A stretch of DNA of 64,000 nt from Comamonas odontotermitis (GTDB lineage Bacteria; Pseudomonadota; Gammaproteobacteria; Burkholderiales; Burkholderiaceae_C), in contig NZ_JACHKZ010000010.1 of assembly GCF_014207855.1 (NCBI RefSeq), positions 62,001 to 126,000 on the forward strand, in the 5' to 3' direction. Shown here piece by piece: positions 1 through 64,000 of this stretch. How positions within the stretch are numbered: position 1 is the stretch's first letter; each line of letters opens with the position of its first letter. A program made the position numbers and the translations under genes. The notes beneath the pieces are model-generated. The model worked only from the letters and a program-made list of their open reading frames with translations, was not told the DNA's origin and did no database searches.

Positions 1-2513
1 TCCACGACGTGGGGGCTGGCGGCTTGTCCAATGCCTTCCCTGAACTGACCAACGATGCGGGCCGTGGCGCGCGCTTTGACCTGCGCGCCGTCAAGCTGGA
101 GGAATCTGGCCTCGCTCCCAAGGAAATCTGGTCCAACGAGAGCCAGGAACGCTACGTGCTGGCCATCGCACCCGAATCGTTGGCGCAGTTCACGGCGTTC
201 TGTGAACGCGAGCGTTGCCCGTTTGCCGTGATCGGCACTGCCACCGGCGAGCGCCAACTGGTGCTGGAGGACACGGCTGTTGCTTCGGGCGACCAGAAGT
301 TCCCCGTGGACATGCCCATGGACGTACTGCTGGGCAAGCCTCCCAAGATGCACAAGGATGTGACCACCGTCACGCGTGAGTTGCCTGCCATCGACCTGAC
401 CGGCGTGCCGCTGGAGAAGGCGGTGATCGATGTGCTGGCCCACCCCACCGTGGCTTCCAAACGCTTCCTGATCACCATTGGTGACCGTACAGTGGGTGGC
501 CTCACCCACCGCGACCAGATGGTTGGCCCCTGGCAGGTGCCCGTGGCCGATGTGGCCGTGACCCTGGCGGACTACAAGGGCTTTGCCGGTGAAGCCATGG
601 CCATGGGCGAGCGTACGCCGCTGGCTGCCATTAACGCCCCCGCCTCGGGCCGCATGGCCGTGGCAGAAGCCATCACCAACATGCTGGCTGCGCCCATTGC
701 GCTCTCCAAGGTCAAGATGTCGGCCAACTGGATGGCTGCCTGCGGCGAAGCAGGCGAAGACGCCGCGCTGTATGCAACGGTCAAGGCCGTGGGTATGGAG
801 CTGTGCCCGCAGTTGAACATCTCCATTCCCGTGGGCAAGGACTCGCTATCCATGCGCACGCAGTGGAGCGAGGGTGGCCGGGTGAAGAAGGTCACCTCGC
901 CTGTGAGCCTGATCATCACCGGCTTTGCATCCATTGACGATGTGCGCAGTACCTTCACGCCCCAGTTGGATGCCCACGAAGAAGACAGCACGCTCGTGCT
1001 GGTGGACCTGGGCCGGGGCAAGATGCGCATGGGCGGCTCCATTCTGGGCCAGGTGTTGGGCCAGAGCGGCAATGAGACCCCTGATCTCGACGATGCCAAG
1101 GACCTGATTGCACTGGTTGATGCCGTGAACACGCTGCGCGCCAAAGGCCAGATCCTGGCCTACCACGACAAGGGTGATGGTGGCCTGCTGGCCACGGTGG
1201 CCGAAATGGCATTTGCCGGCCATATAGGTGTGGCGCTGAACGTGGATATGCTGGTTACTGAAGGAGATGGTATCTCCGACAGCCGCATGGACAGCGGCGA
1301 AGGCAAGAACTGGGGCGCCCAGGTGTCGGGCCGCCGCGAAGACCTGACGCTGCGCGCGCTCTTCAACGAGGAACTGGGCGCCGTGCTGCAGATTCGCACC
1401 AGCGACCGCGACGAGGTTCTGCAGATTCTGCGCGAACATGGCCTGGCTACCTGCAGCCACATCATCGGCAAGACCCGGCCCGAGTCGTCTTCCGTGGACA
1501 TGGGCAAGGGCGAACTGCAGGTCTGGCGCGACGCGAAAAAGGTGTTTGGCGCGACGCTCTCCGATCTGCACCAGGTCTGGGACGCAGTGAGCTGGAAGAT
1601 TGCCCAGCAGCGCGACAATCCCGCCTGCGCCGACAGCGAACATGCTGCAGCCGGTGAACCTGCCGACCCAGGCATGCACGTTCAGCTTTCGTTCGATCCG
1701 CAGGACAACGTGGCCGCACCTTTCCTCAACGTGGCGGCCAAGCCTCGCGTGGCGGTGCTGCGCGAGCAGGGCGTGAACTCGCATGTGGAAATGGCCTATG
1801 CATTTGCCGAGGCAGGATTTGATGCAGTGGACGTGCACATGACGGACCTGCAGACCGGCCGCGCACAGCTCAAGGACTTTGCGGGCGTGGTGGCCTGCGG
1901 CGGCTTCAGCTATGGCGACACCCTGGGTGCCGGTATTGGCTGGGCACGCTCCATCACCTTCAACGATCGCCTGTCCGAACAGTTCCAGCAGTTCTTCGGC
2001 CGCACCGATACCTTCGGCCTGGGTGTTTGCAACGGCTGCCAGATGTTCGCTGAATTGGCAGACATCATTCCCGGCGCTCAGGACTGGCCGCGTTTCACCC
2101 AGAACCAGAGCAACCGCTTTGAGGCACGTCTTTCCATGGTTGAAGTGCTGGATTCGCCTTCCATCTTCTTGCAAGGCATGGCTGGCAGCCGTCTGCCGAT
2201 TGCCGTGGCCCATGGCGAGGGTTATGCCAACTTCAAGTTCCGTGGCAATGATGCCCAGGTGATCAAAGCCATGCGCTTTGTAGACAACCATGGCCAAGCT
2301 ACCGAGCAGTATCCTTTCAATCCGAATGGCTCTGCTGGCGGCCTGACTGCCGTCACCACCGCCGACGGCCGCTTCACGGCCATGATGCCTCACCCCGAGC
2401 GCGTCTTCCGCAATGTGCAGATGAGCTGGGTGGATTACGGCAAGGCAGGCGGCAAGTCTGAATTCAGCCCTTGGATGCGCGTCTGGCGAAATGCGCGCAA
2501 ATGGCTGGGCTGA
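1..2513 (+). CDS. purL: Phosphoribosylformylglycinamidine synthase, C-terminal part (5' end outside window)
   Basis: PurL makes formylglycinamidine ribonucleotide from FGAR, ATP and glutamine in purine synthesis, in the cytoplasm. The reading frame is already open at base 3 (HDVGAGGLSNAF, a conserved PurL segment), so the gene starts upstream; about 836 C-terminal residues are present, against roughly 1300 for the full single-chain form. The C-terminal third is a class I glutaminase: the nucleophile elbow GVCNGCQ has its Cys codon at 2028-2030, and MPHPERVFR near the end supplies the catalytic His and Glu. The stop is followed by a GC-rich hairpin. No neighbour shares its transcript on the visible side. 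Confidence 0.97.
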   Translation, partial: HDVGAGGLSNAFPELTNDAGRGARFDLRAVKLEESGLAPKEIWSNESQERYVLAIAPESLAQFTAFCERERCPFAVIGTATGERQLVLEDTAVASGDQKFPVDMPMDVLLGKPPKMHKDVTTVTRELPAIDLTGVPLEKAVIDVLAHPTVASKRFLITIGDRTVGGLTHRDQMVGPWQVPVADVAVTLADYKGFAGEAMAMGERTPLAAINAPASGRMAVAEAITNMLAAPIALSKVKMSANWMAACGEAGEDAALYATVKAVGMELCPQLNISIPVGKDSLSMRTQWSEGGRVKKVTSPVSLIITGFASIDDVRSTFTPQLDAHEEDSTLVLVDLGRGKMRMGGSILGQVLGQSGNETPDLDDAKDLIALVDAVNTLRAKGQILAYHDKGDGGLLATVAEMAFAGHIGVALNVDMLVTEGDGISDSRMDSGEGKNWGAQVSGRREDLTLRALFNEELGAVLQIRTSDRDEVLQILREHGLATCSHIIGKTRPESSSVDMGKGELQVWRDAKKVFGATLSDLHQVWDAVSWKIAQQRDNPACADSEHAAAGEPADPGMHVQLSFDPQDNVAAPFLNVAAKPRVAVLREQGVNSHVEMAYAFAEAGFDAVDVHMTDLQTGRAQLKDFAGVVACGGFSYGDTLGAGIGWARSITFNDRLSEQFQQFFGRTDTFGLGVCNGCQMFAELADIIPGAQDWPRFTQNQSNRFEARLSMVEVLDSPSIFLQGMAGSRLPIAVAHGEGYANFKFRGNDAQVIKAMRFVDNHGQATEQYPFNPNGSAGGLTAVTTADGRFTAMMPHPERVFRNVQMSWVDYGKAGGKSEFSPWMRVWRNARKWLG

Positions 2514-2541
2514 AATCCTCCGCGCGTTGAGCTGAGCGCCT

Positions 2542-2563
2542 GGTTCTGCAGGGCTGCAGAACC
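2542..2563 (+). terminator. Hairpin after purL
   Basis: A perfect 10-bp inverted repeat (GGTTCTGCAG / CTGCAGAACC) with a 2-base loop starts 28 bases after the purL stop. There is no T-run, so a rho-independent terminator is only a possibility. Confidence 0.35.
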
Positions 2564-2584
2564 GGGTGTTGTGGCTGCCAGGGC

Positions 2585-2788
2585 TAAGAACCTGTTCCAA
2601 GTCTCTACGCAACCTGCAGGGACAGCACCTTGGCGGGCGCCCCTAGCCGGGCTAGGGGCGATCTACGTCGTTGCAGATCCTCGCAATAGCAGTGCTATTG
2701 CTGCGGTACTGCGCCGCCAGGCGCACCCCTTGCATCTCATCGCGCCAAGGTACTGTCGCGGCGCGAGGTGACTTTGAACAGGTTCTAA
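2585..2788 (-). repeat. MITE-like intergenic repeat, copy 1 (204 bp)
   Basis: The element is bounded by imperfect terminal inverted repeats built on TTAGAACCTGTTC. Its reverse complement matches the element at 28707-28978 over most of its length, including the block CAATAGCANTGCTATTG and the block CTGCAACGACGTAGATCGC. Compared with copy 2 it carries an extra 19-bp palindromic piece (CTAGCCNGGCTAG) and lacks about 90 bp near one end. It encodes no protein I can support. The structure fits a non-autonomous mobile or REP/BIME-type repeat; no target-site duplication is obvious. Confidence 0.75.
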
Positions 2789-2886
2789 GTACGGCCTGAT
2801 GGCAGTTTTTTGACCACTCCGATGTCTCCCGAAAACGGAGGACTTCGGCAGGTGTGGGTCTTGTACTTCTTTCTTTCGCAGTGTCT

Positions 2887-3226
2887 TCAGGGCGCCAGCA
2901 TCGGATCGCCTGTCGCGGCGGCGGCTGCAACCGCTTTGGGCTTCTTGCCATTGCACTGCGCTACACGCTTTGTTTCCTTTTCATAGAGGCTGCTGATCGG
3001 CACATCAGTAATCTCGATGCTGCATTCGTCAGATGCTCCGTGCTGGTTGCCAATGGGCACTGCTCGCCGCCTTGGGCGCATCTGTGCACTCCATCCGCTT
3101 GATGCAAGCGTCCTGCATGTGTATGCGTTCCAGCTGCAAAAGCTCATCATGCATTTGGGGTATGCGATTCAGTGTGTGCGGTGATGGATTGAGGTATCCA
3201 TTTGACCGGTAGTGGCGTGTCACCAA
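2887..3226 (-). pseudogene. Possible decayed small exported-protein gene
   Basis: Two overlapping minus-strand frames give protein-like text that would join through one frameshift near 3040-3080: an upstream part containing LQLERIHMQDACIKRMECTD and a downstream part containing SLYEKETKRVAQCNGKKP. Spaced cysteines and charged helices look like a small secreted Comamonadaceae protein, but I recognise no family. The rest of 2789-3437 holds only AT-rich promoter-like sequence. Confidence 0.2.
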
Positions 3227-3264
3227 GGTTGGTGCGATGGCTGATCAAAGGTTTTATTGTGGTG

Positions 3265-3293
3265 TTGATACCAAAAATTACATTTTTTAAAAT
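3265..3293 (+). promoter_or_regulatory. Candidate sigma-70 promoter for the hybrid kinase gene
   Basis: TTGATA at 3265-3270 and TAAAAT at 3288-3293 are separated by 17 bases, each one mismatch from consensus, in a markedly AT-rich stretch (about 3240-3375). Transcription would start near 3300, leaving a leader of about 140 bases before the kinase start. Confidence 0.4.
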
Positions 3294-3437
3294 TCTTCAT
3301 GAATAGCGTCGTTGATAGTGTGTATATATGTATCAAATTGCGCTATAAATTCACATATTCAATTGAAAAAATGTACTGAGGCCGTGCGCTGCTGTGACTG
3401 GGGTACGGCCTTTGCACTGTTGTCCGGGAGTTGATGC

Positions 3438-6400
3438 ATGCACGAAGATTTTCCAGAGATCCCTTCCGGCCTGCTGGACCGTTGGCAGGGCTTGTTGCGG
3501 AACTATGCCGATCTGTTGGAGCTATCCGTAGCGCGCGTATTGCGTCTGCAACAGGGCAAATGGCATTTGATGTCGGCAGCCGGACCGGCCGCCGACCGCA
3601 TGGAGCAGGGCCCGGTGCCTGCTGACGCGCCCCCCTTTGCGGAAGAATTGGTAGTTGCCCAGAAGCTGGTATGCAAGGAAGCATGGAGCGATGCAACTGT
3701 CACTTTGAAGCATCAAGACGGTGAGCGCGTGGCGCAGAGCTATGTCGGCATTCCACTTTACTGGCCCAGTGGCAGCCTGTTTGGCGTTCTGGATGCACTC
3801 CATGGTGCCCCCCGGGTGTTTACTGACGCTGAGCGCAGGCTGTTGGTTCAGATTCGTGATGACATCGAGGACCACCTGGTGCTGCTGCACGGCAATCGTG
3901 CGGACCTGGTGACCAACCATGTGACGCGTGAGCGCCTGCAGGCCAGTGAGGAGCGCTTTCGCCTCCTGGTAGAGAACGCGGGCGATGATTATTTTCTACA
4001 CGACGACCAGGGGCGATTCATCGATGTGAACGAGCGCGCCTGCCGCAGCCTGGGTTACTCGCAGGCAGAGCTGCTGACCATGGAGGTGGGCGATGTGGCC
4101 TTCGGGGTGACGGCAGACCAGCGGCACCAATTGTTTCGGGACGCATTGCCTGGCAGCTCCCGGGTGGTAAAGAGCCACCACCGCCGCAAGGACGGCAGCA
4201 TGTTCCCCGTAGAGGTGGTGATCACCTGCGTGGAGATTGGTGGGCGCAAGCTGTTCATGGGGTTGGCGCGCGATATCACCGAGCGTGAGCGGGCGGAGCA
4301 GGCCGTGCGCGAAGCCAATGCCGAGCTGGAGCGGCGTGTGGCATTGCGGACTACCGAGCTGCAGGATCTGTCAGGCAAATTGCAAGGGGTGCTGAACAGC
4401 GCGGCGGACATCATCTTTGTGAAGGATTCCGGCGGGCGTTACCTGCTCTTCAACCCGGCGGGTGAACGTTTTCTGGGGCGCAGTGCAGCCGATGTGATGG
4501 GCAGCACCGATTTCGACTTGTTTCCACCAGAGCTGGCGGCGGTGTATACCCGCGCAACGCAGCAGGTGCTGCAGATGCAGGACAGTCTGACCTTGGAAGA
4601 GAAGGTGCCTTCTGCGCATGGTTTGCGCACCATGCTCACGACCCGCAGCCCACTGCGCGATGAACACGGCCGTATTCATGCGGTGATGGGCGTGGCCCAT
4701 GACATCACCGAGCGAAAGCAGGCGGAGCTGGAGTTGCAATTGCAGCGCGAGCGCATGGCGTTGGCGATTGATGTGGGCGCACTGGGTGTGCTGGATGTCA
4801 ATCTGGACACGGACGCCGTGGTCTGCAATGCCCAGGGGCTGGATATTCTTGGCCTGCAGGCTGGCGACGGATTGACGCAGGCGGCGGTGCACCGGCATAT
4901 TCATCTGCAGGATCGGGCCGCATGGGACGCTCATGTGAGGGAGGTGCGCTCTGGTGCAGGCTCGCAGCGGGTGCAATTGCGTATTGTTCGACCAGATGTT
5001 GGCATGCGCTGGGTGTCGGCTGCCGCGCGTTTTGTGGCGGGGCAGGGGCAGGTTCCCGATCGGTTGGTGTGCGTCATGGTCGATGTGACCGAAAGCCATC
5101 AGGCGGAGCGGCAACTCCAGAGCAGTTTCGTGAGCCTGCAGCAGGCAGAGCGCTTGGCGCGCATGGGCTCGTGGACCTTGGATATCCAGCGGCAGGTCTT
5201 TGCCGTGTCCGACATGCTGCGGGAAATCGTGGGATTTGCTCCCGACGAAGAAGTATCGCTCAGTCGCCTCACCTCGGTGATGTCGGAGGAGAGCTATCGG
5301 AAGGTCAAGGCAGGGCTGGAAGACTGCGTGGCCAATGGCAGCGCGTTCACCATGGAGTTCGAGCACTACCGCACGGACGGCAGTACCTTTGCCGCCGAAG
5401 TGCGCGCCCAGGGTATCCGTGACGACAGCGGCGAGGTGGTGAGCGTGACGGGTACGGTGCAAGATGTGAGCGAGCGGGAAGAGGCGCGCGCGCAGCTCGC
5501 TTCGCTGGCAGACCGCCTGCCCAGCGGTGCACTCTACCAACTCAGCTATGTCAATCCCGAGGTAGGGTTCGAGGGCCCGGTGGAGGGCGGCGACTTGCGT
5601 CTGAACTACATTAGCGGCGGTATTGAATCGCTGGTCGGCATCTCGGCGCAACAGCTTCAGGAAAATCCGCGGCTGTTGCTCGACGCTATGCACGAGGATG
5701 ACCGGGCGCCGTTTTTGAATGCTTCACGCGATGCGAGTGCGGCCCACAGTCTATTCGAGTGCGATTTCCGCTTGCGCCGGCCCGACGGCTCGCTGATCTG
5801 GCTGCGAATCCGTTCGGCACCGCGCAAAGTCAAGGGTGGCTGGATCTGGGACGGCATCATCCTGGACATCACGCGCCAGCATGAAGTGGAGTCGGCGCTG
5901 CGCCAGGCCAAGGAAGCGGCAGAGCAGGCCGAGCGGGCCAAAGCCGACTTCCTGGCAAATATGAGCCATGAAATCCGCACACCGATGAATTCGGTGCTCG
6001 GCATGACACGTCTGGCGCTGCAAACCGATCTGTCGCCACGCCAGAAGAACTATCTCGAAAAAATCGATATCTCCACACGTGCCCTGCTGTCCATCATCAA
6101 CGATATTCTGGATTTTTCGAAGATCGAGGCTGGTGGGTTTGAGCTGGACGACACGGACTTCGCCTTGGAGCAGGTGCTCGAAGCCGTATCCAATGCAACC
6201 TCGCTGCGTGCCGATGAGAAAGGACTGGAGGTTGTCTATGCGATTGCACCGGATGTGCCGCGCGCCTTCCGAGGCGATCCGCTGCGCCTGTCGCAGGTAC
6301 TGATCAATCTGGTAGGCAACGCAGTCAAATTCACGGATTTGGGTGAAGTGGTCGTGTCTGCGCATCTGCTGCAGGTGCGTGAAGATGGCGGCAATCTGGT

Positions 6401-8213
6401 GCAGTTCAATGTGCGCGATACCGGCATAGGCCTGAGCCAGGAGCAACTGGGCCGCCTGTTCGTGCCTTTCCACCAGGCAGATGGAGGCACCTCGCGCCGC
6501 TATGGCGGAACGGGCCTGGGCCTGACCATCTGCAAGCAGTTGGTGGAGAAGATGAATGGAGGCATCCGCGCAGAAAGCGAGCCTGGGCGCGGCAGCCTGT
6601 TTTCGTTCACAGTGGTGCTTGGACAGCCGTCGAGCGACATGGCGCTGCGGGCCAAGTCGCTCAACGGCTATCGCGTCCTGGTCGTGGATGACAATGCCAC
6701 CTCGCGGGAAAGCCTGGGGGGCATGATCAGCAGCTTTGGCATGCAGGCCGATTGTGTGGATTCCGGGCCCCAGGCGCTGGCGCGCATTGAAGCAGTGGCG
6801 CAGGAAGGCAAGTCCTATGACCTCGTGTTGATGGACTGGCAGATGCCGGAGATGGATGGCATTGAAGCGACGCGCCGCATACGCCAGGAAAGCCGGCAGG
6901 AGCGCGTGCCTGCCGTGCTGATGGTCACCGCTTACGGACGCGACGAGATACTGAACCAGGTGACCTCGGCGGGGCTGCAGGGAATTTTGGTCAAGCCGGT
7001 GACCGAATCCGTGATGTTCGATACGGTGCAGGATGTGCTGGCAGGCCCACGCATGCACGCGCAACAGTTCAAGACCTCAGGCCAGGTTCGCAGTGTGCTC
7101 ACACCATCGATGCGCCGCATGCTCAATGGCAAGCAGGTGCTGGTGGTGGATGACAACGCCCTCAATCTTGAAGTTGCTACAGACTTTCTGGTGCTGGCCG
7201 GGGTTCAGGTGGATACCGCCGTCAACGGCCTGCAAGCCATTCGTCGCCTCGAAATGAAGAGCTATGACGCGGTGCTGATGGATATGCACATGCCGGAGAT
7301 GGATGGCGTGACTGCCACGCGCGAGATTCGCCGCAATCCTGCATGGCAAACCCTGCCCATCATCGCGCTCACGGCGCAGGCTCGTCCTGAAGACCGTGAG
7401 GCAACGATTCGCGCGGGCATGACCTCGCACCTCTCCAAACCGATTGAGGAGCATCTGCTGTACCAGACCTTGATCGACATTTTCTCTGGCGATGCAGCGT
7501 ACGGTGGCAAACCTGCACCGGCTGAAGACCCGGCGGGTGAGGCAACGGCAGCCCGCCATGCCCTGTCTCAGCAGGGGCCCGTGGATTTCGACGCTGCGCT
7601 GCACCGCATGGGCGACAACCCCGAGCGCATGCAGCGCCTGTTGCATGGCTTTGTGCGTGACTTTGCCGAGGTGCCGCAGCGTCTGGATGCTGCGGTGGCG
7701 GCACAGGACCGCAAAAATGTGGAAGCGCTGGCTCACTTGGTAAAGGGTGCCTCAGGTTATGTGCAGGCCAAGGCACTGACCCATTCGGCAGACGCACTGG
7801 AGCGGCAAGCAAGCCGCGGAGATGCTGCCGCCATGGAGCGGTTGGCTTTTACCTTCCGCTCTGATTTGACGGCAGTGCTGGAAGTCATCAGCGACCGCCT
7901 GAAGCGACAGGCCGATGCGGCTGCCAAGCAGCTGCCTGCGGAACTTCACCAGCCAGCGGCCGGTGTTGATGCCCAGAAGGCCCTGGCCCTGATCGACAAG
8001 GCAGAGCCCTTGATGCAGAAAGGTGACTACGCTGCCACCGCGCTGTTGGCCGATCTGGCCCAGGAGCTGCAAGGCCACCCTGCGTCCGCAAAGCTTGAAG
8101 AGGTGCGGGTGCTGTACGAGGATATTGAATTGAATGATGCATTGATGGCCATGGGCCAGTTGCGCCAGATCTTGGGCGCCGCCAAGGACACAGCGTTGGA
8201 GGAGCGGGGATGA
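3438..8213 (+). CDS. Hybrid sensor histidine kinase, GAF + five PAS + HisKA/HATPase + two REC + HPt
   Basis: A 1591-residue phosphorelay kinase. A GAF-like domain (about 10-150) is followed by five PAS/PAC units (about 170-290, 315-430, 435-560, 570-690, 700-820), several ending in the PAC motif DITER. The dimerisation helix carries the phospho-acceptor His844 (NMSHEIRTPMN), and the ATPase N-box has Asn961. Two receiver domains have acceptors Asp1133 and Asp1282, and a C-terminal HPt has His1433 (AHLVKG). There is no membrane segment, so it should sense a cytoplasmic or diffusible cue. The ATG has GGGAG seven bases upstream. The stop overlaps the start of the diguanylate cyclase gene by ATGA, which makes that protein the likely output. 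The ligand is unknown. Confidence 0.95.
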   Translation: MHEDFPEIPSGLLDRWQGLLRNYADLLELSVARVLRLQQGKWHLMSAAGPAADRMEQGPVPADAPPFAEELVVAQKLVCKEAWSDATVTLKHQDGERVAQSYVGIPLYWPSGSLFGVLDALHGAPRVFTDAERRLLVQIRDDIEDHLVLLHGNRADLVTNHVTRERLQASEERFRLLVENAGDDYFLHDDQGRFIDVNERACRSLGYSQAELLTMEVGDVAFGVTADQRHQLFRDALPGSSRVVKSHHRRKDGSMFPVEVVITCVEIGGRKLFMGLARDITERERAEQAVREANAELERRVALRTTELQDLSGKLQGVLNSAADIIFVKDSGGRYLLFNPAGERFLGRSAADVMGSTDFDLFPPELAAVYTRATQQVLQMQDSLTLEEKVPSAHGLRTMLTTRSPLRDEHGRIHAVMGVAHDITERKQAELELQLQRERMALAIDVGALGVLDVNLDTDAVVCNAQGLDILGLQAGDGLTQAAVHRHIHLQDRAAWDAHVREVRSGAGSQRVQLRIVRPDVGMRWVSAAARFVAGQGQVPDRLVCVMVDVTESHQAERQLQSSFVSLQQAERLARMGSWTLDIQRQVFAVSDMLREIVGFAPDEEVSLSRLTSVMSEESYRKVKAGLEDCVANGSAFTMEFEHYRTDGSTFAAEVRAQGIRDDSGEVVSVTGTVQDVSEREEARAQLASLADRLPSGALYQLSYVNPEVGFEGPVEGGDLRLNYISGGIESLVGISAQQLQENPRLLLDAMHEDDRAPFLNASRDASAAHSLFECDFRLRRPDGSLIWLRIRSAPRKVKGGWIWDGIILDITRQHEVESALRQAKEAAEQAERAKADFLANMSHEIRTPMNSVLGMTRLALQTDLSPRQKNYLEKIDISTRALLSIINDILDFSKIEAGGFELDDTDFALEQVLEAVSNATSLRADEKGLEVVYAIAPDVPRAFRGDPLRLSQVLINLVGNAVKFTDLGEVVVSAHLLQVREDGGNLVQFNVRDTGIGLSQEQLGRLFVPFHQADGGTSRRYGGTGLGLTICKQLVEKMNGGIRAESEPGRGSLFSFTVVLGQPSSDMALRAKSLNGYRVLVVDDNATSRESLGGMISSFGMQADCVDSGPQALARIEAVAQEGKSYDLVLMDWQMPEMDGIEATRRIRQESRQERVPAVLMVTAYGRDEILNQVTSAGLQGILVKPVTESVMFDTVQDVLAGPRMHAQQFKTSGQVRSVLTPSMRRMLNGKQVLVVDDNALNLEVATDFLVLAGVQVDTAVNGLQAIRRLEMKSYDAVLMDMHMPEMDGVTATREIRRNPAWQTLPIIALTAQARPEDREATIRAGMTSHLSKPIEEHLLYQTLIDIFSGDAAYGGKPAPAEDPAGEATAARHALSQQGPVDFDAALHRMGDNPERMQRLLHGFVRDFAEVPQRLDAAVAAQDRKNVEALAHLVKGASGYVQAKALTHSADALERQASRGDAAAMERLAFTFRSDLTAVLEVISDRLKRQADAAAKQLPAELHQPAAGVDAQKALALIDKAEPLMQKGDYAATALLADLAQELQGHPASAKLEEVRVLYEDIELNDALMAMGQLRQILGAAKDTALEERG

Positions 8214-9118
8214 GTGCGATGAACCTGCCCACGGTGCTGATCGTGGATGACGAGCGCATCAATCGCACGGCGCTTGCGGAACTGCTCAAGGACGAATGCC
8301 GGGTGGTGCTGGCCAAGGATGGCGTCTCTGCACTGCAGCGTGTTGCAGAGGAGCGGATCAGCCTGATCCTGCTGGATGCGTCGATGCCGGACATGGACGG
8401 CTATGAGGTGTTGCGACGCCTCAAATCTAACGAGAAAACCGTCAATATCGGCGTGATCTTCGTCACCGGCCAGATCGAAGAGGCGCACGAGGAGCGCGGC
8501 TTGCTGCTGGGCGCTGTGGACTACATCGCCAAGCCGGTGCGTCCGCTGCTGGTCAAGGCACGCGTGCGCAACCATCTGGAGCTCGCCCGCCAGCGCGAGG
8601 AGCTGGAGCGCCTGTCGATGCAGGACGCGCTGACTGGCATCAGCAACCGGCGTGCCTTCAACCAGGCATTCATGCGGGCCTGCGGAAATACCGTGCGCAC
8701 CGGCACCCCTCTGGGGCTGGCGATGATCGATGTGGACTACTTCAAGCGCTTCAATGACTTTTACGGCCATGGCGCTGGCGACGATGTATTGCGCCGGGTG
8801 GCGCAGACACTGGGCAAGGCGGCGCAGCGACCATACGACATGATTGCCCGCTATGGTGGAGAAGAGTTCGTGCTGATGCTGCCCTCCAGCATTGCGCTGC
8901 AGACGGTGCTGGATCGCCTGTGCGAAGCCGTACAGGCACTGGGCATACCGCATGAGCAGTCGGAAGTCAGTCCCATGCTCACGATCAGTTGCGGCGGCGT
9001 GGTGGCAGGGTACGACAGTGCAAAGCGGCCCGAATGGCTGCTTGAACGCTGTGATGAAATCCTCTACCAGGCCAAGAATACCGGACGCAATCGCGCTATC
9101 GTGCACGACCTCAATTGA
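8210..9118 (+). CDS. Response regulator with GGDEF output (diguanylate cyclase)
   Basis: A 302-residue two-domain protein. The N-terminal receiver domain has phospho-acceptor Asp56 (LLDASMPDMDG) and the KPV switch lysine. The C-terminal GGDEF domain begins at DALTGISNRRAF and carries the catalytic GGEEF loop at residues 216-220, so it should make cyclic di-GMP from two GTP. An allosteric inhibition site RxxD (Arg207-Asp210) stands exactly five residues before the loop, so product feedback is expected. Its start overlaps the upstream kinase stop by four bases. That arrangement suggests translational coupling and a kinase-to-cyclase signalling pair. The terminal HPt of the kinase is the plausible phosphodonor. 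Confidence 0.95.
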   Translation: MSAMNLPTVLIVDDERINRTALAELLKDECRVVLAKDGVSALQRVAEERISLILLDASMPDMDGYEVLRRLKSNEKTVNIGVIFVTGQIEEAHEERGLLLGAVDYIAKPVRPLLVKARVRNHLELARQREELERLSMQDALTGISNRRAFNQAFMRACGNTVRTGTPLGLAMIDVDYFKRFNDFYGHGAGDDVLRRVAQTLGKAAQRPYDMIARYGGEEFVLMLPSSIALQTVLDRLCEAVQALGIPHEQSEVSPMLTISCGGVVAGYDSAKRPEWLLERCDEILYQAKNTGRNRAIVHDLN

Positions 9119-9298
9119 CAGGTGCAATCAACGCTTTGTGACAAGGCTTGAAGGCCAGTAAGTAGTTCCACGTTATTGGTATTTCACCTAGCCTGAGCCT
9201 CTTGTCGGTTTGTGGTGCTGTCGTTAGTGTTGCGAGGCTGGTGTGTATCGCAGCATGCGCGGTACATGGACAGCCTACAACGAGCAAGAGGAGACGAC

Positions 9299-11521
9299 AT
9301 GAACCGATCAAAGGGCGTAGGCGCCGTATGCCGCGGTGCGCGCTGGACAACGACTGCATTGGCTGGTGCCGTTCTGGTGGCCTGTGGCGGCGGCGGAGGT
9401 ACATCCGCCAGGAATGAACTGCCTCAGGGTATTACCGAAATCAGCCAGACCAGCTATCCAGCGACCAGCGTGGGCTCAGGAAGCACTGCTGCCACACAGG
9501 ACTTGTTGACAGGCGGTATCGGCAAGACCGGCCTGGGAGCAGCTGCGGCGCCCACTTATGCTGACCCGGCCAGCCCGACGGTGGCAGAGCTGCGCCGCAA
9601 TGCCCTGTTCTCCAACTACCGAGGGATTTTGGACTACACCGCTGGCGGTGGCTATGGCTCCTTGTACGGTCCCAACATCACATCGGATGGCGTGGTGACT
9701 GCAGGAGAAGGTCTGGTGCCGGGCAACGAATACCTGGCGGTGTTGGACAGCGGAACCGGTCGCAAACAGACGGTGATTGCAGTGATGGTTCCTGACAGTT
9801 TCAACAAGTCCAAACCCTGTCTGGTGTTGGGCCCATCGTCTGGCTCGCGCGGTGTGTATGGTGCCATCGGCACGGCGGGTGAATGGGGCCTGAAGAAGGG
9901 CTGCGCCGTGGCTTTGACGGACGCAGGCAAGGGCGTGGGACTGCACAATCTTGCCGACGATACCGTGAACAAGGTGGACGGCTCGCGCGCTGCGCGCAAG
10001 GACGCTGGAGCCCTGTCTCTTTTTGCCGCCAACCTGACCGATGCTGCGCGCGCGGCATACAACGCAGCCTTTCCCAACCGCATCGCCATCAAGCATGCGC
10101 ATTCGCAGCAGAACCCCGAGAAGGATTGGGGCAGTGACACGCTGGTGGCCGGTCACTATGCAATGTATGTGCTCAATGCCAGGTACGGCACCAAAGATGA
10201 ACCGGTGCCGTTTGACCGAAACAATACGGTGGTGATTGCAGGCTCTGCATCCAATGGAGGCGCAGCAGTGCTGAGGGCGGCTGAGCTGGACAGCGATGGT
10301 TTTGTGGACGGGGTGGTGGCCAGCGAGCCGGTGACGCAGATTCCGTCGGGATTCGCCACCACCGTGCGGCAGGGATCGGCAAGCAACAACACCACCTGGC
10401 ACAACCCAGGAGGAACGGCGCTGGCCGAGTACACCACCTGGGGCAATATCTACCAGCCCTGTGCGGCACTGGCCGATGCGGCTGCGCTGACGGAAACATC
10501 GATCTTCAACTACATTGGGCTTGCGGCAATGAAGGCGCGAGCAGAAGCGCGCTGCGAAGGTCTGGCTGCCAAAGGCCTGGTGACAGGCAGTACCACGGCA
10601 GAACGCGCGGCCGACGCCTTGAGCAAATTGCACGCCAAGGGCTGGACCAAGGAGCATGACCAGATGCACAACGCCCACTATGGCCTGGGCAATGGCCCGA
10701 TTCTTTCTGCCATGTACACCATGGCGTATGGGCGCTTTGCTGCAGATGCGAACTTGTGCAACACCAGCTTTGCAGCAGCCAACGCAATGGGTGAGGTGAT
10801 TGCTGCCACGCCTGCGGCCCTGGCACAGAGCGCGGCCGTGGCCAATGGCACTGCCAATGGCTCGCCTGCTACCGTGGTGTACAACGATTCGGCAGGCGGT
10901 GCCCGTTCATGGCTGATGGCGGTGTCGCCGTCGACCGGCAAGGCCGACCTGGGGTTGGACAACGCGCTGTGTCAGTACGCCTTGGTATCAGGGCAGGATC
11001 CTGTGACAGGCAAGTCCTTGTCTGCGGGAAGTGTGCCAACCCAGGCCCAAAGCGATGCGGTGCGCGCGGGCATGCAGGAAGTGAAGGTGACAGGCAATTT
11101 GCGTGGCAAGCCCACCATCATCGTGGCAGGGCGCAGCGATGCGTTGATTCCGGTGAATGTGAATGCGCGCGCCTACACGGCCTTGAACAGTGGCGTCGAA
11201 GGAGGGCAGAGCAAGCTGCGCTACGTTGAAGTGACCAACGCCCAGCACTTTGATGCCTTCCTGCCCTTTGCTGGTTTTGATACCCGGTTTGTTCCGTTGC
11301 ATACCTACTTCAACCAGGCCATGGATGCCGTGTGGGCCAACGTGACCAAGGGGGCAGCTTTACCTGCCAGCCAGGTAGTGCGTACCACGCCGCGTGGGGG
11401 TACACCTGGTGCAGCCAATCCGATTGCAGCAAGCAATGTGCCGCCAATCAAGGAAACCCCTGCTGCTGCAGATGCGGTCAACGTGGTGGCATCAACCCCA
11501 TTGGTGATCCTGCCTGATTGA
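9299..11521 (+). CDS. D-(-)-3-hydroxybutyrate oligomer hydrolase, predicted lipoprotein
   Basis: The protein matches the 3HB-oligomer hydrolase family (Pfam 3HBOH), which cleaves soluble PHB oligomers to 3-hydroxybutyrate. Typical family text is present (NITSDGVVTAGEGLVPGNEYLA; DAGKGVGLHNLADDT). The probable nucleophile lies in the modified lipase box SASNGG, and NAQHFDAF near the C-terminus is a candidate for the catalytic His. I chose the ATG at 9299 because AAGAGGAG lies just upstream and it opens a lipoprotein signal, with lipobox LVAC and Cys29 followed by a glycine run. That predicts export and lipid anchoring. A longer in-frame start at 9212 lacks these features. Length is 740 residues, near the family norm. 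Confidence 0.88.
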   Translation: MNRSKGVGAVCRGARWTTTALAGAVLVACGGGGGTSARNELPQGITEISQTSYPATSVGSGSTAATQDLLTGGIGKTGLGAAAAPTYADPASPTVAELRRNALFSNYRGILDYTAGGGYGSLYGPNITSDGVVTAGEGLVPGNEYLAVLDSGTGRKQTVIAVMVPDSFNKSKPCLVLGPSSGSRGVYGAIGTAGEWGLKKGCAVALTDAGKGVGLHNLADDTVNKVDGSRAARKDAGALSLFAANLTDAARAAYNAAFPNRIAIKHAHSQQNPEKDWGSDTLVAGHYAMYVLNARYGTKDEPVPFDRNNTVVIAGSASNGGAAVLRAAELDSDGFVDGVVASEPVTQIPSGFATTVRQGSASNNTTWHNPGGTALAEYTTWGNIYQPCAALADAAALTETSIFNYIGLAAMKARAEARCEGLAAKGLVTGSTTAERAADALSKLHAKGWTKEHDQMHNAHYGLGNGPILSAMYTMAYGRFAADANLCNTSFAAANAMGEVIAATPAALAQSAAVANGTANGSPATVVYNDSAGGARSWLMAVSPSTGKADLGLDNALCQYALVSGQDPVTGKSLSAGSVPTQAQSDAVRAGMQEVKVTGNLRGKPTIIVAGRSDALIPVNVNARAYTALNSGVEGGQSKLRYVEVTNAQHFDAFLPFAGFDTRFVPLHTYFNQAMDAVWANVTKGAALPASQVVRTTPRGGTPGAANPIAASNVPPIKETPAAADAVNVVASTPLVILPD

Positions 11522-11600
11522 GGCGGCACCGGGAGACAGGCGGTGGTGAGGAGCGCGGGCTCGTGACCACTGCCGTTTTGGCGGTACGAGGCCAAAAACA

Positions 11601-11629
11601 AAGTCCCGCCAGCCTGGGCTGCGGGACTT
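11601..11629. terminator. Stem-loop downstream of the oligomer hydrolase gene
   Basis: AAGTCCCGC and GCGGGACTT form a 9-bp stem around an 11-base loop, 80 bases after the stop. The T-rich flank (TTTGTTTTTGG) lies on the minus strand, so it would act best on leftward transcripts; rightward use is possible. Confidence 0.4.
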
Positions 11630-11972
11630 GCTGTTGAGAAAATGCGGTTGCTTTGTGAATAGGGTGCTACATCGCTGGAAGGCGGGGCTTCATCTGCGGG
11701 TGACGCACAAGGTGATATCAGAAACGGGCAGGTGCGCGCTTACGGTCACGTTCGTCTTCAGGCCATACAGCAAATACGGTATTCATTTTCACGTCCTTTC
11801 ACCTTATTGGTGGAGATAGGTGTTCAACGGCTGGTGGGCGATGGTCGTTGACCAAGCTTGTATAAAGTTTTGTGAATAGTGTTCAACAAAACGTACGATG
11901 CGGCGGGATTTGAGGACGCAACAGTGGCCGAACTGGCTATGATTTGCCACCTTTTCATACACGGAGTCTTGA
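11630..11972. other. Intergenic region without a supported gene
   Basis: Only short frames occur here and none has a convincing start or family resemblance. GGAG at 11963-11966 is the ribosome-binding site of the next gene. TTGACC at 11848 and TATAAA at 11861 are promoter-like but wrongly spaced. Confidence 0.5.
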
Positions 11973-12974
11973 ATGGCAGGTGCTGGACTATTGATGCTGC
12001 TGGACGACATCGCGACGCTGCTCGATGACGTCGCATTGATGACGAAAACTGCAGCGGGTAAAAGCACGGCCATTCTTGATGATGTGGCCACGCAGACCAA
12101 GGTGGCAGTGCAGAAAACGGCTGGTGTATTGGGAGATGATCTGGCCCTCAATGCCGAGCAGGTCACCGGGGTCAAGGCCAACCGGGAACTACCCGTCGTA
12201 TGGGCTGTTGCCAAGGGCTCGCTATGGAACAAGGCCATTTTGGTGCCCGCAGCGTTGCTGATCAGCGCTTTTGCGCCGTGGTTGATCACGCCGCTCTTGA
12301 TGGTGGGGGGCGCCTTTCTCTGCTTTGAGGGTGTCGAGAAAATCATGGATCTGTTCCACAAGGAGAAAAAGCACGACGTAAAGACCGTGTTGGCCGATTC
12401 TGCCGAGGCGCAGAAGGCTGGCGTTGCGCCATCGTCCGTGCGCGCTGCACACGAAAAGCAAATGGATCCGCTGGAGTACGAGAAGCAGAAAGTGAAAGGC
12501 GCGGTGCGCACGGATTTCATTCTGTCTGCCGAGATCATGGCGATCGCCTTGGGCACGGTGTCGACCAAGCCCATCTGGGAGCAGGCTGCGGTGCTGATTG
12601 CGGTGGCGATTGGCATCACCGTATTTGTCTATGGCCTGGTTGCAGGCATTGTGCGCATGGATGATGTAGGCAGCTGGCTGATGGCCAAAAAGAGTGCTGC
12701 AGCGCAGGCATTTGGTCGCGGCATGATCGCCTTCACGCCGTGGCTGATGCGCGGGCTGTCCATTGTCGGCACCGCAGCCATGTTCATGGTGGGTGGTAGT
12801 TTGCTGGTGCACGGTATCGGTCCGATCGAGCACTGGATCAAGGACAGCATTGAACCTCTGGGCGGCGTCGCTGCAGCGCTCGGCCCGACCTTGGTACATG
12901 TGGTGGTGGGAGCCATCATTGGCGCAATTGTGGTGCTGTGCATGGAAGCATGGCACAAGCTGCGCGGTCATTGA
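11973..12974 (+). CDS. DUF808/YedI family inner-membrane protein
   Basis: A 333-residue protein whose N-terminus (LLMLLDDIATLLDDVALMTKTAAGKSTAILDD...) is diagnostic of the DUF808 (YedI) family. After a soluble region rich in Asp and Ala (1-85) there are about five or six hydrophobic segments: around 90-115 (ILVPAALLISAFAPWLI) and in clusters near 180-235 and 255-330. The family's biochemical role is not established. The gene stands alone, with GGAG seven bases before the ATG and a strong terminator behind it. Confidence 0.85.
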   Translation: MAGAGLLMLLDDIATLLDDVALMTKTAAGKSTAILDDVATQTKVAVQKTAGVLGDDLALNAEQVTGVKANRELPVVWAVAKGSLWNKAILVPAALLISAFAPWLITPLLMVGGAFLCFEGVEKIMDLFHKEKKHDVKTVLADSAEAQKAGVAPSSVRAAHEKQMDPLEYEKQKVKGAVRTDFILSAEIMAIALGTVSTKPIWEQAAVLIAVAIGITVFVYGLVAGIVRMDDVGSWLMAKKSAAAQAFGRGMIAFTPWLMRGLSIVGTAAMFMVGGSLLVHGIGPIEHWIKDSIEPLGGVAAALGPTLVHVVVGAIIGAIVVLCMEAWHKLRGH

Positions 12975-13033
12975 TGTATCTATAAGAACGTGTGGAGATT
13001 GCAAACAGGTTCTGAGCCCCTGGGGCATCACGA

Positions 13034-13060
13034 AACGGCCGGGAACTCCTGGCCGTTTTT
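13034..13060 (+). terminator. Rho-independent terminator after the YedI-like gene
   Basis: AACGGCC / GGCCGTT stem with a 10-base loop, running into TTTTT at 13056-13060. Confidence 0.8.
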
Positions 13061-13140
13061 GATGGTGCGGGGCATGAGACATGATCTGTGTCAAAGCAGC
13101 CATTGCCAGAATTGGTGATCATGATTGCCATGGACACGCT

Positions 13141-13184
13141 CCAATTCGGCAGCGGACTTTTACTCCGGGGTGCTGCCGAATTGG
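13141..13184 (+). promoter_or_regulatory. Long inverted repeat upstream of ompW
   Basis: CCAATTCGGCAGC at 13141-13153 is exactly mirrored by GCTGCCGAATTGG at 13172-13184, with an 18-base spacer. It ends 57 bases before the ompW start. It could be a leader hairpin or a dyad operator; with no T-run it is not a typical terminator. Confidence 0.5.
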
Positions 13185-13241
13185 GGGGATTCCAGTCAAT
13201 TCTCAATCCATGCGGCGAAAGCCGCAGTGAAGGCAATGATG

Positions 13242-13853
13242 ATGAAGAAAGCAATGATGGCAGCAGTGGCTGTTTGTGCTCTGACGGCCGGTACGGCCAT
13301 GGCACAGCAGGCTGAGGGACCTTGGATGGTGCGTGTACGCGCCGTCAATCTGGACAGCGCCAACAAGGACTCCACCGGGCTTGGCCTGTCGATCAATGAC
13401 AAGACCATTCCCGAGCTGGATGTGTCTTACTTCTTCACTCCCAATTTCGCAGCCGAATTGGTGCTGACCTATCCTCAAAAGCACGATCTGCGCTCCAACG
13501 GTGCAAAGATCGGCTCGCTCAAGCATCTGCCGCCCACCTTGCTGGCGCAGTACCACTTCACCGGCATGGGCGCGTTCAAACCCTATGTGGGCGCAGGTAT
13601 CAACTACACGCGCTTTTCGAATGTGAATTTCAATCCCGCTGTAGAGGCCGCGCTGGATCCTTCGATCAAGAAAAACAGCTTTGGCCCTGCCATGCAGGTT
13701 GGCTTTGATTACATGCTCGACAAGAACTGGTCGATCAACTTTGACGTGAAAAAGGTCTATATCAAGACCGATGTCAGCTCGGCTGGCAAAAAGGTCGGCT
13801 CGCTCAAGGTCGATCCTTGGCTCGTGGGTGTTGGCGTAGGCTATCGCTTCTGA
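13242..13853 (+). CDS. ompW: OmpW family outer-membrane protein
   Basis: A small eight-stranded beta-barrel porin of the OmpW family. It starts with a Sec signal peptide (MKKAMMAAVAVCALTAGTAMA, cut before QQ), then alternating hydrophobic strands with the family text ELDVSYFFTPNFAAELVLTYP and PYVGAGINYTRF. It ends on aromatic Phe (GVGVGYRF), as outer-membrane barrels do. Mature length is about 183 residues. The ATG at 13242 is preferred over upstream in-frame codons because GAAGG sits at a workable distance and the signal peptide then begins normally. Single gene between its own leader repeat and a bidirectional terminator. Confidence 0.9.
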   Translation: MKKAMMAAVAVCALTAGTAMAQQAEGPWMVRVRAVNLDSANKDSTGLGLSINDKTIPELDVSYFFTPNFAAELVLTYPQKHDLRSNGAKIGSLKHLPPTLLAQYHFTGMGAFKPYVGAGINYTRFSNVNFNPAVEAALDPSIKKNSFGPAMQVGFDYMLDKNWSINFDVKKVYIKTDVSSAGKKVGSLKVDPWLVGVGVGYRF

Positions 13854-13873
13854 CCACCATCCTCGTTTCATGC

Positions 13874-13906
13874 AAAAAGGCATGCCAATATTGGCATGCT
13901 TTTTTT
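13874..13906. terminator. Bidirectional terminator between ompW and metY
   Basis: A perfect 20-bp palindrome (GCATGCCAATATTGGCATGC, 13880-13899) is flanked by A5 on the left and T7 on the right. It serves both converging genes. Confidence 0.9.
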
Positions 13907-13962
13907 CTATAAAAATAAGCTTCATGCGTTCTGCAGTTGGGTGCTGCAGGTTTCTTTGGCTC

Positions 13963-15240
13963 TTAGACTTCGGCCAGCGCCTGCTGCAGATCGGCCAGCA
14001 GGTCGTCGATATGCTCAATGCCGACTGACAGGCGCACCATGCCTTCGGTCACGCCTGCCTTTGCCAGTTCGGCGGCATCAAGCTGCCGGTGGGTGGTAGA
14101 TGCCGGGTGCGTGGCCAGCGATTTGGCATCGCCAATGTTCACCAAGCGGGTGAACAGCTGCAGTGCATCCAGAAAGCGCGCCCCGGCGGCTCGTCCACCA
14201 TCGCCTTTGAGGCTGAATGACAGAATGCCCGAGGCGCGGCCGCCCGATTGCTTTTGCACGATGGCGTGGTCTGGGTGGTCTTTCAGGCCCGCGTAGCGCA
14301 CCCATTCCACCTTGGGGTGGCTTTGCAGGGCCTCGGCAATTTTCTGGGTGTTCTCGCAGATGCGATCCATGCGCAGCGCCAGGGTTTCGATGCCCTGCAG
14401 AATCTGGAACGCGTTCTGGGGCGAGATGGCCGCGCCCATATTGCGCAGCGGCACCACGCGGGCGCGGCCGATGAAGGCCGCCGGGCCCAGCGCCTCGGTG
14501 TAGACCACGCCGTGGTAGCTCACATCTGGCTCGTTCAGGCGCTTGAAGCGGGCCTTGTGCTCTGCCCAGGGAAACTTGCCACTGTCCACAATGGCGCCGC
14601 CTACGCTGGTGCCATGGCCGCCCAGGTACTTGGTGAGCGAGTGCACGACGATGTCGGCGCCAAATTCAAACGGACGCAGTAGATAGGGGGAGGGCACGGT
14701 GTTGTCCACAATCAGCGGCACGCCGTGCTTGTGGGCCACATCAGCCAGCGCGCGAATGTCGGTCACATTGCCCAGCGGGTTGCCGATGGACTCGATGAAG
14801 ACGGCCTTGGTCTTGTCGTCGATCAATTTGTCAAAGCTGGAAGGGTCGCGCGGGTCGGCAAAGCGCACTTCAATGCCTTGCTGCGGAAATGTGTGTGCGA
14901 ACAGGTTGTAGGTGCCACCATAGAGCGTGCTGGCGCTGACGATGTTGTCGCCTGCTTCGGCCAGGGTCTGGATGGCTGCGGTGATGGCTGCCATGCCCGA
15001 TGCCACGGCCAGCGCGGCAATGCCGCCTTCTAGGGCCGCCACGCGCTTTTCCAGCACGTCGGTGGTCGGGTTCATGATGCGGGTGTAGATATTGCCTGGA
15101 ACCTTGAGGTCAAACAGGTCGGCGCCATGCTGGGCGCTGTCAAACGCGTAGGCCACCGTCTGGTAGATGGGCACGGCCACAGCCTTGGTGGTGGGCTCGG
15201 GCGAATAACCGGCGTGGACAGCAAGGGTTTCGATGCGCAT
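13963..15240 (-). CDS. metY: O-acetylhomoserine aminocarboxypropyltransferase (sulfhydrylase)
   Basis: A PLP enzyme of the Cys/Met-metabolism family that makes homocysteine (or methionine) from O-acetylhomoserine and sulfide (or methanethiol). At 425 residues it has MetY length, longer than MetB/MetC. Landmarks are YTRIMNPTTDVLEKRVAALEGG, the SGMAAI cofactor segment, the aspartate of VDNTVPSPYLLRP, and the PLP lysine Lys204 in HSLTKYLGGHG. It is transcribed alone toward the bidirectional terminator. A separate metC-like gene at 31080 shows that the genome also encodes the transsulfuration route. Confidence 0.93.
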   Translation of the reverse strand: MRIETLAVHAGYSPEPTTKAVAVPIYQTVAYAFDSAQHGADLFDLKVPGNIYTRIMNPTTDVLEKRVAALEGGIAALAVASGMAAITAAIQTLAEAGDNIVSASTLYGGTYNLFAHTFPQQGIEVRFADPRDPSSFDKLIDDKTKAVFIESIGNPLGNVTDIRALADVAHKHGVPLIVDNTVPSPYLLRPFEFGADIVVHSLTKYLGGHGTSVGGAIVDSGKFPWAEHKARFKRLNEPDVSYHGVVYTEALGPAAFIGRARVVPLRNMGAAISPQNAFQILQGIETLALRMDRICENTQKIAEALQSHPKVEWVRYAGLKDHPDHAIVQKQSGGRASGILSFSLKGDGGRAAGARFLDALQLFTRLVNIGDAKSLATHPASTTHRQLDAAELAKAGVTEGMVRLSVGIEHIDDLLADLQQALAEV

Positions 15241-15388
15241 GGGAAGTGGCTCCAGGATTGCTTTGGCGAAAACGATATTTGTAACAGCTTTGCCCAGACC
15301 GACAAATACATTGTTCGCATTTGCTTATGAAGTCATTGCGCCCATGCGGGCCGACGAGGGCAGGGTCCTGGCGGCGCAGAGTGGCGCG

Positions 15389-16507
15389 CTACAGCCAGCT
15401 ATTGAGTGTCAGGCCTGCGCCAACCAGCCATGCAAACAGAATGAGGGCCAGCAGCAGCGGCTTGACGCCAGCTGCCTTGACGGCGCGCACATGGGTGGTA
15501 AGCCCGAGGGCTGCCATGGCCATGGTGAGCAGAATGTTGTCCAGCTGGGTACCTACGGAGAGCGCAGCCTGTGGGATGATTTCCAGCGAGTGGATACCCG
15601 TAACTGCTACAAATCCAAGAGCAAACCAGGGGATGGTGATGCGCGCCAGCAATGGTTTTTTTCCGTCATTTGCAGTGTTGCCAATAGCGGATTCTGCGGG
15701 TGTTGCTGGCTCTACGGACTCGTGCCGGGCCAGCCAGGCCGAAAGGATGATGAGAAACGGCGCCAGCATCATCACCCGCACCATCTTGGCCACTACGGCC
15801 ATGTCGGCGGCGCTGGTGCTGACGGCTTCGCCTGCAGCCACGACCTGGGCAACCTCATGTACCGTGGAGCCTACCCACAGGCCATAGGTGGACTCGGGCA
15901 ATGGCAGCCATTGTGCCGCCAGGTTCCATTGGTAGAAGGCAGGGTAGAGAAAGGTGCCTATGGTGCCGAACACCACCACGGTGGCAACGGCAACCGCCAC
16001 ATCGTCGGCACGCGCTTTGGCCACGGGGGCCGTGGCCAGAACGGCAGCAGCGCCGCAGATCGAGCTGCCTGCACCCACGAGAATCGCTGTGCGTGAATCA
16101 AGCCCCAGCCAGCGCTTGCCCAGCCATTGGGCGAGGACAAAGGTGCTGGCCAGCACAACGGCGTCGACCAGTACGCCATGCATGCCCAGCGCGTCAATGT
16201 CCTGAAATGTCAGCCGCAGCCCGTAGAGGATGATGCCCAGGCGCAGCAGTTTCTGTTTGGACAGGCCAACACCCGCATCTGCGGACGCCTGCATCCAGCC
16301 ATAGATGGTATTGCCGATCAGCATGCCGATCACGATGGCGATGGTGAGCGCTGAGAGGCCCTTGCTGCTGAACCAGGGCAGGGCTGCCAAGTCGTTGGCA
16401 ACCCAGGTGATGGCTCCGCACAGCAGCAGGCCGGGAACCAGTTGTTTGCCAGCCGTCAGCCACGAATGGCTGCCGGATGGAGAAAGGGATGAAGTGGCGT
16501 GTGACAT
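15389..16507 (-). CDS. yeiH: YeiH/UPF0324 family putative sulfate (anion) exporter
   Basis: A polytopic membrane protein with about ten hydrophobic segments. It matches the E. coli YeiH family closely through LLRLGIILYGLRLTFQDI, GAGSSICGAAAVLA, VAVATVVVFGTIGTFLYP and STVHEVAQVVAAG. Family members are annotated as sulfate or sulfonate-related exporters; the true substrate is uncertain. I place the start at the ATG at 16507 (MSHATSSL). A GTG at 16582 would add 25 residues with no counterpart in YeiH, and neither start has a good Shine-Dalgarno. It is divergent from a YeiE-like LysR regulator, the same pairing as in enterobacteria. Confidence 0.87.
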   Translation of the reverse strand: MSHATSSLSPSGSHSWLTAGKQLVPGLLLCGAITWVANDLAALPWFSSKGLSALTIAIVIGMLIGNTIYGWMQASADAGVGLSKQKLLRLGIILYGLRLTFQDIDALGMHGVLVDAVVLASTFVLAQWLGKRWLGLDSRTAILVGAGSSICGAAAVLATAPVAKARADDVAVAVATVVVFGTIGTFLYPAFYQWNLAAQWLPLPESTYGLWVGSTVHEVAQVVAAGEAVSTSAADMAVVAKMVRVMMLAPFLIILSAWLARHESVEPATPAESAIGNTANDGKKPLLARITIPWFALGFVAVTGIHSLEIIPQAALSVGTQLDNILLTMAMAALGLTTHVRAVKAAGVKPLLLALILFAWLVGAGLTLNSWL

Positions 16508-16596
16508 GAAGCGGAGGAGAGGGCGATGCCGTCTCTTCCAAATGACCGGGAGCTGGCACCACCAAAGCGGGAATGTCGCCACTATAGAAATTTTTC

Positions 16597-16610
16597 TTAT
16601 ATTCGTATAA
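16597..16610. promoter_or_regulatory. Candidate LysR-type operator between yeiH and its regulator
   Basis: TTATA-TTCG-TATAA is a short AT-rich dyad in the 223-base divergent region. Such dyads are typical LysR-type binding cores; assignment is by position only. Confidence 0.35.
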
Positions 16611-16730
16611 CTAATTGTTTTTGTATTATCTACCTATAAAATGGGTTGATTGTTTAGGAATGAGCAATCACATCGATCCATTGTGGTGCTACCTGTCTGT
16701 GTTTGTTCCCGCTGTCTCTGCAAGGATTCC

Positions 16731-17630
16731 ATGCTTCATCTCAGACTGCGCCAATGGGAAGTGTTTTGCGCCATTGCCCAAAGTGGCAGCACGGTAGCTG
16801 CGGCGGATGCCGTGGGGCTGTCGCAATCGGCAGTCAGTGCGGCCTTGCAGCAGCTCGAAGCCGGTATGGGAGCTCAGCTGTTTGCGCGGACGGGCAAGCG
16901 TCTCATCCTGAATGACCTGGGCCGCAGTCTGTGGCCCGAGGCCCAGGCGCTGCTGGAGCAGGCCCAGTTGCTGGAGCAGGCGACGCGGGCCACGGCCCCT
17001 GCTGCGCCTGTGCAGCTGCGGCTGGCGGCCAGCACCACTATTGCCAACCATGTGCTACCGCCCATTCTGGCGGGTTTCATGCAGCGGTATGAGCAGGTGC
17101 GGTTTGACGTGGTGATCGGCAATACGCGTGAGGTGGCCCAGTCGGTGACGGATGCGCGGGTGGATCTGGGCTTCATCGAGGGTGCCAGCCATTGGACCGA
17201 GCTGGAGGTGCAACCCTGGCGCGACGACGAGCTGGTGCTGATTGCCGCTGCGGGCGATGCACTGGTGCAGCACGCCCGGCAGGCGCCCCTGACCGTGCAG
17301 GAGTTGCGGGCCTGCCGCTGGCTGCTGCGCGAGGAGGGGTCGGGTACGCGCGAGGCGGTGGAGTTTGCCGTGCTGTCGCACCTGCATGAATGGCCGGTGG
17401 TGGCGGTGCTGGGGAGTTCCGAGGCAATCTGCACGGCCGTGGCGCGCGGTGCTGGCATCAGCTGCCTCTCGCGGGTGATTGCGCAGCCCTGGGTGGACCG
17501 GGGAGAGCTGGCCATATTGCCGACTGAGCTGCCCGCCATGCAGCGGCCGTTTTCCCTGTTGCAACGCCGTGGCAAGAAGCGCTCACCCGTGTTGCAGGCC
17601 CTGGTGCAAGCTTGTACGGATGCTGCGTGA
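16731..17630 (+). CDS. LysR family transcriptional regulator (YeiE-like)
   Basis: A 299-residue LysR regulator. The N-terminal winged HTH reads MLHLRLRQWEVFCAIAQSGS then AAADAVGLSQSAVSAALQQLE, and the C-terminal two-lobed effector domain contains LAASTTIANHVLPPIL. The ATG at 16731 has AAGGA five bases upstream and aligns with the family start; an upstream in-frame ATG at 16650 would add 27 unrelated residues. Divergent placement beside yeiH makes control of that exporter gene the best guess, probably with a sulfur or anion ligand. That is inference from the E. coli yeiE-yeiH pairing. Confidence 0.9.
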   Translation: MLHLRLRQWEVFCAIAQSGSTVAAADAVGLSQSAVSAALQQLEAGMGAQLFARTGKRLILNDLGRSLWPEAQALLEQAQLLEQATRATAPAAPVQLRLAASTTIANHVLPPILAGFMQRYEQVRFDVVIGNTREVAQSVTDARVDLGFIEGASHWTELEVQPWRDDELVLIAAAGDALVQHARQAPLTVQELRACRWLLREEGSGTREAVEFAVLSHLHEWPVVAVLGSSEAICTAVARGAGISCLSRVIAQPWVDRGELAILPTELPAMQRPFSLLQRRGKKRSPVLQALVQACTDAA

Positions 17631-17754
17631 TGCTATGAACTACTGAGTCGTTCGCGGCTGCTGAGGCCCAGTTTCATGGTGTTTTGTTTTCAGCCACAGA
17701 ACACAAAAGCGCCATCAGCTATCGTTGTTGATAGCGAACTACAGCACTACGGAG

Positions 17755-18312
17755 CTACCGCACATGCTGCTTTTCCAGCTTGCGTGCCAGCGTGCGCCGG
17801 TGCATGCCCAGGCGTCGTGCGGTTTCCGAGATATTGAAGCCGGTCTCGGCCAGGGTTTCGTGGATCTTTTCCCACTCCAGCGTTTTGATGGATGTGGTTG
17901 CCTGGGGCAGATCGACCTCGGTCGTGCCCTCCAGGCGACCGAATGCGGCTTCGATATCGTCGGTGTTCGACGGTTTGGCCAGGTAGTGGCAGGCACCCAG
18001 CTTGATGGCCTCCACCGCCGTGGCAATGCTGGCATAGCCGGTCAGCACCACAATCAATGCCTCGGGGTTTTGCGCATGCAGCAGTTGCACGCATGAGAGC
18101 CCCGACGAATTGCCGGCCAGTTTCAGATCCATCACCGCATACTGAGGCTGCTCGGTCTGCAGCAGGGCCTGTACTTCATCGGCGCTGCTGGCGTGCAGCA
18201 CGCGGTAGCCGCGGCGTTCAAACGAGCGGCGCAGGGTGCGGGCAAAAGCCGCATCGTCTTCAACCAGCAGTAACAGGCGTTCTTGCGTTTGCGTCATGGT
18301 GTTGTTCGTCAT
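17755..18312 (-). CDS. regA: Redox response regulator, RegA/PrrA/ActR family
   Basis: A 185-residue receiver plus Fis-type helix-turn-helix. The receiver has the acidic pair in LLVEDD, phospho-acceptor Asp62 (VMDLKL) and switch Lys113. The DNA-binding helix near the C-terminus, SETARRLGMHRRTLARKLEK, is the near-invariant recognition segment of RegA/PrrA. The start is ATG 18312 or 18297 (MTNNTMTQTQ); either overlaps the 3' end of regB by about 40-50 bases, so the two are co-translated. In alpha- and betaproteobacteria this regulator controls respiratory and redox genes. Here it lies just downstream of the cyo operon, its obvious local target. Confidence 0.9.
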   Translation of the reverse strand: MTNNTMTQTQERLLLLVEDDAAFARTLRRSFERRGYRVLHASSADEVQALLQTEQPQYAVMDLKLAGNSSGLSCVQLLHAQNPEALIVVLTGYASIATAVEAIKLGACHYLAKPSNTDDIEAAFGRLEGTTEVDLPQATTSIKTLEWEKIHETLAETGFNISETARRLGMHRRTLARKLEKQHVR

Positions 18313-19636
18313 GCAGGGCAATGGCAGCCAGCGGCAGGCGGATGCGTACCAGTGCGCCGCCGCCCAGGTGCTGCTCCCGGTTGCGGGCTTCGATATGGCC
18401 GCCCAATGAGCGGGCGACATTCGTCACCAGGAAGAGGCCTAGGCCGCTGCCGGGTCGGCCCTTGGTGGATTGGTAAGGCTTGCCCAGCTGGGCAAGAATG
18501 TCGCTGCGGAAACCCGGGCCGCTGTCGGTCACCACCAGCTCCAGCTGGGCGTGGCCGTTGTCATCGTCCGATCCATCTGCAGGGCAGGCGGCCCACAGCT
18601 GCACAAAGCCGGGCGAGGCTTCCAGGGCATTGTCCAGCACATTGAAAATCATTTGCTGCAGCGCGGTATCCGAGATGATGGGTACATCGCGCGCCAGCTG
18701 TTTGCGGAACTCGAAATTGGCGGGCTGGCGGTGGCTGCGCCACTGTTCCACCACCCGGTCCAGAAAGCGCACCAGGCTGGTCGTCTGCGGCGCATCGCCC
18801 CGCGTCTCGCCGGCAGACATCAGCACGCCGGTCACAATGGATTTGCAGCGCTGCACCTGGTGTTCCATCTCGTGCAGATCGTCCATCAGCTCGCCATCCC
18901 TGGCAATGGTTGGCATATGTTGCCAATCGCCCAGGATGACGGCCAGGGTGGAGAGCGGCGTGCCCAGCTCATGCGCTGCGCCGCTGGCCAGCAGGCCCAT
19001 GCGCACGATGTGCTCCTCTTCGGCGGCCCGCTGGCGCAGGTCAGCCAGGCGCGCATCGCGCAACTGCAGATTGGCCATGATGCGATTGATGAACGACACC
19101 AGCAAGGTGGCGTTGAGCCCGAAGCTGATCAGCAGGCCGATCAGGTAGAGCGTGTGCATCGCGCCGCCCCGGTTCGTCATGATCTGCAGCGGCAGAGAGA
19201 AAAAGGCCAGCGCTACCGCACAGCAGGCCGTGACCACGACAATCGCCCAGGCATAGAATGGCTTGAGCAGCACCGCCGCCAGGGTAACCTGCAGCAGGAA
19301 CAGTGTGATGAAGGGGTTGTTGGCTCCTCCGCTCAGGTACAGCTGCATGCTGAGGGCAGACACATCGGCCAGCAGTGCCACGAACAGGTCCGACGATGAA
19401 ATATCGTGCTGGCGCCAGCGCAACCACCAGATGCAGGCCAGGTTGATGATGACCAGGCCCACCAGCACGGCCAGCATCTCGCCAAGTGGCAAATGGATAT
19501 CCAGCCCCCAGTGCACCAGCGAGATGGTGACCACCTGGCCGACCACGGCCAGCCAGCGCAGCTGTATGAGCAACTGCATGTTCTGGCGGTCGGTGGTGTG
19601 GGTGACGTGAAACGGGGAAACTGCAGAAAATGACAC
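18260..19636 (-). CDS. regB: Redox sensor histidine kinase, RegB/PrrB family
   Basis: A 458-residue membrane kinase with six N-terminal transmembrane segments (about 22-185). The quinone-binding signature GGxxNPF is present as GGANNPF (103-109). The H-box is GAAHELGTPLST with phospho-acceptor His222, and Cys264 in VQRCKSIV matches the redox-active cysteine of RegB. The ATPase G-boxes follow (DSGPGF, GSGLGLFL). Having both redox features makes RegB a much better call than a generic kinase. Translation probably starts at GTG 19636; an ATG at 19579 would cut into the first conserved segment. A terminator separates it from surf1, so regBA has its own promoter. Confidence 0.9.
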   Translation of the reverse strand: MSFSAVSPFHVTHTTDRQNMQLLIQLRWLAVVGQVVTISLVHWGLDIHLPLGEMLAVLVGLVIINLACIWWLRWRQHDISSSDLFVALLADVSALSMQLYLSGGANNPFITLFLLQVTLAAVLLKPFYAWAIVVVTACCAVALAFFSLPLQIMTNRGGAMHTLYLIGLLISFGLNATLLVSFINRIMANLQLRDARLADLRQRAAEEEHIVRMGLLASGAAHELGTPLSTLAVILGDWQHMPTIARDGELMDDLHEMEHQVQRCKSIVTGVLMSAGETRGDAPQTTSLVRFLDRVVEQWRSHRQPANFEFRKQLARDVPIISDTALQQMIFNVLDNALEASPGFVQLWAACPADGSDDDNGHAQLELVVTDSGPGFRSDILAQLGKPYQSTKGRPGSGLGLFLVTNVARSLGGHIEARNREQHLGGGALVRIRLPLAAIALHDEQHHDANARTPVTAG

Positions 19637-19721
19637 AGGTCAATTGTGCCTGAGCCACGGTATCCCAGCCCCAGCCAGGTGGACAAGCCAGGAAACGGCT
19701 TTGCGTTCTGCGCTGCGCTAA

Positions 19722-19750
19722 TAAAAAAAGAGAGCGGCCAGCGCTCTCTT
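19722..19750 (-). terminator. Terminator of the cyo-surf1 operon
   Basis: AAGAGAGCG / CGCTCTCTT, 9-bp stem with a 5-base loop. On the minus strand it runs into a seven-base or longer T-run and lies 85 bases after the surf1 stop. Confidence 0.85.
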
Positions 19751-19834
19751 GGATTGGTTTTTACTGAGTTTTTTACCTAAAACGCAGAAAATTCAAGCAC
19801 AGTCTGCTATGGCTTTTTCCCAACGTCTGCGGGG

Positions 19835-20656
19835 CTACCCGCCAGTGCGCCGCTGGTGGCGAACCACCAGCCACGCCGCTCCCACCACCATCAGCGCCAG
19901 TCCGTACCAGGTCAGCGCATAGACAAGGTGGTTGTTGGTAAAGCGGATCTGGGTGAGCCCGGCCTGTGGCCATTGCTGGCCTTGCAGTTCGGCGCTGCTG
20001 CTGCGCCTGGTCTCGCCCACCACGGTGGGGCCGTCGTCCGGCAGGCCGGCATCGACAAAGAACGGAGCAGGCTGCGCGAGGCCGCGCGCCTGTGCGATCG
20101 CCTGTACATCGCGTGAATACCAGCGGTTGCCTGCCGGATCGTTGCTGCGCAGAAAGCCTCCCTTGGGTTCGGTGGCGCGCAAGAGGCCGGTAATGGAAAC
20201 ATCGCCAGCCGGTGTTGCGGCAGCTACCTGCGCCGCGTCGTTCCAGGCGCTGCGCAGGCTGTCTGGCACAAAACCGCGGTTGACGAGCACCTGCGTGCCA
20301 TCCCGCTGCTGCAGCGGCGTCATCACCCAAAAACCTGCGCCCAGTGCGGTGGTGGCCTGCGTCAGCACCGTCTGGGCGGGCAACCACTGGCCGTGCAAGG
20401 TGGTGGGCTGGTATTCCAGCGCCTTCGCATCCAGCGCGGGCCAGCTTGCGGCAGGCGGAGGGGGTAGCGGCGCGCTGTGCACGCGGCGCTCCACCCGGTC
20501 GATCAGATCGAGCTTCCATTGCAGGCGGTGTACCTGCCAGGTGCCCAATGCGCAAAAGCCTAAAAACAAGGCGATGCCTACACATGCAAGCATCGCCTGG
20601 AAGAGGGCGGAATGCGGGGGCTTTACATCCGCATTCCGTTGCGTTTCGTTGGTCAA
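19835..20656 (-). CDS. SURF1 family cytochrome oxidase assembly protein
   Basis: A 273-residue SURF1 protein, a haem-copper oxidase assembly factor. One transmembrane helix lies at each end (about 20-40 and 242-262), with a periplasmic domain between carrying the family signatures LGTWQVHRLQWKLDLIDRV near the N-terminus, LVNRGFVP in the middle, and NNHLVYALTWYGLALM before the last helix. It starts 6 bases after cyoD and ends before the operon terminator, so it is the last gene of the quinol oxidase transcript. A role in maturing the bo3-type enzyme is inferred from this linkage. Confidence 0.9.
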   Translation of the reverse strand: MTNETQRNADVKPPHSALFQAMLACVGIALFLGFCALGTWQVHRLQWKLDLIDRVERRVHSAPLPPPPAASWPALDAKALEYQPTTLHGQWLPAQTVLTQATTALGAGFWVMTPLQQRDGTQVLVNRGFVPDSLRSAWNDAAQVAAATPAGDVSITGLLRATEPKGGFLRSNDPAGNRWYSRDVQAIAQARGLAQPAPFFVDAGLPDDGPTVVGETRRSSSAELQGQQWPQAGLTQIRFTNNHLVYALTWYGLALMVVGAAWLVVRHQRRTGG

Positions 20657-20662
20657 AACAGC

Positions 20663-21091
20663 TCAGTGGTTGGAATGGCCCTGTGCAGGTTGCGTAGCTG
20701 CTGCGGGGGCCGTGTGCTTGTGGCCAGGCATCATGTTGGCGTTCATGTGGTACATGACCCACAAGGTACCGGCCAGGGTCACCGCCACGAACACGATCGT
20801 GAAGATGGTGGACATCAGGGTCCAGCCGCCTTCGATCTTGCCATTCATGTGCAGGAAATAGATCATGTGCACGATGATCTGCACCACGGCGAAGAAGGCA
20901 ATCACCACCACGGTGGTGGTGCGGTTCTCGAACACATCGCCCATCACCACGGCAAAGGGGATGGCGGTGAGGATGATCGAGAGGAAGAAGCCGATCATGT
21001 AGCCCGAGAAGGTGCTGTGCGGGCCATCATCATGATGGCCGTCATGGCTGTGGTCATGGCCGTGTGCGGCGGGGTTGTGTTGTGCGCTCAT
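20663..21091 (-). CDS. cyoD: Cytochrome o ubiquinol oxidase subunit IV
   Basis: A 142-residue protein with three membrane helices (about 29-50, 57-76, 91-112), an N-terminal His/Asp-rich tail and the family text FFLHMNGKIEGGWTLMSTIFT. Subunit IV helps assemble and stabilise the bo3 oxidase in the inner membrane. Its ATG directly abuts the cyoC stop. The C-terminal extension (about 30 residues, rich in Ala, Gln and His) is longer than the E. coli subunit (109 residues). Confidence 0.93.
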   Translation of the reverse strand: MSAQHNPAAHGHDHSHDGHHDDGPHSTFSGYMIGFFLSIILTAIPFAVVMGDVFENRTTTVVVIAFFAVVQIIVHMIYFLHMNGKIEGGWTLMSTIFTIVFVAVTLAGTLWVMYHMNANMMPGHKHTAPAAATQPAQGHSNH

Positions 21092-21715
21092 TTACAGCAC
21101 TCCCATCAAATATACGAAGGAGAAGACGCCGATCCAGACCACGTCCAGGAAGTGCCAGAACATGGACAGGCACATCAGGCGGCGGTTGTTTTCATGGGTC
21201 AGGCCATGCTTGCCGATCTGCAGCAGCAGCACCACCAGCCACACCAGGCCGAAGGTCACGTGCAGGCCGTGGGTGCCCACCAGTGCAAAGAAGGCCGACA
21301 TGGCAGCGCTGCTTTGCGGGCCAGCGCCCACATGGATCAGGTGATGGAACTCATACAGTTCCACGCCCAGGAAGCCCGCGCCAAAGAGGGCAGTGATGAT
21401 CAGCCAGGTGATCGTGCCCTTGACCGAGCCCTTTTGCTTGGCCAGCATGGCAAAGCCGAAGGTGATGGACGACAGCAGCAGCAGGGCCGTGTTGATCGCC
21501 ACCAGGGTGAGGTCAAACAGCTCGGCGCCGCCAGGGCCGCCTGCATAGTTGCGGCCCAGGGCGCCATAGGTGGCGAACAGGGCTGCAAAGATCAGGCAGT
21601 CGCTCATCAGATAGAGCCAGAAGCCCAGAGCAGTGCCGTTTTCGACGTGCGGCTCTTCCTTGAGGAAGTAGTCGCGGGTACCGGTCGCGCCGGCGAGGGT
21701 ATTGTGATTAGACAT
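21092..21715 (-). CDS. cyoC: Cytochrome o ubiquinol oxidase subunit III
   Basis: A 207-residue subunit III with five hydrophobic helices. Family text includes [21 protein letters not shown] and [20 protein letters not shown]. It is a structural subunit of the bo3-type quinol oxidase. The start overlaps the cyoB 3' end by 8 bases and the stop abuts the cyoD start, so expression is tightly coupled. Confidence 0.95.
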
Positions 21716-23711
21716 GGCGGGCCAACAGTTGGGTACGGGCTTCTTCGGTGGCTTCTACCTGCGCTGCAGGGATGTAGTAGTCACGCTTGTAGTTGAAGGT
21801 GTGGATGATCGAGGCCAGCACGATACCGGCAAAGCTCAGGCCAGCCAGCCACCACATGTGCCAGATCATGGCAAAACCAAAGACCAGGGCGATCATCGAG
21901 ATCACGAAGCCGGCGCCTGTGTTCTTGGGCATGTGGATTTCCACAAAACCATTGAGCTTGCGCTTGAAGCCGTGCTTCTTCATATCCCACCAGGCATCGC
22001 TGTCGTGCACGGCTGGCGTGAAGGCGAAGTTGTACTGGGGAGGAGGCGAGGACGTGGCCCATTCCAGGGTACGGCCGTTCCAGCAGTCGCCGGTCACATC
22101 ACGCAGCTGGTCGCGCTTGAGGTAGCTTACGAACAGCTGGATGAAGAAGCAGGCAATGCCCAGCGCGATCAGCACGGCACCGCAGGCAGCGATGATGAAC
22201 CAGATCTGCAGCGACGTGTCTTCATAGTGGTTGACGCGGCGCGTCACACCCATCAGGCCCAGTACATACAGCGGCGTGAAAGCAACCCAGAAGCCGACGA
22301 ACCAGAACCAGAACGATGCCTTGCCCCAGAACTCGTCGAGGCGATAGCCGAAAGCCTTGGGGTACCAGTAGTTGATGCCGGCGAACACGGCAAACACTAC
22401 GCCGCCAATGATCACGTTGTGGAAGTGGGCGATCAGGAACAGCGAGTTGTGCAGCACGAAGTCTGCAGGAGGAACGGCCAGCAGCACGCCGGTCATGCCG
22501 CCGATGGTGAAGGTCAGCATGAAGCCCACGGTCCACAGCATGGGAACGGTGAAGCGGATGCGGCCACGGTACATGGTGAACAGCCAGTTGAAGATCTTCG
22601 CACCGGTCGGGATCGAGATGATCATCGTGGTGATGCCGAAGAACGAGTTCACGCTTGCGCCCGAGCCCATGGTGAAGAAGTGGTGCAGCCACACCAGCCA
22701 GGACAGGATGGTGATACACACGGTGGCATACACCATCGAGGTGTAGCCAAACAGGCGCTTGCGCGAGAAGGTGGCGACGATTTCGGAGAACACGCCGAAG
22801 GCGGGCAGGATCAGGATGTAGACCTCAGGGTGGCCCCAGATCCAGATCAGGTTCACGTACAGCATGGGGTTGCCGCCCAGCTCGTTGGTGAAGAAGTTCG
22901 TGCCAACGTAGCGGTCCAGGGTCATCAGCACCAGCACAGCGGTCAGGATGGGGAACGATGCCACGATCAGCGCGTTGGTGCACAGCGAGGTCCAGGTGAA
23001 GATAGGCATCTTCATCAGGTTCATGCCAGGGGCGCGCATCTTGATGATGGTCACGATCAGGTTGATACCTGAGAGCGTGGTACCCACACCGGCAATCTGC
23101 AGTGCCCAGATGTAGTAATCCAGGCCCACGCCAGGGTGGTATTCGCCCAGGCCCGACAGCGCCAGCCAGCCGAGGGTGGAGAACTCACCGACGAACAGCG
23201 AAGCCATCACCAGCACGGCGCCTGAGGTGGTCATCCAGAAGCTGAAGTTGTTCAGGAACGGGAAGGCCACGTCGCGCGCACCAATCTGCAGCGGCACCAG
23301 ATAGTTCATCAGGCCCGTCACGAAAGGCATGGCCACGAAGAAGATCATGATCACGCCGTGGGCGGTGAAGATCTGGTCGTAGTGGTGCGGAGGCAGGTAG
23401 CCCATGGCGTCACCGGCGGCCAGGGCCTGCTGGCCACGCATCATGATGGCGTCAGCAAAGCCGCGCAGGAACATGACCAGGCCCAGGATCATGTACATGA
23501 TGCCGATGTTCTTGTGGTCGATGGAGCAGATCCAGTTCTTCCACAGCGGGCCCCAGAGCTTGAACTTGGTGATACCGGCGACGACGACGAGGCCGCCCAG
23601 GACCACGGCGATAAAGGTCCACAACACGATGGGCTCATGCACCATCGGTATGTCATTCCATGTCAACCGCCCCAGAAGCGGGTCATGGCTTACGTTAGTA
23701 GCTACGGACAT
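21708..23711 (-). CDS. cyoB: Cytochrome o ubiquinol oxidase subunit I
   Basis: The 667-residue catalytic subunit, which reduces O2 to water with quinol electrons and pumps protons. Haem and CuB ligands are visible: FTAHG, WGHPEVY (with the His-Tyr cross-link pair), HHFFTMGSG and HFHNVIIGG. The quinol-site residues Arg and Asp appear in [11 protein letters not shown]. The fourteen-plus hydrophobic segments fit the family. I chose the ATG at 23711 ([16 protein letters not shown]); an upstream codon at 23816 would run through the cyoA 3' end. Only 29 bases separate it from cyoA. Confidence 0.96.
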
Positions 23712-23740
23712 ATTGAGTCTCTTTGAAAATTCGCGATGGG

Positions 23741-24796
23741 TTATTGCGCCACGGTGGAGGCAGTTTCGTCCACACGCAGGGCCGCCACCACTTGCGTGGC
23801 ATTGGCGGCCGTGCACACGTCATCCTGCGGCAGCAGCGAAACGCTCTTGCCAGCCTTGGTGCGTGCATTGATATTGGCCATGGCGTCCTTGGCCATCATG
23901 TCGTCCATGCACATCTTGCCCGCTTCTACGCAGCGGTTGACGATGGCATGGTAGAGGGTGCTGTCCACATTGCCGAACAGGCGGACGGGATCGCGTTCGC
24001 TCGGCTTTTCCAGCTTCACGTACTCAGCGCGATCGAGGGTGGCGCCTTCGGTCTTGGCCTTCTGCACCCAGGCGTTGAAATCGCCGTCGGCGAGGCCAAG
24101 GAACTTGAAGGTCATGCCAGCAAAGCCTGCGCCGCTGTAGTGCGAGCTCATGCCCTTGTACACGCCTGGCTTGTTGATCACGGCATTGAGCTGGGTCTGC
24201 ATCGAAGGCATGGCATAGATCATGCCGGCCAGATCAGGCACGTAGAACGCATTCATCGTGGTGGTGGCGGTCAGCTTGAAGCGGATCGGACGGTCCACGG
24301 GTGCAGCCAGTTCGTTGATGGTGGCGATGCCTTGCTCGGGGTAGATGAACAGCCACTTCCAGTCCATGGCCACCACTTCCACTTCCAGCGGCTTGACATC
24401 GGCTGGAACAGGGCGACCGGCCGCTACGCGGTCCAGCGGACGATAGGGGTCAAGCTTGTGGGTGTAGATCCAGGTGAGCGCACCCAGCGCGATGATGATC
24501 AGCAGCGGCACCGACCAGATCACCAGTTCGAGGGCGGTGGAGTGGTGCCACTCGGGATCGTAATCAGCTGGCTCGTTCGATTCGCGGTACTTGAAGGCAA
24601 ACAGCAGGATCAGCACCATGACCGGAACGATGATGATCAGCATCAGCAAGGTGGCGATGATCACCAGGTTGCCGGACTGCGCAGCAACATCCCCGGCGGG
24701 GTTGAGCACAACGGTATTGCAGCCCGCAAGGCTGGCGGCGGCTAGTAACGCCGCGACGAGCCGCGAGGGCCCGCGAAGTTTTTTGAGATCAGGCAT
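23741..24796 (-). CDS. cyoA: Cytochrome o ubiquinol oxidase subunit II, lipoprotein
   Basis: A 351-residue subunit II and the first gene of cyoABCD-surf1. It has a lipoprotein signal (lipobox LAGC), two transmembrane helices (about 40-65 and 85-107), and a periplasmic cupredoxin-fold domain. The CuA ligand cluster of cytochrome c oxidases is absent, which marks it as a quinol oxidase; [18 protein letters not shown] and [14 protein letters not shown] are typical CyoA segments. The C-terminal tail has three cysteines. The ATG at 24796 is used because it opens the signal peptide. The intergenic region to the divergent transporter gene contains a 16-bp palindrome. Confidence 0.95.
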
Positions 24797-24944
24797 GCGA
24801 AAAGGCACGGCAAGCGCGCTTAGGTAGAAACATGGATTGCAAAATCCCGCCAAATGTAAATGCTAGAGGCAGGCCTGTCGATTGGACATTTTGTCCTACG
24901 TCCTCTCGAAAAGTACCCTGCTAGGCTCCTGGATGGGTACGGTC

Positions 24945-24960
24945 GTAACAGGCCTGTTAC
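24945..24960. promoter_or_regulatory. Perfect palindrome between cyoA and the MFS gene
   Basis: GTAACAGGCCTGTTAC, a fully symmetric 16-mer, sits 22 bases before the transporter start and about 150 bases from the cyoA start. It is a candidate operator for either gene; the protein is unknown. Confidence 0.4.
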
Positions 24961-24982
24961 AGCTTGAGGAAGGAGCTTTTGT

Positions 24983-26332
24983 ATGAGTAGTCTCGGTTAC
25001 GCAGCATCTCCTGTCGGCAGCAATCAGAGCGCTGATCAACATACACGGTCCGCTGTGCATGATGACGTCACACCTGGCGAAATTGCGGTCGGCGTTATTA
25101 TCGGCCGTTCGTCGGAGTATTTCGACTTTTTCGTATTTGGCATAGCGTCGGTACTGGTCTTTCCGGCCGTCTTCTTTCCTCACTTTTCCAAACTCAACGG
25201 CACGCTGCTGTCGTTTGCTATATTTTCCATAGCTTTTATCGCCCGTCCCGTGGGCACTGCAATCTCGATGGCCATCCAGCGCCGCTGGGGGCGTGCCGCC
25301 AAGATGACCATTGCCCTGTTTCTGCTGGGCGTTGCGACGGTTGGTATTGCATTTTTACCCGGGTATGATTCGATAGGGCGAACGGCCATCGTGCTGCTGG
25401 CCCTGTTTCGCTTTGCGCAAGGCCTGGCTCTGGGGGGCTCGTGGGATGGTCTGCCCTCGCTGCTGGCCATGACTGCGCCCACGGGCAAGCGCGGCTGGTA
25501 CGCCATGATCGGGCAGTTGGGGGCGCCATTGGGCTTTGTGATCGCGGCGGGCCTCTTTGCCTATCTGTATGGAACCCTGAGTGAGAGCGAGTTTCTGAGC
25601 TGGGGCTGGCGCTACCCCTTCTTTGTGGCCTTTGCACTGAATGTGGTGGCTCTGTTTGCCCGGCTGCAACTGGTGCTGGGCCGCACGTACACCCAGGCCA
25701 TGCAGGAGCGTGAGCTGGAGCCCGTGAGCGTGACACGTCTGATCGACGAAGAGGGTGGTCACGTCGCCATTGGCGCTTTTGCCGCCCTGGCCAGCTTTGC
25801 GCTGTTTCATCTGGTGACGGTGTTCCCCCTGTCGTGGATTTCGCTGTATTCCGACCAGCCGATCACCGAAGTGCTGCTGGTGCAGATGGTGGGTGCTGTA
25901 TGCGCTGCGTTCGCCATAGTGGCATCGGGCAAGCTGGCCGACCGTTTTGGCCGTCGCAATACCCTGGGCGCCATGGCCGTGCTGATCGGTCTGTTCAGTC
26001 TGGCAACGCCCCTGTTGCTGTCGAGCGGCGTAGTCGGCCACGACATCTTCATCATTGTCGGCTTCGTGCTGCTGGGTCTGTCCTATGGCCAGTCCTCCGG
26101 TACCGTGACTGCCAACTTCTCACCCCAATACCGCTACACCGGCGCTGCTCTGTCCACTGACATGGCGTGGCTGGTGGGTGCAGCGTTTGCGCCCGTGGTG
26201 GCGCTGGGGCTGTCTTCGAGGTTTGGCTTGATAGCGGTGAGCCTGTATCTGCTCTCCGGTGCGGTTTGTACCTTGGCAGCCCTGGGCATCAACCGTGCGC
26301 TGGAGTCGAGGGAGTCGGCCGGTGCTGATTGA
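24983..26332 (+). CDS. MFS transporter, metabolite:H+ symporter (MHS) type
   Basis: A 449-residue permease with twelve hydrophobic segments. Motifs of the MHS branch (ProP/KgtP/ShiA-like) are present: an acidic first-helix region SSEYFDFFVFG, the loop 2-3 region with RRWGR, LFRFAQGLALGGSWDG in helix 4, and GKLADRFGRRNTL between helices 8 and 9. Substrates in this branch are organic acids or osmolytes; none can be assigned here. Translation starts at ATG 24983 with GAGGAAGGAG upstream. Single gene, divergent from cyoA, ending in a terminator shared with rlhA. Confidence 0.88.
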   Translation: MSSLGYAASPVGSNQSADQHTRSAVHDDVTPGEIAVGVIIGRSSEYFDFFVFGIASVLVFPAVFFPHFSKLNGTLLSFAIFSIAFIARPVGTAISMAIQRRWGRAAKMTIALFLLGVATVGIAFLPGYDSIGRTAIVLLALFRFAQGLALGGSWDGLPSLLAMTAPTGKRGWYAMIGQLGAPLGFVIAAGLFAYLYGTLSESEFLSWGWRYPFFVAFALNVVALFARLQLVLGRTYTQAMQERELEPVSVTRLIDEEGGHVAIGAFAALASFALFHLVTVFPLSWISLYSDQPITEVLLVQMVGAVCAAFAIVASGKLADRFGRRNTLGAMAVLIGLFSLATPLLLSSGVVGHDIFIIVGFVLLGLSYGQSSGTVTANFSPQYRYTGAALSTDMAWLVGAAFAPVVALGLSSRFGLIAVSLYLLSGAVCTLAALGINRALESRESAGAD

Positions 26333-26431
26333 GCGCCTATCCGGAGCGGTCCGGAAACCCGGTTTTATCAGGGAATGGTCTATTGAAGACTGGAGCCGCG
26401 GATTGACCTGACGGCCTCCGCCTTGATAGAA

Positions 26432-26457
26432 AAAGAGCTGTTTGAAGGCAGCTCTTT
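26432..26457. terminator. Terminator between the MFS gene and rlhA
   Basis: AAAGAGCTG / CAGCTCTTT, 9-bp stem and 8-base loop, with A-rich and T-rich flanks on the two sides. It can act in both directions for the converging genes. Confidence 0.75.
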
Positions 26458-26476
26458 CTTATGGTGAGCCCGCTTT

Positions 26477-28489
26477 TCAGGGCTGTGTTGCCGCAGGCCG
26501 CGTGCGGTAGAACTGCATCGGAAACTCTTGCATTTCCTTGAAGTGCTGGTTCATCACCGATTTCTTCATCTTGCCCACCACATGCATCTCGCAGGGCTTG
26601 CAGTCAAAGCGCAGCGTGAGCTTTTCCTTGCCGTTGATGAGTTGCAGCGGTTCGGCCTTGATGGTGCCCTTGACGCCGATCACGCCCTTGGCCTGCTTGG
26701 GGCACAGGCTCATCGAGAAGCGCACGCAGTGTTTGGTGATCATCAGCGAGACCTCGCCTTCCTCTTCCTTGCTCTCGTAGGCAGCGTCGATCACTTTCAC
26801 CCCATGCTTGACGTAGAAGTCGTGGGCCTTGTGGTTGAACACATTGGCGAGGTAGGTGAGGGTGTCTTCGGGGAAGGGTGCGGGCGGCTCCACGGGTTTG
26901 GCGCGCGGCAGGCGCACAAAGCCCTTGGCACGCGCTTGCTCCAGTGCGGTCACGGCATCGCGCCGCAGTTGGTTGAGCGCCGATGCTGGCACGAACCAGG
27001 GCTGCGAAAGCTGCAGGCTGATGTCGTGTACGGCGAAAACGGTGGCGCCAAAGCGGCCCAGTTGCTCGCGCAACGATGCCTCGGACTTGGCGGCATCGGT
27101 GGCCGTCTGGTGGGCTTGGGCAATGGCGGCGCTACCGGTAAAACCGTCCTCGTCGGTCAGTTGCAGGGAAAAGCCGTCGGCGGTCTCGCGCAGCTCTGCC
27201 CACAGGCCGATGCGACGGTCGCTGGATTTCTTGTCCAGCGTGCGGACCCAGTCCATGTCGCGGTTGCGGTTGATCTCCAGGCCCTTGCGCAGGTCCTTGA
27301 ACTCGGCAATCTCGTTTTTGGGGAACACGCGCCAGATACCCTTTTTGGCGCTGACGCATTCGGCGCGGTTGATGTGCACGCCCACCAGTTCCTTTTGCAG
27401 GTCGTAGTAGCACAGGCCGTCGCCGTTGTGCAGCACGGCGGTCTTGTCGCGCACTTCCAGCTCGAACCACTTGTCGCCTGTCTGGCCCACCTGCGTGACC
27501 CAGCCGATGGCACGGCCCGGCGTCTTGGGCGTGTCGAAGGCGCCGATGTCATCCTTGCGGCCGTTGACGAAGTAATCGGTAAACTCGCGGTTGAAGTTCT
27601 GGTCCGGGTCGGGCTCGAAGCTGAAGGTGGTGCGTCCCGAGGACGAGCGTGCCAGCGGCGCGTCGGAGAACTCGCGCTCTTCGATGATTTCGTCGAGCAG
27701 CTTGCGGTAATGGGCGGTGATGTTCTTCACATAGCCCATATCCTTGTAGCGGCCCTCGATCTTGAAGCTGCGCACGCCTGCGTCAATCAATGCGCGCAGG
27801 TTGTCGCTCTGGTTGTTGTCCTTCATCGACAGCACGTGTTTCTCGTGGGCGATGATGCGGCCGCTGCCATCCAGCACCTCATAGGGCAGGCGGCAGGCCT
27901 GGTTGCAGTCGCCACGGTTGGCGCTGCGGCCCGTGTGGGCGTGGCTGATGAAGCACTGGCCCGAATAGGCCACGCACAGCGCGCCGTGCACAAAGAATTC
28001 AATGGTGGTGCGCGCCGGATCGGTGGCTGCTCGCACGGCGGCAATCTGGCGCAGATCCAGCTCGCGCGCCACCACGATCTGCGACAGGCCTGCGTCCTGC
28101 AGAAAGCGGGCTTTTTCAGGGGTGCGAATGTCTGACTGCGTGGACGCATGCAGCTGGATGGGTGGCAGGTCCAGCTCCAGCAGGCCCATGTCCTGAATGA
28201 TCAGCGCGTCGGCCCCGGCCTTGTAGACCTGCCAGGCCATCTGGCGGGCGGCTTCCAGCTCGTCGTCGCGCAAAATGGTGTTGAGCGTGATGAAGATGCG
28301 GCTGCCAAAGCGATGGGCGTGGGTGATCAGTCGCTCCAGCTCACGGATATCGTTGCCTGCGGTTGCACGCGCGCCAAAGGCTGGGCCACCGATGTAGACG
28401 GCATCGGCGCCATGGTTGACGGCTTCAATGCCGATATCGGCATCACGGGCCGGAGAGAGCAGTTCGAGCTGGTGGGGCAAGAGGGACAT
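26477..28489 (-). CDS. rlhA: Peptidase U32 family protein, probable 23S rRNA C2501 hydroxylase
   Basis: A 670-residue member of the U32 (YdcP/YegQ) family. Length and full-length text fit RlhA (YdcP), which makes 5-hydroxycytidine at C2501 of 23S rRNA. The N-terminal TIM-barrel segment begins LELLSPARDADIGIEAVNHGADAVYIGG. The U32 signature EFFVHGALCVAYSGQCFIS is followed by clustered cysteines (NRGDCNQACRLPY), likely ligands of an iron-sulfur cluster. The C-terminal region has further cysteine positions (SLCPKQA, FDCKPCEMHV). Older annotations call it a collagenase-like protease; hydroxylation is the better-supported role. Single gene. Confidence 0.85.
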   Translation of the reverse strand: MSLLPHQLELLSPARDADIGIEAVNHGADAVYIGGPAFGARATAGNDIRELERLITHAHRFGSRIFITLNTILRDDELEAARQMAWQVYKAGADALIIQDMGLLELDLPPIQLHASTQSDIRTPEKARFLQDAGLSQIVVARELDLRQIAAVRAATDPARTTIEFFVHGALCVAYSGQCFISHAHTGRSANRGDCNQACRLPYEVLDGSGRIIAHEKHVLSMKDNNQSDNLRALIDAGVRSFKIEGRYKDMGYVKNITAHYRKLLDEIIEEREFSDAPLARSSSGRTTFSFEPDPDQNFNREFTDYFVNGRKDDIGAFDTPKTPGRAIGWVTQVGQTGDKWFELEVRDKTAVLHNGDGLCYYDLQKELVGVHINRAECVSAKKGIWRVFPKNEIAEFKDLRKGLEINRNRDMDWVRTLDKKSSDRRIGLWAELRETADGFSLQLTDEDGFTGSAAIAQAHQTATDAAKSEASLREQLGRFGATVFAVHDISLQLSQPWFVPASALNQLRRDAVTALEQARAKGFVRLPRAKPVEPPAPFPEDTLTYLANVFNHKAHDFYVKHGVKVIDAAYESKEEEGEVSLMITKHCVRFSMSLCPKQAKGVIGVKGTIKAEPLQLINGKEKLTLRFDCKPCEMHVVGKMKKSVMNQHFKEMQEFPMQFYRTRPAATQP

Positions 28490-28706
28490 AGGGGCGCGAT
28501 GATACTTGCTTCGCGCCTGCGGAGTGGCCCGCAGCCCAATGCCGCAGCGATCCTTCCGCCATGGGCAACAGGGTGTCTGCGCTATCTGGGTGAAGCAAGT
28601 GGTTGATTTTTGTCAATTTTAACCGGTTTGTCGTTTGGTGCAGGTTGTGTGGCATCGGGGAGCGGGCGGTTCGCTGATGGCAGGTGCAGACGCCGGGCTG
28701 AGGATG

Positions 28707-28978
28707 TTAGAACCTGTTCAAAGTCTCCTCGCGCCGCGACAGTACCTTGGCGGGATGAGATACGAGGCGAAGTAGCGCAGCAATAGCATTGCTATTGCGA
28801 GGATCTGCAACGACGTAGATCGCCCGCCAAGCTACTGTCCCTGCGGGTTGGGGCGCAATCGGGCGATTTCTGCGCGCTGCATTTCGCTTGGGCATGAGCC
28901 CAAGCATCGCTACATCGCTTCGAACGCATCCCGATTGCGCCTCAACGCGGCTGCGTAGAGACTTTGAACAGGCTCTTA
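28707..28978 (+). repeat. MITE-like intergenic repeat, copy 2 (272 bp)
   Basis: Homologous to the reverse complement of 2585-2788, with the same ends (TTAGAACCTGTTCAAAGTCTC ... AGACTTTGAACAGGCTCTTA, arms about 19-21 bp with few mismatches). It has an extra GC-rich segment of about 90 bp near the right end (around 28856-28950) that itself holds an inverted pair (GCGCAATCGGG / CCCGATTGCGC). It lies between rlhA and a small membrane-protein gene. The remaining intergenic bases, 28490-28706, hold no gene I can support. Confidence 0.75.
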
Positions 28979-29028
28979 GGCCCTGCCGCGCGATAATCGC
29001 GCCATCACAACTGGTTGTAGAGGGATGT

Positions 29029-29283
29029 ATGCGCGCTGTTTTTGGTTTGGTAGGTATCTTGGTGGTCATGGCCATTGTTGCCATCCTGATGAAACAGAAT
29101 CTGCAGGCCACGCGCAGTGCGGGCACCGCAGGCTCTCCGCCTGCTGTGGAAGGCGTCAAGGTGCCGCAGGTTGATACCAGCAAGAATGTGCGTGAGCAGA
29201 GCCAGCAGATTCAACAGCAGGTGCAGACAGAACTGAACCAGGCTTTGCAGCAGGGTGCAGACCGTGTGAAAGAGGCCGAATGA
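29029..29283 (+). CDS. Small membrane-anchored coiled-coil protein
   Basis: An 84-residue protein of unknown function. The first 20 residues form a hydrophobic helix (MRAVFGLVGILVVMAIVAIL). A Gly/Pro-containing linker and a Gln-rich amphipathic helix follow (REQSQQIQQQVQTELNQAL), probably a coiled coil. AGAGGG precedes the ATG at 29029. It is tightly followed by the tadA fusion gene on the same strand. No catalytic motif is visible. Confidence 0.65.
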   Translation: MRAVFGLVGILVVMAIVAILMKQNLQATRSAGTAGSPPAVEGVKVPQVDTSKNVREQSQQIQQQVQTELNQALQQGADRVKEAE

Positions 29284-29461
29284 AAATGGCCTTCTGCGTG
29301 TTCCCTGGAATTGATGATTGCTATTTTTTGTGAGCGCATGCAGTGGGCGTTGAACCCTTTCTGTCATGTCCTTGTGTCTTAAAGCTTGTTCTACGGCAAT
29401 CGATGCCATGGCCATTTCGAGTGATGGACATGGTGCAAGCCTGTCCACCGGCCTCCAATCC

Positions 29462-30892
29462 ATGACAGCGGATCCATCCATTCCCCATTTTGAAGACGAT
29501 ACGCACTGGATGCGGGCGGCGCTGCAGCAGGCGCAGGCGGCTGCGCAAGCTGGCGAAGTGCCGGTGGGCGCTGTTGTGGTGCGGGACGGCGTCATCATCG
29601 GCCGTGGGTGCAATCAGCCTGTAGGGCTGCACGACCCCAGCGCCCATGCAGAAATCCAGGCGCTGCGCGATGCGGCGCAGCATCTGGGCAACTACCGGCT
29701 GGAAGGCTGCACGCTCTATGTGACGCTGGAGCCTTGCGCCATGTGCGCAGGGGCCATCCTGAACGCGCGCCTGGCCCGTGTGGTGTGGGGCGCTGCCGAG
29801 CCCCGCACCGGCGCGGCGGGTTCGGTGGTCAATCTGTTTGCCAATGCCCAGCTCAACCACCACACGCAAACCACAGCCGGGGTTCTGGCCGAAGACGCAG
29901 CTGCCTTGCTGACCGGATTTTTCGCGGGGCGCAGGCAGGCCCAGCAAGTGGCTGCCCGGGCCGCGCATCCTTTGCGCGATGATGCGCTTCGTGTGGATGA
30001 AAAGATATTCAGTGCTGGTTGTGATTGCGCTGGTAGCTCCTGTTTTTATAGTAATTGGCCTGTGCTGGCGGGTTTGCGCCTGCATGTCAAAGACAGCCAT
30101 GCGAATGGCTCTGGTGCACCTGCTGCCATGCGCTGGTTGATGCTGCCTGCCAGTCCGGCCCCCCAGGGACTTTTTCGTCCGCTGGCCCAGGCATTGGCGG
30201 CCGAGGGAGACCGCGTGGTCGTGCCGGACTGGATCGGCCTGGGCCGCAGTGACAGGCCCAAGAAGGACGCGGCGGTGAGTGACGCCTTGCACCTGGCGGT
30301 GCTGCAGGCGTTGGTAGAGCATTTACAGCTGCTGCCCGATGCACTGCCAGCCCCTGCAAAGCTGGTGATTGCCGCGCACGGCGATGCATCGCGTCTGGGT
30401 CTGGCCCTGTACCGATTGCTCGCGCAGGCCGGTGTGCCGCTCGCGCGCATGGGGCTGTGGCTTATCAACCCCGCACTGCCGCGCCACGCCACACCGGCCT
30501 ATCGCCAATGGTTGGAGCAGGTGCAGCGCAAACCTGCCTTGGATGTAGTGCAAGCACTACAGAGCAGTGCATTGGATGGGTTGCCTGGTGCAGATATCGC
30601 ACAGTGGCAGGCACAGTTCCCCGACAAGGGGCACCGCGCCGGGCTGCGCGCCTGGGCGCGCGATGCGCAGGCATGGGTGGACGCAGAGGCGGGCAGCATG
30701 AATGCCTCCTTGGATCTGCCGGATGCCAGTCTGGTGAGCGTGGGAGAAAGCGCCCAATGGTGGCCGTGGCCAACACTGGCGGCATTGGATACGGCCCCGC
30801 GCCTGTGTCCAGGTGGGGATTGGCTGCCATTGCAAAATCCGCAGGCGTTGCTGGAGCACGCCGCTTTTTTCCGCTCCACACCGCAGCAGTGA
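29462..30892 (+). CDS. tadA: tRNA adenosine deaminase fused to a degenerate alpha/beta-hydrolase domain
   Basis: Residues 10-170 form a complete TadA, which converts the wobble adenosine of tRNA-Arg(ACG) to inosine. The zinc site is HAE (His62, Glu64) and PCAMC (Cys92, Cys95). After a Cys-rich linker (about 175-200), residues 205-476 resemble an alpha/beta-hydrolase of the haloalkane-dehalogenase type (VPDWIGLGRSDRP at about 254-266). The nucleophile region reads AAHGDAS, and the position of the catalytic His before LPLQNPQALLEH is occupied by Gly-Asp. The second domain therefore looks inactive or altered. I use ATG 29462; in-frame starts at 29366 and 29408 are possible. E. coli TadA is only 167 residues. 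Confidence 0.85.
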   Translation: MTADPSIPHFEDDTHWMRAALQQAQAAAQAGEVPVGAVVVRDGVIIGRGCNQPVGLHDPSAHAEIQALRDAAQHLGNYRLEGCTLYVTLEPCAMCAGAILNARLARVVWGAAEPRTGAAGSVVNLFANAQLNHHTQTTAGVLAEDAAALLTGFFAGRRQAQQVAARAAHPLRDDALRVDEKIFSAGCDCAGSSCFYSNWPVLAGLRLHVKDSHANGSGAPAAMRWLMLPASPAPQGLFRPLAQALAAEGDRVVVPDWIGLGRSDRPKKDAAVSDALHLAVLQALVEHLQLLPDALPAPAKLVIAAHGDASRLGLALYRLLAQAGVPLARMGLWLINPALPRHATPAYRQWLEQVQRKPALDVVQALQSSALDGLPGADIAQWQAQFPDKGHRAGLRAWARDAQAWVDAEAGSMNASLDLPDASLVSVGESAQWWPWPTLAALDTAPRLCPGGDWLPLQNPQALLEHAAFFRSTPQQ

Positions 30893-31079
30893 TGACAATG
30901 TGACTGTGCTTGCCCGCCCGGGCGTGCCATCGGGCTTGCCCTGCTGCACAATGGCTGCTGACCAAAGTTGTTGCGGTTTGCGCAGATTGGGCTGGGGCAT
31001 TGCATTCTTCGCATGAAGATGCCTGTTGCAGGCCCTTGCAAGCGCAGCCCTCGTTGTTTTTGCTTCCACACGTTTTGCC

Positions 31080-32327
31080 ATGACCGAGCCACGTACACCC
31101 GCGCCATCGGCGCTGACTGACCTGATCCACCACCCTTACGAGCCGACCGCCCCGTTTTCCGCGCCTCAGCCGGGCGTATTCAAGGCATCGAGCATCTTTT
31201 TCCCCAATGTGCAGGCCATGCGCAGCTGGGACTGGAAGGACAAGAGCGCTTTCACCTACGGCTTGCATGGCACGCCTACCGCCTACATTCTGGAAGAGCG
31301 CATTGCCGCGCTGGAAGGCGGCAAGCACTGCCTGCTGGTGACAAGCGGCCTCGCCGCGATTTCTGTGGTGGGCCTTGCCATGCTCCGCGCGGGCGACCAT
31401 GTGCTGCTGCCCGACAACGTCTATGGCCCGAGCAAGGGCTTTGCCGAGAGCGAGTTGGCGCGTTATGGCGTGAGCGTGGGCTATTACCAGCCGTTGAGCG
31501 TAGAGCACTGTGCCAGCCAGATCCAGCCCAACACCCGTCTGGTCTGGCTGGAGGCTGCGGGTTCGGTGAGCATGGAGTTTCCCGATCTCCGAGCGCTGGT
31601 GCAGCTGTGCAAGGAAAAAGCTATTCCCACCGCCATTGACAACACCTGGGGTGCGGGCCTTGCCTTCAATGTGTTCGATCTGGACGGCGACGGCTCTCAC
31701 CGCCTGGGTGTCGATATCTCGGCGCATGCACTCACCAAATACCCCAGCGGTGGCGGCGATGTGCTGATGGGCGCCATCACCTCGCGTGATCCGGCCATCC
31801 ACCGCCGGCTGCAGGCCACACACATGCACATGGGTTTTGGCGTGGGCGTCAATGATGTGGAAACCATTCTGCGCAGCCTGCCCAGCATGTCATTGCGCTA
31901 CTACGCGCACGACGCGGCAGCGCGCCAGTTGGCAGGCTTCATGGCGCAGCAGGCGGCGGTGGTGCAGGTGCTGCATCCTGCCTTGGCGGGCTCGCCGGGC
32001 CATGCGCACTGGAAAGCGCAATGCGGAGGCAAAACCGGGCCACATGGGCTTGAAGGCGCCGCAGCAGGGCTCTTCAGTGTGGTGATCGATCCGCGCTACA
32101 CGCAATCGCAGATTGATCTGTTCTGCGAAAGCCTGCGCTGGTTCAAGCTGGCGTATAGCTGGGGCGGCCCCATCAGCCTGGTGGTGCCCTACAGGATCGG
32201 CAGCATGCGTTCGCTGCCGGAAGAGAGCCTGAAGCCGGGCACGGTCGTGCGTTTCTCGATTGGCCTGGAAGATGTGGCTGATCTGCAGGCAGACTTGGCG
32301 CAGGCGCTGCAGAAGGCGTTTGGCTGA
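31080..32327 (+). CDS. metC: Cystathionine beta-lyase
   Basis: A 415-residue PLP enzyme of the Cys/Met-metabolism family that splits cystathionine to homocysteine, pyruvate and ammonia. It has the MetC-type features TYGLHGTPTAYILEERIAALEGG, TSGLAAIS, the cofactor Asp in AIDNTWGAGLAFNVF and the Schiff-base lysine in ISAHALTKYPSGGGDVLMG. The arrangement WGGPISLVVPY near the C-terminus is typical of MetC. ATG 31080 was chosen because it aligns with the family start; an upstream codon at 31026 would add 18 residues. It sits 190 bases after the tadA fusion. Confidence 0.9.
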   Translation: MTEPRTPAPSALTDLIHHPYEPTAPFSAPQPGVFKASSIFFPNVQAMRSWDWKDKSAFTYGLHGTPTAYILEERIAALEGGKHCLLVTSGLAAISVVGLAMLRAGDHVLLPDNVYGPSKGFAESELARYGVSVGYYQPLSVEHCASQIQPNTRLVWLEAAGSVSMEFPDLRALVQLCKEKAIPTAIDNTWGAGLAFNVFDLDGDGSHRLGVDISAHALTKYPSGGGDVLMGAITSRDPAIHRRLQATHMHMGFGVGVNDVETILRSLPSMSLRYYAHDAAARQLAGFMAQQAAVVQVLHPALAGSPGHAHWKAQCGGKTGPHGLEGAAAGLFSVVIDPRYTQSQIDLFCESLRWFKLAYSWGGPISLVVPYRIGSMRSLPEESLKPGTVVRFSIGLEDVADLQADLAQALQKAFG

Positions 32328-32393
32328 ATGCAGCGTGAAGCGGTGCAGCGCCGCTGTTCAGGTTTCTTGAGGTAAAAAAACCAGCTCCGCGCG

Positions 32394-33086
32394 CTACATC
32401 AGCTTCTGCAACTGCGGCCACACATTGGCCAGCAGTGTGGGGTGGGCGCTGGCGAGCGGGTGGATGCGGTCGGCCTGAAAGTTCTTGCCTGCGTCGGGTA
32501 CATCGGCCACGCCTTGCAGCAAGAAGGGTACCAGCCCGGTCTTCTTGTCGGCAGCCAGTGTGGTAAAGACCTTGGCGAAATCGGCGGTGTAGCGGGCGCC
32601 ATAGTTGGGTGGCACCTGCATACCCAGCAGCAGCACCTTGGCGCCCGATTGCTGCGCGCTGTCCACCATGGCGGCCAGATTGGCCTGTGTGCTGGCAAGC
32701 GGCAGGCCGCGCAGGGCGTCGTTGGCACCCAGCTCAATCACCACAATCTTTGGCTGGTGCTGCTTGAGAAGACCTGCCAGGCGAGCGCGGCCGCCGGAGC
32801 TCGTATCTCCGCTGATGCTGGCATTCACGACCTGGTAGGCAGGGCTCTTCTGCTGCGCGAGCCGGCTCTGCAGCAGCGCCACCCAACCGCTTCCGCGGGC
32901 GATGCCGTACTCCGCACTGATGGAGTCTCCGACGACCAGAATCGTCGCTGGCGCAGATGGCTGGGCGCTTGCCACTGTAAAACCCATAGCAGCCCAGGAC
33001 ATCAAGGGTGCCGTTACGATGGTGCGGACAAAATGCCGCCTGCCAAGGCGCGCGCCGCAATTGGATGGAGAGAAGCTGTTTTTCAT
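32394..33086 (-). CDS. tesA: Arylesterase / thioesterase I-like GDSL hydrolase
   Basis: A 230-residue SGNH/GDSL hydrolase of the TesA type. A Tat- or Sec-like leader with RRHFVR and a hydrophobic stretch (about 15-43) ends in ASA, predicting periplasmic location. Block I is VVGDSISAEYG (nucleophile Ser), block III is ELGANDALRG, and the catalytic Asp-His pair lies in DRIHPLA. Substrates in the family are short acyl esters and acyl-CoAs. Its ATG at 33084-33086 overlaps, on the opposite strand, the ATG of the divergent ABC gene, so any promoters must lie inside each other's coding sequence. Confidence 0.9.
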   Translation of the reverse strand: MKNSFSPSNCGARLGRRHFVRTIVTAPLMSWAAMGFTVASAQPSAPATILVVGDSISAEYGIARGSGWVALLQSRLAQQKSPAYQVVNASISGDTSSGGRARLAGLLKQHQPKIVVIELGANDALRGLPLASTQANLAAMVDSAQQSGAKVLLLGMQVPPNYGARYTADFAKVFTTLAADKKTGLVPFLLQGVADVPDAGKNFQADRIHPLASAHPTLLANVWPQLQKLM

Positions 33087-33804
33087 GAATGACGCATTGC
33101 TTTCGCAGACACAGGGGGCCCCTGCGGTGCTTGAGGCCCGCGGATTGGGTAAATCGGTCACCGATTCCACCGGCACCTTGACGATCCTGCATGATGTGGA
33201 CTTTAGTATCGCACGGGGCGAAACCGTCGCCATCGTAGGTGCATCGGGCTCGGGCAAGAGCACCTTGCTGTCCTTGCTGGCGGGCCTCGATACACCGACC
33301 ACGGGCACGGTACGGGTGGGCGGCGAAGACCTGTTCGCGCTGGATGAAGACGCGCGGGCGGCACTGCGCGCGCGCAGCATGGGTTTTGTATTTCAGAACT
33401 TCCAGCTCATGGGCAATCTGACGGCCATTGAGAATGTGATGCTGCCGCTGGAGTTGGCGGGCAGGCGCGATGCACGCAAGCTGGCGGCCCAGATGCTGGA
33501 GCGTGTGGGTCTGGGTCAGCGGTTGTCGCACTATCCCAAGCTGCTTTCGGGTGGCGAGCAGCAGCGCGTGGCGCTGGCGCGGGCCTTTGTGGTGGAGCCC
33601 GCAGTGCTGCTGGCCGACGAGCCGACAGGAAGCCTGGATTTCGCCACAGGCGAGGCGGTGATGCGGCTGATCATGGATCTGAACCGGGAGTTTGGTACCA
33701 CCTTGATGATGGTGACCCACGACCGCAGCATTGCAGCGCAATGCAACCGCGCCATCACCATTGCGGCTGGTGCCGTGGTGCAGGACAGCAGTACGGCTCT
33801 CTAA
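33085..33804 (+). CDS. ybbA: ABC transporter ATP-binding protein (YbbA/LolD-like)
   Basis: A 239-residue ABC ATPase of the MacB/LolD branch: Walker [11 protein letters not shown]-loop [18 protein letters not shown], signature [14 protein letters not shown], Walker [12 protein letters not shown] and the switch His in MVTHDRS. Divergence from tesA copies the E. coli tesA-ybbA layout, where YbbA pairs with the permease YbbP. No permease follows here; a PAP2 gene does. The membrane partner must be elsewhere or lost. The start is taken at ATG 33085; GGAG lies 14 bases upstream, farther than usual. Confidence 0.9.
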
Positions 33805-33935
33805 AAACGTGTTTCACCAGAAGCTTCTTGCATTAAGACATCGGTAAGTTCGTGACGCCACAGTGCCTTCCTGCGGAAAGCGCTGCTACCGGGTGAATGC
33901 CCATCCAGGGCGGCCTTCTGCCTCAGAGGGTTGCA

Positions 33936-34532
33936 ATGGAAGAGATAAATCTGCAATGGTTTGCATGGATGGCCGGTGGGGTTACGCCAACAGCCTGGGC
34001 GCTGGTGATTGCCCGGTGGCTGGGCACCTATGGCGTGGTGCTGGCAGCGGCTGTGCTGGTATGGATTTGGTGGAAGCATCCGGCAAATCGCCTCTATGTG
34101 ATGGGCAGCCTCATCTGCTGTGCTGCCGCCGTATTGCTGGCGCACCGTCTGGCGCTGTGGATAGGCCATCCTCGCCCATTTGTCATGGGACTCAGCCCTG
34201 CCTATATCGACCATGCCGCTCGAGGATCCCTGCCCAGCGCCCACGCCAGTGCGCTCTTTACCATCGGATTTTGCCTGCTGGGGCTGCGGCAGCTGCGTCT
34301 TGCAGGTGCGGCAATCCTGGCAGCCGGTGTGGCCGTGAGTTGGGGGCGGGTGTACTGCGGAGTGCATTTCCCGCTGGACATCGCTGCTGGTGCGGCCCTG
34401 GGGCTCATGGTGGCGGGCATTTATGGATGGACGTGGCGCCATGCAAGTCCTGCGACGCTGGAGCAAGGTGCCAAAGAGCGGCAGAACCATGCACCATTTG
34501 GGCAGCACTCTGTGCCTGCGGCGGCGGAGTAG
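33936..34532 (+). CDS. PAP2 family membrane phosphatase
   Basis: A 198-residue membrane protein with about five or six helices and the three PAP2 phosphatase motifs: HRLALWIGHPRP (motif 1), PSAHAS (motif 2, with the Gly of PSGH replaced by Ala) and SWGRVYCGVHFPLD (motif 3, with the catalytic His). The BcrC/YbjG branch dephosphorylates undecaprenyl pyrophosphate at the periplasmic face. CAGAGGG lies before ATG 33936. It is followed after 3 bases by an ArnT-like glycosyltransferase, so both probably act on polyprenyl-linked sugars or lipid A. Confidence 0.87.
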   Translation: MEEINLQWFAWMAGGVTPTAWALVIARWLGTYGVVLAAAVLVWIWWKHPANRLYVMGSLICCAAAVLLAHRLALWIGHPRPFVMGLSPAYIDHAARGSLPSAHASALFTIGFCLLGLRQLRLAGAAILAAGVAVSWGRVYCGVHFPLDIAAGAALGLMVAGIYGWTWRHASPATLEQGAKERQNHAPFGQHSVPAAAE

Positions 34533-34535
34533 GGC

Positions 34536-36185
34536 ATGCACAGCCTCGTCACTGCGCGGGCGGCGCCTGCCCGTTTTGCATGGGCCACCGAGGTCAGGGT
34601 TGGTTTGTGGGTTGGCGTCTGGCTGCTGGCGCTGGCCTGGGTGCGGCCACTCAGCGATCCAGATGAAGGGCGTTACGCAGTAGCCGCTTTGGAGATGCTG
34701 CGCAGCGGCGATTGGATAACGCCTTCGCTCAATGGCCTGCCTTTCTTTCACAAGCCTCCGCTTTACTATTGGCTTGCGGCGCTGGGCTTTGAGGTTGCTG
34801 GCGTGCATGAATGGGTGGCGCGCCTGCCTTCCTTGCTGGGGGCCTGGGTGGCTGCCATGGCCTTGTTTACCTTGCTCAAGCGCTGTGCGAGCCAGGCCGT
34901 TGCTGTTGCAGCGGCTGTGGTGTTGGTCACCATGCCTTATGTCTATCTGGCGGCGCAATACGCCAATATGGATATGCTGCTGGCAGGATGCTTGACCGCC
35001 TGCATCTGCTGCGCAGCCATCGCCACGCTGCAGGCGGGTAAAGGGGAGGGGCGGCGGCCCTGGATGGTTTGGTTGGCAGGCGCAGGCGTATGGGCTGCAA
35101 TGGGATTCTTGGCCAAAGGCCTCATCGCCCTGGTGCTGCCTGGGCTGGTTTGGGCGATTTGGCTCGTGTGGGAGAGGCGCTGGCGCCAGTGGTGGTTGCC
35201 CCTGCATGGGACTGCATGGGTGCCGGTGCTGTTGATTGCGGGGCCCTGGGTGTGGATGGCGCAGCAGCGCCATGGCGGGTTTTTTCACTATTTCTTTGTC
35301 ACGCAGCACTTCCAGCGCTACACCGGTACCACGTTCAACAACCCGCAACCCTGGTGGTTCTATGGCGCGGTGATTGCATTGGCTGCCTTGCCCTGGACTG
35401 GCTGGGCGCTGGCTGCCGGCTGGCGCTGCTACAAGCGTGAACCAGGAGCGGCAGGTGGCCACATCGTCAGTCTTGCTACAGCGGCGCACGGTGCCCTGAC
35501 TGCCGGGGCTCCATCCGCCGCGATCCGTAGCCTGGACCGGTTGATGCTGGCCTGGTTTGCGGTGGTGGTGGTTTTTTTCTCTGTGCCCCACAGCAAGATT
35601 GTTGGCTACGTGCTGCCTGCATTGCCTCCCTTGGCCTACGGCGTGGTACGCGTCGTGCTGGCAGCTGGCTGGCAGCGGCATGGGCGACCAGTTGCAGGCG
35701 TGGCAGCTGCGCTGTGTGTGACGCTGGGCCTGGTGTTGGGCACCGTGGCCGTCCCTGCCAAGGCCCGGTGGCGCACTCTGCGCGCCTTGCCGGTGCAGGC
35801 GGCAGACCGGTTGGTGATGCTGGAGCATCTGTACTACGAGGTTCCCTTTTACCTGCCCGCCATGCAGCCCCCTCTGGTGGTGGATAACTGGCAGGCCGGT
35901 GACGGCCATGGGGCCGACAACTGGAAGAAGGAATTGACGGATGCGGCCGAATTTGATCCGCAGCGAGGCAGCACTGTGCTGCTGGATGCACAGTCACTGC
36001 AGGCTTATGCATGTGCCCATCCGCGGCAGCACTTGTGGATCATTGGCACGGCGGAAGCCGCGCAGCGCCAATGGCGAGCTTTGCAAGGCGAGGCTCCGGC
36101 GCTGCTCCTGGGTAGTACGCGGGTGTGGCAGATGACTGCGGGCCAGGCCTGTACCGGATTACAGGGCAGGGCTGTCAGCAACTGA
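34536..36185 (+). CDS. ArnT/PMT-like membrane glycosyltransferase (GT83 type)
   Basis: A 549-residue protein with about eleven or twelve hydrophobic segments. The first periplasmic loop holds the catalytic acidic motif DPDEGRYA (about 46-53) typical of the ArnT and PMT superfamily, followed by GDWITPSLNGLPFFHKPPLYYW, diagnostic of this branch. Such enzymes transfer a sugar from an undecaprenyl carrier to lipid A or other acceptors. The linkage with the PAP2 phosphatase suggests carrier recycling. Neither arnBCADEF genes nor a PmrAB-like system is in the window, so aminoarabinose as donor is not supported. Confidence 0.82.
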   Translation: MHSLVTARAAPARFAWATEVRVGLWVGVWLLALAWVRPLSDPDEGRYAVAALEMLRSGDWITPSLNGLPFFHKPPLYYWLAALGFEVAGVHEWVARLPSLLGAWVAAMALFTLLKRCASQAVAVAAAVVLVTMPYVYLAAQYANMDMLLAGCLTACICCAAIATLQAGKGEGRRPWMVWLAGAGVWAAMGFLAKGLIALVLPGLVWAIWLVWERRWRQWWLPLHGTAWVPVLLIAGPWVWMAQQRHGGFFHYFFVTQHFQRYTGTTFNNPQPWWFYGAVIALAALPWTGWALAAGWRCYKREPGAAGGHIVSLATAAHGALTAGAPSAAIRSLDRLMLAWFAVVVVFFSVPHSKIVGYVLPALPPLAYGVVRVVLAAGWQRHGRPVAGVAAALCVTLGLVLGTVAVPAKARWRTLRALPVQAADRLVMLEHLYYEVPFYLPAMQPPLVVDNWQAGDGHGADNWKKELTDAAEFDPQRGSTVLLDAQSLQAYACAHPRQHLWIIGTAEAAQRQWRALQGEAPALLLGSTRVWQMTAGQACTGLQGRAVSN

Positions 36186-36284
36186 GATGCGTGCGGCAAT
36201 GCTTTTCGCTTTTGCCTACACGGCGGGTCACAAACAAGGGGTATAACCACAAGACTTCATCCCCTGCATGTCTGGAAAGTGAGA

Positions 36285-36848
36285 ATGACCGTGGAAAAAC
36301 TGAAAATCGGCGTGATCGTTGGCAGCAATAGCAAGGCATCGATCAATCTACAACTGGCGCACGGCCTCGTGAATCTCGCAAAAGACAAGGCCGATTTCGA
36401 GTTTCTCGATCTGAGTGCTTTGCCGTTTTACAACCGGGACAGTGATGCCGATAGCTATCCGGCTGCATTTACGGCTTTCAAAGACAAGGTGCGCAGCAAA
36501 AATGGCATTTTGCTGGTAACGCCGGAGCACAACCGCTCCGTGCCCGCGTACCTGAAAAATGCCCTCGATGGCGCCAGCCGACCCTATGGAGCCAGTGCCT
36601 GGTCGGGCATTCCCGCCGGTGTCATCGGTACTTCGCCCGGCGGCCCTGGTACAGCGATGGCGCAGCAGCATTTGCGCAATATTCTGGTCTTTCTGGATAT
36701 GCCAGCCATGGCTCAGCCAGAGGGCTTCATCCGCTGGACGGAGGGTTTGGTAGATGCACAGGGGCAGGTTGCCGCAGCGAGCAGGGATTTCCTGAGCAGC
36801 TACATGGACAAGTTCCTGGCCTGGGTGGCGCTGCACCAGAAAAAGTAG
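36285..36848 (+). CDS. NADPH-dependent FMN reductase family protein
   Basis: A 187-residue flavodoxin-fold protein. The FMN phosphate loop is GVIVGSNSKASIN and the second flavin loop is TPEHNRSVPAYLKNALD, both typical of the NADPH:FMN/quinone reductases related to ChrR and azoreductases. A soluble cytoplasmic enzyme that reduces quinones, flavins or xenobiotics. I start at ATG 36285, with GGAAAG seven bases upstream; a GTG six bases earlier is also in frame. Single gene. Confidence 0.9.
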   Translation: MTVEKLKIGVIVGSNSKASINLQLAHGLVNLAKDKADFEFLDLSALPFYNRDSDADSYPAAFTAFKDKVRSKNGILLVTPEHNRSVPAYLKNALDGASRPYGASAWSGIPAGVIGTSPGGPGTAMAQQHLRNILVFLDMPAMAQPEGFIRWTEGLVDAQGQVAAASRDFLSSYMDKFLAWVALHQKK

Positions 36849-36959
36849 GCCCTTGCCCCTACAAGGAATGCGCGGTGGCTGCTGATACGATGCAGCCGCC
36901 TTTTTCTTTTTGCACCTGCACCGACTGTTTGGACACTTTGTGTTTGCTGGACTCCTGCC

Positions 36960-37619
36960 ATGCTGAATTTGCCTCTCACCCATTTGTACCGCGCTGCCGA
37001 TCCTTCCGAACCCCAACCCTGGCTGCTGGTGCTGATGCACGGCGTGGGCAGCAACGAGCAGGATCTGTTCGGGCTGGCAGACTTGGTGCCGCGATCCTTC
37101 CATGTGCTGAGCTTGCGCGCGCCATATGCCATGGCTGCGCAGATGTACGCCTGGTTCCAGTTCGGTGTCAATCCTGATGGCAGCCGCATCATTGATGTTG
37201 CGCAGGAGCGCGCCAGCCGTGCGCTGGTGGAGCAGACCTGCCGTGAAGCCTGCGTTCAGTTGGATGTGCCCGCGGAGCGGGTGGTTGTAGGAGGCTTCAG
37301 CCAAGGAGGCATCATGTCGCTGTCTGTGCTGCTGACGCAGCCCGCGTTGCTCAAAGCGGTTCTGGTATGGCACAGCCGCCTGCTGCCGGAGATTGCCGGT
37401 GAAGAGGCGCCAGCAGCCGCGCTGGCCGGGCATCAGGCATGGGTAAGCCATGGCAGTGCTGACAACGTCATTCCCTTGCAGCAGGCCCATGCCATTCGCG
37501 CACGTCTGCAGGCCACCCCGGTGGATTTGGTCTACCGCGAATACCCTTGCCAGCACAATCTGCATCCGGAGGAACTGAGAGACAGCATGCAGTGGCTGCA
37601 TTCGCTGGCCAAGGGGTAG
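36960..37619 (+). CDS. Carboxylesterase/phospholipase family alpha/beta hydrolase
   Basis: A 219-residue alpha/beta hydrolase of the phospholipase/carboxylesterase (YpfH-like) family. It has the oxyanion region LMHGVGSNEQDLFGLA, nucleophile elbow GGFSQGG, acid in SHGSADNVIP and His in EYPCQHNLHPEEL. There is no signal peptide, so it is cytoplasmic. The family includes esterases with broad short-chain activity; the physiological substrate is unknown. It converges on mtfA with only 17 bases between the stops and no clear terminator. Confidence 0.87.
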   Translation: MLNLPLTHLYRAADPSEPQPWLLVLMHGVGSNEQDLFGLADLVPRSFHVLSLRAPYAMAAQMYAWFQFGVNPDGSRIIDVAQERASRALVEQTCREACVQLDVPAERVVVGGFSQGGIMSLSVLLTQPALLKAVLVWHSRLLPEIAGEEAPAAALAGHQAWVSHGSADNVIPLQQAHAIRARLQATPVDLVYREYPCQHNLHPEELRDSMQWLHSLAKG

Positions 37620-37636
37620 CCCTTGGGTGTAGGCTT

Positions 37637-38473
37637 TTATGGGTGAAGTGGCGGTGTCGGCCAATGAAACAGTCCCGCGAGCATGCGGTCGAGTTGTGGC
37701 CACTCGTGCGCAAAGCGCCCGCGGTTGACAAAAAAAGCCTCGCAGGCCACGGCAAAAAACTCGGCAGGGGCTGTGGCGCCATAAGCGTCGAGCCAGGGCG
37801 CTGTTTCACCAAAACGCTCCGCCTTGGTGATGGCGTGGCGAAATTGTTCGAAGGCCTGGGTCCAGGTATGCTCCCACGCCTTGCGCGCTTCTGCTGCGGC
37901 CTGGATGCCTAAAAAACCGGCTGGCAGGGCAGGGTAGCCGTCTGCGCCACCATTGCGCATGTCGATCTTGTGGCAGAACTCGTGGATCACCACGCTGGTG
38001 CCGCGCTCGGCCTGTGCAGTGGGGTTCTGATCGATGGCTGCCCAACTCAGGGTCACTGGGCCGCGTTCCATGGCCTCGCCCTCCAGCATCATGCGGCGCT
38101 GCGATACCAGCCCCGCGCCTTCATGCACGTCGCGCGTTGCCACCATGGTGCCGGGGTGCACCACGATGCCGACGAAGTCATCGTAGAGTGCAATGGCCCG
38201 ACTGGCATCGCCACGGTACAGCAGGGGCACGCAGGCCTGCGCTGCGATGGTCAAGGCCATGCGATCGTCCACCACCAGACCGTTGGCTCCCGAGAACTGT
38301 TTGTTGTGCAGAAACAGGGCACTGAGCGCACGCAGCTTGGATTTTTCTTCCAGCGACAGGGCCTGCAAAAAGGGATGGCGCTGCAACACATGCAGCCAGA
38401 GCGATGAGGGAATCTCGGGCACGGGCCGCACCCGTGCACGCAACTTCAACCAGGTGCGTCGCCACCAGGCCAT
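37637..38473 (-). CDS. mtfA: M90 family zinc metallopeptidase (MtfA-like)
   Basis: A 278-residue cytoplasmic metallopeptidase of the MtfA (Mlc titration factor A) family. The zinc motif HEFCH lies in VVIHEFCHKIDMRNG, and the third ligand segment EFFAVACEAFF follows about 75 residues later. DGYPALP is another conserved piece. In E. coli MtfA binds the repressor Mlc; whether that applies here is unknown because no ptsG/Mlc system is visible. The start lies 3 bases after the lpxH stop, so they form an operon. Confidence 0.88.
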   Translation of the reverse strand: MAWWRRTWLKLRARVRPVPEIPSSLWLHVLQRHPFLQALSLEEKSKLRALSALFLHNKQFSGANGLVVDDRMALTIAAQACVPLLYRGDASRAIALYDDFVGIVVHPGTMVATRDVHEGAGLVSQRRMMLEGEAMERGPVTLSWAAIDQNPTAQAERGTSVVIHEFCHKIDMRNGGADGYPALPAGFLGIQAAAEARKAWEHTWTQAFEQFRHAITKAERFGETAPWLDAYGATAPAEFFAVACEAFFVNRGRFAHEWPQLDRMLAGLFHWPTPPLHP

Positions 38474-38476
38474 GGC

Positions 38477-39337
38477 TTAGCGTTGGAGCCCTGGCGGATG
38501 TGCCAGATAATCTGCCAGAGGCAGGCGTTGCAGGCCGGATGCATCGATACGCAGCACCTCGGCACGTGCCTGCGCAGGCTCCAGATCCGTGTCCCAATCG
38601 GTCAGTACGATCCGCTTGTGCGAGTCGTCCAGCGCGTGAACGGCAGGTCGGTGCGTATGGCCATGGATCAGCGTCGAGGCGCTCGCCCGCTGCAACCATT
38701 CCAGCGCTGCGGCATGGTCGACATCGGCGGTGATGATTTCACGCATTTTTCGCGCTTCGCTCTCGCTGCGCATGCTGCCAGCCAATTGGCGCCGCTGCGC
38801 CAGAGGCTGGGCCAGCAGTTGCTGTTGCCAGGCAGGGCTGCGGGCCAGCGTACGAAAGCGCTGGTAATCAGCATCATCCACGCACAGAGCGTCGCCATGG
38901 CTCAGCAGCCAGCGTTGGCCCGCAAAGTTCAGGCAAGTGGGATCTGTCAGCAGTTGCACGCCGCAGCGCTGCGCAAAATGCGAGCCCACCAGAAAATCGC
39001 GGTTCCCGTGAATGAAAAAAAGAGAGCGCTTGGCACTTGCCTGGTGAAGGATTGAAGCACATTGGGCCTCAAAACTACCCGGTTCATCGAGTGCGTCATC
39101 GCCTACCCAGGCTTCAAAGAGATCGCCCAGCATAAAGATCGCATCTGCCGTGCTGGCTTGCAGGTATTGCTGCCAACTGGCATGGGTAGCGGGCAGTTGG
39201 GGCTGCAGATGCAGGTCGGAGATGAACTCCACACTGCGCCATGAAGATGGCGCCACCAGGTGCCCGATAGCCGTTTGCGCCAGCGCTGCTCGCACTGTTG
39301 CGGCGCTGGCGGAGGGCAATGGGGTCGGACTATCCAT
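38477..39337 (-). CDS. lpxH: UDP-2,3-diacylglucosamine diphosphatase
   Basis: LpxH hydrolyses UDP-2,3-diacylglucosamine to lipid X in lipid A synthesis, at the inner face of the cytoplasmic membrane. This 286-residue protein has all calcineurin-like metal motifs in order: SDLHL, GDLFEAWVGDD, GNRDF, LSHGD and HGHTHRP. A 35-residue N-terminal extension precedes the first motif compared with E. coli LpxH (240 residues); internal starts are possible. It heads a two-gene unit with mtfA and follows the ppiB/ppiA genes on the same strand, a common lipid A-PPIase arrangement. Confidence 0.93.
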   Translation of the reverse strand: MDSPTPLPSASAATVRAALAQTAIGHLVAPSSWRSVEFISDLHLQPQLPATHASWQQYLQASTADAIFMLGDLFEAWVGDDALDEPGSFEAQCASILHQASAKRSLFFIHGNRDFLVGSHFAQRCGVQLLTDPTCLNFAGQRWLLSHGDALCVDDADYQRFRTLARSPAWQQQLLAQPLAQRRQLAGSMRSESEARKMREIITADVDHAAALEWLQRASASTLIHGHTHRPAVHALDDSHKRIVLTDWDTDLEPAQARAEVLRIDASGLQRLPLADYLAHPPGLQR

Positions 39338-39368
39338 GCGAGCCTGGTGATGTGATCGGAGTCCTGAA

Positions 39369-39875
39369 TTACAGGGCTACGGCCTTTTCGATCACGATTT
39401 CGTCCTTGGGCACATCCTGGTGCATGCCCTTGGATCCTGTTTTGACGCCCTTCATCTTGTCGACCAGGTCGTTGCCCTTGACCACCTTGCCGAACACGGC
39501 ATAGCCCCAGCCGCTGGGCGTAGGCGAAGTGTGGTTCAGGAAATCGTTCTTGGCCACGTTGATGAAGAATTGGGCCGTTGCCGAGTGCGGATCGCTGGTA
39601 CGGGCCATGGCAATCGTGTACTGGTCGTTCTTCAGGCCGTTCTTGGCTTCGTTTTCGATAGGAGCCTGTGTGGGCTTCTGGTCCATGCCAGAGGCAAAGC
39701 CGCCACCCTGGATCATGAAGCCATTGATCACACGGTGAAAGATCGTGCCGTCATAGTGGCCGCTCTTGACGTAGGCCAGAAAGTTCTCGGCGGACTTGGG
39801 CGCCTTGTCTGCGTCCAGCTCCAGCGTGATCACGCCGTAGTCCTTGATGTGCAGTTCGACTTGGGGGTTGCTCAT
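39369..39875 (-). CDS. ppiB: Cytoplasmic cyclophilin-type peptidyl-prolyl isomerase
   Basis: A 168-residue cyclophilin without signal peptide. Active-site segments are [15 protein letters not shown] (with the catalytic Arg), [20 protein letters not shown] and [18 protein letters not shown]. It isomerises X-Pro bonds during folding in the cytoplasm. It lies 69 bases downstream of the periplasmic paralogue and 31 bases before lpxH on the same strand. Confidence 0.95.
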
Positions 39876-39944
39876 GGTATGTTTTCCTGTAGAGAAAGGG
39901 AGGAGGGGACAGGCTGCATGGCGCAGCCCGTGCGAGCCTGTACG

Positions 39945-40538
39945 TTACTTGACGATAGTGGCCGATTTGATGACGACCGGAGTTTTTGGGACGTTCTGGT
40001 GCGGGCCCGCGTTGCCGGTTTCGACGGCCTTGATCTTGTCCACCACGTCGGTGCCGCTGATCACCTTGCCAAATACGGCATAGCCATGGCCATCAGGGCT
40101 CGGTGCATTGAGCATGTCATTGTTCTTCACGTTGATGAAGAACTGCGAGGTAGCCGAATCTGGATTGCCGGTGCGCGCCATGGCGATGGTGTAAGTGTCG
40201 TTCTTCAGGCCGTTTGAGGCCTCAAGCGGAATTGGAGCGCGCGTAGGCTTTTGCTGCATCTCGGGCGTGAAGCCGCCGCCCTGGATCATGAAACCATTGA
40301 TGACCCGGTGGAAAACGGTGCCGTCATAGAACTTGTCATTGACGTACTGCACGAAATTGGCCACGGTCTTGGGGGCCTTTTCTGCATTCAGCTCGACCAC
40401 GATGTCGCCCATGGAGGTGGCGATCTTCACCTTGGGGTTGTCTGCAGCCTGCGCATGGCCGGCAAAGAACAGCGTGCTTGCCAACACCATGCCGCCTGCG
40501 CGGGCCATGATGGAGAGGGTTTGTCGTTTGTTGGGCAT
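39945..40538 (-). CDS. ppiA: Periplasmic cyclophilin-type peptidyl-prolyl isomerase
   Basis: A 197-residue cyclophilin paralogous to ppiB next door. A signal peptide (about 1-31, ending AGHAQA before ADNPKV) sends it to the periplasm. The catalytic region [15 protein letters not shown] and the segment TIAMARTGNPDSATSQFFINV are intact. The two neighbouring genes share most of their core sequence, which suggests an old tandem duplication with one copy gaining a signal peptide. Confidence 0.95.
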   Translation of the reverse strand: MPNKRQTLSIMARAGGMVLASTLFFAGHAQAADNPKVKIATSMGDIVVELNAEKAPKTVANFVQYVNDKFYDGTVFHRVINGFMIQGGGFTPEMQQKPTRAPIPLEASNGLKNDTYTIAMARTGNPDSATSQFFINVKNNDMLNAPSPDGHGYAVFGKVISGTDVVDKIKAVETGNAGPHQNVPKTPVVIKSATIVK

Positions 40539-40666
40539 CTGTATCCTTTCAAGGGTCAGTGAAGAACGCTACAGGCGCCGACAACGCAGCACCATGCAAA
40601 CATGGTTGAACAGGCCTGCGTTGCATCGACATAAGGGCAATGTACGCAGGATTCAAGCGGGGGCAG

Positions 40667-41263
40667 CTACTTTTTTGTTGCTGGCGTAGCCGCTGGCGCC
40701 ATTGCTCCGGCTGCATTGGCTGGCTGCGCACGCGTCACCAAGAGGCGCAGTGCGCTGATCTTGGGTTGCAGGCGCGTCTGCTCTGCCGGCGCCAGCGTAC
40801 CGGCCTGGCTCAAGGCCTTCTCTGCGAGGCGGATGTAGATATCGCCCAGATTCTCGTAGGCCGTGGCGTAGCTGGGGTTGGCTCGGATGGCGTCTTGCAG
40901 CGCGCGGCTGGCCTTTTCCAGTTCGTTGCCCTGCGCGTAGAGCACGGCGAGATTGTTATAGGGTTCGGGCAGTTCGGGGTATTCCTGCACCAGTTTTTCA
41001 AAGGTGGCGGTTGCCTGGGCCGCATGGCCCTCGTTCATATGGGCGAGGCCCTGCAAAAAGCGCCATTGGGGGTCACGTGGCGCATCCTTGATCTTGGCAT
41101 CCAATTGTTCCAGCGCCAGAGCAGACTGGCCCGACTGGATCAGCTTTTCTACCGCCGAATACTGGTCGGCATGGGCGAATCCACCACACAGGGCCAACGC
41201 AAGGACCGCAGCACGGGGCAGCACAAAGGACGGAATGCAACTGACTAACTTCATAGGTTTCAA
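40667..41263 (-). CDS. Exported TPR-repeat protein
   Basis: A 198-residue protein with an N-terminal signal peptide (ending GGFAHA, then DQYSAVEKLIQSG) and about three tetratricopeptide repeats between residues 35 and 150, for example PYNNLAVLYAQGNELEKASRALQDAIRANPSYATAYENLGDIYIRLA. The Ala/Pro-rich C-terminal tail ends in lysines. TPR proteins mediate protein contacts; the partner is unknown. The start is the ATG at 41263 or the one at 41254. Upstream of ppiA in the same direction. Confidence 0.85.
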   Translation of the reverse strand: MKPMKLVSCIPSFVLPRAAVLALALCGGFAHADQYSAVEKLIQSGQSALALEQLDAKIKDAPRDPQWRFLQGLAHMNEGHAAQATATFEKLVQEYPELPEPYNNLAVLYAQGNELEKASRALQDAIRANPSYATAYENLGDIYIRLAEKALSQAGTLAPAEQTRLQPKISALRLLVTRAQPANAAGAMAPAATPATKK

Positions 41264-41473
41264 GCGCGGAGCGCGCGCAATCTGGAGCCTGCAGGCTTAT
41301 ACTGCAGCGCATTGTAGCTGAGGGGCGCCGCGCCCCTGGCCCGCCGCTGGCAACGGTTTGCTGCCGCACAGACATGGGTATCGGCTACCATAAAATGCCG
41401 GGCCAGGAGCCTTATGCAAGGCGCCACGGATTGCCGCTTGCAATCTTTCCAACCATTATCACGCTAGTTTTTC

Positions 41474-42859
<1,386 letters not shown>

Positions 42860-42920
42860 TGGACTGCTGCATTTTGAGAAAAAACGCTGCTTTGCATACT
42901 GCTGGCAAGCGTTAATTGCT

Positions 42921-43571
42921 ATGATTAATGTAGCAAACAAGCCGCTATCGGCAGAAGACTGGGCGGCTGCCTGCAAGCATCTGGTGCGCAAGGACCGGGT
43001 GCTTCGGCGGCTGATACCCGAACATGCGGGTCAATTGCTGCGTCGTGATGCGGATGGGTTTGCCCTGCTGGTACGCAGCGTGGTATGGCAGCAGTTGTCT
43101 GAACCAGCGGCGCAGCAGCTGTGGAGGCGCTATTTGGCGCTGCCGGGAGCCTGTACGGCCCAGGGGCTGCTCGCCACCAGCGATGATGCACTCAAGGCCA
43201 TTCGCTTGCCACAGCGCAAGATCGGCTACCTGAAAGATCTGGCCCAATGGTTTGCGGCTTCCCCCAAGGATGCCCTGAGCTGGGTGGGCGACGATGACGA
43301 TGCCGTGGCTGACACCTTGCTGGCTTTGCGGGGGATTGGGCGCTGGAATGCAGAGATGTTTCTGATCTTTCACCTGGGGCGACCCAATGTGCTGCCGCTG
43401 GATGATGCAGCCCTGCAGGCGGGGATCAGTGCGCACTATTTTTCAGGGGACCCGGTCAGCCGCAGCGATGTGCGCGAGGTGGCGCAGGCTTGGCAACCGT
43501 GGAGCAGTGTGGGTGCCTGGCTGATCTGGCGCTCTCAGAATGCCATGCCGATGGCCTTGCATATGGATTGA
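42921..43571 (+). CDS. DNA-3-methyladenine glycosylase II (HhH-GPD family)
   Basis: A 216-residue AlkA-type base-excision glycosylase. The helix-hairpin-helix with catalytic Asp reads ALRGIGRWNAEMFLIFHLGRPNVLPLDD, and SVVWQQLSEPAAQQLWRR is the conserved base-pocket helix. It has no N-terminal AlkA_N extension or AdaA domain, so it is the short form. It should remove alkylated purines. Located 61 bases after cysS and 79 before accA. Confidence 0.9.
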   Translation: MINVANKPLSAEDWAAACKHLVRKDRVLRRLIPEHAGQLLRRDADGFALLVRSVVWQQLSEPAAQQLWRRYLALPGACTAQGLLATSDDALKAIRLPQRKIGYLKDLAQWFAASPKDALSWVGDDDDAVADTLLALRGIGRWNAEMFLIFHLGRPNVLPLDDAALQAGISAHYFSGDPVSRSDVREVAQAWQPWSSVGAWLIWRSQNAMPMALHMD

Positions 43572-43650
43572 CTGGCGGTGGCCGCGTGCGGTTACACTGT
43601 CGGTCGTTTAGAGGCTGGCTGCCTGGCAGTTGCCCTCGAGGAGAATCATT

Positions 43651-44625
43651 TTGGCGAAAAGAACATTCCTGGATTTCGAGCAGCCGATTGCGGAGCTGGA
43701 AACCAAAATTGATGAACTGCGCTACGTGCAGAGCGAGAGCGCAGTCGATATCTCGGAAGAAATCGACCAGCTCAGCAAGAAGAGCCAGCAGCTGACCAAG
43801 GACATCTATAGCGAGCTCACGCCTTGGCAAATCACCAAGATTGCCCGCCACCCCGAGCGCCCCTATACGCTGGATTACGTTGGTGAAATCTTTACCGACT
43901 TCATCGAAATGCATGGCGACCGTCACTTTGCGGACGACCAATCCATCGTGGGCGGGCTCGCGCGCTTCAACGGCAACCCCTGCATGGTGGTCGGCCACCA
44001 GAAAGGCCGCGATACCAAGGAGCGTACCTTGCGCAACTTCGGCATGAGCAAGCCCGAAGGCTATCGCAAGGCGCTGCGCCTGATGAAGACCGCAGAAAAG
44101 TTCAAGCTGCCGGTGTTCACCTTTGTCGACACGCCTGGCGCTTATCCCGGCATTGATGCCGAAGAACGCGGCCAATCAGAAGCCATTGGCCGCAACATCT
44201 TTGAAATGGCGCAACTGGAAGTACCCATCATCTCCACCATCATCGGGGAAGGCGGCTCGGGCGGCGCACTGGGTATCTCCGTGGCCGACCAGGTACTGAT
44301 GCTGCAGTATTCTGTGTATTCAACCATCAGCCCCGAAGGCTGCGCTTCCATCTTGTGGAAGACCAGCGAAAAGGCGCAGGAAGCCGCCGATGCCATGGGT
44401 ATCACCGCCCATCGCCTCAAGGCTTTGGGCCTGGTGGACAAGATCATCCATGAGCCCGTGGGTGGCGCGCACCGCGACCACAAGCAAATGGCAGCCTTAC
44501 TCAAGCGCGGTCTGAGCGACGCCTATCGCCAATTGGCCGATCTGAAAACCAAGGACCTGCTGGATCGCCGTTACGAGCGCCTGCAAAGCTATGGTCGCTT
44601 CTCGGACACCAAGGCCGAGAACTGA
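43651..44625 (+). CDS. accA: Acetyl-CoA carboxylase carboxyltransferase subunit alpha
   Basis: The alpha subunit of the carboxyltransferase that makes malonyl-CoA for fatty-acid synthesis; partner AccD is not in the window. It is 324 residues: an N-terminal helical part ([21 protein letters not shown]) then the crotonase-like core with [38 protein letters not shown] and [11 protein letters not shown]. The start is a TTG at 43651: GAGGAG lies seven bases upstream and AccA proteins start at this point (M-[A/S]-K-[K/R]-TFLDFE). A terminator follows the stop. Confidence 0.95.
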
Positions 44626-44652
44626 TGCAGTCCATGCGCTTGCACGGCACAG

Positions 44653-44680
44653 AAAAAGCCTCCCGGTGCGGAGGCTTTTT
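44653..44680 (+). terminator. Rho-independent terminator after accA
   Basis: AAAAAGCCTCC / GGAGGCTTTTT with a 6-base loop. It ends only 17 bases before the tilS start, so tilS depends on read-through or on a promoter within or before the hairpin. Confidence 0.9.
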
Positions 44681-44697
44681 GCTGTTGGGGGCCTGCT

Positions 44698-45675
44698 GTG
44701 GCTGATCCTCGCATTCTGTCGGTGCTCGAAGGCTGGCGGCCCGCTTTGCCGCTGGCGGTGGCCTACAGCGGCGGAGCAGATTCAACCGCGCTGCTGTGGG
44801 CCTGTTCGCAGCGCTTTGCGGGCCAGGTGGCGGCCTTTCACATCAACCATGGTTTGCAGGCTGCAGCTACTGATTTTGCGATGCACTGCCAGCAGCAGTG
44901 CGCGGCTTGGGGCATTCCACTGCACATCGCCAGGGTGGCGGCACACAATGCACCAGGGCAAAGCCCGGAAGACGCTGCCCGGATCGCACGCTACAAGGCT
45001 TTGGAGCAGCTGGCGCACGCTGCTAATGCGCAAAATGCCATCCAAACAATAGTTTTGGCGCAGCATGCGGATGATCAAGTAGAGACCGTGTTGCTCGCGC
45101 TGTCGCGCGGCGCTGGCGTTGCGGGGCTCGCGGGTATGCGGCCCGCCTGGGAGCAGGATGGTGTGCGTTGGGAGCGGCCCTATCTGGCAGGGCGAGGGCA
45201 AATCGGCGGCGCACAAATCCGTGCCGATCTGCGGGCGCTTGGTATTGAATGGGTGGAAGACCCGACCAATGCCGACTTGGGCCTGACGCGCAATCGCATT
45301 CGTGCCCTGGTCGCGCCCGCGTTGGCACAGGCTTTTCCACAGTTTGCCAGCACGCTGGCACGAAGCGCCGCCAATGCCGCGCAGGCGGCTGAGTTACTGG
45401 ATGAGTTGGCGCACATGGATTTGCAGGCAACAGGCAGACCGCCAGCCATCAAGGCGCTGCAGGCCTTGTCTGTGGCGCGCATGGGCAATGTGCTTCGCTA
45501 CTGGCTGCGCATTGAGCATTGTCAAACTCCCAGTTCAGCGCAGCTTGCGCAACTGGTACAGCAGTTGCAGCATTGCACCACACGCGGCCACCAAATCCAT
45601 CTAAAAGTGGGGCTCGGTACCATACAACGCCGCGGTGGGGTGATCGATTGGTACAATCCGTCGGTTTTGGTCTGA
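44698..45675 (+). CDS. tilS: tRNA(Ile)-lysidine synthetase, short form
   Basis: TilS converts C34 of tRNA-Ile(CAU) to lysidine, using ATP and lysine, so that AUA is read as Ile. The PP-loop is SGGADS (residues 24-29), followed by FHINHGLQAAATDF and the ILAQHADDQVETVLLALSRGAG region. Length is 325 residues against 432 in E. coli; the C-terminal tRNA-binding domains are reduced to a short tail, as in several betaproteobacteria. The start is a GTG at 44698; no in-frame ATG exists nearby. It is followed 77 bases later by lysC. Confidence 0.9.
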   Translation: MADPRILSVLEGWRPALPLAVAYSGGADSTALLWACSQRFAGQVAAFHINHGLQAAATDFAMHCQQQCAAWGIPLHIARVAAHNAPGQSPEDAARIARYKALEQLAHAANAQNAIQTIVLAQHADDQVETVLLALSRGAGVAGLAGMRPAWEQDGVRWERPYLAGRGQIGGAQIRADLRALGIEWVEDPTNADLGLTRNRIRALVAPALAQAFPQFASTLARSAANAAQAAELLDELAHMDLQATGRPPAIKALQALSVARMGNVLRYWLRIEHCQTPSSAQLAQLVQQLQHCTTRGHQIHLKVGLGTIQRRGGVIDWYNPSVLV

Positions 45676-45752
45676 CTAATGTACGAATCCGACGGCGTGC
45701 CAAAACACTTTGCATCAACGCCGAGTTTCGTGTTTCGTCATCGTGATATTCA

Positions 45753-47033
45753 ATGGCACTGATCGTTCATAAGTACGGCGGCACATCGATGGGCTCCACG
45801 GAGCGTATCCGCAATGTCGCCAAACGCGTCGCCAAGTGGGCTCGGGCTGGTCACCAGATGGTGGTAGTGCCAAGCGCCATGAGTGGTGAAACCAACCGCC
45901 TGCTGGGCCTGGCCAGCGAACTGGCTCCCAGCCGAGCGGATAAATCCTATTATCGCGAGCTCGATATGCTGGCCGCGACTGGTGAGCAGGCATCGTCCGC
46001 CTTGCTGGCCATTGCGCTGCAGGCCGAAGGCGTGCCTTCTGTCAGCTACACCGGCTGGCAGGTGCCCGTGCGCACGGACGACAGCTACACCAAGGCACGC
46101 ATTGAATCGATTGACGACAAGCGTGTGCGGGCCGACCTGGATGCTGGCCGTGTAGTGATCGTCACGGGCTTTCAGGGTATTGATCCTGCAGGCCACATCA
46201 CCACATTGGGACGCGGCGGTTCCGATACATCTGCCGTGGCCGTTGCTGCCGCCCTGAAAGCGGCTGAATGCCTGATCTACACCGACGTGGATGGCGTCTA
46301 CACCACTGATCCACGTGTGGTGCCTGCCGCGCAGCGCCTCAAGACCGTCAGCTTTGAAGAAATGCTCGAAATGGCGAGCCTGGGCTCCAAGGTGCTGCAG
46401 ATTCGCTCGGTGGAATTTGCTGGCAAATACAAGGTGCCCATGCGTGTGCTGTCGAGCTTCACGCCCTGGGATATTGCATTGGACGAAGAGGCCAAGTCGG
46501 GCACTCTGATCACTTTTGAGGAAGACGAAAAGATGGAAAAGGCCGTCGTATCCGGCATCGCTTTCAACCGCAGCGAAGCCAAAATCTCTGTGCGCGGTGT
46601 GCCCGATACCCCCGGTATCGCCTACCAGATCCTGGGGCCCGTCGCGGAGGCCAACATCGATGTGGACGTGATCCTGCAGAACATCGGCAAAGATGGCAAG
46701 ACCGACTTCAGCTTCACCGTGAACCAGGGCGATTACAACCGTACCATGGACCTGCTGCGTGAAGTGGTTCTGCCTAAGCTGGGTGCCGATGAAGTCATCG
46801 GCAACTCCAACATCTGCAAGGTGAGCATCGTCGGCATCGGCATGCGCAGCCACGTAGGTGTCGCATCAACCATGTTCCGCGCCCTGAGCGAAGAGGGCAT
46901 CAACATCCAGATGATCTCCACCTCTGAAATCAAGACCTCGGTCGTGATCGACGAAAAGTACCTTGAGTTGGCGGTGCGCGCGCTGCATACCGCTTTTGGC
47001 TTGGATTCTGCCGAAGTTTCCAAAACGGCCTGA
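45753..47033 (+). CDS. lysC: Aspartate kinase
   Basis: A 426-residue aspartokinase, first step of the Lys/Thr/Met pathway (aspartate to aspartyl phosphate). The kinase domain starts with VHKYGGTSMGSTERIRNVA and contains GFQGIDPAGHITTLGRGGSDTSAVA and DVDGVYTTDPR. Two C-terminal ACT domains (about 265-420, e.g. VRGVPDTPGIAYQILGPVAEANIDVDVILQN) give feedback inhibition, usually concerted by Lys and Thr in this class. It is the single-enzyme type, not fused to homoserine dehydrogenase. The downstream neighbour is tRNA-Ser. Confidence 0.96.
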   Translation: MALIVHKYGGTSMGSTERIRNVAKRVAKWARAGHQMVVVPSAMSGETNRLLGLASELAPSRADKSYYRELDMLAATGEQASSALLAIALQAEGVPSVSYTGWQVPVRTDDSYTKARIESIDDKRVRADLDAGRVVIVTGFQGIDPAGHITTLGRGGSDTSAVAVAAALKAAECLIYTDVDGVYTTDPRVVPAAQRLKTVSFEEMLEMASLGSKVLQIRSVEFAGKYKVPMRVLSSFTPWDIALDEEAKSGTLITFEEDEKMEKAVVSGIAFNRSEAKISVRGVPDTPGIAYQILGPVAEANIDVDVILQNIGKDGKTDFSFTVNQGDYNRTMDLLREVVLPKLGADEVIGNSNICKVSIVGIGMRSHVGVASTMFRALSEEGINIQMISTSEIKTSVVIDEKYLELAVRALHTAFGLDSAEVSKTA

Positions 47034-47057
47034 TTTTCAGGTTACAATGGCTGTATT

Positions 47058-47150
47058 GGAAACGTGACCGAGTGGCCGAAGGTGCTCCCCTGCTAAGGGA
47101 GTATGGGGTGTAGAGCCTCATCGAGGGTTCGAATCCCTCCGTTTCCGCCA
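47058..47150 (+). tRNA. tRNA-Ser, anticodon GCU
   Basis: A full cloverleaf with long variable arm: acceptor GGAAACG / CGTTTCC, anticodon loop CTGCTAA (GCT), T-loop TTCGAAT, and encoded CCA at 47148-47150. It reads AGC/AGU codons. Its 3' end is the likely attachment site of the adjoining integrase element. Confidence 0.97.
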
Positions 47151-47157
47151 AAAAGAT

Positions 47158-47191
47158 AAGCCCCAAGTGATTGATTCACTTGGGGCTTTTT
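47158..47191 (+). terminator. Terminator after tRNA-Ser
   Basis: AAGCCCCAAGTGA / TCACTTGGGGCTT, 13-bp stem with a 5-base loop and T5. On the minus strand it may also help to end the integrase transcript. Confidence 0.92.
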
Positions 47192-47234
47192 CTTCGTCTC
47201 GATGTAGGGGGCTTAGTCCATCCCTAATCTATCC

Positions 47235-48446
47235 CTAAATCGCTTCTTTGCGTGGTGCGGCCTGGGTGCTGATCGCGGCATTGACTGCGGCGAGATTGGC
47301 GCCTCGATCCGCCGATGGAATCCACTTCGCATAGTCGCGCATCATCACTTGGACCGAGTGGCCATGCTGCATTGCCACCCACATCGGATTGGCCCCGGCC
47401 ATCAGGGCAAGGGTCACGCTGGTGTCCCGGCATTCCTTTGGTGCCCTGTACCTCACGCCTATTGCGCGTAGTGTCAGGCGCCATGCCCTGCGCTGCGACT
47501 GTTCATCATGGTAGGGCGCTCCGGTGTTGGGGTTATAGAACACCTCGGCATTCATGGCTGCAGTTCTGGCGCGCTGGCGCTGGATCACGCTTGCCGCGCG
47601 TTGATTCAACTCGACAGTGCGCTCCACATTGGTCTTGGTACGGTCCTTCTCCATGGTCATAACCTTGGAGCGGCGCACAAGTACCGTAGACTTTCGCAAA
47701 TCCACATCCTCCCATCTCAGCGCAATGTGCTCACTTGCCCGCAAGCCAGCGAAAAACGAGAACTCGAAATAATCCGCCATCACATCGCCAAAGCGCTTTT
47801 GCATTTCCCTGAGAATCAGCTCAACCTCATCAGGCGCAAAAGGATCTGGGTTTGCCTTCTGGATTTTCTGATTATCAATCCCCTCGATAGGATTGGCTAT
47901 GCGGCTGGGTGGTTTGCAAATCAGGTCGAAAACACCGCGCATGGGGATCAGAATATTATTCTGCGTTTTGCGTGATAGACCTTTCATTTTTCGACCCGTC
48001 TCTAAATCAATACGATCCTTGCTGAGCGTTGCCAAATGGGTAAGCACCATTTCATGGCTGATCTTCTCCGGTCGCAGCTTGCCGAATTTTGGAACCCAAT
48101 AGGCATTTAGGTGCCTTATGTAAATGGCGTGGGTTGAATGCTCCAGACTCCGAGCGGCCAAGGTTTCCCAGACTTTGGCCCATTCTGCGAAGGTGCGGAC
48201 ACCAGCCTCGCTTTCTGGCTGGTGCTGCTGCAGGTGCTTGTAGTCGGGGAAATGTGCTGCAAAGCTGAAAGTGCCATGCTTTATTTCCTCGACTATGGTT
48301 GCTCGCAGCCGTGCTGCATGTTTTAGATTCGCTGCAGTAGGGCGTAGATCAAGCGTAGGAGAAACCTGCTTGCCATTCCATGTAAAGCGAACCTCTATGC
48401 GGTCGCCTCGCGGTCTAACACCTCCTGTCGTTGCTTTGCGGCCCAT
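47235..48446 (-). CDS. int: Tyrosine-recombinase integrase
   Basis: A 403-residue phage-type integrase. The N-terminal arm-binding domain (about 1-65, RIEVRFTWNGKQVSPTLDL) is of the DUF3596 kind, followed by a SAM-like core-binding domain (about 85-185) and the catalytic domain. Catalytic positions seen are Arg236 (GLRASEH), Arg340 (KECRDTS, with Lys in place of the usual His three residues before), His363 (QHGHS) and nucleophile Tyr372 (RDYAKW). It should integrate the element at the neighbouring tRNA-Ser. The start overlaps the excisionase-like gene by 52 bases. Confidence 0.92.
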   Translation of the reverse strand: MGRKATTGGVRPRGDRIEVRFTWNGKQVSPTLDLRPTAANLKHAARLRATIVEEIKHGTFSFAAHFPDYKHLQQHQPESEAGVRTFAEWAKVWETLAARSLEHSTHAIYIRHLNAYWVPKFGKLRPEKISHEMVLTHLATLSKDRIDLETGRKMKGLSRKTQNNILIPMRGVFDLICKPPSRIANPIEGIDNQKIQKANPDPFAPDEVELILREMQKRFGDVMADYFEFSFFAGLRASEHIALRWEDVDLRKSTVLVRRSKVMTMEKDRTKTNVERTVELNQRAASVIQRQRARTAAMNAEVFYNPNTGAPYHDEQSQRRAWRLTLRAIGVRYRAPKECRDTSVTLALMAGANPMWVAMQHGHSVQVMMRDYAKWIPSADRGANLAAVNAAISTQAAPRKEAI

Positions 48447-48610
48447 TGGTAATAACCTTCCATGTCAATCAAAATATTGTTGTCTGGAGCGCGAACATAT
48501 TCCCGGCCTTCAACCCAGACGCCCCGATGAATCTTTGTCTCTACTGCGCGATCAGAGTATCCAGTCTCTGCGCAGAATTTGACTATGCGTACAAATCGTG
48601 CGGCCATCAT
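48395..48610 (-). CDS. Excisionase-like small DNA-binding protein
   Basis: A 71-residue protein (FVRIVKFCAETGYSDRAVETKI, then WVEGREYVRAP) with the winged-helix look of phage excisionases and a position immediately before int. It would direct excision by bending DNA at the att sites. AAAGGAG stands just before the ATG at 48610. Its 3' end overlaps int; its ATG overlaps the stop of the preceding gene. Confidence 0.75.
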   Translation of the reverse strand: MMAARFVRIVKFCAETGYSDRAVETKIHRGVWVEGREYVRAPDNNILIDMEGYYQWAAKQRQEVLDREATA

Positions 48611-48924
48611 TGCTCCTTTCTTATCGCATTGACATTGCGCAGCGCCCGCTTGGCGGTGGTGAGGTGCTGGCGCTGCACCTCATGCTGCGCTTGGTCCTGG
48701 TCATCCTTGAACCCGTCGCGCTTCCATTCGCGCAATACGACTTCCATCCAGTTGACGGCATGCCAAAGGGCGACTGTTTCAACCTTGGCCAACTTGGTCA
48801 GACCTGCAGTTTTCTGGTCGGCCTTCAGCTTTTTGGTTGTCCTGCTGGCCGCTCCAGATTGAGCACTCATGCGGGCTGGAGCCTGATTAACGGCTTTCAA
48901 GTGGCCGCCAATTTCGTTATTCAT
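48607..48924 (-). CDS. Phage protein of unknown function
   Basis: 105 residues from ATG 48924 (an upstream in-frame ATG at 49014 would add 30 residues rich in Lys, Arg and Pro). Basic, helical, with LWHAVNWMEVVLREWKRDGF and a Gln/His-rich segment HEVQRQHLTTAKRALRNV. No family recognised. The stop overlaps the excisionase-like start as ATGA. Confidence 0.6.
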   Translation of the reverse strand: MNNEIGGHLKAVNQAPARMSAQSGAASRTTKKLKADQKTAGLTKLAKVETVALWHAVNWMEVVLREWKRDGFKDDQDQAQHEVQRQHLTTAKRALRNVNAIRKEQ

Positions 48925-48931
48925 TGCGATC

Positions 48932-49192
48932 TCACTTGTAATAGGTGATGCCGTCTTTGCAGATCCAGCCGGTTTTACTTGGCGTCGTGGTTTGTGCATT
49001 GACGGGCTGGTCACTGGTGCCAGTGCTAGAGCCGGATAAGCGTACGCTGTCGGTCTTCGATATCACCTTGCATTCATTCGCTGTCTTAAAGGTCTCCCAT
49101 TCATGCCGTCTTTTGCGATCAACGGAAAACTCCATGAGTAAAACCATTGCTGCAATGAGTAGCAGGGCTCCAAAAAATAGCTTGTCGATCAT
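48932..49192 (-). CDS. Small single-pass membrane protein
   Basis: 86 residues: an N-terminal hydrophobic helix (FFGALLLIAAMVLLMEF) followed by a basic stretch, then a compact part with two cysteines (NECKVISKTDS ... GWICKDGITYYK). The C-terminal W-x-C-x-D-G pattern recurs in phage membrane proteins of Burkholderiales, as far as I recall. Function unknown. Confidence 0.65.
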   Translation of the reverse strand: MIDKLFFGALLLIAAMVLLMEFSVDRKRRHEWETFKTANECKVISKTDSVRLSGSSTGTSDQPVNAQTTTPSKTGWICKDGITYYK

Positions 49193-49347
49193 GGCTTCGC
49201 CTTTGAATTTTCTATTTCGTTTGTTTGAGAGTGCGGGGTTAATGATGTCTGCCTAGCCCGGCGCTCTGCAATCTCCTTGAGAATGTAGAACGCGGAGCCG
49301 GTGCGCTGCGGCGGCTTAGGGGGTGGTGGTGCGTAATGCCTGGTCAT
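49189..49347 (-). CDS. Very small phage ORF (52 residues)
   Basis: Begins MTRHYAPPPPKPPQRTGSAF and ends NSKAKP. A Pro-rich start is followed by a basic helix. Support comes from ATGA overlaps on both sides: its start overlaps the stop of the 285-residue gene, and its stop overlaps the start of the membrane-protein gene. No function can be given. Confidence 0.55.
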   Translation of the reverse strand: MTRHYAPPPPKPPQRTGSAFYILKEIAERRARQTSLTPHSQTNEIENSKAKP

Positions 49348-50201
49348 TCCAGTACCCCCAAGTCGCCGTCTGCGATGCGCTTAGCGGCTTGCAGCAGGTA
49401 TTCCACCCCATGCAACACGCCGTCATCGCGGTTATCGTCGTTCACGATATAGAAGAGATGGAGGATCTTGCTCAGGTCTGCTGAGAGGTCGGGCAGCGGT
49501 CCGGAACTGAGGTTTCCAGTTTCCTTGGCCTTCATCGCCTCATCAGTCGCTTCGCAGTACATGTCCAAGAGGTCTCGCAAAGCAAACACCTCTTCTGAAT
49601 TGGCGTGCTCTGCATAGTGGAAGATCACGCTCCTGGCGCAATCCATATTCACATAGGAACGCCAATGCAGCTCATTCAGTTGATCTTGTGTGAACTGTTG
49701 GGCGCTTGCGGCGGGCTCTGTCGTGTGAAGCGGCGCTTGTACAGGGCTCGGACGCGGAATGTGCGTGAACAAAAGCATGTCAGGCCTTGTCTCGGTGATC
49801 ACGCCCAGCTTGACCCCTGCTTGATTGATAGCGGCTGTACGCTCAAGGGACTCGGTATCTCCTGGGACAAGGCGCGCGGCATTGATGCAGGCGGCAATAT
49901 CGTAGCCAGCGTTTTCATGGTTGTTGTTCCACAAAATGCCCTTGGCTGCATTGGACGCGATCATTGCGGCAATGTTCAGTAGCCGGTCTGAGTCACCACT
50001 ATGTGCGTGGTCCTCATCAGTCAGAGCCGCTGTATCAAGATCAAGCGCGATTTCACGGAAGAGTGCCCTTTCTTCTTCAATGGTTGGGGCCTGCGCTGCT
50101 CGCTGGATAGGTGGCTGTGGCTTCTGGCTCTGAACCGCCGGATCTGTCTTGCGAGTGGCTCTTTTTGCCGTGGCCTTTGGCTTCTCTGCTACTGCGATCA
50201 T
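49344..50201 (-). CDS. Phage protein of unknown function
   Basis: 285 residues, with a Lys/Ala/Pro-rich N-terminus (1-40), an acidic middle (LDLDTAALTDEDHAHSGDSDRLLN) and a helical C-terminal half (HWRSYVNMDCARSVIFHYAEHANSEEVFALRDLLDMYCEATDEAMKA). The start has AGGAGAAG upstream, inside the preceding gene, and ATGA overlaps exist at both ends. It shares the Lys/Ala/Pro-rich N-terminal style of the next gene upstream; no family recognised. Confidence 0.65.
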   Translation of the reverse strand: MIAVAEKPKATAKRATRKTDPAVQSQKPQPPIQRAAQAPTIEEERALFREIALDLDTAALTDEDHAHSGDSDRLLNIAAMIASNAAKGILWNNNHENAGYDIAACINAARLVPGDTESLERTAAINQAGVKLGVITETRPDMLLFTHIPRPSPVQAPLHTTEPAASAQQFTQDQLNELHWRSYVNMDCARSVIFHYAEHANSEEVFALRDLLDMYCEATDEAMKAKETGNLSSGPLPDLSADLSKILHLFYIVNDDNRDDGVLHGVEYLLQAAKRIADGDLGVLE

Positions 50202-51004
50202 TCTTCTTCTCCTCTGAATGGGCGTGAGCCTTTGAACAGTTCGCGGTGTACATCACCAGCGGTGGTGCCATCTCCGTCAAGGTATGCCATCAACTTGCCA
50301 TTGAGTGCCTGGATGCGCAGGCCATAGCAGCGCAGCAGACCTTCCAATGTCGCAGGGTTGTAGTCCTCCAGCCAGTCACCAAGCTTGACGATTTCCTCGG
50401 CTACGACGCCAACATCCCAGGTGCATTGCAATGCCAGCACCTTCCCTGTGCGACCGGCTTCATGAACTGGGGTATCTTTCAGCTCGTCATCACTTCTTTC
50501 CACGCGGCGGATTGGTGGCGTAGGACGGTCGCGGAAGGGTTTTGCGCCAGCGAAGGTAGTCAAGGCCCGAAGATCTTCGAGTATGGCGGGCAGTCCTGAT
50601 AAGGCGGCATGCAGGCGCTTGGAGAATTGATCGATGTGATCAACCAGGCCAAAGGCATGGACCGCTACGGGCAAGTCAAGGCCCGTAGCCGCTTCCAAGC
50701 AGAGCGCGGTTCGGTCGAGGTGCTGGTGCAACTGCTCAAGAGCTACCAGGACACCAATGGGCTCGTCGATTTCGTCTGGATTGCGCAGCACAAACACAAC
50801 GCTGTTTGCCTCATACGCTGCCAAAGCTGCACCGGGTATATCGTCCAATCCGGTCTCAGCCAGCTCTGAGCACATAAAACCCAGGATCTGCAGTGCGCTG
50901 GCTTGCAGTTGTGCTGCTTCGTCTTGCAATTGAGGCTTCGCAGCAGTCTTGCGGGCAGGGCTGCGCTTGGCACCCTTCGCGGGGTGCGCGATAATCGCTT
51001 CCAT
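50198..51004 (-). CDS. Phage protein of unknown function
   Basis: 268 residues: a basic N-terminus (PAKGAKRSPARKTAAKPQ) followed by long amphipathic helices (LQASALQILGFMCSELAETGLDDIPGAALAAYEANSVVFVLRN; LRALTTFAGAKPFRDRPTPPI). No motif is recognised. The ATGA overlap with the downstream gene suggests co-translation. A 12-bp hairpin separates it from the Rha-like gene upstream. Confidence 0.65.
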   Translation of the reverse strand: MEAIIAHPAKGAKRSPARKTAAKPQLQDEAAQLQASALQILGFMCSELAETGLDDIPGAALAAYEANSVVFVLRNPDEIDEPIGVLVALEQLHQHLDRTALCLEAATGLDLPVAVHAFGLVDHIDQFSKRLHAALSGLPAILEDLRALTTFAGAKPFRDRPTPPIRRVERSDDELKDTPVHEAGRTGKVLALQCTWDVGVVAEEIVKLGDWLEDYNPATLEGLLRCYGLRIQALNGKLMAYLDGDGTTAGDVHRELFKGSRPFRGEEE

Positions 51005-51037
51005 GATCTGAATTCCTTGCTATGGTTTTTGATCTAG

Positions 51038-51071
51038 AAACCCTTGAGCGCTCTCACCTGCTCAGGGGTTT
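51038..51071 (-). terminator. Stem-loop between the Rha-like gene and the next leftward gene
   Basis: AAACCCTTGAGC / GCTCAGGGGTTT, 12 pairs with one G-T, loop 10. On the minus strand the 3' flank is only weakly T-rich (GGGTTTCTAG), so partial termination or an attenuator is plausible. Confidence 0.5.
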
Positions 51072-51082
51072 CGTCTTTGGGG

Positions 51083-51910
51083 TCAAGCTGGAGCCCCTAC
51101 AGGAACTGCAATCGGCTGGGTGGCCTGCTGGCGCTGTCCGGACAGCTTCAGGACTGCAGCAGAGAGATCCGCCATGGATGCAGCCATAACCTGCACACTT
51201 TCCATTGCCTGGGTCAGTGCCTTGTCAGTAACCGTTGGCGCTGGGAGTGCTGGCGGTGTTTCGTATTCAGCGATATGACGGCTGGCGATTGCGAGTGCCT
51301 CGGTGAGTTCGCTACGCGGAATATCGCGGTAGTAGACCTTGAAATGAGCCTTCAGCTTGGCCCAACCCTGTTTCAAGAAGCCCGCACGCTGCTTGATGGG
51401 TAGTGCTTCCGCTGCTTCGGTAAGCACGTTACGAAGTTCATCCGCTTCTTCCTTGGACAATTTGTCAGTGTGCCCAGCAGAGTAGGGGAGCTTGGCGTGT
51501 GCGGCCAGCTTCTTCTCCAGCTCGTCCATGCGGTTGACAACACGATTACGCAGAACGATGTCGTAACCAGTTACCAAGGTCAGCGTGAGGTTGCGATCGA
51601 GATCCACCTGAATCAGGTATCCGCGCTTGTCCCAATGCAGGGTAAAGCCTTGATTTTGTTCATGGTGCAGATCTGCACCATCTTCAAAGCATCCCCTGAA
51701 TAGGGCATCTCCGTTGTCTCGGATGTACTGCCCACGCTGGCTCACTTTTCCGGCAGGGATCACGCTGTCTATGTAATCACCGCAGAACAACGTAACAAGC
51801 ATCACACGGGTTTCACGCAGAACCTGCTTGTGCTCTTTGCCAGTGACCTTGGCAATTTCCTTGGTGCTCATCTTGGCGGGGATGCCGCCGCTTTTCACGA
51901 TGCTGCTCAT
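51083..51910 (-). CDS. Rha-like phage regulatory protein
   Basis: 275 residues. The N-terminal region MSTKEIAKVTGKEHKQVLRETR is the DNA-binding head of Rha/antirepressor-type phage proteins. A middle segment follows with GYLIQVDLDRNLTLTLVTGYDIVLRNRVVNRMDELEKKL. The C-terminal half resembles ORF6C-type antirepressor tails (AGFLKQGWAKLKAHFKVYYRDIPRSELTEALAIA). Rha proteins interfere with phage growth or regulation depending on host factors. GGAG precedes the ATG, and the start overlaps the previous stop by four bases. Confidence 0.7.
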   Translation of the reverse strand: MSSIVKSGGIPAKMSTKEIAKVTGKEHKQVLRETRVMLVTLFCGDYIDSVIPAGKVSQRGQYIRDNGDALFRGCFEDGADLHHEQNQGFTLHWDKRGYLIQVDLDRNLTLTLVTGYDIVLRNRVVNRMDELEKKLAAHAKLPYSAGHTDKLSKEEADELRNVLTEAAEALPIKQRAGFLKQGWAKLKAHFKVYYRDIPRSELTEALAIASRHIAEYETPPALPAPTVTDKALTQAMESVQVMAASMADLSAAVLKLSGQRQQATQPIAVPVGAPA

Positions 51911-52197
51911 TGCGACGCTCCTTCCATGTTGACAGGGGCGCCCTCAGGCTTGCGGGACTTGCGCAGCAGTCCACGGATCAGGCCATAGGCGTATGCTGTG
52001 CCGTTCTCTAGGTCTTCCGTCACGAATTGCTCCATGACGTTTGTGGCCAAGTACAACGCTGCCTCGTCCACGGTGTCGCCCTCACAGTGATGACGCCATG
52101 TTTCGCGTGCTGTGTCCTCGCCGAGCCTGAAGGCATCATCGCGCTCGGTATCCACCGTGATCTGAGGCGTCACGGTGCTGTCTGTTGTAACTTTCAA
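51907..52197 (-). CDS. Acidic phage protein of unknown function
   Basis: 96 residues, acidic (TERDDAFRLGEDTARETWRHHCEGDTVDEAALYLA). Translation appears to start at a TTG at 52197 whose last two bases are shared with the TGA of the upstream Arc-type gene (TTGA), with AAGGA upstream: a coupled start. The stop overlaps the Rha-like gene. No family recognised. Confidence 0.6.
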   Translation of the reverse strand: MKVTTDSTVTPQITVDTERDDAFRLGEDTARETWRHHCEGDTVDEAALYLATNVMEQFVTEDLENGTAYAYGLIRGLLRKSRKPEGAPVNMEGASQ

Positions 52198-52349
52198 GGG
52201 TTTCCTTTCTGCGCAACTTCGCGCTCAAGTAGACGGACGATCAGGCTATTCAGGCTGATGTGCTCTTGCTTTGCATGGGCCTTGGCGGCTTCCTGCAGCG
52301 CAACTGGCACTCTCAGGGTGAAGGTGACTTGATCTTGGTTGCTGCTCAT
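52194..52349 (-). CDS. Arc-type ribbon-helix-helix repressor (51 residues)
   Basis: Starts MSSNQDQVTFTLRVPVALQE and continues into a helix-turn-helix-like stretch ending ISLNSLIVRLLEREVAQ. This is the classic Arc/MetJ layout: one beta-strand (QVTFTLRV) that enters the major groove, then two helices. It is divergent from a second ribbon-helix-helix gene at 52457, and three operator repeats lie between them. It heads the leftward chain through the acidic protein and the Rha-like protein, so it probably regulates that operon and itself. Confidence 0.8.
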   Translation of the reverse strand: MSSNQDQVTFTLRVPVALQEAAKAHAKQEHISLNSLIVRLLEREVAQKGNP

Positions 52350-52362
52350 AGCGAATCTTTCA

Positions 52363-52444
52363 TGTGACACTGTTATGGTGTCGCGTTTGAATTATGGATG
52401 TGACACTGTTATGGTGTCAATAGCCAGTGACACTGTTTTGGTGG
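52363..52444. promoter_or_regulatory. Three tandem operators between divergent Arc-type genes
   Basis: GTGACACTGTTATGGTGTC occurs at 52364-52382 and 52400-52418. A third, changed copy (GTGACACTGTTTTGGTGG) is at 52427-52444. Each is an inverted repeat GACAC-N7-GTGTC; copy 2 extends to six-base arms and copy 3 has lost the last arm base. The centres are 36 and 27 bases apart. The 107 bases between the two starts are mostly filled by these sites. Ribbon-helix-helix dimers bind such short dyads cooperatively. Confidence 0.8.
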
Positions 52445-52456
52445 AAAATTGAGGCC

Positions 52457-52945
52457 ATGGACGAAGAAGACCGCTACACCAGAATTACTCTACGCATACC
52501 CAAAGAGCTGCATACCTCTTTGAGCGAGGCGGCAGAAAAAACCTCGAAGAGCTTGAACGCAGAAATTATTGGTCGGCTTTCTGACTCGTTCTCTTTTAAG
52601 CATGAGGCAGACGAGAGCGCCGCAGAGCGCGTTGAAGCAATTGGCAGGCGCGTGGAGAGAAGCGCCAAGGAGGCTCACTTAGCAGTGTTAATCATGGGGC
52701 TGCAGAGCCAGCTCCGCGATTGCGAACACCGCCGCACACGCCAGCTAGAAATCGTCAAGGCCATTTCTGATGCTGTCATGAAAGCTGAAGAAGATGATCC
52801 AGTGAAATGCAGAGCGCTTGAGTCTGAACTTAGTGCTGAAGGCAAATGGCTGTCTGAGATCAACATGGAGTACGCGCGCCTGGTGGCAGAACTGTCTAAT
52901 CTGCAACAGACCTGGTCCGAGTTGGTCGGGGTCGGCGCGCATTAG
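52457..52945 (+). CDS. Arc family DNA-binding protein with helical C-terminal domain
   Basis: A 162-residue protein. Residues 5-50 form a ribbon-helix-helix (YTRITLRIPKELHTSLSEAAEKTSKSLNAEIIGRL), close to the phage Arc/Mnt pattern. The remainder is a long coiled helix (VEAIGRRVERSAKEAHLAVLIMGLQSQLRDCEHRR), probably for oligomerisation. ATG 52457 follows the third operator by 12 bases. It is transcribed away from the shorter Arc-type gene; the two probably compete for the same operators. Confidence 0.8.
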   Translation: MDEEDRYTRITLRIPKELHTSLSEAAEKTSKSLNAEIIGRLSDSFSFKHEADESAAERVEAIGRRVERSAKEAHLAVLIMGLQSQLRDCEHRRTRQLEIVKAISDAVMKAEEDDPVKCRALESELSAEGKWLSEINMEYARLVAELSNLQQTWSELVGVGAH

Positions 52946-52969
52946 TGATGTGATCAGATATTGCTCGCT

Positions 52970-53257
52970 TCAAGGCGGCAGCGCCAGTACCTCATCCACG
53001 GTTAGCGCATCCTCGTATGGCCAAGCCTGGTCACACAGCTTGGCCAGCGCCTTCAAGGCCTTGCGTTCGCCCCGTCGGGTGTCGGTAACGGCCTTGTCTG
53101 CAGCATCCCTTGCGGCCATGAGTTGCGGGCTATAGAACACCACATACACGGCTTCATGGGCTTTGCGCTTCGCGCGGCGTGCCTCCAGTCGTAGGCGCTG
53201 GGCATCACGCCAGCGGCGAGCTGCTACAGCGATTGCCATCAGTTGACGCTCTTGCAT
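52970..53257 (-). CDS. Basic helical phage protein of unknown function
   Basis: 95 residues, rich in Arg and Ala, mostly helical (VAARRWRDAQRLRLEARRAKRKAHEAVYVV ... AARDAADKAVTDTRRGERKALKALAKLCDQ). An AAAGG-like ribosome site precedes the ATG. Possibly binds nucleic acid. It ends 24 bases from the convergent Arc-type gene. Confidence 0.55.
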   Translation of the reverse strand: MQERQLMAIAVAARRWRDAQRLRLEARRAKRKAHEAVYVVFYSPQLMAARDAADKAVTDTRRGERKALKALAKLCDQAWPYEDALTVDEVLALPP

Positions 53258-53270
53258 TTATGGCTACCTT

Positions 53271-54035
53271 TCACTGGATCGGGAACACCGGGCCGCTGTA
53301 CAGGTCATCAGGGCCAATGTCAGCCTGGGCAATGAGGCGTTCGACCACTTCAACGCTCACGCCATGCTTGTCCGCGATCTGCTGTGACGTATAGACCGCT
53401 TGACCATCGGCCCCTACATGAGTGGCTTTCGGCATCAGGTCCATCTCTTTAGCCATGGCAGCCATTTCCTTTTTGAACGACTCCGGCGCAAACTTGTGCA
53501 TCTGTGCGTACAGATGGGCATGCTCAGGCTTGTGTATGGCGGCATTGCCTTCACGTTTCCTGATCTCTTTAAGCGCGCGGCCAGCTTCCCAAAAACGCGG
53601 GTCAATGCCATCGGGGCCGGGTCGCGTGAAATTGGGATTGCTCTCTGGCTCATGGCTTCCCGGGTGCTTCTTTGCAACCAGTGGCGGCATGTCGCCTCCG
53701 CCTGATTTGGCCTGGCTGAATTCCTCCCGCATGATTTGGCCTTGCACCTCCTTCGGTATCAAGTCCATAGCCTCCTGTGCAAGATTTCTCAGGCGTGGAT
53801 TCGGTTCATTGCGGCGCAGCAGATTCCATACTGTGCCGGTATGCTTGAATCCACGTTTCTCAGCTTCTTGCAAGATCCGTTCAACCATCCGCATAGCGTT
53901 TGCGCGGCCTGTGGGAGTGGTTTCAGCTGGATCGCCAAAGATTACATCTCCAGCCATCAGGAGCACACCGGCCAAGTTGATAAGGTATCCCTCGCTGCCG
54001 TCCGGATTGGGGATGAACATGGGCTTTTTCGACAT
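53271..54035 (-). CDS. Phage protein of unknown function with C-terminal HTH-like segment
   Basis: 254 residues. The N-terminal half is mixed (MFIPNPDGSEGYLINLAGVLLMAGDVIFGDPAETTPTGRANAMRMVERIL), with a Pro/Gly-rich linker (SHEPESNPNFTRPGPDGIDPRFWEAG). The C-terminal end, YTSQQIADKHGVSVEVVERLIAQADI, has the spacing of a helix-turn-helix. It may be a regulator or DNA-processing accessory; no family recognised. It lies 13 bases upstream of the basic helical gene on the same strand. Confidence 0.6.
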   Translation of the reverse strand: MSKKPMFIPNPDGSEGYLINLAGVLLMAGDVIFGDPAETTPTGRANAMRMVERILQEAEKRGFKHTGTVWNLLRRNEPNPRLRNLAQEAMDLIPKEVQGQIMREEFSQAKSGGGDMPPLVAKKHPGSHEPESNPNFTRPGPDGIDPRFWEAGRALKEIRKREGNAAIHKPEHAHLYAQMHKFAPESFKKEMAAMAKEMDLMPKATHVGADGQAVYTSQQIADKHGVSVEVVERLIAQADIGPDDLYSGPVFPIQ

Positions 54036-54055
54036 AGTTGGATTCCGAGTTAGGG

Positions 54056-54244
54056 TTACAGGCGTTGGCGCGCGGCGCGCTCGACTTCTTCGCGGCGATC
54101 CAGGCGGGCGCGGCGCTCAGCCCATTCGTTGCGCGCGTTGCGCCATACGAGGCTGCAGGCCCAGCGGGCAGCAGTGGACCACTTGGCACCAGCCCAGCGG
54201 CGCATCTTGAAGAGGCGATAGGCGAGAGAGAGTTGTTCAGCCAT
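54056..54244 (-). CDS. Small basic phage protein
   Basis: 62 residues, rich in Arg, Trp and Ala (LFKMRRWAGAKWSTAARWACSLVWRNARNEWAERRARLDRREEVERAARQ). AGGAG stands correctly before the ATG, which supports real translation. Function unknown. Confidence 0.55.
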   Translation of the reverse strand: MAEQLSLAYRLFKMRRWAGAKWSTAARWACSLVWRNARNEWAERRARLDRREEVERAARQRL

Positions 54245-54260
54245 GGTGGGCTCCTAGAAA

Positions 54261-54287
54261 AACAAAAGCCCGCTGGTGTTGCGGGCT
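54261..54287 (-). terminator. Terminator downstream of the toxin gene
   Basis: AGCCCGC / GCGGGCT stem, 7-base loop. On the minus strand it runs into TTTTGTTTTTC. It separates the toxin-antitoxin unit from the small basic gene. A second small hairpin (CCGCT-GAGCA-AGCGG) lies just before it at 54302-54316. Confidence 0.75.
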
Positions 54288-54326
54288 GGTGGATTGAAGA
54301 AACCGCTGAGCAAGCGGCTTGTGTGA

Positions 54327-54767
54327 TCAGCCAATAATTTGGCCGGTATAGATGAATTTTTCGGCAATCTTGATGAGCTTGCCCATTAGCAGAGCGGAAT
54401 CTGGCGTGAGCATTTTGGCTACTTCATGTGCCTCGGGTTCGTTCAAGATGTAGATCAGCAGGTAGCCGTGAGTAGGATCCTGGGCATAAACTAGCACTCG
54501 ATCACTGGTCTTGCGTCCCCGTCGCAGCCATTGAGCATTCCATCTGCGCAATGGCTGGGCATTGGCCAGTGGCACCAAGTGAACATGGCGCAGTCCCATG
54601 GAGCCATCGGAAAGTGTCGGGGCAATGTATAAGCCGTCTTTGCCAAAGAAATAGGAACTGTATTCGCCATCGTTGCGCCACTTCTCAAACTCAGCAGCGA
54701 ATGCCTCTGGAGACTCTCCAAGCCTACCTAACTGCTTGCAGATCGCAGCGGTACATTGCGTCTTCAT
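54327..54767 (-). CDS. YafO family toxin (mRNA interferase type)
   Basis: A 146-residue protein matching the YafO toxin pattern: helical N-terminus (EAFAAEFEKWRNDGEYSSYFFGKDGLY), central strand RHVHLVPL, then RRWNAQWLRRGRKTSDRVLVYAQDPTHGYLLIYILNEPEAHEVAK and a final helix LMGKLIKIAEKFI. E. coli YafO is a ribosome-dependent mRNA interferase. This copy is slightly longer (YafO is 132). It follows a small putative antitoxin gene by 11 bases. No Shine-Dalgarno is visible, so translation may depend on coupling. Confidence 0.8.
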   Translation of the reverse strand: MKTQCTAAICKQLGRLGESPEAFAAEFEKWRNDGEYSSYFFGKDGLYIAPTLSDGSMGLRHVHLVPLANAQPLRRWNAQWLRRGRKTSDRVLVYAQDPTHGYLLIYILNEPEAHEVAKMLTPDSALLMGKLIKIAEKFIYTGQIIG

Positions 54768-54778
54768 GAGAGAAGGAG

Positions 54779-55000
54779 TCAGATTTCCAAGTCGGCGAAA
54801 TCTTCCAGCGCCGCCCTGGCACTAAAAAGGCGGGCGTTAGCTGGATTGGAAATCTTCTGAAATGTGCGCACAGCATTGCCCTTTGTGGGCGAATCGATGA
54901 CCACCACCTGCTTGCGCTTGGAGGCAAGAGGGCGCACAGAGTAGCCCGCACTGCGCTTGAGAGCGCTGCGTCCATGGGCGTGCGTGTAAATAATGGTCAT
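54779..55000 (-). CDS. Putative antitoxin for the YafO-type toxin
   Basis: 73 residues: a basic N-terminal part (HAHGRSALKRSAGYSVRPLASKRKQVVVID) that could bind DNA, then an acidic tail (ARAALEDFADLEI) that could bind the toxin. Position directly upstream of the YafO-like gene in the same transcript is the main support. It is shorter than, and not clearly homologous to, YafN (97 residues, Phd/YefM fold), so the antitoxin may be of another class. Confidence 0.55.
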   Translation of the reverse strand: MTIIYTHAHGRSALKRSAGYSVRPLASKRKQVVVIDSPTKGNAVRTFQKISNPANARLFSARAALEDFADLEI

Positions 55001-55068
55001 GCTTAGGAGATTAGCACATTCTCTCCGGCCCTGCTAATTGGCCTGCTGAGCTAGCCCTGGGGTATGGT

Positions 55069-55120
55069 GCCGGTCCCGTGAGGGCAAGCCAAGCGCGGAG
55101 AAGGACACGCTCGGACCGGC
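55069..55120. other. Strong nested inverted repeat, possible three-way-junction RNA
   Basis: GCCGGTCC at 55069-55076 is complementary to GGACCGGC at 55113-55120. Inside lie a hairpin CCC-GTGA-GGG with a GNRA-type tetraloop (55075-55084, plus-strand reading) and a weaker AGCG/CGCT pair (55092-55095 / 55108-55111). No T-run is present on either strand. It sits in the 131 bases between the putative antitoxin and the alpha-CTD-like gene, which contain no frame. It could be an operator, an RNA element or a processing site. Confidence 0.45.
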
Positions 55121-55131
55121 GAAACTAAAAG

Positions 55132-55413
55132 CTATTTACGTACATTTGTGTTCTGCGAATAGAGGAATTGCAAAAACTCGCTGTCATTTGATTTGATCCG
55201 TCTTCCTACTGTTTTGTATCGGATCGGGTCGTATCTCTCGCCTGGCAAAAAAACAGATTCCACATCTCGAAGAGCACGCCAACCAAAGCCCCTGAGCCTT
55301 AATAGGCCAACAGGGTATCTAACTTTGATTTTTTCAACCGAATCAATCCCATTCCTCTGTAGGGCAAGGTAGGTGCGCGGAGATAGCTCTTTGAATCTAG
55401 GATCTTCGATCAT
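55132..55413 (-). CDS. RNA polymerase alpha-CTD-like helix-hairpin-helix protein
   Basis: 93 residues. Residues 9-55 (LSPRTYLALQRNGIDSVEKIK ... LLRLRGFGWRALRDVESVF) follow the RNA polymerase alpha C-terminal domain pattern L-S-x-R ... L-x-x-x-x-I ... L-L-x-x-x-x-x-G-x-x-(S/A)-L. Arg13 takes the place of alpha Arg265, the residue that contacts UP-element DNA and activators. A basic, flexible tail follows (RYKTVGRRIKSNDSEFLQFLYSQNTNVRK). It is the first recognisable gene after the leftward operator. A role in modulating host transcription is inference. Confidence 0.65.
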   Translation of the reverse strand: MIEDPRFKELSPRTYLALQRNGIDSVEKIKVRYPVGLLRLRGFGWRALRDVESVFLPGERYDPIRYKTVGRRIKSNDSEFLQFLYSQNTNVRK

Positions 55414-55540
55414 AATTTTTATCTATCGATCATGTTTTATTGATGCTTTTTCCTAGTATTTCAAAAATTCTTGCCCGCCACAACAAGACATTGCTTGAAG
55501 TTGATGCTTACATCCGACATTCCTGTTAACAGTCGTTGAA

Positions 55541-55618
55541 ACCTAAGCCCTCTGTCACAAGGCTTGGGTTTCCCGCCCGGATGCGCTCCGGGCAGGCGCG
55601 CTGGGATTCCAACCAGCG
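55541..55618. ncRNA. Candidate structured RNA (C4 antisense RNA-like), strand uncertain
   Basis: Three hairpins lie in tandem: CTAAGCC / GGCTTGG (55543-55567), GCCCGG / CCGGGC (55575-55593) and CGCTGG / CCAGCG (55599-55618). In plus orientation the segments GGCTTGGGTTTCCCGCC and CTGGGATTCCAACCAG remind me of the C4 antisense RNA of P1-type phages; this is recall, not a search. On the minus strand the same region would be leader of the leftward transcript. A 60-codon minus-strand frame at 55461-55643 overlaps it and is not convincing as a gene. Confidence 0.4.
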
Positions 55619-55940
55619 TTGCCGTTGTTGATCTTGGTCGCATTCACCTCACCAAATTCAACCTTGCAGGGTTACGGCTGGGCACCGCACAGAGCTGCGG
55701 CCATGCCCGCAGATGCATTGAGCCGGGCGAATGCCTCACATAGGAGAGGCAAGCAACATCGGCTAGGCTGACTTTTTAAAGACCTGAGAGGGTGCTGGCG
55801 CGATCACTGGCACTCATCGCCTGGTGCAACTCCCACTGCACTCCTCTGGAGCTGGACCGCCCGCTGCATCCTGTAGGGCTTATGGGGGCCGGATCGCTAC
55901 CCCTTCGGTCGTTTCGCGTTTGTTGCTGCGACGGGATGTA
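55619..55940 (-). other. Long non-coding leader between leftward operator and first gene
   Basis: No frame here has a believable start and family. It is GC-rich with several short inverted repeats. If the promoter near 55950 is right, this is the 5' part of a roughly 500-base untranslated leader before the alpha-CTD-like gene. Confidence 0.4.
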
Positions 55941-55943
55941 ATG

Positions 55944-55958
55944 TACAGCATTGCTGTA
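55944..55958 (-). promoter_or_regulatory. Leftward operator/promoter (OL-like)
   Basis: TACAGCA-T-TGCTGTA, a 15-bp dyad with the same core as the rightward operator at 56829-56843. On the minus strand it fills the spacer between TTGATT (-35) and TACATT (-10), 16 bases apart, so a bound repressor would block this promoter. A weaker third copy (TACAACATTACTTGA, 11 of 15 matching) lies at 55994-56008. Confidence 0.7.
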
Positions 55959-56026
55959 TTAAATCAAGCGATGCACGATTCCTGACTAAAAAATACAACA
56001 TTACTTGATGATGAAGAGCAAAGAAA

Positions 56027-56046
56027 AGCCGCCTAGGGTGGCGGCT
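56027..56046 (-). terminator. Terminator of the repressor gene
   Basis: AGCCGCC / GGCGGCT stem, 6-base loop, followed on the minus strand by TTTTCTTTG. It lies 21 bases after the repressor stop, so the repressor transcript ends here and does not feed the leftward operon. Confidence 0.85.
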
Positions 56047-56066
56047 GTTTGGAGGCAGGAGGATGC

Positions 56067-56780
56067 TTATGCAGGAATAAAGGCGTCTGGTGGAACGCTT
56101 CCCGCAACACGGTGGATGCTCTCAATCTCATCCTTGGAGATGGTCATTGGTGCGTATCCATTGTTGATGCTCAGCAACTGAATCTCATCATCACGTATCC
56201 AGTTCAATTGCTTGAGGAGCTTGTGTCCATCAGCGAGCTTCACAACAACGTCTCGACCTGGTAGCGCCTCAATTCCTGGCGTGACAACAATGAACTCGCC
56301 AGCTCGGTAACGTGGGTGCATGGAGTCGCCTTTTACTCGCACGGCATAGGCTGACTGGTCTTTGACCCAGTATTCAACAAAACCCTCGCCATGGCCAACT
56401 GGGTATTGCATCTCCTCTAGGAAGCCATCTGGTCCAGCTTTGACATGCCCAACAACAGGGATCAGGCGCGAAGGGGCCAGAGCTGGAGCCAAAGCCACAT
56501 TGGTTGTTTCAATTGGTGATTCTGTAGAGCGCCCCGTCAGCAGATCGACGCCAAAAATGGATGCTAGGACAGGTATCCACTTTTTATCCATGCGCCCAGT
56601 TGCAAACCAGCCTTGCACAGTCTGTGGCGAGCATGGTTGCTCAGATATCTCCTCACAGAGCAGCGCCAAGTGCCTTTTGGTCTTCTTCCCGTCAGTGGGA
56701 TTCCATGCTGCAAATGCAATAGCAAGCCGTGTCCGCACCAATTCAGCGGTGGATTTGTCGGATGGTGGTGAATCAAGCAT
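56067..56780 (-). CDS. Phage repressor with S24 (LexA-like) autocleavage domain
   Basis: 237 residues from ATG 56780. The N-terminal DNA-binding part is helical (about 10-80, LLCEEISEQPCSPQTVQGWFATGRM). The cleavage site Ala115-Gly116 is in GHVKAGPDG. The S24 catalytic Ser153 lies in VKGDSMHPRYRAGE, with its general-base Lys at about 187-190 (GHKLLKQL). RecA-stimulated self-cleavage and SOS induction of the prophage are expected. A TTG at 56816 would add 12 residues. It lies between two matching operators, like lambda CI. Confidence 0.9.
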   Translation of the reverse strand: MLDSPPSDKSTAELVRTRLAIAFAAWNPTDGKKTKRHLALLCEEISEQPCSPQTVQGWFATGRMDKKWIPVLASIFGVDLLTGRSTESPIETTNVALAPALAPSRLIPVVGHVKAGPDGFLEEMQYPVGHGEGFVEYWVKDQSAYAVRVKGDSMHPRYRAGEFIVVTPGIEALPGRDVVVKLADGHKLLKQLNWIRDDEIQLLSINNGYAPMTISKDEIESIHRVAGSVPPDAFIPA

Positions 56781-56827
56781 CACTGTATTCTCGTTCTCAA
56801 GGTGCCGATCAGCCAATGCTTTATTTA

Positions 56828-56844
56828 ATACAGCAATGCTGTAT
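56828..56844 (+). promoter_or_regulatory. Rightward operator/promoter (OR-like)
   Basis: ATACAGCA-A-TGCTGTAT, 8-base arms. It lies between TTTATT (56820-56825) and TATCAT (56842-56847), 16 bases apart, on the plus strand. Transcription would begin near 56854, only about three bases before the ATG at 56857, so the mRNA would be leaderless or nearly so; no Shine-Dalgarno is present. Confidence 0.75.
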
Positions 56845-56856
56845 CATCAGCACATC

Positions 56857-57108
56857 ATGGCGAAAGCACCTAACCCTCATTTTCTAAAAGCCATTGCTGT
56901 TTTTGGCAGCGAGGCCGCATTGGCGCGGGCAATCGACAAGCCTGCCCAGTTCATCAACCAGATCAAAAAAGGGGAACGCCCCATGCCTGATTCCTGGGCT
57001 CCTTTGATTGAGCTGGCGACTGCAGCGCTTGGCAACAAGATTCTTTGCGAAGACCTTGCGCCTGGCTTTCCCTGGCACGGCGTGCGCCAGCAGCCAGCTC
57101 ACGCCTGA
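56857..57108 (+). CDS. Cro/YdaS-like helix-turn-helix regulator
   Basis: 83 residues. The HTH reads FGSEAALARAIDKPAQFINQIKKGERPMPDSWAPLIE, a YdaS/Cro-type fold in which the second helix meets the operator. It is divergent from the S24 repressor and directly behind the shared operator, the position of lambda cro. No ribosome-binding site precedes the ATG. It should repress the repressor promoter and favour lytic development. Confidence 0.85.
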   Translation: MAKAPNPHFLKAIAVFGSEAALARAIDKPAQFINQIKKGERPMPDSWAPLIELATAALGNKILCEDLAPGFPWHGVRQQPAHA

Positions 57109-57380
57109 TGGCTTGCTTTCGCTAATTCCACCGAACTACAGCGAAACCGAATGAGCGCCTCCCCATTGCACCAATTGATCTGCAGGCTGCTTGTCTGCAG
57201 CAGACGCGTTTTCGTTCCGGACGCATCGACGTTGGTGCTCAGCACTGTGCGCTGCGATTCGTGTACGAGGGCTCCCAGCAATTGCGGGAGGCGGGTGGTG
57301 GAGGTGGTTTGCGTTTTCATGGGCTCAATCCTCGGGCATAGCGCCTATCGAGTCCATGTCCAAAAAAAGGAGATCCGGAC

Positions 57381-57914
57381 ATGAGTGCAGTTGATTGTGT
57401 GAGCCGTGGAGTGAACAACTACCCAGGGGGCCGCGCCGCGATCCGTGCCCGCCATTGCCCCGACAAGGTAGATGACACATTCCGCAAGGAACTCTCGGGA
57501 GCCGCTACCCACAAGCTGGGCTTGGCTGATGGCATCGCCATTGCCGCCATGTGCTGCGAGCTGAAAACGCCTCACTGCTACGACCTGGCGAATTTCGTGG
57601 CCCAGGAGTGCGGCGGGCGCTTCGAGCTGGCGGGCGAGTCTGGACCAGTCGAGCAAAGCCCAATCGCCAAGGTTTCCAAGCTGGTGCTCGAAACCTCGCA
57701 TGTCACCTCCGTGGTGATCGATTCCATGCAAGACGGCGTGATCAGCGACAACGAGCTGGCTGTGATCGAGCGCGAGATTGCAGAAGCCGAAGAGGCATTG
57801 CGTCTGCTGCGCCAAGCCGCCCGTGCTGTGAATGCTGCTGGCAAACCTGCCAGTGAGCGCCGCCATCTGGATCTGCCGGTGCGCTCGATGCGCGACGAGG
57901 CTGCGACGGCCTAA
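57381..57914 (+). CDS. Phage CII-like regulatory protein (YmfL/CP76 type)
   Basis: 177 residues. The segment NNYPGGRAAIRARHCPDKVDDTFRKEL, then HKLGLADGIAIAAMC, matches the phage regulatory protein CII/YmfL family (Pfam Phage_CP76). The C-terminal half has a helical coil rich in Glu and Ala (AVIEREIAEAEEALRLLRQAARAV). It probably controls lysogeny choice or replication-gene expression. AAGGAGAT lies 7 bases before the ATG. The 272 bases between the cro-like stop and this start hold only doubtful frames. Confidence 0.8.
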   Translation: MSAVDCVSRGVNNYPGGRAAIRARHCPDKVDDTFRKELSGAATHKLGLADGIAIAAMCCELKTPHCYDLANFVAQECGGRFELAGESGPVEQSPIAKVSKLVLETSHVTSVVIDSMQDGVISDNELAVIEREIAEAEEALRLLRQAARAVNAAGKPASERRHLDLPVRSMRDEAATA

Positions 57915-58014
57915 GTTTTCGCCGACGACCAGGGTAGCTCCCGCAAAGCAGATCCACCACCTGCCGGTCGTTGGCCTTCTATCAGTGGTGCTCCTTCCTT
58001 TTTGTGGTGGACAC

Positions 58015-58206
58015 ATGACAACAGCAGTACAGCAACAAGACGAGATCCAAGTCACTTTCAGCAAGGGTGGCCAGATAGTCATCTCTCAGGACACCTCAGA
58101 CCTTGATAGACCCACAAGCCATGTCTTTGTGGCCATCACAAACGTGGATGCACTGATCCGCGCAATCCGTTCTGCAAAGCAGAGAGCGATAAAAGAGGAG
58201 GGCTGA
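58015..58206 (+). CDS. Small phage protein of unknown function
   Basis: 63 residues from ATG 58015 (VTFSKGGQIVISQDTSDLDRPTSHVFVAI ... LIRAIRSAKQRAIKEEG). A beta-rich start is followed by a basic helix. It lies 2 bases before the replication initiator gene. No family recognised. Confidence 0.6.
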   Translation: MTTAVQQQDEIQVTFSKGGQIVISQDTSDLDRPTSHVFVAITNVDALIRAIRSAKQRAIKEEG

Positions 58207-58208
58207 CT

Positions 58209-59000
58209 ATGGCAGGTGATTGGATCAAGATGCGCGGGAACCTGTGGGATGACCCCCGCATTGCTGCCTTGGTGGACGCCACCGAAACCAGCGAGGCGGC
58301 AGTAATCGGTGGCCTGTACTGGCTCTGGGCAACTGCTGATCAACACACTGAGGACGGCTTGATGCCGGGCCTAACTCTGCGGCAGATTGACCGCAAAACG
58401 GGTGTTGCTGGTCTGGGAAAAGCCCTGTGCGATATCGGATGGCTTGCGGAAAGACCAGAGGGTGTTTGCTTGGAAAACTTCACCGAGCACAACGGAGCGT
58501 CCGCAAAACGTCGGGCTTCAGAAGCCCAAAGAAAAGCAAATTCGCGCAAGCCGTCCGCATCGGATGCGGACAAGTCGCAGACAAGCAACGGACATGAGCC
58601 GGAAGAAATTCGCCAAGTTGCGGAGCTAGAGAAAGAGAAGAGAAGAGAAGAGATAGATAACTCCGTAGCTATCGCTACGGGCGGCAGTGCCGCCAGCCTT
58701 CCAGCCGAGCTGCCAAAGGATGAGTTGTGGAAAGCGGGGAAGTCATTGCTGATGCAGGCCGGGATGCCAACGGCGCAGTGCGGCAGCTTTGTCGGCAAGT
58801 TGGTGAAGGACTACGGAGAAGGGGTGGTGGTTGAAGCCGTGAGAGCCGCTGTGGTGGCGCGGCCTGCAGACCCTGCCCAGTACCTGAAAGCAGCCTGCAT
58901 GCGAGCGGTTGGCAAGCGTTCTGGAGGAGGCGGGGCAGTGGCTGGCGCAAAACAACAGAACTTTGATCCGAGCTACTACGAAGGAGCGGGGAACTGGTAA
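58209..59000 (+). CDS. Phage replication initiator (lambda O-like organisation)
   Basis: 263 residues. The N-terminal winged-helix part (WIKMRGNLWDDPRIAALVDATETSEAAVIGGLYWLWATAD; TLRQIDRKTGVAGLGKALCDIGWL) is shared with many phage replication proteins. A hydrophilic linker full of Glu, Lys and Arg (about 95-160) is followed by a C-terminal helical domain that probably contacts the helicase loader. It is coupled to the DnaC-like gene by a one-base overlap. A purine-rich, repeat-containing stretch inside the linker could be the replication origin, as in lambda O. Confidence 0.8.
   Translation: MAGDWIKMRGNLWDDPRIAALVDATETSEAAVIGGLYWLWATADQHTEDGLMPGLTLRQIDRKTGVAGLGKALCDIGWLAERPEGVCLENFTEHNGASAKRRASEAQRKANSRKPSASDADKSQTSNGHEPEEIRQVAELEKEKRREEIDNSVAIATGGSAASLPAELPKDELWKAGKSLLMQAGMPTAQCGSFVGKLVKDYGEGVVVEAVRAAVVARPADPAQYLKAACMRAVGKRSGGGGAVAGAKQQNFDPSYYEGAGNW
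58626..58680. other. Possible phage replication origin inside the initiator gene
   Basis: A 30-base purine tract of AGAGAAG-type repeats (about 58628-58659) is followed directly by a 7-bp hairpin CCGTAGC-TATC-GCTACGG (58663-58680). It is placed in the codons of the low-complexity linker. Position and composition recall the lambda origin; no iterons longer than 7 bases are evident. Confidence 0.35.
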
Positions 59001-59752
59001 TGACTGAAATCCGAAACGAACACTGCCCCATCCATGGGGGCTACAACTCCCGCCGGAACCGGGAAACAGGCAAGTGGGCGCGCTGCTGGGGCTGCGTGGA
59101 CGCCGAAATCAAGGAGCTGGAGGCTATGGAGCGCCAGCAGGCTCAAGCCGCAGAGGGTGAGAAGCTGCTGGCGCGAATGATCGAGGAGAGCGGCATGGAG
59201 GGGCGCATGTTGCTCTCCAGCTTCGAGAACTACACGGCAGCCAAGCAGGCCCAGGCAAATGTTCTGGCAGCGTGCCGCGCCTTCGCTGAGTCGGCCGAGC
59301 TGGACGGCGGGAAAAACATCTGGCTCATCGGCCCCCCTGGAACCGGCAAAACCCACCTGGGCAGCGCCATGGTCGGCCACTTCATTCGCGCACGCGGCAT
59401 CCCTGCAGCGATCTACAGCGCCCGGGAGATTGTGCGCATGCTGCGCGCCAGCTGGGACCGGAAATACGACCCCGAGGTGGAAACAGAGAGCCAAGTGATC
59501 GACCGCTTGGGTGAGATCGGCTTGCTGGTGCTTGACGAGGTAGGGGTGGGCTTCCGCTCCGATGCTGAGCGCATCCAACTGCTGGACGTTATCGACCGCC
59601 GCTACAAGCTGGGCCGTCCTACCGTGGTGCTGTCAAACCTGCGTGCTGACGATGTGAAGGAGGTGCTAGGCGTGCGGGCCTTTGACCGCCTGCGTGATGG
59701 CGCAGAAATGCACATCTGCAACTGGGAAAGCCATCGCAAGGGGGCGCAATGA
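59000..59752 (+). CDS. DnaC-like helicase loader, AAA+ ATPase
   Basis: 250 residues. The N-terminal zinc-binding part has Cys9, His12, Cys29 and Cys32. The AAA+ core has Walker A GPPGTGKT (111-118), Walker B LLVLDEVG and sensor-I Asn in VVLSNLRAD. This is the DnaC/IstB-type family that loads DnaB helicase at the origin. The gene overlaps its two neighbours by one and four bases, so initiator, loader and helicase are made in a fixed ratio. Confidence 0.9.
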   Translation: MTEIRNEHCPIHGGYNSRRNRETGKWARCWGCVDAEIKELEAMERQQAQAAEGEKLLARMIEESGMEGRMLLSSFENYTAAKQAQANVLAACRAFAESAELDGGKNIWLIGPPGTGKTHLGSAMVGHFIRARGIPAAIYSAREIVRMLRASWDRKYDPEVETESQVIDRLGEIGLLVLDEVGVGFRSDAERIQLLDVIDRRYKLGRPTVVLSNLRADDVKEVLGVRAFDRLRDGAEMHICNWESHRKGAQ

Positions 59753-61170
59753 ACGCAAGGGTGGATATGCAGGAACTTGACCAATATTTCGGTGCTGAGC
59801 CCATTGCTCCCCGGACGGACCCTACCCAGGTGGCGGAGCAGAGCGTTTTGGGAGCCTTGCTGCTGGCTGGCGCTGAAGCCTTTGACAAGGCCGCTGGACT
59901 CTTGTCGGCTGCCAGCTTTGCACACCCCCTGAATGGCTGCATCTGGAAGGCAGTCGAGGAGCTTGTCCTGTCTGGGCGCGAAGTCGATCCTGTTGTGGTG
60001 CTGCACAGCCTGCAGGGGAAGGTCGATGAGGCGTACAACGACCAGCTCCCGATGTACCTCACCAGCTTGGCCAGCGCGTCTACCGGGCGGCTGGTGGAAC
60101 ACCATGCCCGGATTGTCGCCAACCTGCACAGGCTGCGCCGCGTGGCAGCGGCTTCCGCAGAGGTGAATGAGCTATTGCAAGACAAGGGGCTGTCTGCCGA
60201 GGACATTACCAGCCGTGCAATGGTCCTGTTTGAGGCCATAGCAGATGAGCGCATGACCTCCGAGGCCAAGTCGGTAGGTGAGCTGGTAGTCCCTTTTCTT
60301 GATGAGCTGGAGGACTTGGCAGACGGCAAGGCCGTGCTGGGGCGTGAAACAGGCATTCCGAGGCTGGACTACGCCCTGGCCGGTGGCACCTATGACGGGC
60401 AGTTGATCGTTATCGCTGCTCGCCCATCAGTGGGTAAATCATCCTTTGCCCAACAGCTAGCGCTCAACCAGGCTGAGCGAGGCTATCCAGCCGCATTTCT
60501 GGGCATGGAAATGAATGAGCAGGAGCTGATGCGCCGCACGGTGGCGAACCTGAGCCGGGTGCCGCTGCGCCTGCTCAAGACCGGCAAGCTCAGCCCCGAT
60601 GACTATGGCCGAGTGCCTGACGCAATGGAGCGCATGCGGGATCTGCCTCTGTACTTTGAATTTTGCCCAGGCGCCAACCTTGCCGATATTTCAGCCAAGG
60701 CTAGAAAACTGGTCCGCAAACACAAGATCAAGCTGCTTGTAATCGACTACCTGCAACTCATGGCAGCAACCGATGAGCGCAAGGATCGCAGAGTCCAGTT
60801 GGAGGAAATCACCCGCAACCTCAAGCGCCTTGCATGCCAATTAGGTATCACGATCGCGCTCCTGTCCCAGCTCAATCGAGAGGTAGAGAAGCGCTCCAGC
60901 CCCAAGCCGATGCTGGCCGATCTGAAGGAGTGCGGGGCCATCGAGGAGGACGCGGACATTGTGCTGGCGCTGTGGGACCACAAGAAGGGCGACATTGATG
61001 AGCCATCCATCAAGGGGCTTGGTGCCATCAAGGGCCGGGACTTGGGGCAGAGCGACATGGCGCTCCATTTCGAGGGCAAATACCAGCGCTGGACTGAATC
61101 GACCGAATCCCTGGCCAAGCCAGAGAGCACTCCAACTCGCCCACACAAGAGGTATCCAGATGACTACTAA
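59749..61170 (+). CDS. Replicative DNA helicase, DnaB family
   Basis: 473 residues. The N-terminal helical domain is typical (PRTDPTQVAEQSVLGALLLAGAEAFDKAAGLLSAASFAHPLNGCIWKAVEEL). The RecA-like domain has Walker A ARPSVGKSS (224-232), Walker B LLVIDYLQLM and the H4 region QLNREVEKRSSPKPMLADLKECGAIEEDADIV. It unwinds the phage replication fork 5' to 3'. Carrying both a loader and its own DnaB makes the element independent of the host helicase. The start overlaps the loader stop by ATGA. Confidence 0.95.
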   Translation: MNARVDMQELDQYFGAEPIAPRTDPTQVAEQSVLGALLLAGAEAFDKAAGLLSAASFAHPLNGCIWKAVEELVLSGREVDPVVVLHSLQGKVDEAYNDQLPMYLTSLASASTGRLVEHHARIVANLHRLRRVAAASAEVNELLQDKGLSAEDITSRAMVLFEAIADERMTSEAKSVGELVVPFLDELEDLADGKAVLGRETGIPRLDYALAGGTYDGQLIVIAARPSVGKSSFAQQLALNQAERGYPAAFLGMEMNEQELMRRTVANLSRVPLRLLKTGKLSPDDYGRVPDAMERMRDLPLYFEFCPGANLADISAKARKLVRKHKIKLLVIDYLQLMAATDERKDRRVQLEEITRNLKRLACQLGITIALLSQLNREVEKRSSPKPMLADLKECGAIEEDADIVLALWDHKKGDIDEPSIKGLGAIKGRDLGQSDMALHFEGKYQRWTESTESLAKPESTPTRPHKRYPDDY

Positions 61171-61411
61171 CCAGATTGAGGCAACCCATGTCCTTCTGTG
61201 GAGCTGCAGCCAATGCGCCTTGCACATCGAGCCAGTGGCCCAAATGCTCAAGGCAAACCGCAGGGCCTACGCCAGCAATTACGGGTCGGACTATCTGCCG
61301 ATCCACATGGGCAGCGATGAGGAGTGCCGCAAGGCCGCAGAGCTGGCCAGAGAAACCATGAGCGACCGCCAACATGGCCGGGAGCTTTTCAGAGCACCAG
61401 ACTTTATCTAA
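61160..61411 (+). CDS. Small phage protein of unknown function
   Basis: 83 residues from ATG 61160, overlapping the dnaB 3' end by 11 bases. WSCSQCALHIEP holds a Cys-x-x-Cys pair and a third Cys lies in EECRKAAELARE; a metal site is possible. No family recognised. Confidence 0.6.
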   Translation: MTTNQIEATHVLLWSCSQCALHIEPVAQMLKANRRAYASNYGSDYLPIHMGSDEECRKAAELARETMSDRQHGRELFRAPDFI

Positions 61412-61421
61412 CGGGGGACCA

Positions 61422-61856
61422 ATGAACTTTGCAGAGACAGCAGCACTTTCCGCGCCAGCGCGCCGCAGCGGTCGCGGCTATGTTGACTTCACCTCTGTGG
61501 TGCCTGAGCACCGCGCAATAGATGCACGCTTGGCCAACTGGGGGCGCTGGTGCCACGGTCCAACACGCCGCGATGTTTCCCCAATGTTTCGAGGCATGCC
61601 GCCACAACCTCACCTCCGCCAGCCGGGAGACATAGCCGCTGAGCCGCTAGACACCATGGATGCCGCCAAGGTTGCCAAGGAAGTTTCCAGGCTTCCAGAG
61701 AAGCACCGCGCAGCCTTGAACTGGTGCTACGTGCTGGACCCCAGGAGCAAAGATGCTTCCCCCACAAGGGCATGCAAGAAGCTGGGCACCAGCTTTCAAG
61801 GGTTGGCTGACCTACTGCGCGATGCCCGCCAGATGCTGATCAACCGAGGAGCATGA
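61422..61856 (+). CDS. Q-like late antitermination / sigma-region-4-like protein
   Basis: 144 residues. The C-terminal third (RLPEKHRAALNWCYVLDPRSKDASPTRACKKLGTSFQGLADLLRDARQMLINR) has the helix-turn-helix pattern of phage Q-type antiterminators and sigma region 4. It sits last in the replication block, before a terminator and tRNAs, where Q acts in lambdoid phages. GGGGGA precedes ATG 61422. The N-terminal half has WGRWCHGP and is otherwise uncharacterised. The late operon it would control is outside the window. Confidence 0.65.
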   Translation: MNFAETAALSAPARRSGRGYVDFTSVVPEHRAIDARLANWGRWCHGPTRRDVSPMFRGMPPQPHLRQPGDIAAEPLDTMDAAKVAKEVSRLPEKHRAALNWCYVLDPRSKDASPTRACKKLGTSFQGLADLLRDARQMLINRGA

Positions 61857-61859
61857 CCG

Positions 61860-62330
61860 ATGGATAGCGAATACACGGCTGACCGCCCACTGACCGAGGC
61901 TGAGCGCCTGGTGAATGTCCGCTACCTGGGCCATTGCCTGCATGAGAACCGCAAGGTGTGGAAGAGCATCACCATGGGGTGGGGTAGCCGCTGTCTCGAC
62001 TGCGGAGAGGAAATCTTGATCGGCTATCACTCGCACTGCACCCGCCTACCGGATGACGTACTGGCCGAGGCCTGGAGCCTTGAGCATGTGAAGACTGCAG
62101 TAAGCCCAGTGAATGGCTCCCAGGTCGAGAAGGCGCTTGAAAAGGAGGGCTGGCGCGTGAAGTATTTCGGAGTCAATGGCCGGACAGCGTGTGAGATCCG
62201 GAAGGACAGCGCAGTTTTGCGCACTCCGTTCTTTGACACACAGGCCGAGGCGATTGTTGAAGCTGGCGCTATGACGCTGGAAAACTATATTCCAAGAAGG
62301 AGCTTCTCTATGTTGACGACTGGCTTCTGA
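61860..62330 (+). CDS. Phage protein of unknown function with Cys-x-x-Cys motif
   Basis: 156 residues: an N-terminal part with helical charged residues, a probable zinc knuckle (GSRCLDCGEEILIGYHSHC) and a C-terminal alpha/beta part (VEKALEKEGWRVKYFGVNGRTACEIRK). It begins three bases after the Q-like stop. Not recognised. A function in late gene control or nucleic-acid metabolism is a guess from position. Confidence 0.6.
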   Translation: MDSEYTADRPLTEAERLVNVRYLGHCLHENRKVWKSITMGWGSRCLDCGEEILIGYHSHCTRLPDDVLAEAWSLEHVKTAVSPVNGSQVEKALEKEGWRVKYFGVNGRTACEIRKDSAVLRTPFFDTQAEAIVEAGAMTLENYIPRRSFSMLTTGF

Positions 62331-62416
62331 TCTGGTACAGTCGGCCCATTGACTGAGCAACAGCAACGAGTCGCCTACCCTATGTGGAGGCGCAGTTATG
62401 CGCAACGCTCAGGTAG

Positions 62417-62442
62417 AGCGCTCCGGAAGGGGGCGCTTTTTT
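62417..62442 (+). terminator. Terminator before the phage tRNAs (tR'-like position)
   Basis: AGCGCTCC / GGGGCGCT-type stem with one T-G pair, loop GGAA, then T6. Located between the Q-like operon and the tRNA pair, where a Q-sensitive terminator would be expected. Confidence 0.75.
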
Positions 62443-62462
62443 GTTTCTGCCTCATCACTTTA

Positions 62463-62553
62463 GGAAGCATGCCCCGAAGGTCGGGAAACGGTCTTGAAAA
62501 CCGTCGCCATCCGTGCAGAGCGGGTGAGGGTTCAATTCCTTGTGCTTCCGCCA
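62463..62553 (+). tRNA. tRNA-Ser, anticodon UGA (element-encoded)
   Basis: Acceptor GGAAGCA / TGCTTCC, D-stem CCC/GGG, anticodon stem ACGGT/ACCGT around CTTGAAA (TGA), long variable arm, CCA encoded. The T-stem has one G-G mismatch and one G-T pair, so it is slightly degenerate. It reads UCA and related codons. Confidence 0.85.
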
Positions 62554-62557
62554 GTTT

Positions 62558-62632
62558 GGGCCTGTCGTTCAATGGACAGGACTTCCGGCTACGAACCGGA
62601 CGATGAGGGTTCGACTCCTTCCGGGCCCACCA
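62558..62632 (+). tRNA. tRNA-Arg, anticodon ACG (element-encoded)
   Basis: Acceptor GGGCCTG / CGGGCCC, anticodon loop CTACGAA (ACG), T-loop TTCGACT, CCA encoded. Four bases after tRNA-Ser. The ACG anticodon needs A34-to-I editing by TadA, whose gene lies at 29462. Confidence 0.92.
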
Positions 62633-62640
62633 ACACCGAG

Positions 62641-62662
62641 CCTCGCCTAGTGCGGGGTTTTT
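62641..62662 (+). terminator. Terminator after the tRNA pair
   Basis: CCTCGC / GCGGGG stem (one T-G pair), loop CTAGT, then T5. From here to 62856 the sequence is AT-rich without a supported gene and should hold the promoter of the next one. Confidence 0.7.
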
Positions 62663-62856
62663 CTGCCTTGTAGTTGAGAAGATGATTACGCTTTGATGTC
62701 GGCTATTAACCAAAGATGACTTTGAAGTATGCGAGAATGCCAAGAGAATTATTTTGTTACAATTAATTCGCTTCCGTCATTTTGGCTTACTCGGGCTCAA
62801 GCTGTGCGAAATGCTCATCTGGAGTCAGAGTAGCTCAATCCAACATCGAGGTTTAT

Positions 62857-63618
62857 ATGCTGCGCCAAACCATTCTTTCATTTCTAGTGACATTGGGTGT
62901 GGGGTTTGCAAACTCGTCTACCGCTGCGCCGCTGACGGGAACGTCTGCTTGGTCGGGTGACTTTGCTGAATCTGCAATTTCAACCGATCTGAAATATGCG
63001 GATGGCACGCCATACAGCGATCTACCGGTGTTCATGATCTGCATAGATGTGACCAAGACGTACCCGGTGGGAAGTGTGAGTTACCAATCCGAAGCTGGCG
63101 GCAGCGCTTTGAAGGGTGGATCTGGAGAGGCGGGAGTTGCAGCCGTTAATTGGCTATTTGATCAGTATTACGCGACCTATTTCAAGGGCGGATCAGATGC
63201 TCAAAAATGGGCATTCCAGTACGCTATTTGGGAGCTTGGAAACGACTATAACGGCGCCATCAGCAGCATCAGTGCCACTAGCGGCTTGTCACGTCCGTTT
63301 GAAGATGGATACAAGAGCACTGATCCAGAATTCATTGCTGCATATCAGGCGATGTATCAGGCAATGACATCAACATTGCCAACACTGGGTGGGGCATATC
63401 GTTCGAAGACATACACGATCGATCTGTTTGGTAGTACTGACCCTACGTACCAGAGCATGGTTGCATTGGTTGAAAAGCCCCCAGTGCCTCCTGCTGCCGC
63501 AGCGCCCACCCCAGTGCCTGGCTTAAGTTCAGTTGGTTTGTTTGTTCTTACTGGTTTCTTGTCGATGGTTGCTGTCGGTGGAATTTCTCGCAACCGGACA
63601 TCAAAGAAGAAGGTCTGA
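62857..63618 (+). CDS. Exported protein with CTERM-like C-terminal sorting signal
   Basis: 253 residues from ATG 62857, with GAGG upstream. A Sec signal peptide (LRQTILSFLVTLGVGFANSSTAA) precedes a Gly/Ser/Tyr-rich extracellular-type domain containing AVNWLFDQYYATYF and WAFQYAIWELG, typical of surface proteins described as PEP-CTERM-like. A Pro-rich spacer (KPPVPPAAAAPTPVPG) leads to a hydrophobic helix LSSVGLFVLTGFLSMVAVGG and a basic tail RNRTSKKKV. This tripartite end resembles PEP/IPTL-CTERM signals used with exosortase-like enzymes. Base composition is more AT-rich than the core genes. Confidence 0.75.
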   Translation: MLRQTILSFLVTLGVGFANSSTAAPLTGTSAWSGDFAESAISTDLKYADGTPYSDLPVFMICIDVTKTYPVGSVSYQSEAGGSALKGGSGEAGVAAVNWLFDQYYATYFKGGSDAQKWAFQYAIWELGNDYNGAISSISATSGLSRPFEDGYKSTDPEFIAAYQAMYQAMTSTLPTLGGAYRSKTYTIDLFGSTDPTYQSMVALVEKPPVPPAAAAPTPVPGLSSVGLFVLTGFLSMVAVGGISRNRTSKKKV

Positions 63619-63653
63619 AATCAACTAGCCTGCGTTCTCGGTTACAGATCAAC

Positions 63654-63674
63654 GCCGCCTATGGGCGGCTTTTT
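63654..63674 (+). terminator. Terminator after the CTERM-like gene
   Basis: GCCGCC-TATG-GGCGGC followed by T5. From here to 63889 the sequence holds no gene I can support except the leader of the FHA gene. Confidence 0.8.
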
Positions 63675-63889
63675 CATGTCCAGCTGCAGCAAGCGCTGCC
63701 CACTCCAGAGTGGTTTGATGGAGTGGCATATCTCCGCCCCAAGCTCATGGGGTGCTTGCTGAGCTAACCACGGTAACTTTACTTTTGTCAATTGTTGAAT
63801 TTTGATGTAGCTCAAAGACTGGATAATCCGCATCCGCTCAACTACCTCTTAGCAATAGAGAGTTTGCCTTCCAAAACTTGGAGGTGAGA

Positions 63890-64000
63890 ATGCAGCCAGA
63901 AATTGTTGTTAAATCGCCCTCAGAATCAACACCCTGCACCATAGTTTTGGAGAAGGGGACTACCCTCATTGGCAGGGCAAAGGAATGCGGAATCTGCTTG
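63890..64000 (+). CDS. FHA-domain protein, N-terminal fragment (3' end outside window)
   Basis: 37 residues are visible from ATG 63890, with a perfect GGAGGTGA four bases upstream. The text IVLEKGTTLIGRAKECGICL is the start of a forkhead-associated domain (strand, then G-x-T-x-I-G-R, whose Arg contacts phosphothreonine partners). FHA proteins often work with Ser/Thr kinases and phosphatases or in type VI secretion. The partners are beyond the window. Confidence 0.75.
   Translation, partial: MQPEIVVKSPSESTPCTIVLEKGTTLIGRAKECGICL

Follow-up and report, generated by a model that had tools for sequence, protein, structure and literature searches.

A 93-codon gene lying behind a CI-type repressor gene in a Comamonas prophage encodes a small protein whose likeness to the CTD of the RNA polymerase alpha chain (alpha-CTD) is confirmed, and we propose, tentatively and with somewhat less than even confidence, that it is a DNA-binding protein of the alpha-CTD type, free-standing and produced early from a leftward promoter under CI repression. 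Why would a phage carry a loose piece of something so like its host's polymerase? In what follows, "the window" is the whole stretch of 64,000 nucleotides that was analyzed; L numbers are the loci fetched for comparison and G numbers the genomes, and the coordinates of all features are collected in Table 1.

Sequence, predicted fold and DNA-contact residues

With a threshold of E ≤ 1, the protein has a sole Pfam match, RNA_pol_A_CTD (PF03118), over residues 9–53 (E 0.0058), and its 16.8 bits fall below the curated gathering cut-off of 23.8. RNA polymerase alpha makes up 14 of the 15 PDB sequences listed by phmmer (the best E is only 0.022), in alignments that set R13 against the alpha-CTD arginine numbered 265 in E. 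coli; four NCBIfam models match, every one of them rpoA, and a search of PHROGs gave no match. The initial annotation had read an alpha-CTD pattern, with an arginine in the place of Arg265, from the letters of the DNA, and it read them correctly. Chance resemblance, which we considered, is ruled out by the profile of the family described below and by those of its members that score above the Pfam cut-off. The ORF is bounded by stops and, by its limits and by Pfam, is without the N-terminal assembly domain of alpha, and therefore its product cannot serve as a polymerase subunit in the usual manner; an ordinary rpoA is present elsewhere in the genome. The curated cut-off leaves the protein outside PF03118, it is not a subunit of RNA polymerase, and no catalytic domain or other further Pfam domain was found in it at E ≤ 1.

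An AlphaFold2 model, built from a 70-row alignment (A2), has a pLDDT of 93–95 over residues 11–60 and helices at 5–9, 12–20, 26–32, 35–38, and 45–55, with a basic C-terminal tail holding a short, more weakly predicted helix (77–86). When the model is compared with the PDB by Foldseek, RNA polymerase entries fill ranks 1–30; E-values are weak (best 0.016, with 0 of 87 matches at E ≤ 0.001), the superposition on several alpha-CTDs is 0.8–1.0 Å over 44–46 columns, and TM-scores by target reach 0.76, other entries giving longer alignments at larger rmsd. VIA-align places a Streptomyces alpha-CTD best (Z 8.1, 2.1 Å over 56 residues) and RAD51-type HhH domains next (Z about 6.5), and by the two programs together, RAD51-type N-domains and the Hjm helicase are the structures ranked next below alpha-CTD. 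The predicted fold, then, is that of alpha-CTD, as the annotation had expected of a structure prediction and superposition; we met neither another fold nor a set of repair HhH proteins unlinked to immunity regions, the RAD51 and Hjm HhH domains coming second best. A model of a two-domain paralogue, with two similar four-helix units, is supportive only (mean pLDDT 76.6, pTM 0.41).

In E. coli numbering, alpha-CTD contacts DNA through Arg265, Asn268, Gly296, Lys298, Ser299, and Glu302, and at these positions, the window protein has R (R13), L, G (G44), R, A, and D; the equivalents of 259 and 261 lie in gaps of the residue alignment. Arginine stands at 265 in all seven rows of the phage/mobile subgroup and in 23 of the 31 single-domain proteins classed as chromosomal, and in tandem proteins, in 15 of 34 first domains and 7 of 37 later ones; four other phage-associated rows (L044, L074, and two of L078) have it in none of the three that can be read, the fourth being incomplete. 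Asparagine at 268 is kept in 4 of 7 phage/mobile rows (the window has leucine), 21 of 31 chromosomal singles, and 1 of 34 first tandem domains. Glycine at 296 is nearly invariant (7/7 phage/mobile, 31/31 singles, 33/34 first and 37/37 later domains, 4/4 other phage-associated). Arg265 and Asn268 of E. coli bind the DNA backbone and minor groove (PMC11434276). The conserved core of the window protein has a pI of 10.1, and such a basic core is not general among alpha-CTD-like proteins (6.9 in L041 and 8.4 in L071, with 8.1 for an ordinary rpoA CTD). Six members (L033, L069, L045, L070, L071, and L078) have in common a tail motif, [LI]SE.L...L; the window tail matches it loosely (SEFLQFL), and it is absent from L041, L042, L044, and L074.

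The repressor region and related prophages

Table 1. Positions within the window of the features discussed
Feature	Position	Strand	Details and basis
tRNA-Ser(gct) beside integrase-like gene	47058-47150
Integrase-like gene	47235-48446	-	94–95% identical in L033 and L069
YafO-like toxin	54327-54767	-	no homologue in the four related prophage stretches compared
73-aa ORF downstream of the 93-aa gene	54779-55000	-	no convincing family match (Pfam, PHROGs, NCBIfam)
Alpha-CTD-like protein gene	55132-55413	-	93 aa, ATG start; core about residues 3–58; R13, G44
Leader between PL-like site and 93-aa gene	55414-55939	-	about 530 bp
Unsupported 60-aa ORF in leader	55461-55643	-	ORF list
Rfam RF02917, Burkholderiales-2 RNA	55689-55763	+	81.2 bits (gathering 67.9); antisense to leftward transcript
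Candidate leftward promoter PL	55940-55967	-	TTGATT-16 nt-TACATT, operator within spacer; hexamers by eye
Leftward operator palindrome TACAGCATTGCTGTA(T)	55944-55959	.	repeat and operator comparison
Terminator-like hairpin after repressor gene	56027-56046	-	terminator scan
CI-like repressor, S24 peptidase domain	56067-56816	-	Pfam, PHROGs
Candidate rightward promoter PR	56820-56847	+	TTTATT-16 nt-TATCAT; hexamers by eye
Operator TACAGCAATGCTGTAT, overlapping PR spacer	56829-56844		inverted-repeat and operator comparison
YdaS/Cro-like regulator	56857-57108	+	YdaS_toxin 29.0 bits (cut-off 30); phrog_35 repressor
CII-like regulator	57381-57914	+	Phage_CP76 / phrog_101

The gene shares its strand with the S24 repressor gene and lies behind it. 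Beyond the terminator-like hairpin, positions 55944–55969 match as an inverted repeat of 26 nt (96%) a segment before the Cro-like gene (56818–56843), and a 15-bp palindrome, TACAGCAxTGCTGTA, is common to the leftward promoter-like site and the promoter of the repressor/Cro region; an automatic scan for consensus promoters called none. On the minus strand from the operator to 54287, the scan listed no terminator-like site, and therefore one transcript could span the genes for the 93-residue and YafO-like proteins. The 73-residue ORF between these two is a possible antitoxin of the latter, and the integrase-like gene with its tRNA-Ser would mark the left end of the prophage. Elsewhere in the window, near the prophage replication genes and right after two tRNA genes (62463–62632), a gene at 62782–63618(+) encodes an exported-looking protein with, by eye, a CTERM-like sorting tail.

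In lambda, gene N heads the leftward operon left of cI, with cI, cro, and cII in that order. The arrangement here is alike in that a repressor-controlled gene heads an operon left of cI and in the same cI/cro/cII order, and the initial annotation had accordingly called the 93-residue gene the first after the leftward operator. The CI-type operator, its palindrome, and the common strand uphold this, and the claim to first place holds barring the unsupported 60-residue ORF that precedes the gene in the leader. The likeness to lambda goes no further: the product has an alpha-CTD-like fold, nothing here suggests antitermination, and the folded core of the model argues against an N-type, Arg-rich RNA-binding peptide.

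That homologues might recur at the same place in other prophages had also been foreseen, and four such prophages were found, with the homologue behind the repressor gene and on its strand in L041 (genome G008), L069 and L071 (both G048), and L033 (an IMG/VR contig). Their repressors are of S24 type in three, and the 187-residue one of L041 matches HTH_3. In a comparison of the prophage stretches that leaves aside genes near the fetched ends (dnaB, for example), the alpha-CTD-like gene is matched in all four (44–53% identity over 51–77 residues), as are orf62, orf268, orf285, and orf73_57099, whereas the window Cro and YafO are matched in none and CI in one (144 residues, in L033). With a homologue in 4/4, the alpha-CTD-like gene is thus a standing part of the left arm of this phage group. 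Its shared place in the five prophages would be explained in part by common descent, because the integrase is 94–95% identical in L033 and L069. A search for 11-mers that occur both in the cI-cro gap and ahead of the gene found repeats in the window and L069 only; palindromes on both sides that look similar were picked out by eye from those listed, with no chance control, in L041 (ATCAGTCCGACTAAT and ATCAGTCGGACTAAT) and in L071 (ATCGGTTTACCGAT and ATCGGCTAACCGAT), and L033 has no clear operator-like repeat. Genome G008 also holds a near-copy (L042, 93% amino acid identity), about 400 bp from tRNA-Ser(gct) and beside an aspartokinase-like gene, the site that the window prophage occupies; it is probably a relic.

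The leader has its own distribution. Its best stretches are 82–91% identical over 232–348 bp in L033, L041, L069, and L071, with shorter pieces matched in L049, L056, and L082 and no match among plasmids; among phages, the matches cover one-third of it (at 71%) in nine from Bordetella avium and 12% of it in one from Acidovorax. The family profile finds no alpha-CTD-like gene in the roughly 8 kb of the one Bordetella phage opened (L092), and the leader is thus more widely spread than the gene. On the opposite strand, all five prophages carry RF02917, which was not found in seven further loci scanned; neither strand of the region folds unusually well (z −1.4 and −1.1), so we claim no RNA role, and no paper on Burkholderiales-2 RNA turned up by name in the literature searched. 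A reading of the leader as an HK022-like put site is not supported, there being no second copy near the rightward promoter.

A family of free and tandem alpha-CTD-like proteins in Comamonas

The initial annotation had taken the protein for an isolated curiosity of one phage, and here it is incomplete: by sequence, the phage lineage appears to be a single branch within a larger family of Comamonas proteins, many of which lie outside such prophages. In a search of 299 genomes, the window protein had a match in 9 (its own included), all of one genus and one of them weak; the weak match, G031 (E 0.0078), had none with the profile and was dropped, and the family profile confirmed 8 of 53 Comamonas genomes, own included. 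Four named loci (Comamonas koreensis KCTC 12005 and Comamonas sp. JUb58, BIGb0152, and B21-038) came from a search of genome_contigs with the L048 protein; the window protein itself had no match there.

Across L033–L091 and the window, the family comes to 76 ORFs with 113 domains, counting one truncated ORF (L078) and viral contigs, some of which repeat chromosomal groups; the ORFs hold one domain (42), two (32), three (one), or four (one). PF03118 is matched at E ≤ 0.01 by 42 of 70 domain rows (best 1.5e-10), HHH_5 by 36 of 70, and DUF3701 (PF12482) by 5 of 70 (best 9.5e-5). Five members, three of them above the PF03118 cut-off, are in the window's own genome when the window protein is counted, and nine PHROGs families are matched by other members, at E 0.0026 or worse. 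Against the PDB, profile A2 ranks an RNA polymerase alpha chain (1doq) first (E 2.3e-6), and a helicase of ski2 type (Hjm) comes seventh (6.7e-5).

Some groups of family genes keep the same neighbors in at least four genomes, and others are in prophage-like surroundings. The chromosomal ortholog groups are under purifying selection: dN/dS is 0.03–0.26 in five of them among 46 of 51 pairs listed, some members being left out (L085 from group a and L084 from c, for example) and dS exceeding 1 in some pairs. For two phage pairs, which differ by few changes, the values are 0.31 and 0.33. In a 104-row tree of few columns and many open forks, one branch (SH-aLRT 82) holds 10 of the 12 rows labeled phage or mobile; L042 and L074 are on it, yet in no intact prophage as far as inspected, and the branch to the window copy is long (0.6).

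Several members caught our eye for other reasons. Tandem proteins of two, three, or four alpha-CTD-like domains are found at L045:5480-6499(-), in L060, and in L046, L054, L059, L077, L084, and L086, where they are encoded as two closely spaced genes. On the phage branch, L070:7299-7595(-) lies just upstream of a Gabija pair on the same strand, at 4511-6820(-) and 2565-4514(-) (GajA E 4e-253, GajB E 1e-213). At L078:7344-7973(+), two family genes, one whole and the other truncated, have an SLT-domain gene on one side and a 1,964-residue ORF, virion-protein-like by eye, on the other. Genes for IPTL-CTERM surface proteins lie within 5 kb of 7 of 33 members (at L037, L038, L039, L042, L045, and L064), where 1.2 would be expected (P about 1e-4), a linkage that covers the listed rows in five of eight genomes, counts orthologues as independent, and includes two loci sharing one CTERM gene.

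Beyond Comamonas, the family appears to be nearly absent from the genomes sampled, in what was a loose first look (the best 15–20 candidates per genome were scored, and distant members may be missed). Profile A2 at E ≤ 1e-4 found 3 of 399 genomes at family level (its own and, weakly, G070 and G343, through an 85-residue HhH-like ORF and an integrase domain, respectively), 1 of 300 at order level (its own), and 4 of 398 at phylum level (its own, one rpoA, and two copies of a 158-residue protein). This last, at 1465-1938(-) of L107 and L109, from another lineage of the phylum, joins a cysteine-rich N-terminal part to an alpha-CTD-like C-terminal part and in L107, adjoins what look by eye like phage-replication ORFs. 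In L105, two adjacent, oppositely oriented recombinase-like ORFs resembling DUF3701 integrases score 17.6 and 9.0 bits with the family profile in their N-terminal parts. Searched by tblastn, 50,697 phage records gave the window protein nine matches at E 0.3–9, and the one opened (H6), which might have been a relative in a named phage, is an ordinary rpoA in an unverified fecal contig. The L071 protein had no match among phage records, and the L070 protein had no relative among plasmids. In viral_contigs, the window protein matched only the identical prophage record; A1 gave four loci, of which only L033 has a phage immunity region; and the L045, L071, and L041 proteins gave no match.

Possible roles and what they would mean

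What might such a protein do? With the repressor lifted, it would be made early from the leftward promoter; in the manner of alpha-CTD at UP elements, it could then bind A/T-rich DNA in the minor groove, and it might modulate transcription either by occupying UP-like sites or as an additional alpha-CTD, to the help or hindrance of RNA polymerase at promoters of phage and host. The function suggested by the initial annotation, in which transcription is redirected through competition with the polymerase's own alpha-CTD or through bridging it, is by analogy a plausible candidate. For the reading of an early, DNA-binding alpha-CTD-like protein speak alpha-CTD as the best match in sequence (for the protein and for its family) and in structure, the constancy of Arg265 and Gly296 in the phage/mobile subgroup together with the basic core of the window protein, the operator-like repeats before the gene (in the window and L069, by eye in L041 and L071), and a homologue kept in all four related prophages that have so little else of the window's immunity genes, Cro and CI. 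Against it are the changes of Asn268 to Leu and Ser299 to Ala, the want of Arg265 in the three readable phage-associated rows outside the subgroup and its uneven retention in tandem relatives, a score below the Pfam cut-off, a basic core that is not general, HhH repair domains as next-best structures, the relatedness of the prophages, and the unclear operator of L033.

Those same changed contacts would fit a protein-facing role, in which an alpha-CTD mimic serves as a decoy that binds activators (the host's, or CII-type activators of rival phages) or sigma region 4 and so lowers activator-dependent promoters early. The shared fold, a Foldseek rank 4 entry titled as a CII-dependent transcription activation complex, and the CII-like gene of this very prophage agree with such a role, but the DNA-facing Arg265 and Gly296 positions are fully kept in the seven-row subgroup, and we think it distinctly unlikely. 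Lambdoid leftward operons commonly carry genes for recombination, repair, or counter-defense, and the protein could instead be an HhH DNA-binding accessory to one of these with no part in transcription. The HHH_5 matches, the RAD51-type and Hjm domains that come next in structure (and Hjm in the PDB profile search), the similar domain of DUF3701-type integrases, and the Gabija genes beside one relative all lean that way; alpha-CTD ranks higher in both sequence and structure searches, however, the window protein has no catalytic domain, and among the part of the ORFs inspected, no recombinase gene was recognized beside it, which leaves this role unlikely.

More improbable still is that the prophages picked up a Comamonas regulator as host-derived cargo that acts on host genes rather than in the phage cycle. 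Members that keep chromosomal place and neighbors, and the proximity of IPTL-CTERM genes, could be so explained, but the phage and mobile rows have for the most part a branch of their own, the homologue is in every related prophage stretch, and the window gene, from its place after the repressor's operator, would be silent in the lysogen. A decaying or nonfunctional ORF seems to us very improbable indeed: the long branch, the lack by eye of an obvious ribosome-binding site, and the solitary, identical record in viral_contigs are set against a full-length frame, an intact core, homologous frames in related prophages, and the low dN/dS of the chromosomal groups, though the values are higher in the two little-differing phage pairs.

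How new is the early alpha-CTD-like protein that we favor? With the CTD of RNA polymerase alpha it has in common the fold, the hairpin glycine, the Arg265 position, and the sequence of residues 9–53; it differs in being free-standing, with its own C-terminal tail, with Arg for Lys298, and with Asn268 and Ser299 changed. The short-protein model NF005841 (PRK07758, "hypothetical protein," 95 positions) is matched by 28 of 70 family domains (best 1.1e-5), although of eight proteins compared with it, the four that match score 17–25 bits against a cut-off of 115; in the window's genome it has no match at E ≤ 0.01, and in 9 of 14 control genomes it is matched below the cut-off, presumably on rpoA. 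DUF3701 of phage-type integrases is a similar HhH-like domain, but in both proteins inspected it was fused to a recombinase, and alpha-CTD is the better match for the family; HhH repair and nuclease proteins likewise join the module to a catalytic domain. T4 Alt and ModA ADP-ribosylate Arg265 of alpha-CTD early in infection, so phages do target this site (PMC2988021); our protein would be alike in aim, as a look-alike and not an enzyme. No free alpha-CTD-like protein of phages or Comamonas was described in the literature searched (mostly without subscription journals), and while the module itself is familiar, its use in free-standing or tandem form and early in a phage is apparently undescribed there.

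A still wider proposal, which we regard as doubtful, is that Comamonas and its temperate phages have turned alpha-CTD into stand-alone binders of one to four domains that act in trans upstream of promoters, the phages using a dedicated branch at the head of the leftward operon to reprogram transcription that depends on UP elements or activators, a takeover that would work by a supply of free alpha-CTDs, not by modification or inhibition of the host's own. That phages modify alpha-CTD is known from T4; the supply of a free one by a phage we did not find described. If UP-type DNA or polymerase partners were bound, this would be a new way of redirecting transcription, and true binding would make the protein a natural dominant-negative tool for studies of alpha-CTD. 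For the genus itself, a lineage-restricted family with up to four tandem domains, under purifying selection, points to an undescribed regulatory layer in Comamonas.
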